Origin: Cordylochernes scorpioides
Lineage: Eukaryota > Arthropoda > Arachnida > Pseudoscorpiones > Chernetidae
DNA length: 64,000 nt
NCBI GenBank assembly: GCA_030710605.1
Contig: CP092870.1
Coordinates: 50,127,061-50,191,060, forward strand
Direction: 5' to 3'
The notes beneath the pieces are model-generated. The model saw only the letters and a program-made list of their open reading frames with translations, was not told the origin of the DNA and ran no database searches. This document shows, one piece after another, positions 1-64,000 of the stretch (its first letter is position 1; every line of letters begins with the position of its first letter). Both the position numbers and the translations under genes were made by a program.

Positions 1-24
1 ATCCTTCCACCGAACCCCCTGGAA
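1..24 (-). repeat. SINE head, cut by window edge
   Basis: The first bases are the reverse complement of the 5' head (GGTGGAAGGAT) of the tRNA-derived SINE found complete at 5464-5745 and 7366-7656. The rest of the element lies outside the window. Confidence 0.6.
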
Positions 25-640
25 TGATCCTTCGTGTGTTCAGTAGTATATAACGGGCCTAAAATCCTGGCCGATTCTAAATTAAAGACGTCCTTTGAAG
101 AGGTCCATCAGTCCAAGATAAAATACTCTTGCGGAGCCATTTGTCTTCCGGACAATGCCATCGACTTCTTTTCATTAACAATTTATTACTCTTTCCGCTC
201 CATCGGCCAAATTGGCTTCTTTCAATATTGTCCTATCGCCATAATTAAATCTTTCCCCGTGAAATTAGCCGGAAACTTGGAGCTTGCAACCGTTTTTAAC
301 TTCTTCTCAGTATGGACATAATATGATGTTTTATATTTTAACGTTGTACTATCTCTCTTGAGTTTCAAACAAATAAGCTACCAAATAAATTCTCTGTGTT
401 TATACAAATAGGCCACGCGGAAAAAAACTACAAATATCATTATATACTATGAAAAAGGCATCTTGCGCTGCCATACATGTATGCCTCTACATTTGTCTAT
501 ACATATTTACAATAATGTTAGGCCTTAAAGAATAGACATATGGTATTAGAAATGAGAAAGAGAGAAGAAAACGAGAACAGACAACTGTGTACAGAAAAAA
601 AGAAATGTCTGGCAATATCCACAATCAACATAATATATTA
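25..640. other. no recognisable gene
   Basis: A 95-codon open frame lies at 34-321 on the plus strand, but it has no recognisable domain and looks like chance. The rest is AT-rich unique-looking DNA. Nothing else is supported here. Confidence 0.5.
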
Positions 641-1031
641 AGAAAAAGGCATCTCCTTACCGTGCAACTGAAAGTTGCTGATGGCTTGCGCCATCTATCG
701 AAATAAATATCAACTATTCTCGCTGATTTTTAATTATTGCAGAATTGGCTAAATACCCATTCTTGATTAATCAAGAAAATCTAACCACGTACGTGTTTCG
801 GGCTGTTGGCCCTCATCGGCGTGGTGCAAGCTGTACCTCAACGACCAAAAACCTGATGAAGGCCAACAGCCCAAAACGCGTACGTGGTTAGCTTTCTTTG
901 ATTAATCAAGAATGGGTATTTAGCCAATTCTGCAATAATTAAAAATCAACGATAATAGTTGATATTTATTCCGATAGATGGCGCAAACCATCAGGAACTT
1001 TCAGTTACACGATAAGGAGATGAATTTTTCA
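641..1031. repeat. palindromic repeat, family A, with hammerhead motifs
   Basis: Two arms of roughly 180-190 bp are inverted copies of each other. Each begins at the outer end with a GCATCTCCTTA-like word, followed by the subterminal AGATGGCGC-type motif. The arms meet in a centre that carries hammerhead-like sequence on both strands. A 9-bp direct repeat ATAATATAT lies at 630-638 and 1031-1039 and may be the target duplication. No protein is encoded. The layout fits a non-autonomous foldback element or inverted pseudo-LTRs of a Penelope-like element; the assignment is an inference. Confidence 0.75.
781..830 (-). ncRNA. degenerate type-I hammerhead ribozyme
   Basis: On the minus strand the order is stem I (ACCAC), core CCGATGA, stem-loop GGGC-CAACA-GCCC, GAAAC, a tiny stem III, then GTA followed by CGTGG, which closes stem I. 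The core has C in place of U4 (CUGAUGA expected), so cleavage is unlikely. A second decayed copy faces it at 853-893 on the plus strand; that copy has lost G12 (CAAAAC) and the stem I pairing. Confidence 0.6.
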
Positions 1032-1254
1032 TAATATATGCATCATATCCCAGTACAATATCACATTTGTACTATTTTTTCACATCATTATATACGTTTG
1101 GTTCTTTTTATCTGCCCAAGAATTTATAATTTCTTTATAATGTCCCTGAGATGTCTATGAATAAATAAATAATACATAAAAAATATATTTAATTTTTACT
1201 TCTTTGACACTCTTTTCTTTTGTGATTATCTTTAATGATATTATTAAAAGAATG

Positions 1255-1335
1255 CTTGCTTCAAATGTAATATTGGCCAGTAACGAAATGAATGACGCTC
1301 TGCCATCTAAATCATTCATGTTTGCGGTCAGGAGA
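1255..1335. repeat. palindrome family A2, one-arm fragment
   Basis: It contains GACGCTCTGCCATCTA followed by TTCATG and GGTCAGGAGA, the outer arm of the A2 palindromes seen whole at 24051-24284. Confidence 0.5.
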
Positions 1336-1422
1336 GTTGTCTATTTTATTTTTATATTAAATTATAAAATATGTAGTTAATTTGTGTGAAATATATATCT
1401 ACTTATCTACTGTGTATATATT

Positions 1423-1620
1423 AGGTGTACAAATAAGTTCTTGCGGTTTCTTTCCCAAAATTAAAGCTTTATTGTGAAAAATTGGTTAGGCCTTCACTGT
1501 TCAAAGTATTGGCCGTCGCTAGCCACTACTTTTCCCATCTTTCTGTCAATTGACGGATCCCATCGCGGAAAAAGGATGGCTCTTCGGCCGCTATCCATTC
1601 ATCGAGCTATTTTTTGACTT
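1423..1620 (-). pseudogene. mariner transposon 3' end fragment
   Basis: The outer end begins TTAGGTGTACAAATAAGT, a typical mariner terminal repeat. Read on the minus strand, the adjoining DNA encodes LDEWIAAEEPSFFRDG followed by LTERWEKVVASDGQYFE and a stop, which is the conserved mariner transposase C-terminus. The catalytic domain and the other terminal repeat are absent. It belongs to a different mariner subfamily from the element at 3222-4527, judging by terminal repeat and C-terminus. Confidence 0.8.
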
Positions 1621-1699
1621 AATTGTATTTTATCTCATAAATATTTATATTAGTCTTGAAGTGGGTCGTATTTTTATATTCCGATAATTTTAAAATCAC

Positions 1700-1790
1700 A
1701 GATTCTGTGATGTTGTTGTGTCCAATGAAGAGCCTCAGATGTCTCCATACATCTCTATCACAGCAGCAGCAATGAGATTCTGTGATATAT
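1700..1790 (-). repeat. LINE-1 family (local label) 3' tail fragment
   Basis: This is a minus-strand match to the 3' end of the I/Jockey-like LINE at 37972-44362 (the ERCMETSEAL...W-T region with a CAACAA tail). Only the last part of the coding tail is present, as expected for a heavily 5'-truncated copy. Confidence 0.65.
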
Positions 1791-2469
1791 TGTATATATC
1801 GTAATATATAACTTATCATCATTCTGTTGTTGACTTGTAATTTTGGATTTTGCACCTACTCCTGTGTAATATAATAAAAGTCATTTATTTATTCAATAAC
1901 GCCTAAAATCTATTTCTACTTTTTAATCAACCTAAATACACCTCAAAGTGTAAATAAATAAATGTAGAAAAGTGATTATTATGATCAGATATAAACATTA
2001 AGAAACGTCTGGGGATCCGTCACATCAGCCAAGACGACCTATGAGATAAGAAAAAGTAAACAAGGATGAAATGGCATAGGTTGGCGTGTAACCACGGCCT
2101 GATTAAGGAAGCCGGCGCTGTAATTAAAGGCAGGGGAAGTGAGATCGGATGTACAACGGGATGAGACAGTCTGGTGACAGCAGTAAGTGATCATGCAGTC
2201 CTGAGTAGGTTGGTCGGAGTGTCACTGTCCGTGGAATACAGTTCCCAGTCTTGGAGTGTACAGTACGTGGCGTGGGAGGGCAACGAGACTCCACTGACGG
2301 ACATCTGATAGAGAGAAGCGAAGTGAATCTTCTTACTCAAGCCGAGTCAGTTCGCCTGTAGGAGCTGCAGCATTTGCGTGGGCTGAGAGCAAGTACCACT
2401 AATTGTACTCATTCCACTTAGGACTATTTGTGAAAAAAGCGCAAACGTTAGCTGCATCCCTGTGCGAAT
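1791..2469. other. unassigned, locally GC-richer stretch
   Basis: The part from about 2000 to 2450 is clearly less AT-rich than its surroundings and has no long open frame. It could be a leader of an unrecognised element or unique host DNA. No gene is supported. Confidence 0.4.
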
Positions 2470-2560
2470 TTATGCATTTCTTTTTTTTTTCCACACACAG
2501 CTTTATTAAGACAACCGGTCTTATACAGATTCACCACAGGAATGAAACATAGATGGAGCT
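2470..2560. repeat. short dispersed repeat
   Basis: The segment around the words TTTATTAAGACA and GTCTTATACAGA recurs at about 13725-13790. Its nature is unknown. Confidence 0.45.
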
Positions 2561-2944
2561 CCTATACTACAGGCAGCACAGAACCCAACAACAGCCCTCA
2601 GGTCCGACACATGTCCAGTGGCCACACCGTGCAATAGGAATCCATGCATATCTATTTAGGCCATCTATACTAGAGATAACCTAAAGGCGTCTGAGCCCCC
2701 ACGTAACAACAACCTTACTACAAAAAGGTATAGACTCAGTATTTTCTCCATATTATACAATCCAATCTAGCATTAAGTTTACCAGAAATTTTCCTGGCAT
2801 GTAGAAGATGGCTCTAACAGCCAAGTTATCAGGATTAGTTTTATCTTAAGTAAACACTTAGAGTAGTTCTATCGATAAAATGTGTAACAATTAAATGTAT
2901 TGGCCATGTGTTTTTATCCAATATATAAATACATCAAATATTAT

Positions 2945-3175
2945 ATCTACAGACCGTACTGCAATAATTGAAGTTATTTAATGAGAGGGCTTGACTCATC
3001 AGTAGTGAACCCACTCAGCGGTTTCGCCAAATTAATCTCCAGACATCTCTACTATTGCATTGGTTTGGTTTGTTATATACCCTGTATTTTCTATGGAAGG
3101 CAGCTTAGGGAGGTTTAGTGAACCTATGGACATAAGCTTATAGGTCTGTAGAGGTATATATAATTTCAAGGTATT
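2945..3175. repeat. palindromic repeat family C, diverged copy
   Basis: It shows the family C words GAGGGCTTGACTCATCAGTAG, here diverged, then GCGGTTTCGCC, followed by the outer ATGGACATAAGC segment. The family is seen as full palindromes at 4738-5290 and 6030-6345. Confidence 0.6.
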
Positions 3176-3221
3176 GCATCGAGCAACGCTCTTCCACAAA
3201 TATGGTTTCATAACAAATATA

Positions 3222-4527
3222 CAAGGTATGTCCCATAAGTTCCCGGACTGGGTCCATAAAAAAATAAATAAATGAAAAATGTAAATAAATTTGACAGTTT
3301 ATTATAGAAAAAAATATCTGGCAACACGGTGGTACCAATATCGAGGCGGTACGTGCGCATGCGCCAAAGTTATTCTAATTTATTTAAAGGTTACACCTTG
3401 CGCTGCGGCGATTTTACGATGGAACAAAAATTGAAGCAGAATATTTGCATAGAAATTTGTGTGAAACTTCAAATATCAGCAACCGAAACTTTTAAAATCC
3501 CTAATAAAGCATTTCCCAATGACCCCCCAAAAAGAACAACTGTTTTTGAATGACATTCTAGATTTAAAGCTGGCAGAATTTCTATTGAAGATGATCCTCG
3601 GCAAGAACGCCCAAAATGTGCAAAAAATCACCGATTTGATGAAAGAAAATCCTCGAACCACTTTGCTGGAGCTAGAGCAAGACACAGGCATCTCTAAAAC
3701 AACGATTGGAAGGATCGTAACCAAAGATTTGAAGCTCAAAAAGACTCCTGCAAAATTCATCCCAAGATTCCTCACTAATGAGCAAAAACTGTGTCGGCTT
3801 GCAACCTGTGAGAACATGTTGGAAATGACAAGAACGGATCCGGAATGGAAAGACAAGATAATCACAGGCGACGAGACATGGGTCTATGACTATGACCCTG
3901 AAACCAAGCGTCAATATGCCGAGTGGAGAGGTCAGGGTGAGCCTAGACCAAAAAAATCCAGGATATTGAAATCCAGAAACAAGGTGTTGCTGGTCGCTTT
4001 TTTGGATAACAAGGGCATTGTTCATCACGAGTATCTTCCTGCAGGCCAAACGGTTATTAAGGAAATGTATTTGGACATTCTTCGCCATCTAAGGGAAGCG
4101 ATTCGAAAAAAAAATGCCAGAAAAATGGCCTAATGGTGACTGGATCCTACACCATAACAATGCCCGCCCTCACACAGCGCACTTGATGACGAGTTTTTTT
4201 GGCTAAAAACGGGAGAGAAATCCTACCTCAACCACCCTATTCCCCAGACATCGCACCAAATGACTTTTTCCTGTTCCCCAAACTTAAAGCAGTTCTAAAA
4301 GGAAGACATTTTGACACCAGGGATGACATAATAGAAAAATCGCTGTTGGCATTGAAGAGCATTCCAAAAGAGCTCTATAAAAACTGTTTCGACAATTTGG
4401 GGAAACGATGGCGCTGGTGCGTTGAAGCAAGGGGGGATTACTTTAAAAAGTTTTAATAATTTTTTTAAAAAATAATAACCTTTTTTTTTTTATGGACCCA
4501 GTCCGGGAACTTATGGGACACACCTTG
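3222..4527 (+). mobile_element. mariner DNA transposon, complete ends
   Basis: The element is 1306 bp. Its inverted terminal repeats (3222-3259 and 4491-4527) match at all but one position and begin CAAGGTATGTCCCATAAGTT. TA dinucleotides at 3220-3221 and 4528-4529 are the expected target duplication. The interior holds a broken transposase frame. Length, TA site and the D,D34D signature all fit mariner. Well-matched ends with a damaged gene mean it could at most be mobilised in trans. Confidence 0.93.
3421..4456 (+). pseudogene. mariner transposase, frameshifted
   Basis: Translation starts at MEQKLKQNICIEICVKL (3421), shifts frame near 3500-3519, continues through 4133 and shifts again in the T-run near 4192-4198, ending ...RGDYFKKF at 4456. 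The N-terminal part has a helix-turn-helix pattern (TLLELEQDTGISKTTIGRI). The first catalytic Asp is in TGDETWVYDYDP (codon 3870-3872) and the last in APNDFFLFP (codon 4262-4264). The middle catalytic Asp of the usual HHDNARP motif is Asn here (AAC at 4156-4158). About 34 residues separate the second and third catalytic positions, as in mariner. Two frameshifts, a stop after RKMA and the Asp-to-Asn change make it inactive. In the family this enzyme cuts and pastes the element at TA sites. Confidence 0.93.
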
Positions 4528-4737
4528 TATATTACCTTTAAAAATAGACACTTCGGCCAGTTAAAGCTTTGATTTCTCAACGTTCAACAAATATACTTCA
4601 GGAGAGGTAAATAAATCATTTGGCAAGGTGTTAAGATTTACGAAAAATATATATTAGTAAATTAAATTGATAAATTCCATTGGTATCTATCGATAGAATT
4701 GGTAACAATTACTGGCAATGTGTTTCTTCACAATAAA

Positions 4738-5290
4738 TGAAACAATAGTTACAAATTCGAAACTATTTTAAAAGCGTAAGCTTCTTTTTGACATTAAACA
4801 ATTTCTACTGCCCTTACTGCAATGGAAAAATTAATGGGAGGGCCTGGCTCATCAGTGGTGAACCCTCCCAGCGGTTTCTCCAGTTTAATCTACCATACCG
4901 CTGTTATATTGCATTTTTGGAACATCCTTTTATAGTGATACTGTTGCTAGACTCTTGAAATGGGTATTTTAGAAGAACTATGGACATAAGCTTTGAGGAC
5001 AGTAGAATTACATACAATTATAAATATATAATATGCTTCGAGCAATCGCTCTTCCGCAAAAATATAAGAGGAAGTTCCAAAAATGCAATATAACAGCGGT
5101 ATGATAGATTAAACTGGCGAAACCGCTGGGAGGGTTCACCACTGATGAGCCAGGCCCTCCCCTTTAATTTTTCCATTGCAGTAAGGGCAGTAGAATTTTT
5201 TTAATTTCAAAAAGAATCTTACCATTTTAAAATAGTTTCGAATTTTGATAACAGATGGCGCGCAAATGCATCGTAATAGTTACAAATGTT
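4738..5290. repeat. palindromic repeat family C, both arms
   Basis: Each arm carries, from the outside in: AGATGGCGCGC (clear on the right), TTCGAAACTATT, TACTGCCCTTACTGCAATGG, GGGAGGGCCTGGCTCATCAG, GCGGTTTC, then a segment ending AACAGCGGTATG or its complement. The spacer holds the ATGGACATAAGCTT segment that recurs in other copies. No coding potential. A full-length foldback copy. Confidence 0.8.
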
Positions 5291-5463
5291 ATCGATAAAT
5301 GGCAATTGTGAATTAATAATTTCTATCTTAGTTATATACTTCCCGGTTAATTTTACTGTCAAAGGTTAAGTAGTGTCTTAGATATATTCCCAATAAGCAG
5401 AGTTTAGCTAGCTGTTGTTATTCCGTGAGATGTATACTGCTCCATTTCCAGCTTCATTAAGCA

Positions 5464-5745
5464 AGTGTGGGTCGATGGTCTAAACTGTTGGTTTTCAACC
5501 GACCCGGGGATCGAATCCCACATTGGACAATTATTTCTAATTAAAAGAAAAAATGCTCCAATGACCCCCGATTCTTGCAAAAGTCCAACCCCACCCTCGA
5601 GTGTAAGTAACCAAACTCTGGCACATTTGTAAGTTCGAAAGTCGAACTGCTTTTCACATGTGTCGACATGTGGTGCACTTAGAGTAAAAGCAGTCGCTAG
5701 CTTCCCACCATGATTATCATGACCTGTACCATGTGTACTAGGGAT
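5464..5745 (+). mobile_element. tRNA-derived SINE, near full length
   Basis: The head carries RNA polymerase III promoter-like boxes: an A-box-like TGGTCTAAAC at 5476 and a B-box-like GGATCGAATCC at 5508-5518, spaced as in a tRNA. The body contains CCAACCCCACC and a palindromic CACATGTGTCGACATGTG segment, and the 3' end is ACTAGGGATAA followed by A-rich sequence. Other copies are at 7366-7656, 47854-48300 (pieces), 50199-50470, 60148-60345 and 9863-9967. Confidence 0.8.
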
Positions 5746-6029
5746 AATTAAAAAAGGTATGCACGTACAATAGCAATAAACATGTATAAACACAGCGGAT
5801 AAAGTGCCGTGATCTGAGGATGAAGAGGAAACGTGACAATGTGACGATATAGGGAGGTCTCAAAATGTCCTACTGGTAGGAGGGCCATCAATATAGCGGC
5901 GGCCAATTTATTGCTCTTTCTTCTTACTTCCATTGATCCCGCCAGGTGGCTGGCTGGATTGATAGCCTGGGTCGACTGTGTCAATGGTCAGACATCTCGC
6001 ATTTATTCTTTCTAATATACACCTATATG
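5746..6029. other. no recognisable feature
   Basis: Short stretch between a SINE and a family C palindrome. No domain-bearing frame and no repeat shared with the rest of the window was seen. Confidence 0.4.
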
Positions 6030-6345
6030 AGAATTCGAAACTATTCTAGACACGTATGATTCTTTTAAAAATTAAACAATTTCTACTGCCTTTATTGCTA
6101 TGGAAAATTAATGGGAGGGCCTGGCTCATTAGTGGTGAACCCTCCCAGTATATTTATAATTGTATGTATTTCTACTGTCCTCAAAGTTTATGTCCATAGT
6201 TGATTTAAATGCTTATATATTTCAAAGGTCTAGCATTAGTATCACTATAAAAAGAAAACTCAAAAATGCAATATAACAGCGGTATGGTAGATTTAACTGG
6301 CGAAACCACTGGGAGGGTTCAACAATGATGAGCCAGGCCTTCCTA
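6030..6345. repeat. palindromic repeat family C, both arms
   Basis: The left arm runs from TTCGAAACTATT to GGTGAACCCTCCCAG and the right arm from AACAGCGGTATGG to GGAGGGTTCA, around the spacer with GTTTATGTCCATAG. It is shorter than the copy at 4738-5290 because the inner part of the left arm is missing. Confidence 0.75.
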
Positions 6346-6462
6346 TTTACCAATATTCCAGTTGCCTAAACGCCAACCTTTATCAAGGTATTATAACATT
6401 AATATGTTATGATACCTTGAAAAAGGTTGGTGTTCAGCCAACTGAAATATTGGTAAAATAAA
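6346..6462. repeat. palindromic repeat family E
   Basis: Near-complete inverted repeat beginning TACCAATATTCCAGTTG and ending CAACTGAAATATTGGTA, with CAAGGTATTATAACAT at the fold. A larger copy is at 61391-61556 and a half copy at about 28255-28320. It abuts the family C palindrome directly. Confidence 0.75.
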
Positions 6463-6636
6463 TAATATTTTGATCCAATATATGCTTTTTTAATTAAACA
6501 TATATACCTGTTCAAGACAAAGTTACTGTATATTTAGGACAGTGTGATTTGAATATGATTTCAAATATCAAAGATAAACCATATTATAAAAAATAGTACA
6601 AATGTTAATTTATAATGGAATAAGGTGGATAAATTA

Positions 6637-6980
6637 GGGAAGAAAGGCATTTCCTTATCGGGCAACTGAAAGTTGCTGATGGCTTGCGACATCTATCGGA
6701 ATAAATATCAACTATTCTCGTTGATTTTCAATTATTCCAGAATCGGCCATATACCCATTCTTGATTAATCAAGAGTTGAGGAACAGCGTGCACCACGTTG
6801 ACGAGGGCCAACAGCCCAAAACACATACGTGGTTAGTCTTTCTTGATTAATCTAGAATGTGTATTTGGCCAATTATGGAATAATTGAAAATCAACGAATA
6901 GTTTATATTTATTCCGACAGATGGCGCAAGCCATCAGTAACTTTTAGTTACACGATAAGGAGATGCCTTTTTTTCGTAAT
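6637..6980. repeat. palindromic repeat family A with decayed hammerhead
   Basis: The arms match those at 641-1031, including AGATGGCGCAAGCCATCAG on the right. The centre holds a plus-strand hammerhead-like motif at 6786-6836: CACCACG, TTGACGA, GGGC-CAACA-GCCC, AAAAC, ACATA, CGTGG. Core changes (C3 to T and G12 to A) indicate an inactive ribozyme. Confidence 0.7.
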
Positions 6981-7365
6981 ATAAACCATATTAGTGTAAA
7001 GTATCTAGTCTTTATTAGGTGTATTCCATGAGAAAATTTGAAAGATATGTGAAACTCCCAGAGACTTTAAAATTGAATAATTATTAAATTCCGAAACACT
7101 TCTGAGAATACTTTTGCTTTTTGAATATACAGCATAATCAAACAAGAAGTTGCGGACTTTCGAGTGTATTGATGTCCTGTACGTACACCACACCCTAATT
7201 TACTTTTGTATCACTTGTGAGGGTTTTAAAATGCGTCGTTAAAGGGAGGCAGAAAGACTTAGGTCTAACAGCAAGGTGCACTTTCTGCCATCTCTGAGAA
7301 AAAGGGCATCGTCACTGAGCCCAGGGTAATGATCATCCACATCCACAGACTAAGTAAGGATCAGG
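6981..7365. other. no recognisable feature
   Basis: Nothing beyond short open frames without recognisable domains. Confidence 0.4.
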
Positions 7366-7656
7366 GGTCGGTGGAAGGAAGGTCTAAACCGTTGGCTTAT
7401 CACCGCTACAACCCGGGATTGAATCCCACATCGGACACTTTTTTTCTGATTAAAATAAATGCTCCAATGGCATCCGATTCTTTCAAAAGTCCAACCCCAC
7501 CAGCAAGTGCAAGTAACCAACGGAGCTCTGGCACATTTGTAAGTGCAAAGTCGAACTGCTTTTGACATGTGTAGACATGTGGTGTACTTACAGTAAAAGC
7601 ATTCGCCTACTTCTTCCCCACATGATTATCATGGTGGGTGTACTAAGGATAAGCAA
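7366..7656 (+). mobile_element. tRNA-derived SINE, near full length
   Basis: The head has AAGGTCTAAACCGTTGG and the B-box-like GGGATTGAATCCC, and the body follows the 5464-5745 copy through GACATGTGTAGACATGTGG to GTACTAAGGATAA. The B box has one substitution relative to the other copies. Confidence 0.8.
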
Positions 7657-7879
7657 AATAAGAGCAGTTCTGGCTGAAGCTTTAGAACCTTTGCCAGAAC
7701 CGCCGTCTTAAGTGACCGCCAGACAAGCAAGGGCAAATTAACACTCCAAAACCCTCTCCACAATCTATCCCTAAGGCCTTTAAACATTAGGAAAATTATA
7801 AACATATATCAACGTTGGCCTACCTAAATATTTTACATTATTTCTTTCAATTCGTCTTCTCACTTCAGAGTTATTCTTC
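7657..7879. other. no recognisable feature
   Basis: Mixed-composition DNA with no shared repeat or domain-bearing frame. Confidence 0.35.
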
Positions 7880-7990
7880 GAAAAAGACCAAGGTCGCCCC
7901 TCCCGTCAAAATAGACGTCAAAGCTAGACGCCATTTAGATGCCATTTGTCTTTTTCGATCAATATCCTCCCGTCAAAATCTCCCCATCTA
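7880..7990. repeat. palindrome family B, end fragment
   Basis: The family B terminal word CCTCCCGTCAAAATAGACGTC is followed by the subterminal GACGCCATTTA and then by a second CTCCCGTCAAAAT. The hammerhead-bearing middle is missing. Confidence 0.55.
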
Positions 7991-8930
7991 GAGTTATTCT
8001 TGTTATGACCTATGATAAATATTGAAAGAATGTCTTTTTATTTTATACATCATTTCAACAAGAGATACCTACCAAATTTCTATACCAACAAATAATATCC
8101 TTTGTGCATTTGCTAAGATAGCTTCAATTCAGAATAAAACTTGCCTTATTGCCTCAAAAATAAATAATGTGGCTTTAAACGATAATCAGATAATTAAAAA
8201 GATAATTACAAAGTTACAAAGACACAATGTTCTCTCATTCATTTATCTTAAACATTTTATAAGATTTTGCTACAACATGAGAGAACGGTGAAGATAATTT
8301 GATAAGGAAAGGGGTATCATAGATTCTGTAATTTCCATTTCCCTTTTATAATGAACATGGTGAGCTTCCAAAATAAGATAGCTATATTTCGAGAAGTATT
8401 CCGAGAGAAGGTCCCCCATTAACAGAGAGGCCTAATATCATTCCCAAGCAGCGGTTCATACTTGAGAAGCCTTAAATGCGGGGGAAAAAAGGCTTATTAA
8501 GGCATATTACGGCGGAAGGATTGCTCGCGCGAGGCCCTAAACTTAATTCTAATTAGAGGCTAACGACTTCCAAACTTTGTAAACTAATTGCCGGGAGATT
8601 CTTCCCTAATTCTATCGCAGTTATAAAGAACGATAATGGGAGCTTTTAATTACACGGATTGTGATTACCTTTTTGGATATTATTTGCTCGGCCGTTTTTG
8701 CTGGTGTTGTCAGCCCATTTAGATAGGACGGGCGGTAATTGTGGTAAATCCAACAAACACAGCCATTATGTGGATTCGAGTTGGAAAGTAGAGAGGACTA
8801 TGAGAGGGGAGGTTTAAATTACTGGGAGATTAAACTTCGAGGGAGCGGTTTGCTCTAGCTCCGGATCGTACCCATATCAGCAGTAGGTCTCCAAGGTGAA
8901 CAGCCTCTAGTGAATGGAACAATGTTGTTG
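7991..8930. other. non-repetitive DNA, possible conserved island
   Basis: No repeat of this window recurs here. An 89-codon frame at 8022-8291 has no recognisable domain. The part from about 8440 to 8880 is more balanced in composition and dense in TAAT/ATTA homeodomain-type words. It may be ancestral single-copy DNA, and a regulatory role is only a guess. Confidence 0.35.
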
Positions 8931-8934
8931 TTGT

Positions 8935-9190
8935 TGTTTCTTATCCCCTTGTGTAAAGATTACACGAATTTCATGAGTTCATGATCTCATGGAATGGGGT
9001 GCAGCTTTCGTTGATCGGCACCATGATCCAGGCACACTTTGGTGAAAGTCTGACTTTGCCTGTAGTTTGAGGCCGTTCGTAACATGGAAGCAGACGCCTT
9101 TGCTGCAGACTCTAACATGAGTACAGACGCAGCTCCTCCGTATCCCTGGAGTGGGACCCTTGCTGAGGTCCATCAACTGAGTCAGTCATG
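8935..9190 (-). repeat. LINE 3' end with CAA-rich tail
   Basis: On the minus strand this ends AAGGGGATAAGAAACAACAAC, the same kind of GATAAGAA plus simple-repeat tail carried by LINE copies at 34970-35400 and 48811-49400. Upstream words such as CCAGGGATACGGAGG also resemble that family. It is 5' truncated and abuts the 28S rRNA fragment. Confidence 0.5.
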
Positions 9191-9199
9191 GAAAAATGT

Positions 9200-9430
9200 A
9201 GGTAAAGGAAGTCGGCAAAACCGATCCGTGACTTCGTGAGAAGGATTGGCTCTGGGCTCCGGGCCTGTCGGACTCAGGTTGGAATGCACCAAGATGGACT
9301 GGGCGTGTTGTCTTCGGCCAAGTATGCCTGGACCAGATTGGTACTCCCTGCAAGACAGCTTGAGCTACGCGGCTTGCACCTTGTCCGTTTCGGCAGTCGA
9401 CCAGCGGTCAACCCAGAACTGTCACGGAGT
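9200..9430 (+). pseudogene. 28S rRNA gene fragment
   Basis: The run from 9203 contains GGAAGTCGGCAAA, GATCCGTGACTTCGTGA and AAGGATTGGCTCTG, which match the conserved 28S core (GGAAGTCGGCAAAT, GATCCGTAACTTCGGGA and AAGGATTGGCTCTG in typical animals). About 160 bases later, CCCAGAACTGTCACGGA resembles the next conserved block (CTCAGAACTGGCACGGA). The DNA between would be a variable expansion segment. Substitutions in the universal blocks and decay after 9430 show a pseudogene. It sits directly beside a LINE tail, which suggests a retroposed or chimeric insertion. Confidence 0.72.
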
Positions 9431-9862
9431 ATTATATCTCAACCAGACAATAACAATGAATTGCTTCGTAGGGAATATCGTACTCGGCCAGACTCACGGC
9501 GATAAATTGGTGGATCCATTGTGTTTGAAGTTTATATGTTAATTCGTACTTATTCTTATTTTTTAATTCATAGAAGCATTTTTCTGGCAGAAATATTCTA
9601 TTTTTTATCATCATCATTTTTTCTTTTTTTTTTTCTTAGTTAGTTATCAAATCATTTGCAATTGCAGTTTCTTTTTGTTTTGTTGTGTTCCTTTGAAAGC
9701 AATAAAATATAGAGAACTAAGGTGTAATATTCAATTCAAGCATATGGAACCAACATCGATTCATTTTTAAAACAAAGCAAAATCATAAGCTAATACAACT
9801 TTCACTTTTTCATACACATGGTTTGGACCACTTTCCAGAATAAAGAAACGGTGTTTTTTTTT
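9431..9862. other. no recognisable feature
   Basis: AT-rich DNA with a T-rich run near 9613-9637. No gene is supported. Confidence 0.4.
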
Positions 9863-9967
9863 TCTTATCCCTAGTACACGTGGTACAAGCCAGGATAATT
9901 AAGGTGGGTAGAAGTAGGCGACTGCTTTTACTGTAAATGTACAACATGTCTACACATGTAAAAAGCA
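9863..9967 (-). repeat. SINE 3' half
   Basis: The reverse complement matches the 3' portion of the tRNA-derived SINE (TTACAGTAAAAGC through GTACTAGGGATAA). The promoter-bearing head is missing. Confidence 0.65.
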
Positions 9968-10170
9968 GAAACTGTGGCTGGTATATAGATCGTTATGTGT
10001 AGTTCAGAATCTTCGGAGGAGATAGCTTAGGACTTTACAATGGAAAACTCTGTTACGGCATTATCTATATAGATATTACTATAATGTATGAAACTGATAT
10101 CTGACTCTTCAATAGTTATTTTGTGCTCTTGTGAGACAGAAATGTTTCAAAATACTTCTGTAAATTAAAT

Positions 10171-10341
10171 TGCCACGTAGAAACATTAGGTAAGACCAAC
10201 TTCAGGATGACACAACAATTTATTTAAGGCAAGAACAAACTATGAATGATAAACAAAATATATGCAATGTGGAAGTTTACAGAGTAGCAAAATACATCAA
10301 AAATGATACTCTGTTAGTAAAATAATAAATACTTTGTTACA
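10171..10341 (-). mobile_element. solo LTR, family LTR-2
   Basis: On the minus strand the unit begins TGTAACAAAGTATTTATTA and ends CTACGTGGCA, about 171 bp. The same unit recurs at 29726-29892 and 58977-59146, with an AATAAA-type signal (TTAAATAAATTG) inside. TG...CA ends and the polyadenylation word support an LTR. No internal coding region is attached. Confidence 0.65.
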
Positions 10342-10889
10342 ATATATATATGTAGTAATGTAGTGTTGTTTATCCTGTAGGATGACTGTGGCATGTTGGT
10401 TACAGTCGTGGTGGCCACAATGTTCAGAGTGGGTTCAGACGTGATTGGAATTACACAAAAGACATGTTGGATGTCACCACAGAGATGGCGAGAGTGAAGC
10501 CGACACCGGTCAGGGGAGATCTGTCTAGAGGGGTCTGTCAATCCTCGTGTCTCAAGGCGGACTGATCTGTTTGAGTAAGAAAGGGGCACACCTGGGTACC
10601 CGACTTGTTTTTCGGACCTTTTTCCTCTACAGACGCCGACTGTCACTCACTCGAAATTTTATTTATGTCACCTTGGCAATTACACTACATCTATACAACA
10701 CATGGAGACATAGATATATATTGGAATATATTACAACATATATATACATACAAGTAATCATGGAGTTTCTTACACTTCATTTTTCCGAATTACAAAAAAT
10801 GCTATTTATAATAATATCTACCTGTGATACTCACGCTACAAATGGGGATAAAATATTGTAGCAAAGTATTTATTTTATGTTATATATCA
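10342..10889. other. no recognisable gene
   Basis: Overlapping open frames of about 100 codons on both strands (10314-10646 minus and 10547-10861 plus) have no recognisable domains and probably reflect composition. Confidence 0.4.
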
Positions 10890-11080
10890 AAATTCGAAAC
10901 TTTTATAGGCGTTTATTTTTAGAAATAAACCATTTCTAATGCCCTTACTGCAATGGAAATATTAATGGGAGGACCTTTTTACACTGCAGTAAGGACAGTA
11001 TAAATTGTTTAATAAAAAAGAATCATACGCGCCTATAATAGTTTCTAATTTTGATAACAGATGGCGCGCTAATGTATCAT
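10890..11080. repeat. palindromic repeat family C, centre deleted
   Basis: The outer arms are kept (TTCGAAACTTTTATAGGCG on the left; GCGCCTATAATAGTTT then AGATGGCGCGCTAATG on the right) and join through a shortened middle (GGGAGGACC to CTGCAGTAAGGACAG). Confidence 0.75.
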
Positions 11081-11099
11081 AATATGTTATATATGTCAT

Positions 11100-11240
11100 A
11101 TTATTAATATTTTATATTTCTTCTACTCTGGAAACTTCCCTCATTGCTTATCTTGTATCTTATAAATGTTGATTTATTCATGCCTTAAATAAATTGATGT
11201 GTCAGTTTGTCTTTCTTAATTTCTGCGTGACAATATTATA
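11100..11240 (+). repeat. LTR-2 partial copy
   Basis: It matches the middle and 3' part of LTR-2 (CTGGAAACTTCCCTCATTGCTTATC and onward through CCTTAAATAAATTG to GCGTGACAATATT). The 5' TGTA end is replaced. Confidence 0.6.
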
Positions 11241-11269
11241 AATTTGATCTATAACTTGGTTATAACGCC

Positions 11270-11800
11270 ATCTGTTTTCAGGAATAGGCACTATTCAGCG
11301 CAACTCCCAAAGGTTTTCGATTTGACTTCGTGCCACACATTTAAAAAGAAATATAAAAATCTGTTCATTCCTGGCCACTCCGACCACCCAGAAGTCTGGA
11401 AATTTTTACACTTGCCTTTTCCATTGAACTAAGCGAGTTTTAAGTTTCATACTTTTCTATGTAATCTGGAAGCATATTAAAATTGGAATTTAAAATTTTG
11501 AAAAGCAATTAGGATATTTGTCACTTTCTGGCCATTCTGAAAACCCCGAAGTCTGAAAAATTGTCAACTTGCATTATCATCAGGCTCTAACAAGCGTACA
11601 AATTTTCAGATTTTTACGCGCTCTAAAGGTATACTAAAAATCAATTACAAGTATTGTGGACAGAAAGACATGGAGCAAGTTAAATACAACCTTTCAAAAT
11701 CGATTCAGTAGATAGTGAATTTTTGCTCGAAAAATATTTTTTATTAAATATTTGTTAGGAAAACCTTCACTCGGGTAAAACCCGGGTATATCCTCTAGTA
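11270..11800 (+). mobile_element. non-autonomous Helitron-like repeat
   Basis: The 3' end has a GC-rich hairpin (CTCGGGTAAAACCCGGG) followed by about ten bases and CTAG then T, the usual Helitron 3' terminus. The body contains GGAAGCATATTAAAATTG and a segment ending GACATGGAGCAAGTTAAAT; both recur at 17880-18420. No Rep/helicase frame is present. The 5' boundary is uncertain. Confidence 0.55.
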
Positions 11801-12009
11801 TTATATAAAATTTAAAACGATATCGAGATTTTAAAAAGATATAATTCAGAATCTAAAAACTTTAGTTAGACTTTGTCACCCATACATTAAAAAGAAGTCC
11901 GATCACATCTCCCCGAGGAAGCAAGTTGAATTAAAGATTTTTAAAATGAAAAAATCGTGTGGAAAGGTCGCGCTGACTTTGTATTCTATATTAAGCTTTC
12001 TTATATCTA

Positions 12010-12370
12010 TTTTGTTGTTGTTGCTTATTCCTCAAGTCGTTTAAATGATCTCCATTAGGTTCCATTGTCTCAGCTTTTCTATTATAGTCCTGGGGTTTGG
12101 TGTTTTTTGGAGGATTTGATACAATTCAATAGATGCTCAGGACTGGCTGGTTGAGAATCACATTTGGGTCATTTCGGGAATGTTTTGATTTTTCCATTAA
12201 ATTTGAGCATTCTGCGATGTCCTTTTCGTAATCTTGAAATCGCCGTTTGTTCTTCCCTAGTAAGGGTGTGGAAAGAAGATTCGTTAGGAATGGGGGTGTA
12301 CCAAGGGTGGTTTATATCTATTCCCTCTGTATCAATAAATATTTTAATAAGGTAAACAGTTTCACGCATA
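12010..12370 (-). pseudogene. LINE-3 family (local label) 3' end
   Basis: Minus-strand translation gives NHPWYTPIPNESSFHTLT then REEQTAISRLRKGHRRMLKF and GKIKTFPK, close to the copy at 22190-22590. The nucleotide tail GGAATAAGCAACAACAAC lies at the left end. It is a 5'-truncated LINE C-terminus with internal frame damage. Confidence 0.72.
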
Positions 12371-13395
12371 CGTTAGGGAGTATCTTTCGGCTCATTTCTT
12401 TCAGCCAATCCTTCCAGATATGCATAACTGTAGCTAGTACTCGGCGTCCACACAAAACAAACAGGGCTTTCGAAACCGTACTTGCTATCAAATAATCGCT
12501 AACAAAACAACGGCTAATTGAAAGCAAAAGAGGCAAAATTAGTTAGGTCCAAAGAGCCTAGAACAGCCGTGGATGATGACATTGTGTTTCAAAGAAGGGA
12601 GGAACCGCATGTTCTGAACTGGAAATCAATGGCCGTTACGGAGTAGAAAAACAATTAAGAACGATCATCTGGTGGGAGGTTTTTATCTCTTTCTCTAATT
12701 ATTCTCGTTATGCCAACATGATAATTGGATTACTAATTTCCTAATTGTAATCGATGGCGAAAGAAAAGATGACGATCAATAAAAGAAATTTGTTTTCGAT
12801 TTTCCTTCGTGTGGTTGTGTTTTTGTCTCCTTCCCAAATTGAGTTAAATATCGGACAGCTAGAAGAGATTGGGGCTCTGAATACTTTTATATCTTACAAT
12901 TCGCAATAGCGTGAATTTGACAGTTTCTAAAGTATGAAAGCAACCTCTATTGTGTATATTATGGCCTTTATACTATGTATGAATAATTATTTTTATTCTT
13001 TTAAATTGTGTGAAAGCCTCCCTAGTATAGAGTAAGTTGCCGGTGAGTTTCCAACTTGTCCGTAGATATTGATTATTCTCTAGTCCTTTCTCTAAAGAGA
13101 TTTTAGAGATTATAACTAATTGTTCCCACAGAGTATATGTGTAAGATCACAAGTAAATAGGCGCTAACGGGAGGAAGATAAGTTTATCTTTGTTTACTAT
13201 GTTATATTTTGTTCTCTCTCTCTCTCTTGTGAATCAATAAAGATAATGCTTTATTGATCTTTTTGGAATCAGTATCTGTAAAAATGTCTAAGCAAAGTTA
13301 ACAATATTGAATAAAATATGAGACTTCCGTATCTATTTGATGAAGGATATCAATTATTAGTGTTTTTATTATTATTTATGTTAAAAGTATATATA
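12371..13395. other. no recognisable gene
   Basis: Single-copy-looking AT-rich DNA. Several TAATT/AATTA clusters at about 12640-12790 resemble the composition of 8440-8880. A short CT run lies near 13215. No coding evidence. Confidence 0.4.
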
Positions 13396-13636
13396 TTAAT
13401 AAAAGACAATTCGCCGAGGGAAAGGTTTCTTTTATATATGTATATCGGCAATACAAGCTTTCACCAGCTCTTCGACAGATATAACTATGTTACTGAAGTT
13501 TTTCGAATTTAATCCATATATATACATACATACAAAGAAGCGTAGTTACACCTGTCGAAGGGCTGTTGAAAGTTTGTATTGCCGATATACATATATAAAA
13601 GAAATTTTTCCCTCGGCGAATTGTCTTTTATTAATA
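13396..13636. repeat. palindromic repeat family F
   Basis: The left arm (ATTAATAAAAGACAATTCGC to CTTCGACAG) and the right arm (CTGTCGAAGGGC to TTGTCTTTTATTAAT) are about 80 bp each with few mismatches, separated by about 75 bp. Found once in the window. Confidence 0.7.
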
Positions 13637-14523
13637 ATTATACCGAAGGGATTATATTTACAACAAAGTATATCTAGTTTATAAATTTAATCACGCCTAT
13701 AATTTTGAATATGAACAAGATCACTACACACACAAGCCTTTATTAAGACATTCCGTCTTATACAGACTCCTGCTAGAAATGAATCTGAAAAGAAATGTGA
13801 AGGAGGGGAAGAAATCCTCGTTAAGAAAAGAGAAAAAGAAGAAAAGGAAGGAATATCTATGTACAAAAGACTATATACATCGTACATAGAACACAGTGAA
13901 GAAGAAGAGTACTGAGTAAATGGTTGTATCTTGTGAAGACAAAAATATTTCCACACAGTTCAGTTACTTTGTTAGGTCTTTTTTCCTCCTTGAAGTCTTG
14001 AAAAATTGAAGAACTTTAAAATAGCTGACTCATTATCCATCAAGTCCGAAAGAAAGGAATACAGCGAAAAGTGAATAAGATCACTATAAACTACCACATG
14101 ATATCACCCACATCAAACATCTTCGAAATAGAACAAAGATTTACTGGTCGAAGTATCTTTATGAATGCCGGCCAGGCAACCTCTATCTTTACGAAATAAT
14201 ACAATTATAAAACACGTTTTCCTTACCATAAATTACTTTATGGAACACGTTTTTGGTACGTGAGTGTTATTTCTAACCCTATTTTCTTCAAAAATAAAAG
14301 TTTAGAAAATGGGCCCATTTTTAACATTCCAAACTTTGTTTTTGTTTCCAGGAGAAAGTCTTTTTTCTATTTTATAAGCATTTAACTTCCAAAATTAGGC
14401 AAAAGTCGCTGTGATAAATACATTTATAGTAATTTACTCCGATCATCCGTTACATTATTAGGTAGAATAGACAATATTAAGCATTTTTCATAATACTAAA
14501 ATAGTATAGATTATTATAGAAGC
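13637..14523. other. unassigned; short repeats only
   Basis: The segment 13725-13790 repeats the 2470-2560 sequence. GAATGCCGGCCAGGC at about 14163-14177 recurs at 18127. No gene was seen. Confidence 0.4.
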
Positions 14524-14740
14524 ATAGGGCACCTCTCCCGTCAAAATAAACGTCAAAACTAGACGCCATCTATTGACCGTCGCCGCAAACTAGCGGCCTC
14601 GAGTCGGTGACAAAGCCACAAAACCAGCTTTGGCAAACTGAATAACGTTCACCTAGAGACCATGGTTTCAGGCTAATGGCCCTCGTCAGTCTAGAGCGTC
14701 AGGTTTTTACGTTTATTTTGACGAGAGAGGCGCCCTATGT
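14524..14740. repeat. palindromic repeat family B with hammerhead
   Basis: The terminal inverted repeats are GGGCACCTCTCCCGTCAAAA on the left and TTTTGACGAGAGAGGCGCCC on the right. Inside the left end lies GACGCCATCTATTGACC, the reverse of the shared AGATGGCG motif, and GTCGGTGACAAAGCCAC. The right half carries the hammerhead ribozyme. Non-coding. Confidence 0.75.
14651..14700 (-). ncRNA. type-I hammerhead ribozyme, all core bases present
   Basis: Minus-strand reading: stem I 5' strand CTCTAGA; core CTGACGA (14689-14683); stem II GGGC-CAUUA-GCCU; GAA (14669-14667); stem III ACC-AU-GGU; then C17 at 14658; then UCUAGG, which closes stem I with six pairs, one of them G-U. C3, U4, G5, A6, G8, A9, G12, A13, A14, A15.1, U16.1 and C17 are all as in the consensus. 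Self-cleavage is predicted 3' of 14658 on the minus transcript. Stem III is only three pairs, as in small hammerheads known from Penelope-like elements and retrozymes. Confidence 0.85.
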
Positions 14741-15049
14741 TTCTATGGATCAATTTTCTCCCGGATAATTTTCCACCTATATGATTATTATGTCTCGAAA
14801 TGATTAAAATGGTCAAAAATGAACATTTTCGCAACAAAATATATATATTTCGCGTATTCGAAGCAAGGCTCAATTGTATAAAATAAATTTATTCAACAAC
14901 GAGATGAGAAAACCCATCAGGCTAATTCTTAGGCAGATTTGATCAAAGAGGCTTCCTGAGAAATCAAGAACCAGCATTCAAGTCCCAATTTGAGTAATTA
15001 GACTGATGGTTAAATATAAGAAAAAATTGTCAGGTGTTGGTAATATAAA

Positions 15050-15375
15050 CAAAAAAAGGCAAATATGACCAGTCACATAAGCATTTTAGATGGGAGAGCG
15101 TCATCTAGTGGAATTATACCCATTAAATGCTCGTATCTTGATTTCTCAGGAAGCCTCTTAGGCCAAATTTTTGGACGGCGAAGTACAGCCTGCCCCACGC
15201 TAACGAGGGCCAACAGCACCAAACGCGTTCGTGGTCGACTTTTCCTGATTTATCAAGGAAATGTGTTATCCATACATCACAAGGAACAGGCCTAAATCAA
15301 CATTTAGTTTATTTTTGTTCCACTAGATGGCGCTCTGTTATCAAAAATGCTCATGCCAGTGGTCAGGTTGTTTAT
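15050..15375. repeat. palindromic repeat family A2 with decayed hammerhead
   Basis: The arms hold AGCATTTTAGATGGGAGAGCG on the left and AGATGGCGCTCTGTTATC on the right, with CTTGATTTCTC near the centre. The plus-strand hammerhead-like unit is at 15188-15238: CCCACG, CTAACGA, GGGC-CAACA-GCAC, CAAAC, GCGTT, CGTGG. G5 to A and loss of G12 predict no activity. Confidence 0.65.
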
Positions 15376-15854
15376 AGGTGATTTCCGGTTTAAAAACGAT
15401 AAACTAATGGGAGTATATATCTTTTTTCGAGAGAATGTTCATAACTTCAAAAAAAAAAAAGAAGGAATCTAAAAATGCACAGGGTTCGAACTACAAGCCC
15501 TTGGAGTTACGAGCAAAAAAACTGTCAAAAATCCAATTAAAGATTCACCTGAGGCGCTATTCACGAACGCGAGCTTCACGTAGCTTCTCTACTTAAGTCG
15601 TTTATAAAGACAACCCATTTCGAAGTTATTACTTTGCTTTTTGAATTCTGCCAAGTCCTTTTAGACACAGAGCATCGGAATGATTTTCGATTCAACATTT
15701 GACGATTACGAGTTTGAAAATACTTCAAAAATACAAGCAAAAAACAATAAAAATTATAAATAAAGTTTAATTTATTTGCTATTAAAATAAATAGTTTGTT
15801 TATTTTTAACAGAAATAATTCATGCGTGCTATTTATTTTATGTGTATGTTTCTC
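15376..15854. other. no recognisable gene
   Basis: AT-rich DNA with an A-run near 15451. No domain-bearing frame or shared repeat was identified. Confidence 0.4.
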
Positions 15855-16055
15855 TCAGCAGTACTAGCGGCCTCGGGTCGGTGACAAAGCCACAGTACCA
15901 GCTTTGGCCATGGTATCTAGGTGGACGCTTCTCAGTTTACCAAAGCTGGTGTTGTGGCTTTGTCACCGACCCGAGACCGCTAGTTTGCGGCGACGGTCAA
16001 TAGATGGTGTATAGCTTTGACGTTTAATTTGACGGGAGAGGCGACCTATGCTTTT
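15855..16055. repeat. palindromic repeat family B, rearranged
   Basis: CTAGCGGCCTCGGGTCGGTG and its complement (CACCGACCCGAGACCGCTAG) form two arms around CCATGGTATCTAGGTGGACGC, which is only the 3' strand of the family B hammerhead; the CTGACGA core is absent. The right side ends with the family B terminal word TTTGACGGGAGAGGCG. Confidence 0.7.
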
Positions 16056-16584
16056 TTTAGGCATGAATATAGATATCTAAGTTACAAATTTAGAATTAAA
16101 ATAAGTAATTTTAGTCTTCAAATATTAGTGCCTCATAATAAAATATCGTGATTATTTTATTGTTATATATTGTCGCGGAGATAAATAAAACAAGGGCAAA
16201 TTTGGGAAAAATTAATTTATTATAAAGGTGGTATTTACCTTTTAGTTCTCCAATAAAATTATATACAAGAGGTATTTATAGGGAGAGATAACAACTTATC
16301 CCAAGGTAATGAGAGTGGTCTGCCACCGTCCCGTTTTCCTTATTTGCCGATAAGATTCCGAGAACCCCTCACATCTGTCCCCCCGGAGTCCAGGGATGAT
16401 TGACAGGTGTCCCATGGAGCTTCCTGTGACCGGAGTTGCAGAGTTACTTGACAATATTATTCCCTGCTCTTAGCTGATGCTTCCTAGCCTAAACCTCACT
16501 ATCATCTTTTGACAGGTTTTGAAATGTCAACTTGAATTGTCATCAGGTTTGAATAGGTGACAGAATTTCATACTTATACATCCT
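16056..16584. other. unassigned; possible LTR fragment
   Basis: A TGTCGCGGAGATAAATAAAAC word at 16169 could be an LTR start, but no second copy or matching end was found. Otherwise nothing. Confidence 0.25.
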
Positions 16585-16864
16585 CTGGAAGTATATTAAA
16601 AATTAATTACAAGATGTACAAACAGACATGAAGCAAGTTTAAAAAAAAAGCTTTTTGAAAACGATTTTTGCTGGGGCTTAGATCTTATATAGACACAAAT
16701 CTGTTCGCAGTGAATTGGTCAATTCCTTGTACGAGGCGGTAAGTGACGTAAACAAATATTTAACCGAAATATGTATCTTTACCTTTGGTTTGTAAACCCT
16801 CAATTTATTGAATTTTATTACAAAGTTATACAGCAACACAATGGATTAGTGTTGAGGGATACTT

Positions 16865-16990
16865 GGTGCATATTTAATTCGGATTATGATTATTCAATTG
16901 AGATTAATATTAGTTAGAGGGATAATTGGTGCATATTTAATTCGGATTATGATTATTCAATTGAGATTAATATTAGTTAGAGGTAAAAAA
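16865..16990 (+). repeat. tandem duplication, 63-bp unit
   Basis: The unit beginning GGTGCATATTTAATTCGG occurs at 16865 and again at 16928 with almost no differences, so the duplication is recent. Confidence 0.85.
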
Positions 16991-17879
16991 AGGTTAATTG
17001 AGAAGAGGAACTATTAATAACGGTGTCGTGAGATGTATGGTCTAACATTAACATATGTCGTGATCGAATAGAAGGATACAACCGTTATACTTACAATCTC
17101 CAAGAATCCAGCCAAGTGAGCAGCGACGTGCCGTAGCATTCGATGTCTGCCACGTTTATTTTTGTAGTTTTTATAGATGGATCAATTTGTATATTTACAT
17201 TTTAACACAAGTTTAACATATTTACATACTTATTTTGGCGAAAATAAATTATACATCTTTGATATTGTACAAATTATGATATATATATTTGCCTAATCAT
17301 ATTGATATCAGAAAATACTGAACTATAATAAATATATTAATATATTTATTGACTTTTAGAAGCTTTTGCTTGTATTTCTAAAGAGGTTTTAGATAGGAAA
17401 CTGAATATTTGGATTTCTAACTCATTTGAGGTATTGAACAATCTCTGAAAAAATGAATTCACAGCTACCAACAGTTTCCAACTTGACATCATACATCCTG
17501 TTGGAGCTTGGTTCCTGACAATGTTAGCCAGGACTTCCTTTAGCTCCTTCAGCCTCTGGTCTCAGGTGATGACGATATGAGGCAGAGCTTGTTGTTGACT
17601 GTACTTTATGACCGGCGGATTGACTACCGAGAATCTTGTCCCTTCGCAAGCTGCGATGTAACAGCAAGCTGTTTGAATAGAGGAAGGACACCTTACTCGT
17701 TTTAGCTGACTGGCTGACTCATTTTATTACATCTTTCACTCCTTTTATATGCATATATATATATTTACATAATTAAAAGAAATAAATAAAAATTTACATG
17801 ATTATAGGACAATGCAGCCTGGCAAGTTATTTACATAACTAGGCGCAAACACATCCCATAAAATTTAAAAGGAAATGTA

Positions 17880-18420
17880 GAAATTAGTTCATTCCCGCTA
17901 ACCCAGACCACGTAGAAGTCTGAAAATGTGTACACTTGCATTGTTAATTGAATTGAGCCAGTTTTCAATACATAATAATTCTAGTATTGGAACCTTAGAA
18001 TAATTTTTAACGCCTTGTCAAATGTTTCAATTTTTGTTTGCTCCTGACGAGGACAAAGGATTTTTGTCGAAACGTCGAGATAATAAAAAGAAATACTGGC
18101 AGAAATATCTTTAATTTCAAGAACTATGAATGCCGGCCAGGCTGCCTCTATCTTTACGATAATAATTATATGTTGTCTGGAAGCATATTAAAATTGAATT
18201 GCAAAATTTGAAAGACAATTTGTAAATTTGTCCATTCCCGGTCACCCTGACAACCCATACGTCTGAAAATTTGTCAACGTGCATTTTCATCGGGTTGTAA
18301 AAGGACTACCAAGTTTCAGATTCCTACGTGCTCTAGAAGTATACTAAAAATCGATTTCAATATTTGTGGACAGACATGGAGGCAAGTTAAATAAAGATTC
18401 TAAAATATCTCTCTTTGTTG
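17880..18420 (+). repeat. Helitron-like repeat body copies
   Basis: Segments around GGAAGCATATTAAAATTG and GTATACTAAAAATCGATTTC match the 11270-11800 repeat. A hammerhead-like unit at 18041-18079 and the GAATGCCGGCCAGGC word interrupt it. No clean 3' hairpin is seen. Confidence 0.45.
18041..18079 (+). ncRNA. hammerhead-like motif with vestigial stem III
   Basis: The order is CTC, CTGACGA (18044-18050), an extra G, stem II GACAAA/TTTGTC, GAAAC, GTC (18074-18076), GAG. Stem I is three pairs (CTC/GAG), and stem III is AC/GU without a loop. All core bases are present except that one extra base sits between A9 and stem II. Minimal hammerheads of this GAAACGTC type are known next to Penelope-like elements and act as dimers; activity here is doubtful. 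Confidence 0.5.
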
Positions 18421-18559
18421 GTTGTTAAGTTTCAAAAATGGAGGAGATAAGGCAAGGGTTCGGCAAATTGCGGCTCGAAACCAACATGCGGCTCTTTGGA
18501 TGAGAAGCTGCGGCTCTTTATATAGTTCCATACGCAAATATTATGTATTTTATTTCTGA

Positions 18560-18690
18560 CCAGAAGTCCTCCTCTACGTGGGGAGAAGCAGCACAAGTAA
18601 GACCTGTAGTACGGTGTCGAGCCGCTACGGTAACTGTGAACTGTGGCTGACTAACAGAGCAATGGCCATTCCCTGGAGCAACAAAATCAT
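18560..18690 (+). repeat. dispersed repeat G
   Basis: It shares CCTCCTCTACGTGGG, AGAAGCAGCACAAGTAAG, GTAGTACGGTGTCG and GTGGCTGACTAAC with 24670-24805 in the same orientation. Element type unknown. Confidence 0.6.
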
Positions 18691-19168
18691 TTATTTTATT
18701 TAAAAAACATTTAATAAATCTTTCTGAATCGATTAACAAGGACTAGACACCGATTCTATCTCTCAGTCACTTGTACTCACCGCAAACTTTTTTTTCACCA
18801 AAAAATTTAAGAGAGTACTATTTATATTACGATGCACTATAAGTGTATAACTGGAATAAAATTGAATAAATTAAGGGTTCCCAAACCAAAGGTAAAGATA
18901 CATATTTCAGCTAAACTTACGTCACCTTCCGCCTCGTACAAGGAATTGACCAATCCACTGCGAGCAGATTTGTGTCTATATAAGGTCTAAGCCCCAGGGA
19001 TAATGGTTTTTCAAAAAGCTTTTATCTAATTTGCCTTATGTCTGTCAAAAAATCTTGTAATTAATTTTTAATATACTTCCAGAGAAGGTAGAGTACTATT
19101 TATTGTTGGCCAGAAAAAATGTTATGGCTCTTTAAAAACTTTGAAATTTTGTAAATTGTAATTTTGGC

Positions 19169-19734
19169 TTAAAAGCTTGCTGACCCCTTAGATAAGGCAT
19201 TGGATAGTTTACATTTAATTCCAATCAGATATTTCAGTGGCGGTTTACTTTGCAAATCCAATTTATCCTTTTGCTTTGAAATATTCGGTTTTCCGAGAAA
19301 TACAGTGGCATTCCAATTGTGAATTGTATGTAGAGAGAGTAAGATAACTCGAGGGAGCCGACACAATGTACAGCAAATATTTTAATCCAATTAAAATCGT
19401 AATTAGAGGGAGGAGCAAATGTGATTTGTTGAAGATGTTTTTGAGCGCCGCATAATAATTAAAGTTTCCTTTTTATTACTGTCTGCTATAAGAGAGCTAG
19501 CTTCTAATTGGATCTTATTATAGTTTCTAAAGAATGGGAAATAAATTCTTTAGTTTTTCTTTTTTGAGCAGGTCTTGGAATCCTACATACAGTTATTTCT
19601 TCCTTTGTTACACCAATCGACTTACCCTGAGTTTTAGAAAGACCTTTCTGAGTACTTGCAATTTTTTACTTCGTGTACTTCACATGCTTGAAGTGCGACC
19701 AATCTTAGGAGTGGAAATGAAATAAAGACAAAAC
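19169..19734. other. no recognisable gene
   Basis: Two short open frames lack domains. A cluster of AATTA/TAATT words lies at about 19385-19515. No repeat match was seen. Confidence 0.35.
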
Positions 19735-20960
19735 TATATTATTATATTTTTTTTTGAACTATGTATAACATTTATACACTGCGTGTGATATTGAAAATGG
19801 AACGCCAAAAAAGAGAAGCTATAAAGTGATGAAACTTGGCAAACAGAGAGAGTTAGGAAAGAACAATAATTGATCTTTATTTCAAAATGATAGTCAGAGC
19901 GAGAACGGCGTCGACTCAGTAGCAAGTAGGAACACCGCGGACGTCACTTTAAGGTAGAGTCAATCAGACTACGAATGGCGTCCTGAGGGATGGCTATCCA
20001 TTCCCTTTTAACTATTTATCACGTCTTCTGAAAGCGGCTCAAGACAAACGGCGTCCAATAATGTCCCAGACGTGCTCGATTGGTTAGAGGTCAGGAGAGT
20101 ACGGTGGTCAGGGAAGCATATGCACATCTTGCAGATATTGTTGGCTTAATGTGCGGTCGGACGTTATCCTGCTAATAAAGGGGATACCCTCAGAAGGTAG
20201 GGAGTGTCACCGGTCGCAGCACATCATCAACGTAGCGTTGGGACGTCATAATGCCCTGAATACGAACTAAAGGTGACCTGGTATCATACACGATTGCGCT
20301 TCAAACCATGATTCCGCGTTGTCGCGCGGTGGAGAGTTCCACAAATGCTGCCATATTGTACCTTTCTCCACGTCCACACCAGACGCGTACTATCACTGGA
20401 CAAACAAACGCGTGATTCATCTGAGAACACGAGCCTGTGCCATTCCGTCATCCACGTCAGTCAATCTAGTCCGTCATCATTCCAAACGTTGGTCATTCAG
20501 TGGGTCAATGGCAGTCTTCTTACAGGCCGACACGGATGCAAGACATTAGCAACCAATCTACGGGAAATGGGTCTGGTCGAGATGGAATGATATTGCACAT
20601 TTTTCAGAATGGAGGTACAAGTGACATGTAGGTCCGCCACTGCTTGTCGAAGGATACGCCGATCCACGCGTGCTGACGTCACTCTGGCTGCACCGGCATT
20701 CCTATAAATTGCCTCATTTCCTTTTTCCAACCATTTTCTCCACCCTCGGTACTCTTTGGACGCACCCAGGTGTGAGCCAGAGGCGATTTGAAATATGGAC
20801 CAACCTGCCCTTTTCAGTTCGATCACCATGCCCCTCGTAAAATCATCTGTCTGCTGGAACTGCCTCCATTAACGACGGCCTGGCATTATCTGTTATTAGA
20901 TCATGCAAATCTTTATCTTTGCCTAAATCTAATGTTTGTCTTGTCTGTTTGGGGCCTGGA
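19735..20960 (-). pseudogene. Tc1-like transposon, decayed transposase
   Basis: Minus-strand pieces give, in order: RGMVIELKRAGWSIFQIA and RRILRQAVADLHVTCTSILK (paired helix-turn-helix DNA-binding region, 20829 downwards); VFSDESRVCLSSD (first catalytic Asp); RQRGIMV followed by a stop where Trp is expected; PLVRIQGIMTSQRYVDDVLR; QDNVRPHI (second Asp); PPYSPDL, a stop, and PIEHVWDIIGRRL (catalytic Glu). This is the DD34E layout of Tc1 transposases. Several stops and shifts make it non-functional. Terminal repeats were not located with confidence, so the outer limits are approximate. Confidence 0.85.
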
Positions 20961-20979
20961 TATTTGGTTCAATACCTAA

Positions 20980-21374
20980 TATGAGTGTTAAATATTTTTT
21001 AAAATGCATCTACTGGATCCCTTTCTAGTATTTGCAAACGAGATAACCTTGAAGTTATTTGCATAACAAACAAAGGTTTCAGCGCGTGGATTCACACTTC
21101 TAGTAATCACAGCAGCTTCACAAATGAAGATATAAATTATAGAAATAAATAAAATCAGTTTCATAATATTCGTAAAGGATATATAAATTATAAGCCATCG
21201 ATAAGATACAAGAAACCAATCCAAGTAGAAGCACACAATCCAAACAATAAGTTTTAAATATTTACTCATTGGGAGCCGAAGAATTTCACGTCCGCTCAAC
21301 ATGGCCGCCTAGCGAAGAATCACCAACCCATATTCTTGTATTCTTGATTTATAAAATAAATAGGTTGAGCAAAT
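20980..21374. other. no recognisable gene
   Basis: A 104-codon minus-strand frame at 20988-21302 looks hydrophobic in its middle but matches nothing recognised. Confidence 0.35.
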
Positions 21375-21505
21375 ATCATAGTTTTAAAATTACAAAATAT
21401 TTTCTCACAATGAGTTTATTTTTATTACAAAACGCTAGCTTTCAAGTAATAAAAATGAACTCGTTGTGAGAAAATATTTTGTAATTTTAAAACTTTTTTC
21501 ACAAT
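21375..21505. repeat. short inverted repeat
   Basis: AGTTTTAAAATTACAAAAT then ATTTTCTCACAATGAGTTT is repeated in reverse complement after about 25 bases, giving arms of about 50 bp. Confidence 0.7.
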
Positions 21506-21539
21506 TTTATCATGAATATAAATATCATGGTATTTAATC

Positions 21540-21800
21540 AAACTATGGAAATAAGGTTTAAGGACAGTATAATTACAAAGAATACAGAATACTCTATCCA
21601 AATGAGCCTGCTCAAATTGAATGCTAAAAACGTCACTAATTGGACATTTCAGCTGAGAACATTGCGCTTTTTCCGCATAACCCGGATTTACGTCGGTCAT
21701 AACAACGGGTGAAGCATAGATAAACTTATTAGATTTATTTACTACTGACCTTTCTGCAATGGAAAAGTATATTGGGAGGGTCCAGCCCATCACTGGTGAA
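21540..21800. repeat. palindromic repeat family C, diverged
   Basis: It contains the CTATGGAAATAAGGTTTAAGG spacer segment and the TCTGCAATGGAAAAG...GGGAGGGTCCAGCCCATCAC arm segment. The arms are incomplete. Confidence 0.55.
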
Positions 21801-21904
21801 CCTAATATATTTTCAAACGTAGTACGATCATTAAGGGACGTTTGTTATATAATATTTGAAAAAAATAAAATTCATGATCACACAATAACTTGATATTTCG
21901 TATA

Positions 21905-22086
21905 TAAGGTTGTCCCAAAAGTTCATGTTTTTCTTAAAACGTTGTTTTTCTTATTAGATAATAATACATAATACAATTACTCTATACATAATACAAAGAC
22001 CTTATACATAACGGAGACTAATATTATGGCGAATAATATTGGTATATCAATTTTTTGCAAGTGCTTACGAACTTTTGGGACAACGT
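21905..22086. mobile_element. mariner-type MITE
   Basis: The ends are inverted repeats (GGTTGTCCCAAAAGTTC and GAACTTTTGGGACAACG) of the kind found on mariner elements, around about 150 bp of AT-rich non-coding DNA. It is too short to carry a transposase. A clean TA duplication was not seen. Confidence 0.7.
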
Positions 22087-22189
22087 TTGTGCTTCAATAA
22101 ATACATTTAAAAAAATTAACCTATCGAATTAGGTACTATTTGACATGTGAAAAGCTATAACTTGTTTATAAAACATACAAGAAAATAGA

Positions 22190-22590
22190 TCTAATCTAAA
22201 TAATTTAATAGTGTGTGACGTGTCGGTAACAATGCTGTTACCGAAACGTCACCCACTAATAAAAATCTCTGGAAAACCACGCTAAACCACCCCTGGTACA
22301 CCCCCATTCCTATCGAATCTTCTTTCCACACCCTTACTAGGGAAGAACAAACGGCGATTTCAAGATTAAGAACAGAACATCTTAGAATGCTCAAATTTAA
22401 TGGAAAAATCAAAACATTCCCGAAATTCCCCAAATGCGATTCCCAACCAGCTAGTCCTGAACATCTATTGAATTGTATCAAATACTCCAAAAAAGACCCC
22501 TGGAAAAACCCCAGGACTATAATAGAAAAGCTGAGACAATGGGATCTAATGGAGATCTTTTAAACGACTTGAGGAATAAGCAATAATAAC
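22190..22590 (+). pseudogene. LINE-3 family (local label) 3' end
   Basis: The reading frame gives NHPWYTPIPIESSFHTL, TREEQTAISRLRTEHLRML, KFPKCDSQPASPEHLLNCI and PRTIIEKLRQWDLMEIF, stop. The C-x-QPASPEH-x3-C pattern is the zinc-knuckle-like motif near the C-terminus of I/Jockey-type LINE ORF2. The 3' tail reads GAGGAATAAGCAATAATAAC. It starts with a hairpin GGTAAC/GTTACC followed by GAAACGTC, reminiscent of a hammerhead 3' half. Other copies: 12010-12370, 25008-25205, 56512-56590. Confidence 0.8.
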
Positions 22591-22599
22591 TATTAATTT

Positions 22600-24045
22600 A
22601 TTAGGATTAGGTCTTATTGTATCTATAATCCAAATTGTGCTTTATCATGTATAACATCCTTTGTGTGACCTTCAAAGCGACGCGTGGATTGACCGGTGGT
22701 CAAGTCCCAAAGAACCTGATAAGGCATATTGGCCATCCGAAGTCATAACGCAGTCGGTAACAAAGTGTCCATGTCCCTTGAGGTGTCTTAGTGGAAGTCC
22801 ATAGATAGGATCATCCCTTGTTGCCACACGATCAAAGATTTATCTCTTGAGGAGGAAATAATTTTATCGGGATATTTTATATGAGTGGATGTTTGTGTTA
22901 GCCACCCATTGTGGCCGCGAAGAACGGATTTCAATACAAGTTGTTCACTCATAATTATTTAAGATATAGTTTCAGCTATATACGTATTAGAAAAATTAAA
23001 ATGGTTTATCATGTATATAAAACAATCAACACACACTATATTTACAAAATTCGCTGTTAAAATCCGAAGAAGCTAACTTCCAGTAAACAGCCTTCCTTTA
23101 CCTGAATAGCTACCGTTCCATAAGAAATGGCTCGGGGCCACAGACAAAGCTAATCGGAAAGCTTTATACCCCCTCTCGGGGAAAACGATGCTTCCCAATT
23201 TATGGGGGCCTAACCTCTTCAGCGCCCTTGGTTTATGGCTGCAGATAGAAGCCCGAGATGGGCTCCCAAAATTGACTCATATTTTAGGACCCTCATTTGG
23301 AGATGTAGAAGGCGAGATCTTATATGCCATATTTAAGTTTTGCCATGACTTCTCTCAATCTCAGGCATTCAAATGCCATCCACTAAATTCCCGTGTTTAT
23401 TTTTCAGGCACAATTTATGGTAGTAATACGGGTGGCAGTTGGGAAAAAAAATCGCAAATAATAAATTTGCTAGATTTGCGATTTCAAAACAAAACGACTA
23501 AAAGCTAAACTATGAGCACCATCTTTGAATTGTAAATATTGAGTCAAATTCCCTTTTATTTATGGGAGGTTTTAAATGAGAGAGCGGGAGATGGCATATA
23601 TGTTTTCTTTCCTCGCCCTTTATTCTGGGCAAATCTTAGAGAGCTTAATTTGTGGGATAAAATAAAGTACATTCAAATAAATTCCCTGAAGATATTTTAT
23701 TACAACAAAACCTAAAATGAGATAGTGATATTTTTTTCAAATTAATATATATATATATATATATGACATAATAAAAATATGATTTTTATTATTCATAAAA
23801 TAATTAAAATTCTATAATCACAGAGTTAAATTTTGAAATGAAAAGGAATCCTTAACAAAAGGAATATAACCTAATTTTATATTTATTGTAAATAGATAAT
23901 AACATTGTTAGTTGTATGTATGCAAAAAAACTGTTTGCTTTAAAAAATAATCAAAATAATAAATATTTTTTGGAACAAAAGTTATCATTCATTTTTACCC
24001 TCCACGACTGCATGAATTGGTAACCTAACTAGAATACGTCTTTTT
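22600..24045. other. no recognisable gene; AT microsatellite
   Basis: A 106-codon frame at 23188-23508 has no recognisable domain. An (AT)n run lies at about 23745-23764. The rest is AT-rich single-copy-looking DNA. Confidence 0.4.
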
Positions 24046-24050
24046 TTATG

Positions 24051-24284
24051 ATTAAAAATAAAGAAGGCATCTCCTGACCACAAGCACATGTGCTTTTTAG
24101 ATGGCAGAGCGCCATCTAGTGGAGTAAAAATAAACTAAACGTTTATTTAGCTTACTCTGGGTTGGCCAAATATCTCGGAGTAAGCTAAATAAACGTTTAG
24201 TTTATTTTTACTCCACTAGATGGCGCTCTGCCATCTAAAAAGCACATGTGCTTGTGGTCAGGAGATGCCTTCTTTATTTTTAAT
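24051..24284. repeat. near-perfect palindrome, family A2
   Basis: The arms (about 24051-24157 and 24178-24284) are inverted copies with essentially no mismatches, around a spacer of about 20 bp containing GGTTGGCCAAATATCT. Each arm has GGCATCTCCTGACCAC, GCACATGTGC and the AGATGGCGCTCTGCCATCT motif. It lacks the hammerhead present in the related copies at 15050-15375 and 54350-54720. Confidence 0.88.
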
Positions 24285-24569
24285 ATCAACACCTGACCCA
24301 CTTATCTTTCATTTTTTCTATTGTTTTTTCATATTTGCTTATATATATTATAGAGAGGTAAATGTTGAGTGTAATTATACAAATATTTATGTCAGGACAA
24401 TTTAATCAGGTATGATATTCATTACTGCACCAAACAGTGTACATCATCAAATGCGGTTTGAGCGAGTTTACACAACTATAATTCCAGCCGTACAATAAAC
24501 TACTGGCTGTGGTGATATACGCTAGCTGACCACCCTCCATTCCTAACCGGCCCTCGAGACGTCACTATA

Positions 24570-24665
24570 TTGTAGCAAAGTATTTATTATTTTATTAACA
24601 GAGCATCATTTTTTATATTTATATTTTGCTAATCTGTAAACTTCCCTTATCTTTTTTTTTATCCT
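24570..24665 (+). repeat. LTR-2 5' part
   Basis: It begins TGTAGCAAAGTATTTATTATT and continues through CTGTAAACTTCCC, then breaks off before the polyadenylation word. Confidence 0.6.
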
Positions 24666-24669
24666 TAAT

Positions 24670-24805
24670 TTAGTCCAACCCCTCCTCTACGTGGGTAGAA
24701 GCAGCACAAGTAAGGGACTGCCCTGTAGTACGGTGTCGTGAGCCGGTAAAGTAATCGTGTACAGGGAACTGTGGCTGACTAACGGGGCAATGGCACTCCT
24801 CCCTT
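24670..24805 (+). repeat. dispersed repeat G
   Basis: Second copy of the 18560-18690 repeat, slightly longer (adds GGGACTGCCC and a GTACAGG segment). Confidence 0.6.
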
Positions 24806-24818
24806 CCTCGATTTCGAT

Positions 24819-24905
24819 TTTTCGTTTAAAAGAAACACATGCGGGATAATTTCAAATGTCGTTTTACAATTATAAGCCGCATTATATTGTATTAATATTA
24901 CTGTT
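24819..24905 (-). repeat. arm of the tRNA-loop palindrome
   Basis: The words ATTTCGATTTTTCGTTTAAA, GAAACACATGCGGGAT and AAGCCGCATTATATTGTA match the right arm of the element at 49780-50175. Confidence 0.65.
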
Positions 24906-25007
24906 TGAGTAGTTATTATCATATATTTCTGTTAAATTACTAAATGACATATAAGCTTAACCTACCAGAAGGCTTGTGATGTAAGTTAATATTGAAAAGT
25001 AACTGAA

Positions 25008-25205
25008 ACGTTGTTGTTGTTGCTTATTCCTCAAGTCATTTAAACGATCTCCATTAGGTTCCATTGTCTCAGCTTTTCTATTATAGTCCTGGGGTTTTCC
25101 TAGAGGTATTTTTTGGGGGATTTGATACAATTCAATAGTTGTTCAGGACTGGCTGTTTGAGAATCGCATTTGGAGTATTTCGGGAATGTTTTGATTTTTC
25201 CATTA
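25008..25205 (-). repeat. LINE-3 family 3' end, truncated
   Basis: A minus-strand copy of the last about 200 bp of LINE-3, with the GTTGTTGTTGCTTATTCCTC tail on the left. It stops near the GGAAAAATC word. Confidence 0.7.
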
Positions 25206-25299
25206 AAACTGAAAGGTTCATTCAGCTATTGGAAATATAAGAATGGGTGTGATGTAATTCAATATTGAAAAAGAGGTAACCCTAGTTCTCGCAATAAAT

Positions 25300-25667
25300 T
25301 AAGCGCCCAATCTCACCCATTTAAGGAAGAAGAAGAAGAACAATGTAATTGAATAAAGGCCCGATATCTCGTTAGATCATATCGTACGGACACAAGCCAG
25401 GCTAATGCCTAATTACAATGGGGTAATTTGACCGGGCTGGCAACAGTCTGGCCCGAGAGGGAACGTGCCTAATCTGTAATTGGAGTGGCTACAACATATC
25501 TGGCCTACGTCACGTCTGGTGGTTTCTCGATGTTCTTCGACATTGGCAACACAAGCGTCCAGCCAGTATTTATTCGGCTGCGTAGAATAACAACTGTATA
25601 ACATACTTTATAAGAGGTTATTGAATCACATTTTACATAAATATTCTTTATGAAAGGCCTCTCATAC
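25300..25667. other. no recognisable gene
   Basis: A short GAAGAAGAAGAA run near 25327; otherwise unique-looking DNA of mixed composition. Confidence 0.35.
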
Positions 25668-26100
25668 TGTCAAATTATTTGACAAACATAGCAGTTTTAA
25701 TCTTCTCAGTTATGCGGGAAGAATGTTGTTTATTTGTTAAGTGAAATGATCTCCCGCGCCTTCTCATTGGACGAATATGGCCATATTTTTACATAAAAGA
25801 GGGTTGAAATGGAATGCGAGGAGTCGGAGAGTGGTGTTCGAGTGGAGACGCTTAAAGCGTTCTCTGTGTGCTTGTCTGCTTACCTCCTCGCATACCTGTG
25901 AAACCCCGGTCCGCTCCTTTTCAACGCTGCAAATAAAAAATAAGTACTGTTTTTATTTTATTTAACAAATCGTGTTTTTTACCCCATTTTTGTTGTTGGT
26001 GTTGTACTCTTGAGTGTACCTTTTTCTGTGTTTGTTACTCTTACCGTAGGCCCTAGTTTTTTGTTTTTTGTGTGATAAACCGTAATAGTAACTTTTGTCA
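25668..26100 (+). mobile_element. solo LTR, family LTR-1, with 4-bp duplication
   Basis: The unit starts TGTCAAATTATTTGAC and ends ACTTTTGTCA (433 bp), flanked on both sides by ATAC (25664-25667 and 26101-26104). AATAAAAAATAAG after position 25930 supplies a polyadenylation-like signal. The same LTR with a different 4-bp duplication is at 62794-63241, and partial copies are near 57 kb. No internal region remains, so it arose by LTR-LTR recombination. Confidence 0.88.
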
Positions 26101-26184
26101 ATACAATTCGCACTATTTTTCCAAACGGAATTCTTATAAAGTTCTATACAAATTTTATAGTCACTCAATTTGTCACATCACACT

Positions 26185-26520
26185 ACCAGAAATACTTACA
26201 CATAGAAGAGGTCTATTAGAAACACCAAATTGTTCCTGCGGAGAAACTGAACAAACTTCACTTTATCTATGACTGTCCGAACTTTACAGAAGTGAGATTG
26301 TTCCCTGATCTAAATGATTTAACTCTCTTACATCAGCCACTATGTCTATATATATTCCAGCACTACTTACATAATAGAGGTCTATCAGAAACACCAAATT
26401 GTTCCTGCGGAGAAACTGAACAAACTTCACCTTATCTATGACTGTCCGAACTTTACAGAAGTGAGATTGTTCCCTGATCTAAATGATTTAACTCTCTTAC
26501 ATCAGCCACTTTGAGTAAAA
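26185..26520 (+). pseudogene. LINE-5 family (local label) 3' end, duplicated in tandem
   Basis: The encoded tail is HRRGLLETPNCSCGETEQTS, then YDCPNFTEVRLFPDLND and LTLLHQPL, with the C-x-C-x7-H/L-x4-C zinc-knuckle-like motif of LINE ORF2 C-termini (here with a stop or shift before the last Cys). The whole segment is repeated about 169 bp later (AGAGGTCTAT at 26207 and 26376). Minus-strand copies lie at 59790-60125 and 63565-64000. Confidence 0.75.
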
Positions 26521-28800
26521 TCAATCATTCCTCCAGGGATAAGTGTCTTTTCAAAAACATTTTTATTATTCTCTAGCTTTCGGGCACGGACGTCCTTCTA
26601 CAGGAGAAAACTTTGTATAATGATACGCCAATAGAACACGTGTTAAATATAATCGGATACTGTTTTACATAATTTTATGAAGTTCTATAGATATATAAAT
26701 ATTTTCATATTAACTATTATACAAATTGAGACGAAATATTTTAAATATACCATATATGGTATATATATCTAATAAGAGGATAAACAAATAAATAAATATA
26801 GGCCACTAGAGAATAACTAAGGAAGCAAGGAATACATATCAGACTAGTTATCATTATTAGGTCTATATAAATTTTATGAACTCTGTCGAATAATCCATGT
26901 AAATTTTTAAATATTTAATTCTAAGTTCTAATATGTTTGTTGGTTTTCTCTGTAATAGGCGCAAATATTAATTTGGAACTTCATATAATTTTGGGAAATT
27001 GATATTTTCCAGAGTTTATGCTGTTAAAGGCTTTGGAAGAAGACCAACTTTATAAAGATAATAATGTATGTAAAGCGCATTTTTGGTCAATTGAGTTTAT
27101 AATAATTCAAAATCGCATGTTAACACACACACAATAATGAAGAAAATAAATTTTCCTCATTGTTCAACTCCAAGTTTCGGATGGCTTGCGCCAACTGTAC
27201 AAATAAATAACAACCAATCGTTGAATTATTCCAGAATTGGCCAAATTTCTTGATTTATCAAGCAAAGCTAACCACGTACGTGTTTCTTACTTTTAGTTGC
27301 ACGATCACACACACGCAAGAAATGCCTTTTTCTTTCTTGATTTATCCACCTGATCCAAGTACAAATGCAACTTTGTACTATTTCTTACATAAAGAAAAAA
27401 TGTCTGTTGTTTTACAAAGCGATTTTGTTTGTGCGTTCTTGAAGTGATCTTACAGTATACCAATATATGGAGCTGAACTTCAGAGGAATTTATGAATAAG
27501 ATTGTATTTGACGCTAGGATTTGGAATAACACAATATTGCTTTCATATTTAACCTGGTTTGATCCTAACGTTTGAGTAATCTCTTAATTCTTTCTAGCTT
27601 ATTACTGCCCCGGTAGTGTACAATAGAAGCTTTGATATGTAATTCGTTTTTTCTATTCAAACTTTTGGTCTATACGCATATTTTCTGATAAAATAATCGG
27701 ATATTTATATTGAAACTGTTACATCGCTAGATAGAGGTGTAGCCAGGATGTTGACAAAATTGCTTCTATTAGGCCACGGACTTAAGAAATAGAGTTTATT
27801 AGAAATAAACATACCATACAATACCCTACTGACTGACTGACTACTAGCAAAATTGTGCCGCTATATATCTACACATTCCTAAAGCAATAATTGAGTATGC
27901 AAAGAGGATATTTATATTTCTACAAATACCCAAGCATGCAAATATACTACAGAAATAATTCCCTTGTAATACTTTGACTTTCGCTTTTAAAATCGTATAA
28001 TGTAAGGGCAACAAATCTTTATTATTTTATGGGAGATTTGCCAACTGTCGACTTGTGTAGAGCACATAACTAAGAAACTAAAATTCAATAATGTCCTCAT
28101 GTGGGTTATCTCTATGTAAAAATTCTTATAAATTTATATATAATATTTTTAAATTATTATCTCCTAAATATATATATAAATATAATATTTATTCCAAAAT
28201 ATATGTCGATTTTAATTTAAATATAAATTGCTCTCAATATTTCTTATAATAAATTATAAAGATGGCGTTCAGCCAACCAAAATATTGGGAAAGCAATCTT
28301 TTCATTCAATCTAATATATAGGTCTTTTTATTGTCTATATATATGTTGTATAAAAAAATGAGATTTGTTGATTTTTGATCATCTTGAGGATTTTGCTATG
28401 TTAATGCAGTCGTGGTTAAAATCTTTAAAATAAAAATAGTTAAAATAATAAATATTAGAAATATCTTTAATTGAGCTTATGGGATATGTAAAAACATAAT
28501 TTGATAAAAATTACTGCCTGGCTTAAGGCGAGTAGAACAAGAAAAACAAAAGATTATTTACATAATGTACAAACGGTTTGAGCCGGCCATCGGGAAACAA
28601 CAACAATGGTTTTTTATAGGGGAAGCATGACTTCTGGCGGTTGATTTAACGGAGTATTTGAATCTATGAAATATAATTTTAAATAAAATAATATTTTAAT
28701 ATAACATACATATATATGTACCAAAGAGGTGGCCCCTCATTCTTTAAATATGCATTAGAACAATGTATTTTGCTTAAATAACTTTTTTGGTAAATTTTGT
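26521..28800. other. no gene; two palindrome remnants
   Basis: A degenerate family A repeat lies at about 27160-27330 (CTAACCACGTACGTGTTTC is left but the hammerhead core is deleted), and a family E half copy (TTCAGCCAACCAAAATATTGG) at about 28265-28290. The remainder is AT-rich with no supported coding. Confidence 0.45.
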
Positions 28801-28804
28801 ATAT

Positions 28805-29240
28805 TTGATAACTCCTCTTGCTGGATGCTATGAAATCGAATTCGCCCATGTACCGATGAGAACCATGGTCCATGGTATACAGGTTGGCCATTGCCTATAC
28901 TGGTGTTGTGGCTCATTCTTCATTACCCCCGTTACGTATGGTACAGGGGTGATAAATATTGTTCTAATTCATATTAAAAGAAAGCGGTACAAGAAAACCA
29001 TCCTCCTATACCTGTCCTTTAAAACGGTCCTGTCACTTTCCCAGCTTAGACACATTTCGGCAAATTCGACCGATTTCATAGCTCCTCTTGTAGGATGTTA
29101 TGAAAATCAAAACCGACCCTGTACTGATGATGGACATTGCACGAAACCCCGAAGTACACAGGTTGGCCTTTGTCTGAATTTGCTAAAACTTATTTTGTGG
29201 CTAATTTTTCATCATCGTCTTTAAGTTTTGTACTGGGGTG
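28805..29240 (+). repeat. direct repeat, unit about 270 bp
   Basis: A segment starting ACTCCTCTTGCTGGATGCTATG at 28810 recurs diverged at about 29080 (GCTCCTCTTGTAGGATGTTATG), with GTACACAGGTTGGCC-type words in both. A 145-codon frame spans both units but matches nothing recognised. Confidence 0.55.
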
Positions 29241-29335
29241 ATGAACTAAATGCATTGTTCAAAATGCCTATTTAAAAAAGGTTGCTCCATATTTGGTACA
29301 TGAATACCATCCTTCCGCAAATTTAGGTTTATATA

Positions 29336-29498
29336 CAGTTAAACCTGTCTATAGCGCCCCCTCTAAATAGCGCCTCCCTCTCTATAGCGCCCGATTTTAA
29401 ATACGTAGTACAATGCGATATTAACATTAAAAGTGACCTGTCTATAGCACCCTATTTTGGTGAGTCCCAAGAGGGGGTGCTATAGACAGGTTTAACTG
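29336..29498. mobile_element. TA-flanked MITE (Tc1/mariner, pogo-like ends)
   Basis: Both ends are CAGTTAAACCTGTCTATAGC (inverted), flanked by TA at 29334-29335 and 29499-29500; length 163 bp, non-coding. Internal CTATAGCGCC words are repeated. A diverged copy is at 54814-54976. Confidence 0.88.
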
Positions 29499-29725
29499 TA
29501 TTGAAAATACTGAAGAGCAAGTAGGAGAAACAGAGTAAGTAATAGAAAATGTATATTTTTATTTCTGAGATGTGTACCTTTCAAATAAATATTTAATAGC
29601 AATATTTAATACCGGAACGAGCATTATATATCGGCTTTTAGGAGACCATATATATATATAAACACTGCTGGAAACATTTGATTAGTTACAATCTGGCTTA
29701 ATATTTTAGTAGGAAATGTATATAC

Positions 29726-29892
29726 TGTGCAAAGTATTTATTATTTTATTAACAGAGTATCATTTTTATGTTTATATTTTTGCTACTCTGTAAACTTCCC
29801 TCATTGCTTATCTTTTGTTTATCACTCATAGTTTGTTTTTGACTTAAATAAATTGCTGTGTCATCCCGAAGTTCCTAATTTTCCACGTGGCA
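29726..29892 (+). mobile_element. solo LTR, family LTR-2
   Basis: It starts TGTGCAAAGTATTTATTATT and ends TTCCACGTGGCA, with TTAAATAAATTG inside. The flanks ATAC and ATAT differ by one base from a perfect duplication. Confidence 0.7.
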
Positions 29893-30380
29893 ATATATTC
29901 AGCAGTTAAGCGCGTGTGCAATTGATCTACACCAATAACGCTATCTAAAGGGGCTAGATATAATAGGAAGACAACAATTGAGGTTTCAAATATTTCATTT
30001 AGTTTCTTTTTGGAGTATCTTCATGTGATAATATTTCGCTTTGTACTACGATGGAAGTCGTAGAGCTTTTCAAATATGAAAATCCTTTCTCATCTAGGAT
30101 ATTTGAAAGATGACGTACAAATTAAGTCCTGTCCTCTGTTGGATCTCTCCAGAGGTAAGATGGTAGTCGACTCTCCTCCATCACTAGAGCAACCAAAATC
30201 TTAGGATCAGTTCCACCATTTCTAGCGATACCCTTCCACACTTTCACTTCTTCCACATTCAGCTCTTAGTATGAATCCGGGGGTAAATTTTGGTCATTTC
30301 AGAAACCGTCGTAAGAAAATATTTTGGATTTGGTATACTATTTTTATTTGGTAATTGCCCAAATTGGTGCTGCATATAGA
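29893..30380. other. no recognisable gene
   Basis: A more balanced stretch at 30050-30300 has minus-strand fragments of coding-like composition, but no frame longer than about 40 codons and no recognised domain. Confidence 0.35.
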
Positions 30381-30510
30381 TGACTAGCCGAATGGCCCGG
30401 GCAACGCCCGGGGTTTACCCGATTAAATGCTTTTATTCAAATACTATTCGTTACAATTATAAATTGGCGCCGTGGATGTCACTCTTGTATAATATATAAA
30501 TGAGTTTTTA
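30381..30510 (-). mobile_element. Helitron-like 3' end
   Basis: On the minus strand the end reads CCCCGGGCGTTGCCCGGG (hairpin), then CATTCGG, then CTAG followed by T, the Helitron 3' signature. The adjoining GGCGCC segment (AATTGGCGCCGTGGATGTC) also occurs twice at 50550-50715. Confidence 0.5.
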
Positions 30511-30527
30511 AAATTGTAAAAAAAAAA

Positions 30528-30597
30528 GCATCGGCCGGGAATCGAACCCGTGCCGCCCGCGTGGCAGGCGAGCATTTTACCACTGAACTACCGATGC
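30528..30597 (-). tRNA. tRNA-Gly (GCC)
   Basis: The minus strand starts GCATCGGTAGTTCAGTGG. The acceptor stem GCATCGG/CCGATGC is perfect, the anticodon arm is CCTGCCACGCGGG with anticodon GCC, and the T loop is TTCGATT. A 3' run of ten or more T on the transcribed strand would terminate RNA polymerase III. Only a few positions differ from the highly conserved animal tRNA-Gly(GCC), including one mismatch at the base of the T stem. It is likely a real or recently dead gene; a SINE tail is not attached. Confidence 0.85.
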
Positions 30598-30989
30598 TTA
30601 TAAGAAAGGGCCATATTTGGGTATTTATTCCATTCACAAAAGCAAACGGTGACAGAATTGATTAAGAATTGTTGATTGATGACTCTGATACTTGTAAATT
30701 TTAATACTACAATCGAGTATTGCATTCATTGCTGTTCATATTGAGGTCGTCTTTGATTTAGTCAGAATTCTCTATACTGCATTTATTGCTATCATTGATT
30801 TATTTCTGAAATATTGCTTGACATGTTTTGTGTAGTTAACGGGTATCCTAAATACGTATATTTGTGGTGTAATATAAATGTTATATTGTTAATATAACTC
30901 TACAGTGCAAGTTTCAGATATCAACAGAGTTATAGAAATTACGTGTAATTACAGTTCGTAGATTATATATAATAATAACACAATATAAT

Positions 30990-31145
30990 GCGGTTTATGA
31001 TTGTAGAACGACGTTTGACAAGTTATACCGCAAATGTTTCATTTGAACGAAAAATCGAAATTTATTTTAAGGAGAAATAACAATTATTTCTATCCTCAGG
31101 GATGAAGTATGAAAGGATGAATTGTGAAGGGTAATGTGATAAACG
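30990..31145 (+). repeat. single arm of the tRNA-loop palindrome
   Basis: It runs from AATGCGGTTTATGATTGTAG to GTGATAAACG, exactly the left arm of the element at 49780-50175, and stops where the tRNA-like loop would begin. Confidence 0.75.
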
Positions 31146-31362
31146 TCGTTCAACATACATAATAATGCAGGCTGTTTTCCAAATTGTCTATAATACTACA
31201 TTCACAAATTATTTTAATAAATACAGTAAAGGCTTTATAGCGAGAGCAATTCATTGTAACACAAACACTCTTGATATGAAATACTCATTAGTTACCTCTC
31301 GTTATCTTATTTAGTAAACCACGTTCTGACGTTTGAAGCCAAACACTTAATATATACACTAT

Positions 31363-31720
31363 GTGACAAGGAAATTACTGAAGAACTCCCCCATTACCTG
31401 CTTAATTGTACAGCCCTTGATGCAGAGAGGAAGGCCCTATATTAACAAATTAAATGTACCAACACTTCACCCTACGTATTGCTTTCAACATTGCAATCAG
31501 CAAACAAATATATGGCAAAAGCTTACTACATTTTTTTTAGATCATCATTATGTAAGGACCAGTCAACAAATGAATGACTTTGAGACGAAGAGTAAAGCCA
31601 GTTCAATTTCTATTTCACTACCTATGTAAATAACACAAGATGATTATTACCGTACCCATTATTACCAATTGGGAGAACCTGTATGGGGCAAGTCCCTAAT
31701 AAAGGTTTTCGTGTGTGTGT
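31363..31720 (+). pseudogene. LINE-6 family (local label) 3' end
   Basis: The start encodes CDKEITEELPHYLLNCTALDA and ERKALY, then a stop; C-x...H-x4-C is the C-terminal motif of non-LTR retrotransposon ORF2. A 3' untranslated stretch follows, ending CCTAATAAAGGTTTTCGTG and a short GT run. It is heavily 5' truncated, and the family differs from the others here. Confidence 0.65.
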
Positions 31721-32814
31721 GTTATCTTATATAGTGATACAATTCCCGGTTCCTTTAATTCGTTATATCGGGATGTCGGTATGAATCCGTTAGTTGTCCT
31801 AACTTGGAGATAATCTACGTCCCAGCCCAACAGAAACACCTAATTCTATCAAATACCTAACAAAGCAATTAAAGGAGAAACCTGAACGGAGAAATGATGT
31901 AGCCAGTTTATTTTTCTCTTCAATTCCTCTAATCCATTCTAAATCTTGAGATTTGACTGTCATTAGGGAAGCAGAGAGTGTTTTATTTTTAATTAAGGAA
32001 GTTTATACTCAGGAGAGGAAATTCTAATGGGAGGTATAATCCACTTAGAGACATGGTTGGGTAATGAGTGGTTGGTAATTGATTTGGGACAAAGGCGGGT
32101 CGTTAGAGGTGGTGGTGGCATTGTGGCAGGTCACGTCGCGGCCTCCACTTTAACTTTCCTTCTAACGAGCAGGGCTTTGTATACTTCAAGATCCATCGGA
32201 TATACCTTCTATAAAGAAATGTCTCCATTTATATATTTGTTGAAGAGATATCCTTTTTAAATCTTTTGGATGCTTCTTTTTTGTGTTATAGCATTTTGTA
32301 TGGCAACCATTTGACTAATATATAAGAAAATGATATATAACTTCTGAAAAGTATATATTCGGGATTTATGGGCCACCCTGTATATATATAGGTAATTGCT
32401 TTATAAAGGGTATATTCTTGATGCCTAACATCCACGACAAAGTGACTCGTGAGCTTTATGCTCGAATGGTACACTGTAAATTTGAGAGGAAATAAATACA
32501 TAAAAATTTTACCATTTAGGCACTATTACTTTTTTCCTCCATGTATCCTACATTTCTGCTTGGAGAATATGTATGATATTAAAATGTCTTTAAAACCTTT
32601 TTGTTGTTGCTTTATAAAGGGTCGATGTTCAACATCTAAGGTTAGGAGCCCCAATTACTTGGAACCCTGATTGTATCTGATACGAATAAATGTAATTTTG
32701 TAGATACATTCTGGAATATACTAGGAGATATATATGAATTAACTTCTTCACAAGAAGTAAAAGATGAAAAAACACCCCTAAAGTTACCCAAAAAAGATAA
32801 ATATAGACTATGGT
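31721..32814. other. no recognisable gene
   Basis: At about 32360-32382 the words GGGATTTATGGGCCACCCTG resemble a mariner-type terminus, but no partner end was found. Otherwise short frames without domains. Confidence 0.4.
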
Positions 32815-33290
32815 ATGAAAATGTCTAACCTAGAGGAAAGTACTATGTGTGTCATCATGACGGACAATGACTTTCCAGAATGGTTGAAAGGTTTTCCTCT
32901 ATGTACTAAGTGTCAACCTGCAACCCCAAAACACATTATTGACTGTATTGACTCATTCATTGATGAGCTCTACTCATCCCCGGCAGACACCATCAACAAG
33001 CTCTACAAACTTGATACCCTAATATGATTGAGTGGAGATAAGAAGAAGAAGACATTATTGACTGTATTGACTCATCCATTGATGAGCTCTACTCATACCC
33101 AGCACAGACACCATCAACAAGCTCTACAAGCTTTAAACCTTAATATGATTGAGTGGAGATAAGAAAGAAGAAGACACTATTGACTGTATTGACTTATCCA
33201 TTGATGAGCTCTACTCATCCCTAGCAGACACCATCAACAAGCTCTACAAGCTTGATACCCTGATATGATTGAGTGGAGATAAGAAAGACA
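32815..33290 (+). pseudogene. LINE-2 family (local label) 3' end with tandem tail
   Basis: The frame gives DNDFPEWLKGFPLCTKCQ and PATPKHIIDCIDSFIDELY, then SSPADTINKLYKLDTLI and a stop: C-x2-C...H-x4-C, the LINE ORF2 C-terminal motif. The last about 120 bp (HIIDCIDSSIDELY... plus GATTGAGTGGAGATAAGAA) is repeated three times, starting at 32934, 33053 and 33175, and ends in an AAGAAG-type tail. Confidence 0.8.
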
Positions 33291-33524
33291 AAGAAGACTA
33301 TGTGTGTGAACTCTAAAACCTAGATCCTTCACAAGCGAACCACCCAAAGTTGGTATCCTCTAATTCTGTGAATACCAAATTGCCGCTTCATAATTTGCTC
33401 ATCGCTATTTTGGTATCAATTTCTGAAGAATTTTAAAATCTAAAAACACACGAGGTTAATTTGAATATAAGATGTCTCTCTTAGCGTGTTATTCAGAAAA
33501 CAACTCCTAATTATTTGCGACTGC

Positions 33525-33690
33525 CTTAATAGAGATGTATGGGAACATCTGAGGTTCTTCATTGGATACGACAACAACAACAGAAAATTGACATGGACCC
33601 AGAACAGCAACTTTACACACCCAAGATAGATGACATTGCTGTGATAGAGATGTATGGAGACATCTGAGGCTCTCAATTGAACACGACAAC
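33525..33690 (+). repeat. LINE-1 family 3' tail, partly duplicated
   Basis: The tail (GAGATGTATGGGAACATCTGA ... GACAACAACAAC) is followed by a second partial unit starting AGAAAATTGACATGGACCC. It matches the C-terminus and CAA tail of the LINE at 37972-44362. Confidence 0.7.
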
Positions 33691-34426
33691 AAAAGAGTCC
33701 TTCTGTTCGAGCGCCAATAATTGAAATCCAGTGTAATTCGAGTGTAACCGCAAAGATATAGAGACGACTTCAATGTGAGATTTTGACGTTAAGTAGAAAG
33801 ACTGGTTGAACCATCAAACTAGGAGAAATCGATGGAGCTCAGAATTCGGAGTATTGTGCGGGAAGAGATAATTATCGATGTGGTGGTGGCCTATGAATAT
33901 TTAACTATCCGGCAGATAATTGGGCCGGTCGATGGCGATTTTGTCGATACCCCCCGCACGATAAACACCATTTGAAGAAATTTAAATTATGGAGATTTAT
34001 GGGCTTCCAACACGCGCAGTTCTACAGTGATTGGAAATTGAAAATTTAAAAATCATCTCTATATTGAAAATTTCCATGAAAAATCAACAAGCGTTAGCTT
34101 ATTTTGGCTAAATAATTTCTTTTGTCAATCGAAATACATTTTAATTTTGTAAAATGTCAATACATTCAAAGAAAATCGATATTTCGATAAAGAAAAATTA
34201 GCAACAATTAAATATTTCTCTTTCTGAGTTCAACTTTCGAGTCCTGAATTAGTGTTCTGGATTAAAAATGCGTAATTGATTATCTTTACGTTTATATTGG
34301 TTGGAAAACCTTCATTAAGTTACTGATTCGACTGATAGAGACTCTACAATTCAAACCTCGCTATTGTAAAGTAGGAAATGGTATACAAAGTCTCGGAGAA
34401 CAAAAGCTTTATTCAAAAAAGCTTTG
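33691..34426. other. no recognisable gene; balanced-composition island
   Basis: 33790-33970 is less AT-rich and single-copy in the window (words CGATGTGGTGGTGGCC and GGGCCGGTCGATGGCG). No frame is supported. Confidence 0.35.
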
Positions 34427-34429
34427 GGC

Positions 34430-34600
34430 TCCTCTCCCATCAAAATAGACGTCAAAACTAGACGCCATCTATTGACCGTCGTCGCAAACTAGCGGCCTCG
34501 GGTTGGTGACAAAGCGACAACACCAGCTTTGGTAAACAGAAAGGCGTCCGCCTAGAGACCATGGTGTCATGCTAATGGCCCTCGTCAAACTAGCTTTATT
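34430..34600. repeat. palindromic repeat family B with decayed hammerhead
   Basis: Left terminal CTCCTCTCCCATCAAAATAG, then GACGCCATCTATTGACC. The minus-strand hammerhead region at 34553-34590 keeps the GGGC-CATTA-GC stem-loop and CCAUGGUC, but has TTGACGA for CTGACGA and GAC for GAA. It is predicted to be inactive. The right terminal repeat is missing. Confidence 0.65.
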
Positions 34601-34969
34601 GTATCTCCGAAGAAATACCAAAAATAACTCAATCACAAAAAGATCGATGTTGCCAATTTGCCTATACTTTTCTAATATGGCCAAAATTTACATACTCCTT
34701 ATTTACATCTCACAATATTAATTAGAAATGCTGGAGCATTATACCTTGCGGATACCATAAATCACAGTAGGTGAGTAGGTTTCCTATCTTTATTGTAGCG
34801 CTCCGTTTACCGATGGTGTTGTGGACACTCCTGAAGAGCCGTTGTACAGATCACAATACATGAATGTAATGAGATAAAAGAATCTCCATGAGGTCCTCAT
34901 CAGAACGGTAGCTGAGTCCATCTCTAACTTTCAACCATTAAATCTCTTAAAACAATCGACATGCTTGCT

Positions 34970-35400
34970 TGATAAATCAAGAAAAGTCAACTACGTATTC
35001 CTGTTGTTTAATAGACTTCGTACTGTCTTCTTCTTCTTTTCTTATCTCCACTCAATCATTTTAGGGTATCAAGTTGTGACCCTTGATGGTGTCTGTTTGA
35101 CAACCATCATGACTGGGTGAAGTAGAATGTGTCTGCCTTTGTCATTAAGACTAGGAGCACTACTCAGTGGCAGCCCACTGACTTATTTCCAAAAGTAATG
35201 GCCTCCTCTGACATGAGGAAAAGACGCCATGTGCAGCCGCTCCTAACATGGAGTACAAACGCTGCTCATCCTGTATCCCTGGATTAGGAGCCCTTACAGG
35301 GTACTAGCAGCCGGACCAGCTTAACCCAGGTTTTTTATAGAGCTTGTTACTGCTCCCCCTCCTCCTTTTTCATTCGGGCTTGGGAGCGGCAAAGGCGGAA
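34970..35400 (-). repeat. LINE-7 family (local label) 3' end
   Basis: The minus strand ends AATGATTGAGTGGAGATAAG with an AAGAAG tail (left side). Upstream come ACACCATCAAGGGTCACAAC and one unit of the block that is in tandem at 48811-49225 (CATGGAGT...CTCCCCCTC in complement). Confidence 0.65.
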
Positions 35401-35771
35401 TTTTTCGTACTGTTTATTACGTCAATCCTTCCCTGCTGCCTGACGCATTTCACAGCTCTCGGTCTATATCATCGGGCGACCACTATAGACATTTCAGGCA
35501 TGGACTGAAATATTAAATTACTATAAATTATTATCAGGATACAACTCTAAACACAGTGTAGGCCAATAGTGTCTTCCATATTTCATCCAATATAGAGAGA
35601 CATGCTAGGTTTATATTAATTTTTTAGGAAAAACTCCCATTAATATGGAGGAGTTTGATAGAAAGGGCTGGGGTTAATTTTTAACTACCCCGTGAATCTT
35701 TCAGCAAAACGGAATGTTAATTAGGCGGGGGACCATCTCTTCGCCATTAAATATATATATATATATATATA
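35401..35771. other. no gene; AT microsatellite at the right end
   Basis: Segments near 35405-35470 recur diverged at 47170-47290. An (AT)n run at about 35748-35771 supplies the TA target of the next element. Confidence 0.45.
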
Positions 35772-36198
35772 CAGGGTGATCCAAAAGTCCCGCACAACTT
35801 TAAAAATTAATAACTCCGCGAATATTTGCGCTAGAGCAATGAGGTAAACACCATTGTGTTCAGGATGCAATGGGATTTTTTATGGCAAATAATGAAAAAT
35901 TCGAAATTGATTTTAGTTACAACTTTATTCGCTAGATGGCGCTCTACCAGAATCAGCGATTCAGCGGCCAAATTGTTTGATAAATTGAAAAATATAACTG
36001 AACGACACGTATTTTTCCTTTTTGAATACCAGGAAAGAACCCAAATATTATCAAATGATAAATTAATAAAACACCATTTCGCCAAAAGTTAGAAGAAATG
36101 GTTAACGATTTTTAAATACAATCTGAGATATGTAAAATAGGTATATGCAAATTAAAACATGTAGCAAAAAATATTTATATTTCAGATGGAGTTTTGTG
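35772..36198 (+). repeat. left terminal inverted repeat
   Basis: It matches 44511-44934 in reverse complement, from the terminal CAGGGTGATCC through ACATGTAGCAAAAAATA. Small differences occur, for example an inserted T-run and an AGCGATTC/AGCTATTC substitution. Confidence 0.88.
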
Positions 36199-36849
36199 AA
36201 ATAGATTGAATGTTTGAAAATACCTACTGATATCAATACACGATTTTTGAAATGTTAATATAGTACCAAAAATTATGAAATAATTTAAGGAATGTATAGT
36301 TTCTTGACTAATTGGCGACACTTGACTATTTAACTGGATATTTGTCATGAACCAAAGATGAAATATAGAGGGGAGTGGCAAAATATATTTGTCGTACTTT
36401 ATTCCAAATATCCTATGGGTTTGTCAAATGTTATCATTGTTTATTATACTGTACATAATTTTGAAAATGTTTCCCCTAAAAAAAATCATTTTTAAATCGA
36501 CCTTTTGCGTTGAAAAACGTGGTAGCAAAATCATTTTGTATTATCTTTTGCGCAAAATTTCTAAAGTTGGGGGGGATACAGAGAGTATTCCTTATGCTAT
36601 TTCTTCTAATGAGCGAAAAGCGATAAACTAAACATAAGGGTTAAAATTGCGTATACCAGTGTTATTCGAGAAGTTATAGCACTTTGGCTTGCACGACATA
36701 ATATAAGATGTGGGAAAATGACAAACAAAAAAAGTACTGTTCACTGTTCACAGAAAAAAAAAAGAGTCAAGATGTGAGGACAGCATTTATTATTCCCATA
36801 ACCCAAAACAAAGAGCTGCAAAATATAACACATGAGGTAACTGCCTTCT
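36199..36849. other. transposon interior, non-coding
   Basis: AT-rich DNA between the left TIR and the transposase C-terminus. An 80-codon plus-strand frame at 36389-36631 has no recognised domain. Confidence 0.4.
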
Positions 36850-37971
36850 CTCTTGTATTAGGTCACAATCCTTGCTCAATGTGGCGCCCTTCATTCTCAA
36901 ACACCGCCTGCAGACGATAGATGACAGAATGGTCACAATTAAATAGTTGAAATTTATAAAACGTGCCATCTGATAGAAGCCTTCAACATGGCCAATGTGG
37001 TAGGCCGGCATCGATAAAAACGCGACTTAATGTACCCCCATAACCAAAATTGTAAGGCGTCAAGTCTGGTGATATTGGAGGCCACTGGTATATAAAGTGG
37101 CGACTTATCAACGAATTTCACCGAACGTATCCTTCAGCAATTGTTTGGCACCGCGGGAGATATGAGGAGGTCCTCCATCTTGCATGAATGTTATTTCGCT
37201 TAGTGCTTGTCTGTCCTACAATATGGGAATACCCTTTTCTCTCAAAAGTTGAACATAACGTTCACCAGTTACAAAAACGGTTTTAAAAGTTCTTCCATTG
37301 ATTTTTTCAAAGAAAATTGAACCGAAAATAAAAGAAGAAGTGAACCCACACAAAACTGTAACTCTGTGCTGATGAAGTGGTATTTCTGTAAAAATCCTAG
37401 GGTTTTCTGTTGCTAAAATGAGGCAGTTTTGAATGTTAAATTCTCCCTTTAGATAAAAGTTAGCATCATCTGTTCTTAGAACATTTGACAGCCAGTTTTC
37501 ATCAATATCAATTTGCCGGAAAACCCATGCAGCGAATTCTTGACGCTTCTCAAAATCGCTGACTTTCAAATCGTGAAAACTTTGAATTTTGTTAGGGTAT
37601 TTTTATAGAAAAATTCTAAATGTGTGTTCTCTCCAAACTGTTCCATACGAAATCCCAGTTTGTCGAGAAACTTGTCTAGCACTAACTTCTCCATACGTGG
37701 ATAACGTTTCAATAGCTTCAGCATTCTGCAAAACCGTAACAGCCACTGACTTGCATGTCGATGGTCTTCCACTCCGAGGTTTTGTTTCCAGAGATCCAGT
37801 TTCCTCAAAACTTTTAATCAATCGCTTTAGAGAGTAGCAACTCATTGGTCCTTTATCGCTTCGAATACCTTTAAAGGAACGAAACGCTCGTAAAGCTTCA
37901 GTGGCAGATTCTGAATCACAATTAAAAGAATTCACCAAGAGTGCTTTATCTTGTATAGTGACGGCATTCCA
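36850..37971 (-). pseudogene. DUF4817-type transposase, split by a LINE
   Basis: The N-terminal region is NAVTIQDKALLVNSFNCDSE then KSFEETGSLETKPRSGRPST and VSARQVSRQTGISYGTVWRE, the DUF4817-like helix-turn-helix. After a frameshift near 37600 it continues LSNVLRTDDANFYLKGEFN (first catalytic Asp region), PLHQHRVTVLCGFTSSFIFG, FFEKINGRTF and TFMQDGGPPHIS (second Asp). The third motif reads SPDLTPYNFGYGG, with Asn where a catalytic Asp is usual. Stops and shifts follow. The start of the gene lies beyond the LINE, near 44374-44400 (FILLW just before NAVTIQ). In the family this enzyme moves the element at TA sites. Inactive here. Confidence 0.85.
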
Positions 37972-38205
37972 AGGGGAAGGAGAGAAGTCCGACCACACCT
38001 CCTTGCGGTCCCTCCTGGACCCTTGGAATATTTGACCAAATTCTGGTTCGTTTCCAAGATGACTAACGTTGCAACGGCACCCATTTTCAAATGAAGAGCA
38101 AAACTGATATCTCCAGTAATGCTACCGCGTCCGGGGTAACCGCCGCGTCAGGAGCTGCAGCTCGAGCTCATGATGAGAAATCTACTACGAGGACACAATT
38201 CAATC

Positions 38206-38950
38206 TACTACAACTCAATATAAATGGTACCCAGAAGAAAATAAAGAGCTGACTTGTCTTCTCTGTGACAACAATGTACATATTACTTGTCCTCAGGAGA
38301 CAAAATAGAATCAGAATCTGAGATTCAATATCAAAGATTATAAAACACTACGAAAGGACAGACCGGGAAAATTCGGAGGAGGACTTGCTGTTTTGATTAA
38401 AACTCTAGAAATCAAATTTAAGGAAATCGCCTATAATCAGAGTAAGCCTAGAGAAAGCACGACAGAAGCTCAGACAATAGAAATCTATCTTACACATAAA
38501 ACAATTACAATCATGAATGTTTATGACCACGATAATACTAGCATCAATACAGGCCTGATAGAGACATTAAGTGAAGCGTCTTCGGATATCGCAATCATAC
38601 TTGGTGATTTTAACGCCGAAAGACCAACTTGGGGATCACCTTTCCAGGATAACAAAGGTCAGCAGATTGAGGACATACTAACCAAACTCGACCTTACACC
38701 GTTAAATAACGAAAAGAACACCTATCTATCCAAGTCCACAGGCACAGAATCCGCAATAGACATCACAGCGATAAATTACAACATCGCACCCACAACACAA
38801 TGGAAAATTCTGAAAAGTGCAATCATTGACCACAGACCACACACAATTTTAACAACCATAAAATTCAAAATTGAGAATTTCCAACAGAATAAAAGAACAC
38901 TGGAAAAAAAATCACAGAAAAGCTTGAAGAACTGTGCAACGAAGAATTAA
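38206..38950 (+). pseudogene. LINE endonuclease domain
   Basis: The frame starts FNLLQLNINGTQKKIKEL (N-terminal Asn motif of the APE-type endonuclease), continues ITCPQETK (a Cys where I/V is common) and KDRPGKFGGGLAVLIK, then IIDHRPHTI and, between them, AIILGDFNAERPTWGS and SAIDITA. These are the catalytic Glu (QET), GDFNA and DHRP motifs that nick target DNA. Stops at 38308 and a frame change near 38390 and 38945 disable it. Confidence 0.82.
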
Positions 38951-39081
38951 ATCACAAAACGATTGACAAAAAATTGGAAAAATTCTCTTCGAACATATCC
39001 AAAGCTGCAAAAGTATCGATACCTAGAGGTAGACGTAAAGACCTGTGAATACTTTACTGGAAGGACCACAATATCGAGGCA

Positions 39082-40159
39082 ATGATTGCAGAGAGAGACA
39101 ATATCAATCAACTTCTTAAAACAAATAAAACAGAAGAAACCATAAAGGAACTAATTGAAATTAGTCACAAAATAGAACAAGAAATTTGGATATTCAAACA
39201 AGAGAGAGATAAAAATGGGCAGAATTCTGCGAAAAAAATGGATCCAAAAAAGGAAAGCCATCACTGGAATTTAATTAGTGTTATAAAACAATCAAAACCA
39301 ACACTAATCCTCCAATACTCTAACCGATATGAATAGCGAGAACGAACAAACAGATGGCTGAAATAATTGCTGAATATCTTTCAAGCACTTCCAGACTCAG
39401 CTATACGAATGAAGGCAGGACTCTAAAAAATAATGTAAACAGGTTAGTTAAACAAGCAAGAAATTACCATCAACAAGATATTTACTCGAGAGACTTCACA
39501 CTGAATGAGCTAAACTCATCAATAGGAAAGTTAAATCCAAGATGTCACCTGGGGATGCTCTAATCTTTGGTCAAATGATTAAACACTTTGGAGACAAAGC
39601 CAAAAATCAACTCCTACGAATACTGAACATTTCATGGCAAACTGGTAAACTACCAAAGAATTGGAAGATATCAATTATAGTGCCAATACTGACACCAAAC
39701 AAAGATGCCAAGGAATTCAAGAACTATCGGCCAATTGCTCTTACCAGCATACTTTGTAAAATAACAGAATGAATTATTCACTCTAGGCTCATAGTCTGGC
39801 TCACTAACAATAATAAAATAAACTTCTACCAAACTGCCTAAAGATCCAGACACTGTACAACTGATAAACTGTTCTACTTCTGTCAATCAATAATAGATTT
39901 CTAGGAAAAACCGCCAAAGAAGACAACGGCCGTATTCCTGGATATGACCTCAGCTTTTGATCGAGTGTAGAAATTATTTGAAAGGCTGCACAACATCGGA
40001 GTAAGAGGAAAAACCTTTATTTGTATTGCAGACTTCTTAAGGGGAAGAAGGATAAAGTTTCTGGTCAATGGAACATTTTCCAAGGACCGAAGAACATGCG
40101 CTGGTGTACCTCAGGGATCTGTGCTCAGTCCTCTACTCTTCTCGCTATATATTAACGGT
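39082..40159 (+). pseudogene. LINE reverse transcriptase, first part
   Basis: Motifs in order: linker with EISHKIEQEIWIFKQERDKN; SPGDALIFGQM; NWKISIIVPILTPNKDAKEF; NYRPIALTSILCKITE then a stop; TAVFLDMTSAFDRV then a stop (first catalytic Asp block); RRTCAGVPQGSVLSPLLFSL. The domain is cut off at YIN, where the LTR element begins at 40160. Multiple stops. Related to RT domains with downstream RNase H (I/Jockey group). Confidence 0.85.
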
Positions 40160-40294
40160 TGTTTATGTAAATAGATGAATATTATTTGTATTATTTAAAG
40201 CCTCATTGTGTAAAAATATATGTATATATAAATTGGACATTTGTTGTTGGCCATGGTCAAGTTTGAGCTCTTGTACGTCTAATTACGACACAAC
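40160..40294 (+). repeat. left LTR
   Basis: It starts TGTTTATGTAAATAGATG and ends ATTACGACACAAC. It lacks about 30 bp present in the right LTR (the AACGAAAAGAATAAGAGC stretch) and a few bases near the start. Confidence 0.82.
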
Positions 40295-40439
40295 AAAAGT
40301 GGCGACGAGGATGCGCGATCAACAGAGCCAGTAAAAAGCTGAGGAAAAAGGCGTCTATGCAAGTATAACAACTACATCTGAATGAAATTGATCGTTTAGT
40401 GAATTCTTGCATTTTATAACCTATAGTTCATGCATATTG

Positions 40440-42135
40440 GACCGCTCCAATAGTACCAGTATTAAAAAAGGATGGTAGTGTAAGTATATGTGGTGTTCTA
40501 GATGTACAGCTAATAAAGCAATAGAATTAGATAGGTATCCCATTCCATCGATCGATGAGATATTTTCAAAATTATCTACAAGCACCGTACTTTCGACTCT
40601 AGACCTATCACAGGCTTATTTACAAGTAATATTAGCGGAAGAAGCCAAAGCTGATATTGATATAAACACAACAAAGAGGTTGTTTTCTTATAAAAGACTA
40701 CCATATGACGTAGCGGGAGCACCAAATAAATTTCAGAGGATTATGGAAGGTCTATTTGCTGATTTGCCAGGTGTGGCCTGCTACATAGAGGATATTTTGG
40801 TTGAAGGAAAAGACTTTGAAGATCATGAACAAAAGTTAGATCTAGTGTTTAGATGATTTTCAGAAAAAGGTTTAAAGTTAAACATATATAAATGTAAATT
40901 TAAAAAGAAATCGGTGGAATATTTAGGGTTTAAAATGGATAAATATGGACTGCATCCCTTAGAAAATAAAATTAAAGCAGTGACAGAGACGCGTGAACCT
41001 AAAGAATGTTTCGCAATTAAGATCTTTCATAGGACTCTTAATTTATTATTATAGATTCATAAAGAATATAGCAAACATTTTAGCGCTATTCTATCAACTT
41101 TTGAATACAAATGTAGATGGAATTGGACGAAAGAATATCGAATGTTCTTTGAAAAATGTAAATCATTATTAATGGACTATGGACTAGGCGTAATTCTGAG
41201 TCATAGAAATGATAGAAAGGAAGAATGCACTATAGATTTTGCTTCTAGAACAGAAGCGGAAAAACGTTTCTCTCAACTAGAAAAGAAAGCGTTGAGCATA
41301 ACTTTTGGCGATGAGAAATTCAGACAATATTTACTGGGACGAAAATTTGAATTGGTCACAGACATTCGACCCTTAATTCATATATTTTCACCTCATAAAC
41401 CAATTCCCATATGTGCATCATCCAGAATTAAAATATGGTCCTTAAAATTAGCTGCATTTAATTATACTGTGGAATTTCGAAAAACTAGTGATAATTCCAA
41501 TGTTGACGCATTGTCACGTCTACCTTTAGAATCGAGTGTCAGGGAGTCTCTTGATGAAGACCAGGTACTTCTTCTCAGGAGGTTGAATGAGGTACCGTTC
41601 TCTTTTATGGAGGTGGCATATGAGACGCCCCAAGATAAAATACTGTCTATAGTATTAAGGAATGTTAGAGAAGGCAACTCTGTGGAAATTCACAAGGGTA
41701 CCGAGAGAAAACCCACTAGCTCCTGATTATACAGATAACGGAAGACAGTTTGTCTCTGGTGAATTCGAGCAATTTACCAAAATGAATGGTATACGGTACA
41801 CTAAGACCAGTCCGTATAATCCTAGTACAAATGGTTTAGCTGAGAGATATGTAAGAGAGTTTAAAAACCTTTTGAGAAAGAATAATGGGAAGGATGATTT
41901 AGAGACGAATCTACAAAGATTCCTATTTGCTCATAGAGCATTCCCCCAAACTGTAATAAAGGAATTCCCCCGCGGAACTGCTAATGAAGAGAAGTTTAAG
42001 ATCAAGATTTTCGAATTTAATACCAAGATGGGAAATCCGCGAGAGGTATTACATGAGGCCGTAAGAAGGCAGGAGCAGTTTACTACAGTTTGCGAGGTTT
42101 ATTTCCTCAACTATGCAACTGGACCTAAACGGTAA
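40440..42135 (+). pseudogene. gypsy-like pol remnant (RT, RNase H, integrase end)
   Basis: RT: LDRYPIPSIDEIFSKLSTST, STLDLSQAYLQVILAEEA, LFSYKRLPYDVAGAPNKFQR, then CYIEDILVEG, where Glu replaces the first Asp of the usual active-site pair. After a stop: YKCKFKKKSVEYLGFKMDKYG. RNase H: CTIDFASRTEAEKRFSQLEK and FELVTDIRPLIHIF, DALSRLPL. Integrase: only the DNGRQFVSGEFEQF to NGLAERYVREFKNLL part, retaining the second Asp and the Glu. The zinc-binding head and first Asp are deleted near 41700. Inactive. Confidence 0.87.
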
Positions 42136-42489
42136 AAAGGTACCATTTTGAAATTATTGAGCTACCGTCACTACCTTATAAGTTGCGAGGGCGTCGTGTA
42201 TAAGAGGCATATCAATCAATTGCGACCTGTGAGAAAGAAACAAGTGAAGACAATAAATTTGATACTTCCTCGAACAACAGGAGAGAAGCCTGTAGGTGGA
42301 AGTCAGAAATAAAGTGAAGAGGAGGTTCCAGAGGTTACATCAGGAAACAAGGAGGAGACTGCTTCTGTGCACGTACCCTCTTGCACTCCTAGACCAGGGC
42401 CTGTTGCTGTGCAAGTGCCCGTCCGCAGTCCTAGACCTCAGAGAGCCAGGAAACCCCCAGACCGACTGGAGTATTATTAAGGGGGAAGA

Positions 42490-42661
42490 TGTGCTGTGTA
42501 TGTAAATAGATGAAGATTATTTGCATTCTTTAGAGTCTCATTATGTAAGAATATATGTGTATATAAATTGGACATTTTTTTTTTGGCCAACGAAAAGAAT
42601 AAGAGCTAAAAAAGAGTCATGGTCAAGTTTGAGTTGTTGTACATCTAATTACGACACAACC
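42490..42661 (+). repeat. right LTR
   Basis: It starts TGTGCTGTGTATGTAAATAG after a purine-rich tract and ends TACGACACAAC. LINE coding resumes directly afterwards (LNNIHPYL). Confidence 0.82.
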
Positions 42662-44362
42662 TTAACAACATCCATCCTTACCTCACTGAAGACACAAAAG
42701 TTGTCTGTCATGCAGATTATATAGCCATATGGCATACAAGTAGCAGTATAGAAATATCAGAAAAATACTGAACACATCAATGAGAAGTGGGCAATGAAAC
42801 TCAAAATGACAAAAAAAAAACAATAAACACAAACCTATAGGTCTCCTTCACTGACAGGAAAAAGGGCATGAATTTAACTCCAAAATAAGCATAAACAATT
42901 ATATAATTGATGAAATTTGTTCTCCAAATTACCTAGGTGTGATACTTGATGAGGAATTGCGATTTACAGAACACATCATTAGCACCTCAAATAGAGCTAC
43001 CAGAAACCTAAACATTCTGAGAAGGCTATGTGGAACAAATTGGGGAGCAAAACCCAAAATTCTCAGAACAACATATATCACCTTAATAAGGCCACCTGTT
43101 TGGGCTCCCTCAAGTTCATCACTAAAAAGAAGACTAGACAGTGTTCAAGCAAAATCGGCCAAATTAATCACTGGTTCTGTTTCAAATACCAACAATTAGA
43201 AAATTCAGAGAGAATGTGGTCTAGACCTACTTAAAAGCAGAAGACAATTAAAAATAATAAAATTCACCAATAGCTTAAAAACTAAAGAAACCGAACACAT
43301 ATCCCATAGAACCTATTTACACTGGACACAAAAAGAAAGGCTCAAAAGATCTTCAACACTTCAGTACGACAACAATATTAGAAAGAGCATAAATATGAAA
43401 CATAATGAATTTAAAATTCGAGAATAACCAATATTTCCTACCCCATTGCCATCAAATGTAATCATCAATCTTAACCTGAATGAACCCTGCAATAAAAAAA
43501 AGAGAACAAAACCATACTTAAAAAGAAAGGACTTGACACAATTGGTTTATGCGATCAGATAAATTATTTAACAGCATATACAGATGGATCATCAGACCTT
43601 ACCATAAGTAATGGAGGGGCTGGAATTAACATAATACTGCAAGATGGAACATACATCAAAATCAAAGAAGGAGCAAGAAAAATTTCACTTGTGAACTGAC
43701 AGCTATCTGGAAAGCTCTTGATGTAATGCCTTAACCAACCATCCCTGCATCAAGCAGAAGGAATTATAATATACCGTACAACGACTTCATATCCGATCTA
43801 GAAGCAATTCAGAAGGGCAATACTATGATCACACAGAAAATACACTCGTTACTTACTCAACTGATATCATTGGAGAATAACTGCATTCTACAATGGATTC
43901 CTGCCCGTGTTGGGATCGGGGGTAATGAAATGGCAGTTGAATTTGCAAAGGAAGCCAGAAAGCTGAGCCAAAGGAAAGAACAAATGTCATTATTTGACGC
44001 TAATGCTTTTGCAAAATACAAGATAATTAAACAAAAAATAAGAAAAGATCAAAATGTGAAATAAACTCCGAGAGAAAAATGACAAAAACTATAACACGGC
44101 TTAGAACAAAACACTATAAAGAAATGACAATACATCCAGATGGCACAAGGACCTATAGGACATGCAACAACTGTCTTGGTGTGGAACTAATACCTACTCA
44201 CATATTCTCATGCCCAGCAATGGCCGCAGCCTTGCAGAAAATTGACATAGACCCAGAGCAGCTGATTTACACACCCAAGATAGTGGACAATGCTGCTGCT
44301 GTTGTGATAGAGAGATGCATGGAGACATCTGAGGCTCTTTATTGGACACGACAAAACCAACA
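42662..44362 (+). pseudogene. LINE RT remainder, RNase H and C-terminus
   Basis: LNNIHPYLTEDTKVVCHAD then YIAIWH: the RT active-site region, with the second Asp of the usual A-D-D replaced by Tyr. Then YLGVILDEELRFTEHI, RLDSVQAKSAKLITG, RNase H AYTDGSSDLT...GGAG and ILQWIPARVGIGGNEMA, and a C-terminal zinc-knuckle-like C-x2-C...H-x4-C (CNNCLGVELIPTHIFSCPAM) followed by ALQKIDIDPEQLIYTPKIVD. It ends in ACAAAACCAACAAC. Several stops. Confidence 0.85.
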
Positions 44363-44373
44363 ACGGCATTCCA

Positions 44374-44510
44374 GAGTAAAATAAATCATCAGAGATAGAT
44401 AAATATTTTTCAAATGAATTAAAATAAATATAATCGATACTGAGAGAGAGTTGAATTAAAAAAATTAGAAATTTATTATTTTCAAAATATAAATATCTGA
44501 GAGGATTCCA
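44374..44510 (-). pseudogene. start of the split DUF4817-type transposase
   Basis: Just right of the LINE duplication, the minus strand encodes FILLWN running into the AVTIQ frame on the other side of the LINE. No clear start codon remains in frame. The rest is AT-rich leader. Confidence 0.55.
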
Positions 44511-44934
44511 GCAAACCGCATCTAAAATATCAATTTTTTTGCTACATGTATTAATTTGCATATACCTATTTTACATATCTCAGATTGTATTTAAAATTCG
44601 TTAACCATTTCTTCTAACTTTTGGCAAAATGGTGTTTTATTAATTTATCATTTGATAATATTTGGGTTCTTTCCTGGTATTCAAAAAGGAAAAATACGTG
44701 TCATTCAGTTATATTTTTCAATTTATCAAACAATTTGGCCGCTGAATAGCTGATTCTGGTAGAGCGCCATCTAGCGAATAAAGTTGTAACTAAAATCAAT
44801 TTCGAATTTTTCATTATTTGCCATAAAAAATCCCATTGCATCCTGAACACAATGGTGTTTACCTCATTGCTCTAGCGCAAATATTCGCGGAGTTATTAAT
44901 TTTTAAAGTTGTGCGGGACTTTTGGATCACCCTG
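44511..44934 (-). repeat. right terminal inverted repeat
   Basis: Reverse complement of 35772-36198, ending CAGGGTGATCC at 44934 next to TA. Confidence 0.88.
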
Positions 44935-44936
44935 TA

Positions 44937-45181
44937 TTGAGGGAGGGATATCTGGACACTATTAAAACGGACACTTGCTATCTTACAGATAATTTGGCGC
45001 TTTTAACCAAGACTTTATATGGAATCTAATGGGATAAATCAACTTTGTGCCTTATAAGCCGTGACTATTAAAACGGAAATTCGCTATCTTAGAGAATTTT
45101 CCGTTTTTGAAAATTGCTACCAACACTTTATATGGAATCCAATGGGATATCAGCACTCAGTGTATCTCAGTACAAATAATA
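44937..45181. repeat. short direct repeat
   Basis: The words CTATTAAAACGGA and TTTATATGGAATC occur twice about 110 bp apart (44960 and 45066). Function unknown. Confidence 0.45.
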
Positions 45182-45840
45182 GGGTTGTTGTTGTGTCAAA
45201 TGAAGAGCCTCAAATGACTCCATGCATCTCTATCACAGCAATGTTCTCTATCTTGGGTATGTAATGCTTCTGTTCTGGATCCATGTCAATTTTCTGTTGT
45301 TGTTGTTGTAGTGTTCAATTAAGAGCCTCAGATGTCCCCATACATCTCTATCACAGCAATGTCCTCTATCTTGGGTTTGTAAAGCTGCTGTTCTGGGTCC
45401 ATGTCAATTTACTGTTGTTGTTGTCGTGTCCAATGAAGAGCTTCAGATGCCCCCATACATCTCTATCAGAGCAATGTCCTTTATCTTGGGTGTGTAAAGC
45501 TACTGTTCTGGGTCAATTTTCTGTAAGATTGCGGCCATTGCTGGACATGAGAATATCTGGGTAGGTGTTAATTCCACACCAGGACAATTATCCTGTAGGT
45601 TCTTGTAACATCTAGATATATTGTCATTTCTTTAGAGTGTTTCATTCTAAGTCTTGTTATTGTTTTGTAATTCTTCTCTCAGAGAGTTTATTTCGCTTAT
45701 TTGAGCTTTCCTTATCCTTTGTTTAATTATCTTGTATTTTGCCAAAGTATCAGCGTCAAATACTGACATTTGTTCTGTCCTTTGGCTCAACGTTCTGGCT
45801 TCCTTTGCTAATTCATCCGCCAATGACTATTTTAAAGAGA
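45182..45840 (-). pseudogene. LINE-1 family fragment with triplicated tail
   Basis: Minus-strand reading from 45840: LADELAKEARTLSQRTEQMS, then DADTLAKYKIIKQRIRKA, then the C-terminal segment ending SCPAMAA, close to 43900-44362. The last 115-118 bp, with a GTTGTTGTTGT-type border, are present three times (starts at about 45182, 45297 and 45415). Confidence 0.8.
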
Positions 45841-46139
45841 AGAGATCTCCCTTCACCTCAAAACTCCGTGAAACCTTGTAGATGAACGTCCTTGTTGACG
45901 TGAGAATGACGTGAGAGAGAGAATAAATTCTATAACATTTATTCTATCATTCTTCAGGATAAGAATAAACAAAAACATTGGTATCTATATTTTTATCAAT
46001 CACTTTTTTTTTCAATATATTCACTAATGTATCAAATTCTCATCTTTTTTATTTTAGAATATTTATGTGTTCAAAGATTTTTCTTTAGCAAAAGTATTTA
46101 TATTTTGTATGTGTGTGTGAAATTGATATTAAAAACACA

Positions 46140-46260
46140 AATTTGGCATTTTCTGACCGCTCACCCGAGCATTTTAGATGTCAGAGAGAGCGTCATCTAG
46201 TAGAACAGAAATCAACTAAACTTTGATTTAACTTGTTCCCTGATACTTGGCCAACACAAT
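46140..46260. repeat. palindrome family A2, left arm only
   Basis: AGCATTTTAGATGTCAGAG and GCGTCATCTAGTAGAACAG match the outer arm of A2; it breaks off at GGCCAACACAATA. Confidence 0.6.
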
Positions 46261-46279
46261 ATCATGATAAATTTTAAAA

Positions 46280-47130
46280 AGTCAAAACAACAGTCTTTGA
46301 TTTCCAGACTTAAGTCTGGTCATCAACGGAAAATAACTTTCCAGAATGGTTGTAAAGTTTTCCCACTATTTACTAAGTGCATTCTCAACCTGCAACCCCA
46401 AAATACACTTTTGAATGTATTGACTAATCCATTGATGAGCTCTACTCATCCCCAGCAGACACCATCAACAAGCTCTACAAGCGTGATACCCTGATTGAGT
46501 GGAGATAAGAAAGAAGAAGACATTATTGACTGTATTGACTCATCCATTGATGAGCTCTACTCATCCCCAGCAGACACCATCAACAAGCTCTACAAGCTTG
46601 ATACACTGATATGATTGAGTGGAGATAAGAAAGAAGAAGACATTATTGACTGTATTGACTCATCCATTGATGAGCTCTACTCATCCCCAGCAGACACCAT
46701 CAACAAGCTCTGCAAGCTTGATACCCTGATATGATTGAGTGGAGATAAGAAAGAAGAAGGCATTATTGACTGTATTGACTCATCCCCAGCAGACACCATT
46801 AACAAGCTCTGCAGCTTAATACCCTGATATGATTGAGTGGAGATAAGAAAGAAGACGACATTATTGACTGTATTGACTCATCCATTGATGAGCTCTACTC
46901 ATCCCCAGCAGACACCATCAACAAGCTCTGCAAGCTTTATACCCTGATATGATTGAGTGGAGATAAGAAAGAAGAAGACATTATTGACTGTATTGACTCA
47001 TCCATTGATGAGCTCTACTCATCCCCAGCAGACACCATCAATAAGCTCTACTCATCCCCAGCAGACACCATCAATAAGCTCTACAAGCTTAATACCCTGA
47101 TATGGGTGAGTGGAGATAAGAAAGACGAAG
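46280..47130 (+). repeat. LINE-2 family 3' end, tandem array of 120 bp
   Basis: One diverged LINE C-terminus (FQNGCKVFPLFTKC then ILNLQPQNTLL) is followed by about six units of the 120-bp tail, starting near 46405, 46521, 46641, 46761, 46859 and 46979. Each encodes IIDCIDSSIDELYSSPADT and INKLYKLDTLI, stop, then GATTGAGTGGAGATAAGAAA. The 46761 unit lacks about 22 bp, and the last unit has an internal duplication (SSPADTINKLY twice). Units are nearly identical to each other. Confidence 0.85.
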
Positions 47131-47853
47131 AAAAAAATCAACCACGTACGTCTTTTAGTTATTAAGCTCCATCATAATACGGTTTATTATACCAATCCTT
47201 CGCTGCTTCTTTTTCAGACGCATTCCAATTTTGACAGCTCTCTGTCTATATCAGCGGATTAACAGTTTTTTATGGACGGAAGGACGATCACAAGCATCTT
47301 GATTGAGAACCGCACGATGAAATATTGAAGCGAGCGCAGCAATACATTAAAAATGTATTCGAAAGAAAGACGGAGAGTAGGGAGGGAGGACTTTAATATA
47401 ACTTTTCGTTTATTTAAGGCAAACACATCCCTGAAATTAAATTCATCTCAAATGTTTGTTTTAAGGAACTATTGATAAAATTTGGAACAATAGGGGAGAG
47501 AGAGGATACTTCCTGAAATATAATTACAGCTCTCTGTCCTTTACTAAAATCCCATTTTATGTGGAGAATAAGTCGGTGTCATTTTTTGTCATTTGAAATT
47601 TTAAAAATGAGAGAGAATATATACACAATCAATATTATAAAAAAAGAAATATTGTCATGTATTCAATATATTAGCATTGTAGTATTTCACCAAAATTACT
47701 ATTGTCTCGTGTATTTATAATATAAAAACTTACTTATTTAACTCAATCAGTATATTTTTGTTTAAATACACCTTATTATCACAAGGTTATTACTATTTTT
47801 ACAAACAAAGAGAGTGTGAGGCAAATTGTATTTTGATATTTTATATTCTGCGA
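47131..47853. other. no gene; A-type arm fragment at the left
   Basis: CAACCACGTACGTC at about 47138 is a family A centre remnant. The rest is AT-rich with no supported feature. Confidence 0.4.
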
Positions 47854-48300
47854 CGGTGGAAGAATGGTCTAAACCGTTGGTTTTCGACCGCAACGACCCG
47901 GGATCGAATTCAATTCGAATGTCAATCATTCTGAAAAATAATATTTCATATATGAATACATATTTGATAAGTCAATTTTTTGCCTTTCTCTAGTACACGT
48001 GGTACAGGCCATGATAATCATGGTAGGTAAGTAGCGACTGCTTTTACTGTAAGTGCAACACATGTCTACACATGTGACGTTCGAATCTTTTTTTTTTAAA
48101 TGCTCCAATGGCCCCCGATTATTTCAAAGGTCCAACCCCACCAGCGAGTGCAAGTAACCAAATGGAGCTCTGACACATTTGTGAGTGCAAAGTCGAAATG
48201 CTTTTCACCGTAGACATGTGGTGTACTTCCAGTAAAAGCGGTCGCTTTCTACTAACCACCATGATTATCATGGCCTGTACCATGTGTACTAGGTATAATA
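47854..48300. repeat. SINE pieces, head and two tails
   Basis: A plus-strand head with GGTCTAAACCGTTGG and CCGGGATCGAATTC (47854-47925) is followed by a minus-strand 3' part (about 47985-48070), then a plus-strand body and 3' part (48092-48300) ending GTACTAGGTATAATA. This looks like one SINE inserted in or recombined with another. Confidence 0.65.
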
Positions 48301-48770
48301 AAATAAGCGTGTATTATAGAGGTGAAAAGAGAGGTATCTATCTTTTAAAATTATCCCTTAGTATAACAGTCAGTTATAACAAGACAAACCATTGAAAGAT
48401 ATTACAGTGACCTTTATTGAAGAAACACGAGATAACCAAGTGTGAACAACCTTTGTCTCCTTCCAAATAAAACAAACAAATGACCGGCGACATCAAAGAC
48501 TTCCACATCCTCAGGTTTTGTCCATAAGTGTATAAAGTGCAAGTGTCCCTAGGGGGACATAGCGCTCTAAGTCTAAATAAAGAATGTAAATGAAGAATGA
48601 GTGTATATAAAAATCAATTAGAAATCCAAAATGTGTCTCATCACTGAAGAAAGTATAAATAGTTGCTTAATTGAATTCGAATATGAATTAACACCTACTA
48701 GTATTATAATACAAGTATTGTAAATCTGACCAACATTCGTGCTAACAGTCAGTTATAACAAGACAAACCA
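48301..48770. other. no recognisable gene
   Basis: The word AACAGTCAGTTATAACAAG occurs at 48366 and again at 48745, bracketing the interval; it may be an insertion-site duplication. No coding evidence. Confidence 0.35.
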
Positions 48771-48810
48771 ACTCTGCCTTTGCCGGTCCCAAGCCCGGAT
48801 GAAAAAGTAG

Positions 48811-49400
48811 GAGGGGGAGCAGTAACAAGCCCACTAAAAAACCTGGGCTCAGCTGGCCATGCTGATAGTACCCTGTAAGGACTCCAGGGATACAGGATGT
48901 ACTCCATGTTAGGAGTGGCTGTACATGGTGTCTGTTCCTCATGTCAGATGAGGGGGAGCAGTAACAAGCTCAATAAACAACCTGGGCTCAGCTGGCCATG
49001 CTGATAGTACCCTGTAAGGGCTCCAGGGATACAGGATGTACTCCATGTTAGCTGTGTACATGGTGTCTGTTCCTCATGTCAGAGGAGGGGGAGCAGTAAC
49101 AATCTCACTAAACAACCTGGGCTCAGCTGGCCATGCTGATAGTACGCTGTAAGGTCTCCAGGGATACAGGATGCACTCCATGTTAGGAGTGGCTGTACAT
49201 GGTGTCTGTTCCTCATGTCAGAGGCGGCCATTTCTTTTGGATCTAAGTCAGTGGCCTGCCACTGAGTACTGCTCCCAGTCTTAATGACAAAGTTAGACGC
49301 ATTCTACTTCATCCAGTCATGGTGGTTGTCAAACAGACACCATCAAGAGTCACAAATTGATATCCTAATAGGATTGAGTGGAAATAAGAAAGAAGACAAG
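48811..49400 (+). repeat. LINE-7 family 3' end with 135-139 bp tandem array
   Basis: Three units begin GAGGGGGAGCAGTAACAA at 48811, 48950 and 49085 and run through CTCAGCTGGCCATGCTG and CTCCAGGGATACAGGATG. After the third unit comes the LINE 3' end (ACACCATCAAGAGTCACAA ... GATTGAGTGGAAATAAGAA). A single-unit copy is at 34970-35400. Confidence 0.78.
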
Positions 49401-49779
49401 ACAAAACTGTGATTTCACCTATATACCACCAATAGCGAGCCAATCCTATTACCGGGAGGGGCTAGTTGATCGATGCTGTCTCGACGGCGGGTGTGTAAAT
49501 AATCTGCGGTTAAATAGGCCGCTCATCTATCATTGCTACCGCATTTAATCAAATTTTAAAACTTGGCCCGGCCACAAATCCAATAGCTTAGATAAAAATT
49601 TAATTTGTACCGAGCCACCTTGAAGATTTATAAAGCGGTGTTGGCGATCGAAGATGGCAGGTCAAGAAAAATGATACCTCGCCCGATAGCTCTCCAAGTT
49701 TGGATGAACGACGTTGTATCAATTATACGTGGCTTAGTTCACACTATGTCTACTTTCCTATAGTAGCCGCAGTATTAAA
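49401..49779. other. non-repetitive island
   Basis: A balanced-composition stretch with no repeat partners in the window (words CCGGGAGGGGCTAG and GGCCCGGCCACAAATCC). Short frames only. It may be single-copy host DNA. Confidence 0.35.
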
Positions 49780-50175
49780 GTTATACATTTTATAGAACGA
49801 CATTTGAAAATTATCCCACATGTGTTTCTTTTGAACGAAAAATCGAAATTTATTTTAAGGAGATATAACGATTATTTCTAGCCTTAGGGATGAAGTATGA
49901 AAGGATGAATTGTGAAGAGTAAAGATAAACGGAAAAATAAAGTGTCCAGGGATGGGAATCGAACCCACAGTGTTCCGCTTACCGGGCAAATGCCATGTCC
50001 ACTAGGCTACGTTTATCATTACTCTTCCCAATTCATCCTTTCATACTTCATCCCTAAGATTAAAAATAATATTTATTTCTCCTTAAAATAAATTTCGATT
50101 TTTCGTTCAAAAGAAACGCATGTGGGATCATTTTCAAATGTCGTTCTACAATCATAAGCCGCATTATATTGTATT
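49780..50175. repeat. palindromic element with tRNA-like loop
   Basis: The arms are about 160 bp (49785-49935 and 50018-50170), inverted: AGAACGACATTTGAAAAT, TCGAAATTTATTTTAAGGAG and ATGAAGTATGAAAGGATGAA on the left, and the complements on the right. The loop is a tRNA-like unit on the minus strand. Related arms are at 24819-24905, 30990-31145 and 62583-62793. Confidence 0.82.
49944..50017 (-). tRNA. tRNA-like unit, anticodon loop with GGT, broken acceptor
   Basis: The minus strand reads GTAGCCTAGTGGACATGGC (D arm), TTTGC-CCGGTAA-GCGGA (anticodon arm, centre GGT as in tRNA-Thr) and GTGGG-TTCGATT-CCCAT (T arm), then CCCTGGA. The 5' acceptor strand that should pair with CCCTGGA is replaced by palindrome-arm sequence, so a mature tRNA cannot form. 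Position 33 is C rather than T. Confidence 0.7.
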
Positions 50176-50198
50176 ATACATTTTTATACGAATACTGA

Positions 50199-50470
50199 GG
50201 GTAGGTGGAAGGATGGTCTAAACCGCTGGTTTTCGGCCGCTACGACCCGGGATCCAATTCCGCATTGAGCACTTATTTCTGATTTAAAAAAAAAATCGCT
50301 TCAATGGCCCTCGATTCTTGAAAAAGTCCAACCCCACCAGTGATTGCAAGTAACCAAACGGGGCTTTGTAACATTTTTAAGTGTAAAATTCACATGTATA
50401 AACATGTGGTGTACACCCAGTAAAAGTAGTCGCCTAATTCTACCCACCATGATTATCATATCCTGTAATA
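50199..50470 (+). mobile_element. tRNA-derived SINE
   Basis: The head GATGGTCTAAACCGCTGG and CCGGGATCCAATTCC (B box altered), body CCAACCCCACCAG, and 3' part ACCCACCATGATTATCAT are kept. The tail is truncated compared with 5464-5745. Confidence 0.75.
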
Positions 50471-50549
50471 AATAGAATGTACGATATCCACACAGTCGGG
50501 TGGAATCCGAGCGTTGACTTTCAAGAGAATACACACACATTGAGAATAG

Positions 50550-50715
50550 ATATAAATTGGCGCCATGGATGTCACTCTTGTGAAACGTCCCGTTCCAAAC
50601 TGTGTGTTTTTAAAATGTTTTAATTAAAATACTATTCGTTACAATTATAAATTGGCGCCGTGGATGTCTCTCTTGTGAAACGTCCCGCCCCAAACTGTGT
50701 GTGTCTTGAAAATAT
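50550..50715 (+). repeat. direct repeat, about 90 bp apart
   Basis: AAATTGGCGCCATGGATGTC...GTGAAACGTCCCGTTCC and AAATTGGCGCCGTGGATGTC...GTGAAACGTCCCGCCCC lie in tandem. The first part also occurs at 30467, next to a Helitron-like 3' end. Confidence 0.65.
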
Positions 50716-51057
50716 AAAAATAAAAATGTGAATTTTCATAAAGATTTCATCATGTCGATTTTTTTTTTGCATTTCACCTACTAAATCGATAGAGATAATT
50801 ACATTTGCAACATGAACTTAGGTATATTGACTAAATAGAAAACTGCATAGTAATAAAGATCATTTTTTAAAGGCACCATATCGTTTTTTTTTTTTCAATA
50901 AAATCGAAACAAAAAAAATTCACAAAAAAATGACCTTATAACTTTCCGCAAATGGTCACACGGCCAGTGAATATATAAGTAAATAGATAAATATATAGAT
51001 ATATATTCTAAACTGCGGTAATATGTGCAAAACGGTATAATATATATATATAATATA

Positions 51058-51614
51058 ATATAATAAATAGTTGTTTAGTTTTATAGTTTAGTTTTGTATT
51101 AAAATTATCTTTATTTCTTTGATTATTTAAATTCAAATTATAAAATTTGTAAATTGTTATTAATTAATAGAGAGAGAGAGAAAAAAAAATCCTTTACTTC
51201 TTACACATCATCCATATATATTTATAATTAATAACAATAAAATTTAACAACGTAACGTCTTTTGCAGTCGGCTTTTACACGTCATTTAGACATACTCTAA
51301 TTTGTATTATGTATTGTAGTATATATGTATTGTATTAATATATGTATTGTATTATAGAATATAGAATTCTATATACAAATTAGAGTATGTCTAAATGACG
51401 TGTAAAAGCCGACTGCAAAAGACGTTACGTTGTTAAATTTTATTGTTATTAATTATAAATATATATGGATGATGTGTAAGAAGTAAAGGATTTTTTTTTC
51501 TCTCTCTCTCTATTAATTAATAACAATTTACAAATTTTATAATTTGAATTTAAATAATCAAAGAAATAAAGATAATTTTAATACAAAACTAAACTATAAA
51601 ACTAAACAACTATT
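51058..51614. repeat. large near-perfect palindrome
   Basis: Arms of about 250 bp (51058-51306 and 51366-51614) match to the base, including a GA run of 11 and the following run of nine A, around a spacer of about 55 bp rich in GTATTGTA. There is no coding and no second copy in the window. The identical homopolymers mean it is either very recent, actively homogenised, or an assembly artefact. Confidence 0.88.
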
Positions 51615-52242
51615 TATTTTTATAATTAATTTAGATTTAGCTTGCTAATCTAATCAAATCTACTTGATATAAATTATCATTCTTATCAGTTTACTCTTTA
51701 AATTTTAAATATAGAATCACTATTATATTTTTATTATATAGTTTTTACACTATATAATATAATATATATAATATAACGGTATAATAACGGTATAAAGAAA
51801 TAATGAGCCAATCGTTCAAATATAAAATATAATATAATATATAATATAATATATAATAATATAAATAATAATATAAAATATAATATATAATATAATACAA
51901 TAAAATATAAATGAGATAATAAAAATTAAATTTCTATTTAATGAATTACATATTTTATTCTTATAAAGATTATCGATTAAAGGTACTTATATATATTTAA
52001 AGGTTCTCATAAAGGTTACCGATTTAAAAGTTTATTTGATTTTATTTAAAGAAACATATTTTCATTTAAGTTTTGTTATTTATTTTAAAAGATTAAGTAA
52101 TTGTGCAAAACGATAATTGCCTTAAAAAGAAATTGTCTTAAAAAAAAAAAAGAAACATTCGCGGTGATTTTGTCTTGCATTCGTTTATACAATTATTATA
52201 TATATTGGCATCATATATTAACTTTATTAACGGAAAAATATG
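51615..52242. other. AT-rich low-complexity DNA
   Basis: Dense ATATAATATA-type runs at about 51740-51910. No genes. Confidence 0.6.
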
Positions 52243-52315
52243 TCCAGGGTAGCCTAGTGGTCATGGCATCTGCCCGGTAAGCGGAAGGTCGTGGGTTCGA
52301 TTCCCATCCCTTGAC
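52243..52315 (+). tRNA. tRNA-Thr-like (GGT) gene or SINE head
   Basis: It folds as a cloverleaf: acceptor TCCAGGG/CCCTTGA (one mismatch), D arm GCC...GGC, anticodon arm TCTGC-CCGGTAA-GCGGA (GGT), T arm GTGGG-TTCGATT-CCCAT. Seven T follow within a few bases (RNA polymerase III stop). The B box GGTTCGATTCC is perfect. C33 is atypical. It is the intact relative of the loops at 49944-50017 and about 62750-62793. Confidence 0.72.
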
Positions 52316-52770
52316 ACTTTTTTTATTTTATCCATTCTGACCAAAATCTATTCGTGAACTTCACACAGTGAACTTCACACAGACAGAATAAGGCAATTAT
52401 ATAAGTAGTAACAATTTTCCGTTTACAAAAATAAAATGAAAACATGATTCCAAATAAGGATTTTAAAAATATATATTGATATTAATTTCCACGGCAGAGT
52501 TCTAGGAGGTCGTCATATGCTGAAAGTCATACATTCTACAACGAGGGACCTTTGCTAGGAATTGCCTTGAGTGACAACAGCCACCCCACAGTACCATTGC
52601 GTAACTCATGATTTGTGGCAGTTATCAACATTTTTTGAAAACTTCTCATCGACGCGTAGTCCTTAGTAAGATTTCAAGTTTCCAGAAAGTATCTAGACTG
52701 ATTCTCAATTTGGGTTTCGTAATTTTACATAATGATTTTAAAAATTGGACCGTTATTAGCTGAAATCCAT
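52316..52770. other. no recognisable gene
   Basis: The word GTGAACTTCACACAG is duplicated near 52355-52380. Nothing else was recognised. Confidence 0.4.
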
Positions 52771-53430
52771 ACTGACCGGAATGACTTCTGGGCGACGTAT
52801 ACCTGGACGCTCGCAGTTTCGTCGATCAATTAAAGGAACTCACTGGCTTAACGGTCGCCGAGATGGTACATCGAGCTCAAGACAGAGATGGCTGGTGTCG
52901 TGTTTGGGATGTAATACGTACAATGGGCCACAACGTTCGATCACGAATAGAATGATGACCAATTAAAGGAACTCACTGGCTTAACGGTCGCCGAGGTGGT
53001 ACATCGAGCTCAAGACAGAGATGGCTGGTGTCGTGTTTGGGATGTAATACGTACAATGGGCCACAACGTTCGATCACGAATAGAATGATGACCAATTAAA
53101 GGAACTCACTGGCTTAACGGTCGCCGAGGTGGTACATCGAGCTCAAGACAGAGATGGCTGGTGTCGTGTTTGGGATGTAATACGTACAGTGGGCCACAAC
53201 GTTAGATTGCGAATAAAATTATGACCAATTAAAGGAACTCACTGGCTTAACGGTCGTCCAGATGGTACATCGAGCTCAAGACAGAGATGGCTGGTGTCGT
53301 GTTTGGGATGTAATACGTACAGTGGGCCACAACGTTTGATCGCGAATAAAATGATGACCAATTAAAGGAACTCACTGGCTTAACGGTCGTCCAGATGGTA
53401 CATCGAGCTCAAGACAGAGATGGCAAGACA
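52771..53430 (+). repeat. LINE-4 family (local label) 3' end, 133-bp tandem array
   Basis: Coding in the first unit is split over two frames: SGRRIPGRSQFRRSI, then KELTGLTVAEMVHRAQDRDG and WDVIRTMGHNVRSRIE, stop. This resembles the extreme C-terminus of endonuclease-reverse transcriptases (GRP...RAQDR.GWR). Units start (TAAAGGAACT) at 52831, 52964, 53097, 53230 and 53363, exactly 133 bp apart; the fifth is truncated. Differences between units are few. Confidence 0.82.
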
Positions 53431-53994
53431 GTGTTGATAGGAAAAACCCTCCCATCTTCCATTGAATACTCTGCTGATGTTAAGTATTCTTTGTCTTTTC
53501 TATTAAAACTCACTTGTAAAAATTTCAACACTTTTCTTACTTCGAAAGGTATTTACCCATTTGTGTAGATGTCTATGTATAACATAACACCTTTCTTCTC
53601 CAACTTCCTCCTTCCAAAACATTCCGTTCTTTCCTTTAATCGATGCACTCACTAAATATGCATTGAGAATAATTAATAACATGACTGAGCTGGAATTTTC
53701 CGATCGCTTTATCTATTTTTGAAGCATCCTGTTTACAAGAAATTGTAAAACGGAACGCAATTCAAAATTTTGAAGGCCACCCATTTAGATAACGTAAAAT
53801 TGTGTGGCATTTTATCTCAATCCGAGATAACACGGGATAGCTTGCTCTAACGTACATACTGATTTCCTAGTTTATCAAACTTGTACTTTTATAATTGCCA
53901 AAGTTTTGAGAGAGAGGTCATCATATATATGATATACCTAACTGGCCGTGTCCTTATTGTTTGCAGAAGAGCATTGCTCGATGCGAATATTTAA
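53431..53994. other. no recognisable gene
   Basis: Single-copy-looking DNA with no domain-bearing frame. Confidence 0.4.
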
Positions 53995-54240
53995 ATTTAA
54001 TTCTACTGTCCTAAAAGCTTATCTCCATAGTTTACTTAAATACCATTTCTAAGATTCCATCCTCCAGTGTAGCATCTATAAGCAGAATTATCCAATACAG
54101 TATTAGAGTTCTAAAGAAGCGGTCTGGTGGATTGAGAGAATTAGCGAAGACGATGGGAGGGTTCACCACTGATGAACCAAGCCCTCCCAATAGGATTTCA
54201 TCGAAGTAAGGACAGTAGAAGTTTGATTAATTTGTGAAGG
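53995..54240. repeat. palindromic repeat family C, one side
   Basis: It holds TCTACTGTCCTAAAAGCTTA, TCCATAGT, then GGGAGGGTTCACCACTGATG and GAAGTAAGGACAGTAGAAG. The left arm of the fold is missing. Confidence 0.65.
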
Positions 54241-54349
54241 AAACACTTGCGTCGTAATGTTTTCATTTGTTATATATGTATTGTTAACTTTCCTTCCCTA
54301 ATAAATCCGCAAAAATCACGCTGGAATAGGTTGGGTGTATGGCACATAC

Positions 54350-54720
54350 AAAAAGTATAAAAAGGTCAGGTGTTGCGATTAAAAATACAAAAGGCATATC
54401 CTCACTGTGTTCACATGCACATTTCTAGATGGCAGAGCGCACATGAAAAGCGTATTTACGTAAACTTGGCCTTAAATAGCCATTTCTTGATTTCTCAGGA
54501 AGCCTCTGAAACCAAATATTTGGTGGTGAAGGTACAGTCTGCACCACGCTGACGAGGGAAAACAGCCCGAAACGCGAACGTGGTTGGCTTTGAAATTGGA
54601 TCAGCCAAAATATCACGGAACAAGTTAAATAAACGTTTAGCCTATTTTTGTTCCACTAGATGGCGCTCTGCCATCTAGAGATGCTCATGTGAGCACGTGT
54701 CTATAGTGGATTTGTATAAA
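54350..54720. repeat. palindromic repeat family A2 with near-intact hammerhead
   Basis: Arms: CACATTTCTAGATGGCAGAG on the left; CACTAGATGGCGCTCTGCCA, then AGAGATGCTCATGTGAGCAC on the right. In the centre at 54541-54592 (plus): CACCACG, CTGACGA, GGG-AAAACAG-CCC, GAAAC, GCGAA, CGTGG. All core bases match except U16.1, which is A. Confidence 0.75.
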
Positions 54721-54813
54721 ACCAAAACAACCCTGGAAAGACAATAATCTGTTAAATCTGTATATAAGAAGAAAAACTCAATTCCTATTATATCACTCCA
54801 TAAACAAATACTA

Positions 54814-54976
54814 TGTTAAACCTGTCGCCCCCTCTTGGGACTCACCAAAATAGGGGCCTATAGAGAGGGGGTGCTATAGACAGGTTACTTTTAATGTAAT
54901 TCGCACTACGTATTTAAAATCAGGCGCTATAGAGAGGGAGGCTATTTAGAGGGAGCGCTATAGACAGGTTTAACTG
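54814..54976. mobile_element. TA-flanked MITE, second copy
   Basis: Diverged, inverted copy of 29336-29498. The right end is CTATAGACAGGTTTAACTG next to TA (54977-54978); the left end is decayed (TGTTAAACCTGTC) but also next to TA (54812-54813). Confidence 0.8.
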
Positions 54977-55074
54977 TACTATGCTAAATAGTTTCCTTAG
55001 CATTTCTGTAATATGTAAATAATTCACAAGATATAAATAATAGTTTAAAAATTTTAGATTAATTTCGTTGTATG

Positions 55075-55112
55075 CTCCTGAAGAAAGGTTGACACTACAC
55101 GAAAGCTTGAGA
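55075..55112 (+). ncRNA. hammerhead-like motif, weak
   Basis: CTC, CTGAAGA, a 16-base stretch ending in C, then GAAAGCTT and GAG. Stem I (CTC/GAG) and stem III (AG/CU) can pair and H17 is U, but no convincing stem II forms. It could be a diverged relative of 18041-18079. Confidence 0.3.
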
Positions 55113-55202
55113 AGTAACCAATAAAAATAGGAAACACATCCTCGGAGCCTATGTTTTATTGTAATAAAAGTATTGTTTATTCGACACACACAAACACTAT
55201 TA

Positions 55203-55310
55203 TAGACGCCTATGATTCTTTTGAAAATTAATCAATTTCTACTGCCCTTACTGCAATGGAAAAATTAATGGGAGGGCCTGGCTCATCATTGGTGAACTCC
55301 CCCAGCGGTT
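55203..55310. repeat. palindromic repeat family C, one arm
   Basis: GACGCCTATGATTCTTTTG through CTGCCCTTACTGCAATGG and GGGAGGGCCTGGCTCATCA to CAGCGGTTT. Confidence 0.7.
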
Positions 55311-55319
55311 TATCGAGAG

Positions 55320-55642
55320 ATTCAAATATAAGAGTTTCAAATTATCAAAATATATCTATTATTTTCGAGTATTTTTCAAGGGACCGGCAAAAAATGTTCA
55401 CTAGATAAAACGCTGATTTTGTAATGTAGAAAATTAGGAAAGCCAAAATTCAGAATGACACGGCACACAGGGACCGGGAAAAAATGATCACTTTATCGAG
55501 AGATTCAAATTTACGAGTTTTAAATTATCAAAATATATCTATTATTTTTTTTATAAGTTTATAGAGAATTGTTTTAACAAATGTTCGTTAGACAAACCTT
55601 TACTCGGGTGAAACCCGGGCAAAGCCGGGTACATCCGCTAGT
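55320..55642 (+). mobile_element. Helitron-like repeat with 3' hairpin end
   Basis: The end shows ACTCGGGTGAAACCCGGGC, AAGCCGGGTACATCCG and CTAG then T: a GC-rich hairpin close to CTRR-T, typical of Helitrons. An internal segment (GAGATTCAAAT...ATATATCTATTATTTT) is duplicated about 180 bp apart. Non-autonomous. Confidence 0.6.
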
Positions 55643-55924
55643 TAAACATAAAGACGTATCGACGTAATGAGAACAAAATATTCTCGCGTCGCTTAAAGTG
55701 GAATCTCATAAAAAATCATTCCATACCATGAATTCCATTCCTGATATTTCACCTTTACAATATGGTGGTGGTGTCTGGAGCAGATCAGATCGGTCCATAC
55801 ACTCTGATCACAATACCAGTGGTCAACAGTGGATACACAATAATCTGGTAAATCTGTATTTAAGAAGAAAAACTCAAATTCTATTATACCACTCCATAAA
55901 CTAATACTATGCTGAATAATTTTC
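55643..55924. other. no recognisable gene
   Basis: A 68-codon plus-strand frame at 55698-55904 has no recognised domain. The AATCTGTATTTAAGAAGAAA word also occurs near 54757. Confidence 0.35.
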
Positions 55925-56065
55925 CACTGTTCACCACAGGCCCTCTCTTTAATTTTTCTATTGCAGTAAGGGCAGTAGAAATTGTTTAATTTTCAAAAGA
56001 ATCATACGCGTCTATAATAGTTTCGAATATTCATAACAGATGGCGCGCTGATGTATCATAAAAAG
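55925..56065. repeat. palindromic repeat family C, right arm
   Basis: CACAGGCCCTCTCTTTAAT, GCAGTAAGGGCAGTAGAAAT, ATACGCGTCTATAATAG and AGATGGCGCGCTGATG, in order. Confidence 0.7.
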
Positions 56066-56125
56066 CATTGCTTAAACATCCTATTTATTGTGAACATATT
56101 AACCAAAATAAATTATAATTTATGT

Positions 56126-56337
56126 AAAAGGCATCTCCTTATCGTGCAACTGAAAGTTGCTGATGGCTTGCGCCATCTATCGGAATAAATATCAACTATT
56201 CTCGTTGATTTTTAATTATTCCAAAATTGGCCAAATACCCATTCTTGATTAATCAATAAAAACTAACCACGGACGCGTTTCGGGCTGTTGGCCCTCATCA
56301 GCGTGGTGCAAGCTGTACCTCAACGACTAAAAAACTG
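56126..56337. repeat. palindromic repeat family A, left half
   Basis: It runs from AAAAGGCATCTCCTTATCG through GCGCCATCTATCGG to the centre and stops at GACTAAAAAACTGG; the other arm is absent. It carries the intact hammerhead core. A second partial left end follows at 56455-56511. Confidence 0.75.
56266..56310 (-). ncRNA. type-I hammerhead ribozyme, all core bases present
   Basis: Minus-strand order: stem I ACCACG (56307-56302); core CTGATGA (56301-56295); stem II GGGC-CAACA-GCCC; GAA (56281-56279); A15.1-C ... G-U16.1 with a two-base loop; C17 at 56272; stem I CGTGGT (56271-56266). Six perfect pairs close stem I. Every consensus core base is kept. Cleavage is predicted between 56272 and 56271. 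The two-pair stem III suggests that it would work best as a dimer, as known for newt satellite and Penelope-associated hammerheads. Confidence 0.87.
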
Positions 56338-56454
56338 GTCATTCAGGTATCCTGAAAAATCATGAAACGGATAGTTAAGGCCAGAATTGCGTGAGACCGC
56401 GACACATTATGAAAAGATAGTACAAATGTGATATTGTACTGGGATAAAGTGGAT

Positions 56455-56590
56455 AAATTATGAAAAAGGCATATTTTTATCGTGCAACTGAAAGTTGCTG
56501 ATGGCTGATGTTGTTGTTGCTTATTCCTCAAGTCGTTTAAACGATCTCCATTAGATTCCATCGTCTCAGCTTTTAAGAAATTATAATAGA
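56455..56590. repeat. family A end joined to LINE-3 tail
   Basis: AAAAAGGCATATTTTTATCG and GAAAGTTGCTGATGGC (family A left end) break off at 56511, and a minus-strand LINE-3 3' end (GTTGTTGTTGCTTATTCCTC to CTCAGCTTTT) follows directly, so a LINE-3 copy probably inserted here. Confidence 0.65.
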
Positions 56591-56879
56591 AAGGATATGT
56601 GTGTTTACCAAGAGAAGGAATATCCCTCCAAAGAAATATGCACGTGAAAGAGAAGGTATTTAATAAAGAGCTCTCGATCCATCTTCTAACTGGAGACTAT
56701 CGACCGTCCGGAGAAGGTGATTCTCCCCCGTTTGTAACCGAGGGGGAACCTGCCAGGAAATGCCTATCTCCAAATGACTTGTGTTCCATGTTCGCATAAA
56801 TTTATAAAATCTATTCATACGTTTTTCACGAATTTCTACAAGGCGGACATATTAATTCTTATAAATTCACAAAAGAGTA
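56591..56879. other. no recognisable gene
   Basis: A 66-codon frame at 56599-56799 (MCLPREGISLQRN...) has no recognised domain. The composition is fairly balanced. Confidence 0.35.
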
Positions 56880-57415
56880 GTGTCGAATTATAATGACAAA
56901 CATATGTAGTTTTATCTTATATCAGTATTTAGTGGGAAGAATGTTAAGTGAACCGATCTTTCATGTCTTCTTATTGGATGAATGTGTTTGTATATAAGAG
57001 GGGGCTAGTATAGTATAGTCATAGTTATATAAATATAAAACTATTACTTTACTGGAAATATATTTTTATTTTTAGCAGCCCCGTAAATAAAGACTAATCC
57101 AGTATAAAAAAAAAAGAGTAGTGTCAAATTATAATGACAAACATAAGCAGTTTTATCTTATCTCAGTATTTAGCGGGAAGAATGTTGTTTTTGTTTGTTA
57201 AGTTATCTGATCTCTAATGCCTTCTCATTAGATGAATGTGGCCATGTTTGTATATAAGAGACAGCTAAGGAAATACGAGGATGGTGGGTTATTGTGTGGG
57301 GACGCTTAAAGTGTTCTTTGCGTGCTTTATCTGTGTCTGGTGATCTCCTCGCATACCTGTGTGACCCCGGTCCGATCCCTAACAACGCTACAATAAAAGT
57401 ACTGCTTTGTTTTTC
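56880..57415 (+). repeat. two partial LTR-1 copies
   Basis: Both start AGTAGTGTC(A/G)AATTATAATGAC, at 56876 and 57118. The second keeps the TATATAAGAG box, the GACGCTTAAAGTG segment and CAACGCTACAATAAAAG, then leaves the LTR sequence. The first diverges after GGGGGCTAGTATAG. Confidence 0.65.
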
Positions 57416-58162
57416 TCTAGCCGTAGTTCTATAGGCGATGTAGGACCACACAGGACTGACAGACGTCTACCATGTGTCATATGATCACAATTTAAAGCTT
57501 ATAATGAAAGCTGATGGGCTGCAGTGTCTATAGCCTCTATTATTCCTCTATTCTCTCTATTCTGAAGTTCAATATAATCATTTACCTGTATGTATGAAAT
57601 CTATTTACAACCTTGCTCAATCTGGAGATTCGTCCACCTAAACTTTGTCTATCAATAGATGGTTCATATATTGGTTGCATCGTACTGATGATGATCACCT
57701 TCGGCTTGTGGATGATCCACAAATTGACCACAACTAGCGTTTATAAGAACAACGTACCCTGTCGCCAAAGACAGCCCGGACCTGACATGGTCTAGAAGCG
57801 CAAGACCTCGCCCCAATTACCAAGACCTTCCTGGCCTAAGGACCTTCACGTTATAAACGAATTTGGAAAGTTTTCGACCTTTAACAACGAAGCCCTTTTG
57901 ATAAATAAAGTTAATGGATAAGTGTAAAATAGATGGTTCATAGTTTTACACCAAACATAATTAGAGGGATGTAATGTTAAGGAATAATCTGTGGGGGTCT
58001 ACTCGGTGTATCATCATCAGTCACGTGATCTAAGTCATCATTTTATTTGTAAATAATTTGTTTATATATCTCTCAGAGTGGTATCTAAAGTAATTTGTGA
58101 ATACTTGTTAAAATATATTTGTTTGGTGATTACTCATCTGCTCTCACTTGTAATATTGATAT
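57416..58162. other. no recognisable gene
   Basis: A 60-codon frame at 57613-57795 contains a short hydrophobic stretch (GCIVLMMITFGLW) but matches nothing known. It might be interior sequence of an LTR element, given the neighbouring LTR-1 pieces. Confidence 0.35.
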
Positions 58163-58202
58163 TGCCACGTTGAAAATTAGGGAAGACAAAAACTTCAGGA
58201 TG

Positions 58203-58749
58203 ACAACAACATCAACATCCGCCCCAAAATGTGGACAGGTTACACTTACATCGCTCGCTCAAGTCCATCTGAGGACTTTTCCGGGCTCATCTTAAGAAGG
58301 TTCAGTGAAAAGGTGGAGGAAATATCTTTATTTACGGGGCTGCTAACCAAATGAATGATTTTTGAGCCCCGATAGACGCAAAGGTAATAGACCACAGCTA
58401 CACCCGGTGTTCCCAGGTGGTCACCCTCCCAAGTACTGACCGACATTGCTTAACTTGGGTGATCGGAAGAGAACCGGTGTTTTCAATGTGGTATGACCGT
58501 AGGCATTATGCAAAAGGTGAGTCTGGTAAGGAGAGCAAGTCAAGAGGTGAGTCCCAGATATGTACAGTGATACTGTAGTGAGCAGATAGTTAAAGAAAGG
58601 TTATGAAAGCATAAATTGGAAGAGAACATTAGAGTTATAATACAGTTACAAGTTCATGGGCTGCCAGGGGAATGATGTGGGGATTTAATTATTTTATTTA
58701 TTTACTTATTCATTTTTATTTATTTATTTATCTTTTTTTTTTTTTCGTT
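58203..58749. mobile_element. 547-bp insert containing 5S-rRNA-derived sequence
   Basis: Flanked by a 14-bp duplication, as expected for LINE-mobilised retroposons. The left end is ACAACAACATCAACATCC; the right end is a TTTA-rich tract followed by about 14 T. A minus-strand 5S rRNA-like segment lies in the middle. Neither end is a normal A tail for the 5S orientation, so the orientation of the retroposon is unresolved. A SINE3-like (5S-headed) element or a retroposed 5S unit with spacer are both possible. Confidence 0.6.
58388..58504 (-). pseudogene. 5S rRNA-derived sequence
   Basis: The minus strand starts GCCTACGGTCATACCACA and continues CCGGTTCTCTTCCGATCACC, AAGTTAAGCAATGTCGGTCA, GTACTTGGGAGGGTGACC and CCTGGGAACACCGGGTGT, the full 5S order including the internal promoter region. 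It lacks a few bases before AGTACTTGG, and its 3' strand (GTAGCTGTGGTC) no longer pairs cleanly with the 5' end. No T-run terminator follows directly. Confidence 0.85.
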
Positions 58750-58976
58750 AAAACTTCAGGATGGGACAGCAATTTATTTAGGACAAGAACAAACTATGAA
58801 GGATAAACAAAAGATAAGGAATGAGGGAAGTTTACAGAGTAGTAATATATAAACATAAAAAAATGATACTCTGTTAATACTAGTGTAAAATAATAAATAC
58901 TTCGCTACAATATGGAACAATCTAACATTGACATGAAGCCAACCTCCCAAGTCTGTGCAACATTGTATCATGATAT

Positions 58977-59146
58977 TGTAACAAAGTTTTTATTAATTTT
59001 ATTATTTTTATTAACAGAATGGTCATGTTTATGTTTATATTTTGCTACTTTCTAAATTTCCCTCGTGGCTTATCTTTTGTTTACCATTCATTGTTTGTTC
59101 TTGCCTTAAAAAAATTGCTGTATTCCCCGAAGTTTTCCACGTGGCA
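58977..59146 (+). mobile_element. solo LTR-2 with 4-bp duplication
   Basis: TGTAACAAAGTTTTTATT to TTTTCCACGTGGCA, 170 bp, flanked by ATAT at 58973-58976 and 59147-59150. It faces the split LTR-2 copy to its left. Confidence 0.78.
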
Positions 59147-59789
59147 ATATTTTTCGCGCGGATTAAAATTACAACAATATTTACCACATTATGAGTGTTA
59201 TTGAAGTTTTCATATATGTCTTTTCATTTTTTGTTATATATTTTCAATATATTCCTTTCATAAAAATAAAAGGTTCAAACTGGTATTTTCTAATCAAAAT
59301 TAAGATTTGAGGACTCCGAAAACTTCTTCGTTACAACTTGAAATGTTGTGGTATTTAAAAGATTCCTTTCCCTAATAATGAATATTTAAAGATGCTCTCC
59401 ACGCAGGGAGGGAGCAGAATCGAATACATTTCCGTCAGGCGACACCTGCAAGTTAAAAGTTGGATCAATAAGTTGTGCTGCTTCAGCTTTTTTTTTTTTT
59501 ATCTTTCTCTTCCTTTCTAAGCAATTCCGTCAATATTAATATTTATGGCAAGCTATCTCACCGACCTCCCTGAACTGCGAATTAAATATATCATCCCACT
59601 AGGTTTATTAATTGAGGAACATTTTTATATTACGCGTCTCTCTTTTAGTTTATCGATACTGAGTTTTTTGTCCTTTTTTATTTATTAATTTATTAATCAA
59701 CCATGCGTGATATTTAAATATTTGTGCCTAATACAGAGGAAACAAAACAACAAACAAATTAGAACTTAGAATTAAATATTTACAAATTT
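59147..59789. other. no recognisable gene
   Basis: T-rich run near 59490-59500; no repeats or domains were recognised. Confidence 0.4.
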
Positions 59790-60125
59790 ACATGAAAAAA
59801 AATTTTCTACAGAGTTCATAAAATGTATATAGACAAAGATGTAAGAGAACATTTAGATCAGGGAACAATCTCACTTCTGTAAAGTTCGGACAGTCATAGA
59901 TAAGGTGAAGTGTGTTCAGTTTCTCCGCAGGAACAATTTGGTGTTTCTGATAGACCTCTGTTATGTAAGTATTTCTGGAATTTATATAGACAAAGATGTA
60001 AGAGAATTAAATCATTTAGATCAGGGAACAATCTCACTTCTGGAAAGTTCGGACAGTGGTAGATGAAGTGAAGTTTGTTCAGTTTCTCCGCAGGAACAAG
60101 TTGGTATTTCTGATATACCTCTTAG
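59790..60125 (-). pseudogene. LINE-5 family 3' end, duplicated in tandem
   Basis: Minus-strand tail RGLSETPNCSCGETEQT and CPNFTEV encoded twice, with TTCTCCGCAGGAACAA at about 59921 and 60085, about 160 bp apart. Same family as 26185-26520. Confidence 0.75.
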
Positions 60126-60147
60126 TTTTGACCCTTTCGTATTATAA

Positions 60148-60345
60148 AAGCAGTTCGACTTTGCACTTACAAATATGCCAGAGCTCCGTTTGGTTACTAG
60201 CACTCGCTGGTGAGGTTGGATTTTTGCAAGAATCGGGGGCCATTGGATCTTTTTTTTATCAGAAAAAAGTGCCTAATGCGGGATTAGATCCCGGGTCGTA
60301 GTGGTCGAAAACTAACGGTTTAGACCATCCTTCCACCGACCCCCT
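60148..60345 (-). mobile_element. tRNA-derived SINE, 5' two-thirds
   Basis: The reverse complement gives the head GGTGGAAGGATGGTCTAAAC at the right end, then GACCCGGGATCTAATCCC and CCAACCTCACCAGCGAGTG. The 3' third is missing where the LINE-5 tail begins. Confidence 0.78.
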
Positions 60346-60880
60346 TGCAAGAGAATGAAAAAGAATAATAAAAATGCATTGTTCAAATGCATATTTAAAG
60401 GGAGAAGTGCTACATATATGTTGAAGGGTAATTTCAATGTTACGTTAATGCACCTTCATAAATTTTAAACAAATTTACTATTCAAATACAAAGAGAGGTT
60501 TAAACAAACAAACTAAAAATGCTAAAAGTTCTAACATTCACTTTAAGCCATTAACCTTTTTTAAAAACAAACAACTACTTGGTCAAAACATAACTTATCG
60601 ATTTCACATATGTATCACAGCAATATATAAATGTTATTATTAATCACAATGACTGGTCGTTTACTCACTAGCAAGTGTAGGATGAATACATTAAAATAAT
60701 TATTTAAATAAGAATATATATTGTTGCACCAAGTTGCAACTTTACAGGGTCATCGACCTTGGTTTCCTCCTTCTTGGTGTTATACATTTCCATACTTCCA
60801 CGTTTCCATACTTTAAGAAAATAAAGAAAAGTAAATAAAAAGCTATTGTTTGAGTCAAAAGGCGATCCATTAATTAAGAT
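60346..60880. other. no recognisable gene
   Basis: AT-rich DNA without shared repeats or supported frames. Confidence 0.4.
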
Positions 60881-61068
60881 TATATAAAAGGGCGTACCTG
60901 GATCTGTAAAGAAAAAAAAAATCCTTAAAATATTTCGAGAGATTGCTCCCTCTTTATCAATTTATTGCACAGTGCAATAAATTGATAAAGAGGGAGCAAT
61001 CTCTCGAAATATTTTAAGAAAAAAATTGTTTTTTTTTCTTTACAGATCCAGGTACGCCCTTTTATATA
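60881..61068. repeat. palindrome without spacer
   Basis: Arms of about 90 bp meet at GCACAGTGC (centre 60971). Outer words are AAAAGGGCGTACCTGGATC and its complement; the inner word is CTCCCTCTTTATCAATTTATT and its complement. They differ only in the A/T-runs. The word AAAAGCTATTG is present on both sides (60839-60849 and 61072-61082). Confidence 0.82.
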
Positions 61069-61390
61069 ACCAAAAGCTATTGTGTTAATTTATTCTTCCT
61101 CGTAGGTCGTGATCCTGAGTCTTCATGTACGTCCTCTCTCTCTCCAATAACCAATCAAGATATATGTACAATAACAATATTACAAAAGGAATAAAACTAT
61201 AAAAAAGAATGGTACCATAGTAAATAATGTGTTTTAAATAAATATTAAATATCATAGAATATTTTGAATAAATGTAGGACGTATTAAAATTGATGCAACT
61301 ATATATTAGGTAAATATGTTTTGAAAATAGAGAAACACATAAATAAATATTTAATTAAAAAGACATATATTGGAATCAAAATATCATTTA
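61069..61390. other. no recognisable gene
   Basis: AT-rich; nothing supported. Confidence 0.4.
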
Positions 61391-61556
61391 TTTTACCAAT
61401 ATTTCAGTTGGCTGAACGCCAACCTTTTTCAAGGTGTTATAAAATATTTATGTGTCAATAGCTATGTGGCGCTGAGTGTGTTGTTGACACACTTTAAAAT
61501 GTTATAATACCTTGATAAATGTTGACGTTCAGCCAACTGGAATATTGGTAAAATAA
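61391..61556. repeat. palindromic repeat family E
   Basis: TTTACCAATATTTCAGTTGG to CAACTGGAATATTGGTAAA, with a longer centre (TGTGGCGCTGAGTGTG) than the copy at 6346-6462. Confidence 0.75.
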
Positions 61557-62269
61557 ATGATATTTTGATCCAATAATTACCTTTTAAAATTAGAGGTAAA
61601 TATGTATATATGATATTATAGATAAGTAATATCATTTTAAATAGATACATATAAATAATTATAGGAAAATACTTAACGAATAAAACAATAGAAATATAAA
61701 ATAACAGAAGCGTTGTTTACAACTGTCGAACCCTAAAACCCCTTACGCGCATGCGCATTTGGATAACCGTTACGTAATGTACATATTTGGATTGAACTTT
61801 CTATTTGTTTGCGTATATTGACAAAAAAAGGATTCTCTGAAGTTTCGAAAGAAGCGCGCTGTATTAAATGTAAGTAGTTCGATCCACTTGTGTCTGCTGG
61901 AGTAGAGTGAAATCTCACTTTAATTGCCCAGTTTCAACAGTTTATGGCGCCAATTTCCTGACTTTAACTGCCAGTCAATCCTCACAGATCAAATTTGCTG
62001 AGTCATCTTTATTAAAGTTGTATCTTACACCACACTCTTGTTTTACTTGCCACGTCATAATTGATGGTCTTTAAATCATATTTATTGATCCTTTTCGACA
62101 TTATTTACTTTTATAGTCGTCAAAAATTATATTCGCTATCTTTTATTGACATAACTCCTTACCATTAGTTTCAGTCTAACCAAGATTAATGTTTCAATCA
62201 GCTATGTTATATAATTTGGTGTTTTATGTTTCAATGATAAAAGGAATATGTTTTGATGCATTAGCGTGC
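61557..62269. other. no gene; GCGCATGCGC word
   Basis: A CGCGCATGCGCAT word near 61745 fits the NRF-1/Ewg-type site (GCGCATGCGC). A short frame lies on the minus strand at 61733-61918. Promoter function is unproven. Confidence 0.35.
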
Positions 62270-62560
62270 CATCTGTTATAAAAATTCGAAACTAATATAG
62301 ACGCGTAAGATTCTTTTTAAAAAAATAAACAATTTCTACTGCCCTTACTGCAATGGAAAAATTATTGGGAGGGCCTGGCTCATCAGTGGTGAACACTCCT
62401 AGCGGTTTCGCCAGTTTAATCTACCATACCGCTGTTATATTGCATTTTTCGGTGCTCCATTCATAGTGATACTGATACTAGACTCTTGGAATGGGTATTT
62501 TATAAGAACTATGGACATAAGGTTTAGGGACGGCAGAATTACATACAATTATAAATATAT
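62270..62560. repeat. palindromic repeat family C, left arm and spacer
   Basis: CGTGCCATCTGTTATAAAA, TTCGAAACTAATATAGACGC, CTGCCCTTACTGCAATGG, GGGAGGGCCTGGCTCATCAG, GCGGTTTCGCCAG and ACTATGGACATAAGG, in the family order. The other arm is absent. Confidence 0.75.
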
Positions 62561-62582
62561 AAATAAGTAATATGTAAATATA

Positions 62583-62793
62583 ATATAATGCGGGTTATGA
62601 TTGTAGAACGAAATTTGACAATTATTCCGCAAATGTTTCTTTTGAACGAAAAATCGAAATTTATTTTAAGGAGAAATAACGATTGTTTCTAAACTTGATG
62701 AAGTATGAAAGGATGAAATGTGAAGAGTAATGATAAACGGAAAAATAAAGTGTCCGTGGATGGGAATCGAACTATACAGTGTTCCGCTTACCG
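62583..62793 (+). repeat. tRNA-loop palindrome, left arm and part of the loop
   Basis: The arm runs from AATGCGGGTTATGATTG to AATGATAAACGG, then a minus-strand tRNA-like T arm (GGGAATCGAACTATACAG) up to TTCCGCTTACCG, where the solo LTR enters. Confidence 0.75.
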
Positions 62794-63241
62794 TGTCAAA
62801 TTATAGTGACAAATATTTGCACTTTATCTTATCTCAGGTTTTAGTGGGAATAATTTTGTTTTCTTTTGTTAGTGAACCAATCTCTCCCGCCTTCTCATTA
62901 GACGAATGTGGCCATGTCTGTATATATAAGGGGGCTATGGTATTGCGAGGAGGCAGTGTGGTGGATTATTGTGTGGAGACGCTTAAAGTGTTCTCTGCGT
63001 CCGTGTCTGGTTATCTCCTAACATACCTGTGTGACCCCGGTCAGATCCCTACCAACGCTACAATAAAGGATAAATACTGGTTTGTTTTTATATAGCAAAT
63101 CGTGATTTTTTTTTATTTTTTGCTCCTTTTTTAATTGTTGATACTCTTGAGTGCACGCTTTTCTGTGTGTTAGTTACTATTACGGTAGACCCTAGTTTAT
63201 TGCAACTTTGTATGTTATCTTGTAAATAGTAACTTTTGTCA
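62794..63241 (+). mobile_element. solo LTR-1 inserted in a tRNA-like unit
   Basis: TGTCAAATTATAGTGAC to AACTTTTGTCA, 448 bp, flanked by ACCG (62790-62793 and 63242-63245). It carries TATATATAAGGGG and CAATAAAGG as promoter and polyadenylation-like words. The tRNA-like sequence resumes briefly after it (GGGAGATGCCATGT). Confidence 0.9.
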
Positions 63242-63245
63242 ACCG

Positions 63246-63564
63246 GGGAGATGCCATGTAATATGTTTACGAACTTTTGGGTTAACCTTATAATAACTCG
63301 AGAGGAAAAAAGTCCTCGAGTTGTCAAATACAGCATCAGGTAAGTGTGGATGTAGCGAGACAGCGGGGAGGTAAATCGGCGCCCGGCACGCGGCCAGCCA
63401 CTTAACTCCCCCATCGACCGGTGGAGACAATTAGGAGGAGGCTGGCGTGCTTGCGGCCACTGTCATCCATCATGGTGATCTCAAACTACTTCTTCAGTGG
63501 TCTCATTAGAATATATCATTGATGACTTCTGTTTGACGACCATGTATGCTAACTCTATATGCTG
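63246..63564. other. no recognisable gene
   Basis: After a short tRNA-like remnant, the composition rises in GC (63340-63460, CGGCGCCCGGCACGCGGCC). Two overlapping minus-strand frames have no recognised domain. Confidence 0.35.
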
Positions 63565-64000
63565 GCGATATCTATTAATCCACCAGGCGCGATATTTAAA
63601 TATTTGCTCCTATTACAGAGGAAACAAACAAATTAGATCTTAGAATTAAATATATACATGTATTATTCGACAGAGTTCATGAAACTTATATAGACAAAGA
63701 TGTAAGAGAATTAAATCATTTAGATCAGGGAACAAACTATATCTCACTTCTGTAAAGTTCGGACAGTCGTAGATAAGGTGTTTTGTTCAGTTTCTCCGCA
63801 GGAACAATTTGGTGTTAAACAACAAATTAAAACTCAGGATTAAATATTTACAAATTCACATGTATTAATCGACAGAGTTCATAATATTTATATAGACAAA
63901 GTGGCTGATGTAAGAGATCATTTAGATCAGGGAACAATCTCACTTCTGTAAAGTTCGGACAGTCGTAGATAAGGTGAAGTTTGTTCAGTTTCTCCGCAGG
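63565..64000 (-). pseudogene. LINE-5 family 3' end, duplicated, cut by window edge
   Basis: Two minus-strand copies of the CSCGETEQT / CPNFTEVR tail, with the shared word AAAGTTCGGACAG near 63755 and 63950, about 200 bp apart. The right copy continues past the window. Confidence 0.72.

What the first reader, a model, noticed from the sequence alone, without database searches (positions are those of the whole stretch)
56266..56310. Apparently intact small hammerhead ribozyme inside a palindromic repeat (family A)
Seen: minus-strand CTGATGA, a 4-bp stem II with a CAACA loop, GAA, a two-pair stem III, GUC, and a perfect six-pair stem I. All catalytic-core positions match the hammerhead consensus. 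Known: hammerheads with minimal stem III occur in newt satellites, retrozymes and Penelope-like elements and tend to cleave as dimers. Inferred: transcripts of this repeat self-cleave, which could generate monomer or circular RNA or define element ends. No Penelope-type RT was found in the window, so the driver is unknown.
Basis: partly seen in the sequence, partly recalled or inferred. Interest (0 to 1): 0.87.

Follow-up and report, generated by a model that had tools for sequence, protein, structure and literature searches.

The report
Hammerhead retrozymes moved by Penelope machinery
The self-cutting RNA motif is real and sits in a small mobile repeat present in thousands of copies; the ends of these copies look as if a Penelope-type retroelement inserted them, which bears on the open question of what moves this class of circular-RNA elements.

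Summary
The motif is real: minus strand 56266-56307 is an intact type I hammerhead, cut site 56272|56271. Stem III is one A-U pair plus a CGCG loop, not two pairs; its hexamer ACGCGU is self-complementary, as in newt-type hammerheads proposed to work as dimers. It lies in a one-armed 392-bp copy (56116-56507) of a ~338-nt tandem unit too short for a reverse transcriptase: a metazoan non-LTR retrozyme. The genome (2.62 Gb, unnamed) holds 9,777 exact copies of this 30-nt core; two further families have 8,774 and 8,962 (reversed-pattern controls 0). That cleavage defines element ends is not supported: insertion ends lie at two internal sites, S1 and S2 (~48 nt apart in A, ~34 in B). Two-armed copies are head-to-head, one arm ending at S1 and the other at S2 (54 of 61 examined; 6 with an end at neither site or unclear; 1 possible S1/S1), and 38 of 45 tested show target-duplication-like flanks. 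Penelope-like elements (PLEs) here end at a similar pair ~35 nt apart, the published PLE 'tail'. Most likely, PLE machinery inserts these retrozymes by two-sided target-primed reverse transcription. Ribozyme activity, circular RNA and the partner PLE are untested.

The parts
56266..56307 (-). Type I hammerhead ribozyme, family A; cleavage predicted between 56272 and 56271
56273..56278 (-). Stem III hexamer ACGCGU, self-complementary (one A-U pair + CGCG loop as monomer; 6 bp in a dimer)
56116..56507 (-). Family A retrozyme insertion, one-armed, 1.16 units of ~338 nt; outer end at S1 (56116), other end truncated at unit position 103; no clear target duplication found
634..1085 (.). Family A palindromic (head-to-head) insertion; arms 634-851 (-, ends S1) and 853-1085 (+, ends S2); hammerheads mutated; no clear target duplication (5 nt shared)
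6588..6984 (.). Older family A palindromic insertion, ends S2/S1, target duplication including ACCATATTA; hammerhead decayed
27136..27390 (.). Diverged family A relative (about 76% identical), palindromic, ends S1/S2; no clear target duplication (6 nt shared)
14516..14782 (.). Family B retrozyme palindromic insertion, ends S1/S2
14652..14695 (-). Family B hammerhead (TCTAGA CTGACGA GGGC CATTA GCCT GAA ACCATGGT C TCTAGG), self-complementary octamer in stem III
24053..24332 (.). Family C palindromic insertion without a hammerhead (truncated arms), ends S1/S2 by eye
54449..54591 (+). Diverged relative with a decayed hammerhead
15123..15257 (+). Diverged relative with a decayed hammerhead

Best explanation
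The motif is the hammerhead of a non-autonomous metazoan non-LTR retrozyme. Its transcript (tandem units, or a circle made after cleavage) is inserted by the enzyme of a Penelope-like element. Shown by sequence: intact core; tandem ~338-nt units; three families (A, B, C) sharing hammerhead architecture; insertion ends clustered at two internal sites S1 and S2; head-to-head two-armed copies with one end of each kind; target-duplication-like flanks; a similar two-site pattern of ends on PLEs of this genome. Inferred: (1) transcripts cleave, mainly as dimers through the self-complementary stem III; (2) the enzyme cuts both strands of the target and each 3' end primes reverse transcription inside the RNA, one at S1 and one at S2; (3) the cDNAs run back through the hammerhead junction, so the template is a circle or an uncleaved multimer; (4) their inner ends are joined, giving the palindrome.
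For: Ends: S1/S2 in 25 of 27 two-armed family A insertions, 19 of 22 family B, and, from core-pattern lists rather than similarity ranking, 6 of 7 family A and 4 of 5 family C read by eye. Target duplications: 22 of 25 A and 16 of 20 B share >=7 nt across the flanks, against 22% of mismatched flank pairs. Orientation: head-to-head 21, tail-to-tail 1 among opposite cores under 600 nt apart in the first 100 listed places of each family, all on contig C1 (lists; picked by eye, summed). PLE pLTR pieces in the 30 GIY-YIG loci: 10 of 21 end at the S1-type site, 10 at the S2-type site ~35 nt further, 1 elsewhere (one S2 end is the query itself); four two-armed PLE structures (L050, L052, L059, L073) have one of each by eye. 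Published PLE signature: both strands cut and extended, internal starts, tail = sequence between two start sites (PMC11167929, section 3 read whole); inverted pLTRs, 31-bp tail on one of them, 8-10 bp duplications (PMC3846280, passages). Hammerhead: A and B units align significantly only over 25 nt of the core (E 7e-5), and four of six inner stem I pairs differ on both sides yet still pair.
Against: No RNA data: neither cleavage nor circles are shown. The lowest-energy folds of the isolated hammerheads are not the catalytic fold; with the core kept unpaired they are 1.2-3.6 kcal/mol worse in the four tested (also 77). Rfam gathering thresholds are not reached. Six of 61 two-armed insertions have an end at neither site or unclear (L025, L040, L047, L017, window 15863, L119), and one duplicated locus (L105=L106=L107) may be S1/S1, with about 250 nt of other sequence between its arms and no duplication seen. 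S1 ends in L094, L103 and L104 (variant subfamily) and the left PLE end in L059 were read by eye past the alignment. No PLE with family A sequence was found in the 30 loci held. A stem around S1 is weak support: and the folds (B 23 and PLE 42 of 200 shuffles fold as well). In vitro, hammerhead mutants of one PLE did not affect insertion, and start sites did not differ between strands in pooled products (PMC11167929).
Confidence: 0.82

Rival explanations
1. The unit is the pseudo-LTR of an autonomous PLE family with a canonical hammerhead; the copies seen are remnants without the ORF rather than an independent retrozyme.
For: The insertion anatomy is that of PLE pLTRs.
Against: Tandem units follow each other directly at 338-350 nt, too short for an RT ORF; no ORF of 150 aa or more overlaps the window copy. 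In the ~3.2 kb held of each of 30 GIY-YIG loci (of 146 matches) no A-type hammerhead was seen; C-type ones in L061 and L076 look nested. PLE hammerheads here are a different, minimal type.
Confidence: 0.12
2. Palindromes arise by self-priming or template switching on one cDNA or on an antisense transcript, as proposed for Adineta Penelope (PMC3846280, passages), not by two-sided priming.
For: Head-to-head inversion is compatible with it.
Against: It does not by itself predict two different fixed outer ends in each palindrome, together with target duplications.
Confidence: 0.12
3. Passive satellite or DNA-transposon-like palindrome; the hammerhead is a relic.
For: The other family A copies of the window are mutated; family B copies look like terminal inverted repeats at first sight.
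Against: Variable inner truncation, fixed internal ends, variable unit number and the shared core argue for retrotransposition.
Confidence: 0.03

Closest known systems
Metazoan non-LTR retrozymes (Cervera and de la Pena 2020, PMC7229834; parts 1-4 of 6 and passages read)
   Same: Type I hammerhead, ~170-400-nt tandem units without ORF, thousands of copies, target duplications, axolotl-like stem III of one pair plus a palindromic tetraloop
   Different: In the parts read, insertion ends are not mapped and 'inverted' has no occurrence in the main text; PLEs are proposed as mobilisers from shared features and co-existence. Here the ends themselves carry the PLE pattern.
Penelope-like elements, including PAc of Anolis (PMC11167929, section 3)
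   Same: Two internal start sites separated by a 'tail', inverted head-to-head arms and short target duplications (these two from PMC3846280), AT-rich targets (here by eye only), type I hammerhead
   Different: PLEs encode RT and GIY-YIG endonuclease and have a minimal hammerhead; the units here are too short for that and, in A and C, have a stem I with an internal loop.
Newt satellite-DNA hammerhead (PMC6155905, passages)
   Same: Very short stem III, proposed to act as a dimer
   Different: Different sequence and host; dimer activity not tested here.
Rfam RF02275 Hammerhead_HH9
   Same: Best covariance-model match, full model length
   Different: 24.9-28 bits against a 52-bit cut-off.

Membership tests
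Hammerhead ribozyme, type I | Conserved core CUGANGA...GAA...UH with three helices, open at stem I | tested here: met
   Rfam only below gathering
Hammerhead ribozyme, type I | Helices kept by compensatory change between families | tested here: met
   Inner stem I, A to B: 4 of 6 pairs changed on both sides and still paired; stem II, A to C: one pair. Among the 7 sequences tabulated, B L084 has a C-A mismatch, C L061 has lost hexamer self-complementarity and the window 54525 relative is decayed
Hammerhead ribozyme, type I | Self-cleavage | not testable with these tools
   no RNA experiment
Metazoan non-LTR retrozyme | Short tandem units (170-400 nt) without ORF, each with a type I hammerhead | tested here: met
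   four successive 338-340-nt intervals in L015; same-strand spacings of 338-350 (A) and 319 (B) in the listed places
Metazoan non-LTR retrozyme | Circular RNA | not testable with these tools
   arms longer than one unit crossing the hammerhead junction fit a circle or an uncleaved multimer
Metazoan non-LTR retrozyme | Target duplications longer than 4 bp | tested here: met
   38 of 45 two-armed copies share >=7 nt across the flanks, control 22%
Penelope-like element | RT and GIY-YIG ORF | tested here: not met
   ~338-nt units are too short; no ORF >=150 aa over the window copy; so not filed as a PLE
PLE-type insertion (works like) | Head-to-head arms with a tail on one arm only | tested here: met
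   54 of 61; 6 with an end at neither site or unclear, 1 possible exception
PLE-type insertion (works like) | Reverse transcription starting in a stem-loop | tested here: inconclusive
   A and C have perfect 7-bp stems around S1 (74 and 42 of 2000 mononucleotide shuffles do as well), B 6 bp (158 of 2000), PLE copy L065 fails (1997 of 2000)

The most novel reading that the evidence does not exclude
One RNA carries two start sites and the two halves of a PLE enzyme dimer use one each, one per DNA strand, so every complete insertion has one S1 and one S2 end. Retrozymes of unrelated sequence have converged on this two-site module to hijack PLEs, which would identify their mobiliser and give a readable signature for it in any genome.
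Probability: 0.5. Interest if true: 0.8.

Novelty: new member of a known kind. Interest (0 to 1): 0.62.

Why it matters
What moves metazoan retrozymes is open: a 2020 review says their repeats show no conserved motif that would reveal the autonomous partner (PMC7761336, passage), and later texts say only that they may rely on PLEs or could be mobilised by LINEs or PLEs (PMC8969392, PMC11722881, passages). The ends described here are such a feature. The pairing of the two start sites within single insertions also makes a testable statement about how PLEs integrate, which products pooled over events do not show.

Tried and rejected
Rejected: hammerhead cleavage defines element ends. Rejected: this copy lies in a palindrome of its own. 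Led nowhere: Pfam PF26215 (recalled as a PLE domain) is not in the library; a DNA search with family C returned no candidates, which shows nothing since exact cores number 8,962; the taxon was not identified; papers PMC4209133, PMC8557442 and PMC5785218 are not held, so prior work on PLE hammerheads and PLE ends could not be checked there. MAFFT misplaced stem III of family B, so pairs were read with structure-anchored code. A first reading of L047 as S1/S2 was corrected: one end is at position 275. Rows dropped: L025 and L040 (A) and L017, window 15863 and the duplicates L080 and L098 (B) were left out of the flank test but are in the tally of 61, the duplicates counted once; L047 was kept. 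The 87 arms include diverged relatives, split tandem blocks and the triplicated locus L105-L107.

Full report
What is there. The minus strand at 56266-56307 is an intact type I hammerhead: six-pair stem I, CUGAUGA, four-pair stem II with a CAACA loop, GAA, ACGCGU, C. A 4-bp outer stem I after a small internal loop (3 nt and 1 nt) is also possible. A loose consensus is no more frequent than chance (8 against 4.7), but a structure-aware scan finds three motifs in the window against 0.05 expected from shuffles. Rfam reaches only RF02275 at 24.9 bits, below its cut-off. Stem III is one A-U pair with a CGCG loop; the hexamer is self-complementary. The isolated motif does not have the catalytic fold as its energy minimum, while one whole 338-nt unit folds much better than its shuffles (z -7.6).

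Family. The motif lies in a ~338-nt unit that occurs in tandem (four successive intervals of 338-340 nt in L015) and in truncated or inverted copies. Exact 30-nt cores number 9,777 in the 2.62-Gb genome. Family B (stem III ACCAUGGU, 8,774 exact 32-nt cores) and family C (stem II GCGC/GCGC, 8,962) were also found; reversed-pattern controls were 0. A and B units align significantly only over 25 nt of the hammerhead core (E 7e-5; the next match has E 1.6), while A and C are 73% identical over 278 nt. Between A and B, four of six inner stem I pairs differ on both sides and still pair; between A and C one stem II pair does. Exceptions among the seven sequences tabulated: L084 has one C-A mismatch, L061 has lost the self-complementary hexamer, and the window 54525 relative is decayed.

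Insertion anatomy. I mapped the copies with one genomic unit numbered from the cleavage site. Of 87 family A arms of at least 60 nt, 46 end at positions 145-160 (S1), 30 at 196-208 (S2) and 11 elsewhere, some of the 11 being split tandem blocks. Inner ends are scattered, with no excess at the hammerhead cut (3 of 87, 2.1 expected). Two-armed copies are head-to-head palindromes. Tally: family A from the similarity search (24 two-armed of 35 loci) plus 3 in the window, 25 of 27 S1/S2; family B, 19 of 22 (two segmental duplicates counted once; three variant S1 ends read by eye); family A from the genome-wide core list, 6 of 7; family C from that list, 4 of 5, read by eye. The other seven are six with an end at neither site or unclear and one possible S1/S1 locus. 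Outside the tally, C copies at window 24053-24332 and in L076 are S1/S2 by eye. The 35 family A loci cover the full-length matches listed other than the window's own; for B, 20 regions were taken from the 40 scored matches. The core-list sets are small (8 regions, 9) and all on contig C1; the 9 were chosen because opposite cores lay close together, without regard to their ends.

Target duplications. Flanks share at least 7 nt in 22 of 25 A and 16 of 20 B insertions, against 22% of mismatched flank pairs. Flanks often look AT-rich, which makes chance matches common, hence the control. Two of the three family A palindromes of the window itself (634, 27136) show no clear duplication.

Link to Penelope. 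GIY-YIG endonuclease sequences are abundant: 146 matches among 150 candidates scored of 17,015. Of the 30 loci held, 12 carry a PLE-type minimal hammerhead. Of 21 pLTR pieces mapped in these loci, 10 end at an S1-type site, 10 at an S2-type site about 35 nt further and 1 elsewhere. Four two-armed PLE structures show one site on each side by eye. The literature describes this for PLEs: inverted pLTRs, an optional 31-bp tail on one of them and short target duplications (PMC3846280, passages); and, for PAc, cleavage and extension of both strands, internal starts, and the tail as the sequence between two start sites (PMC11167929, section 3 whole). That paper saw no difference in start site between the strands in pooled products; the data here concern pairing within single insertions, which does not contradict it.

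Mechanism. Two-sided target-primed reverse transcription by a PLE enzyme, with one cDNA from S1 and one from S2 of retrozyme RNA, explains ends, orientation, duplications and scattered inner ends. Arms longer than a unit that cross the cut need a circular or uncleaved multimeric template. A stem enclosing S1 is seen in A (GATAAGG/CCTTATC), C (GGTCAGG/CCTGACC; two pairs differ from A on both sides) and B (CGGGAG/CTCCCG). In PLE copies that reach S2 it is perfect in L052 (CTGGCCG/CGGCCAG) and has a G-U pair in L076, but L059, L062 and L065 have a mismatch. Shuffle support is modest for A, C and B (74, 42 and 158 of 2000) and absent for the one PLE copy tested, L065 (1997 of 2000). Folding the typed stretches gives the same picture: shuffles folding as well were 1 (A), 4 (C), 23 (B) and 42 (PLE) of 200. 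The stem-loop idea therefore remains a suggestion.

Novelty. Hammerhead retrozymes, dimeric hammerheads and PLE tails are all known. In the held library I found no paper describing PLE-type ends on retrozymes (searches; of the papers listed I read parts of a few, and three relevant papers are not held). The element is a new member of a known kind; the insertion evidence is what adds to knowledge.

Noticed in passing
window 58389-58504 (-): 5S rRNA match at 74.5 bits, well above cut-off; gene or 5S-derived repeat not settled.
   Followed up: no
window 3465-4133, 38309-38950, 41055-42135: Remnants of a Transposase_1 element, a non-LTR-type endonuclease and a retroelement RNase H with a weak integrase match below Pfam's cut-off.
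   Followed up: partly
L105, L106, L107 (start of contig C1): Three copies of one complex locus within 0.4 Mb, a segmental duplication holding two family A arms around about 250 nt of another repeat.
   Followed up: partly
L081 and L098 (C13, about 19 kb apart): The two loci have similar flanks but differ in antisense arm length (89 versus 409 nt, a difference of one unit), as if unit number changed after duplication.
   Followed up: no
L044:3100-3290: One-armed C-like insertion whose 5' end lies within the hammerhead core, with an apparent target duplication by eye.
   Followed up: no
window 51041-51639: Large inverted repeat, arms 278 nt, 95% complementary, 43 nt apart; no family A match there.
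   Followed up: no
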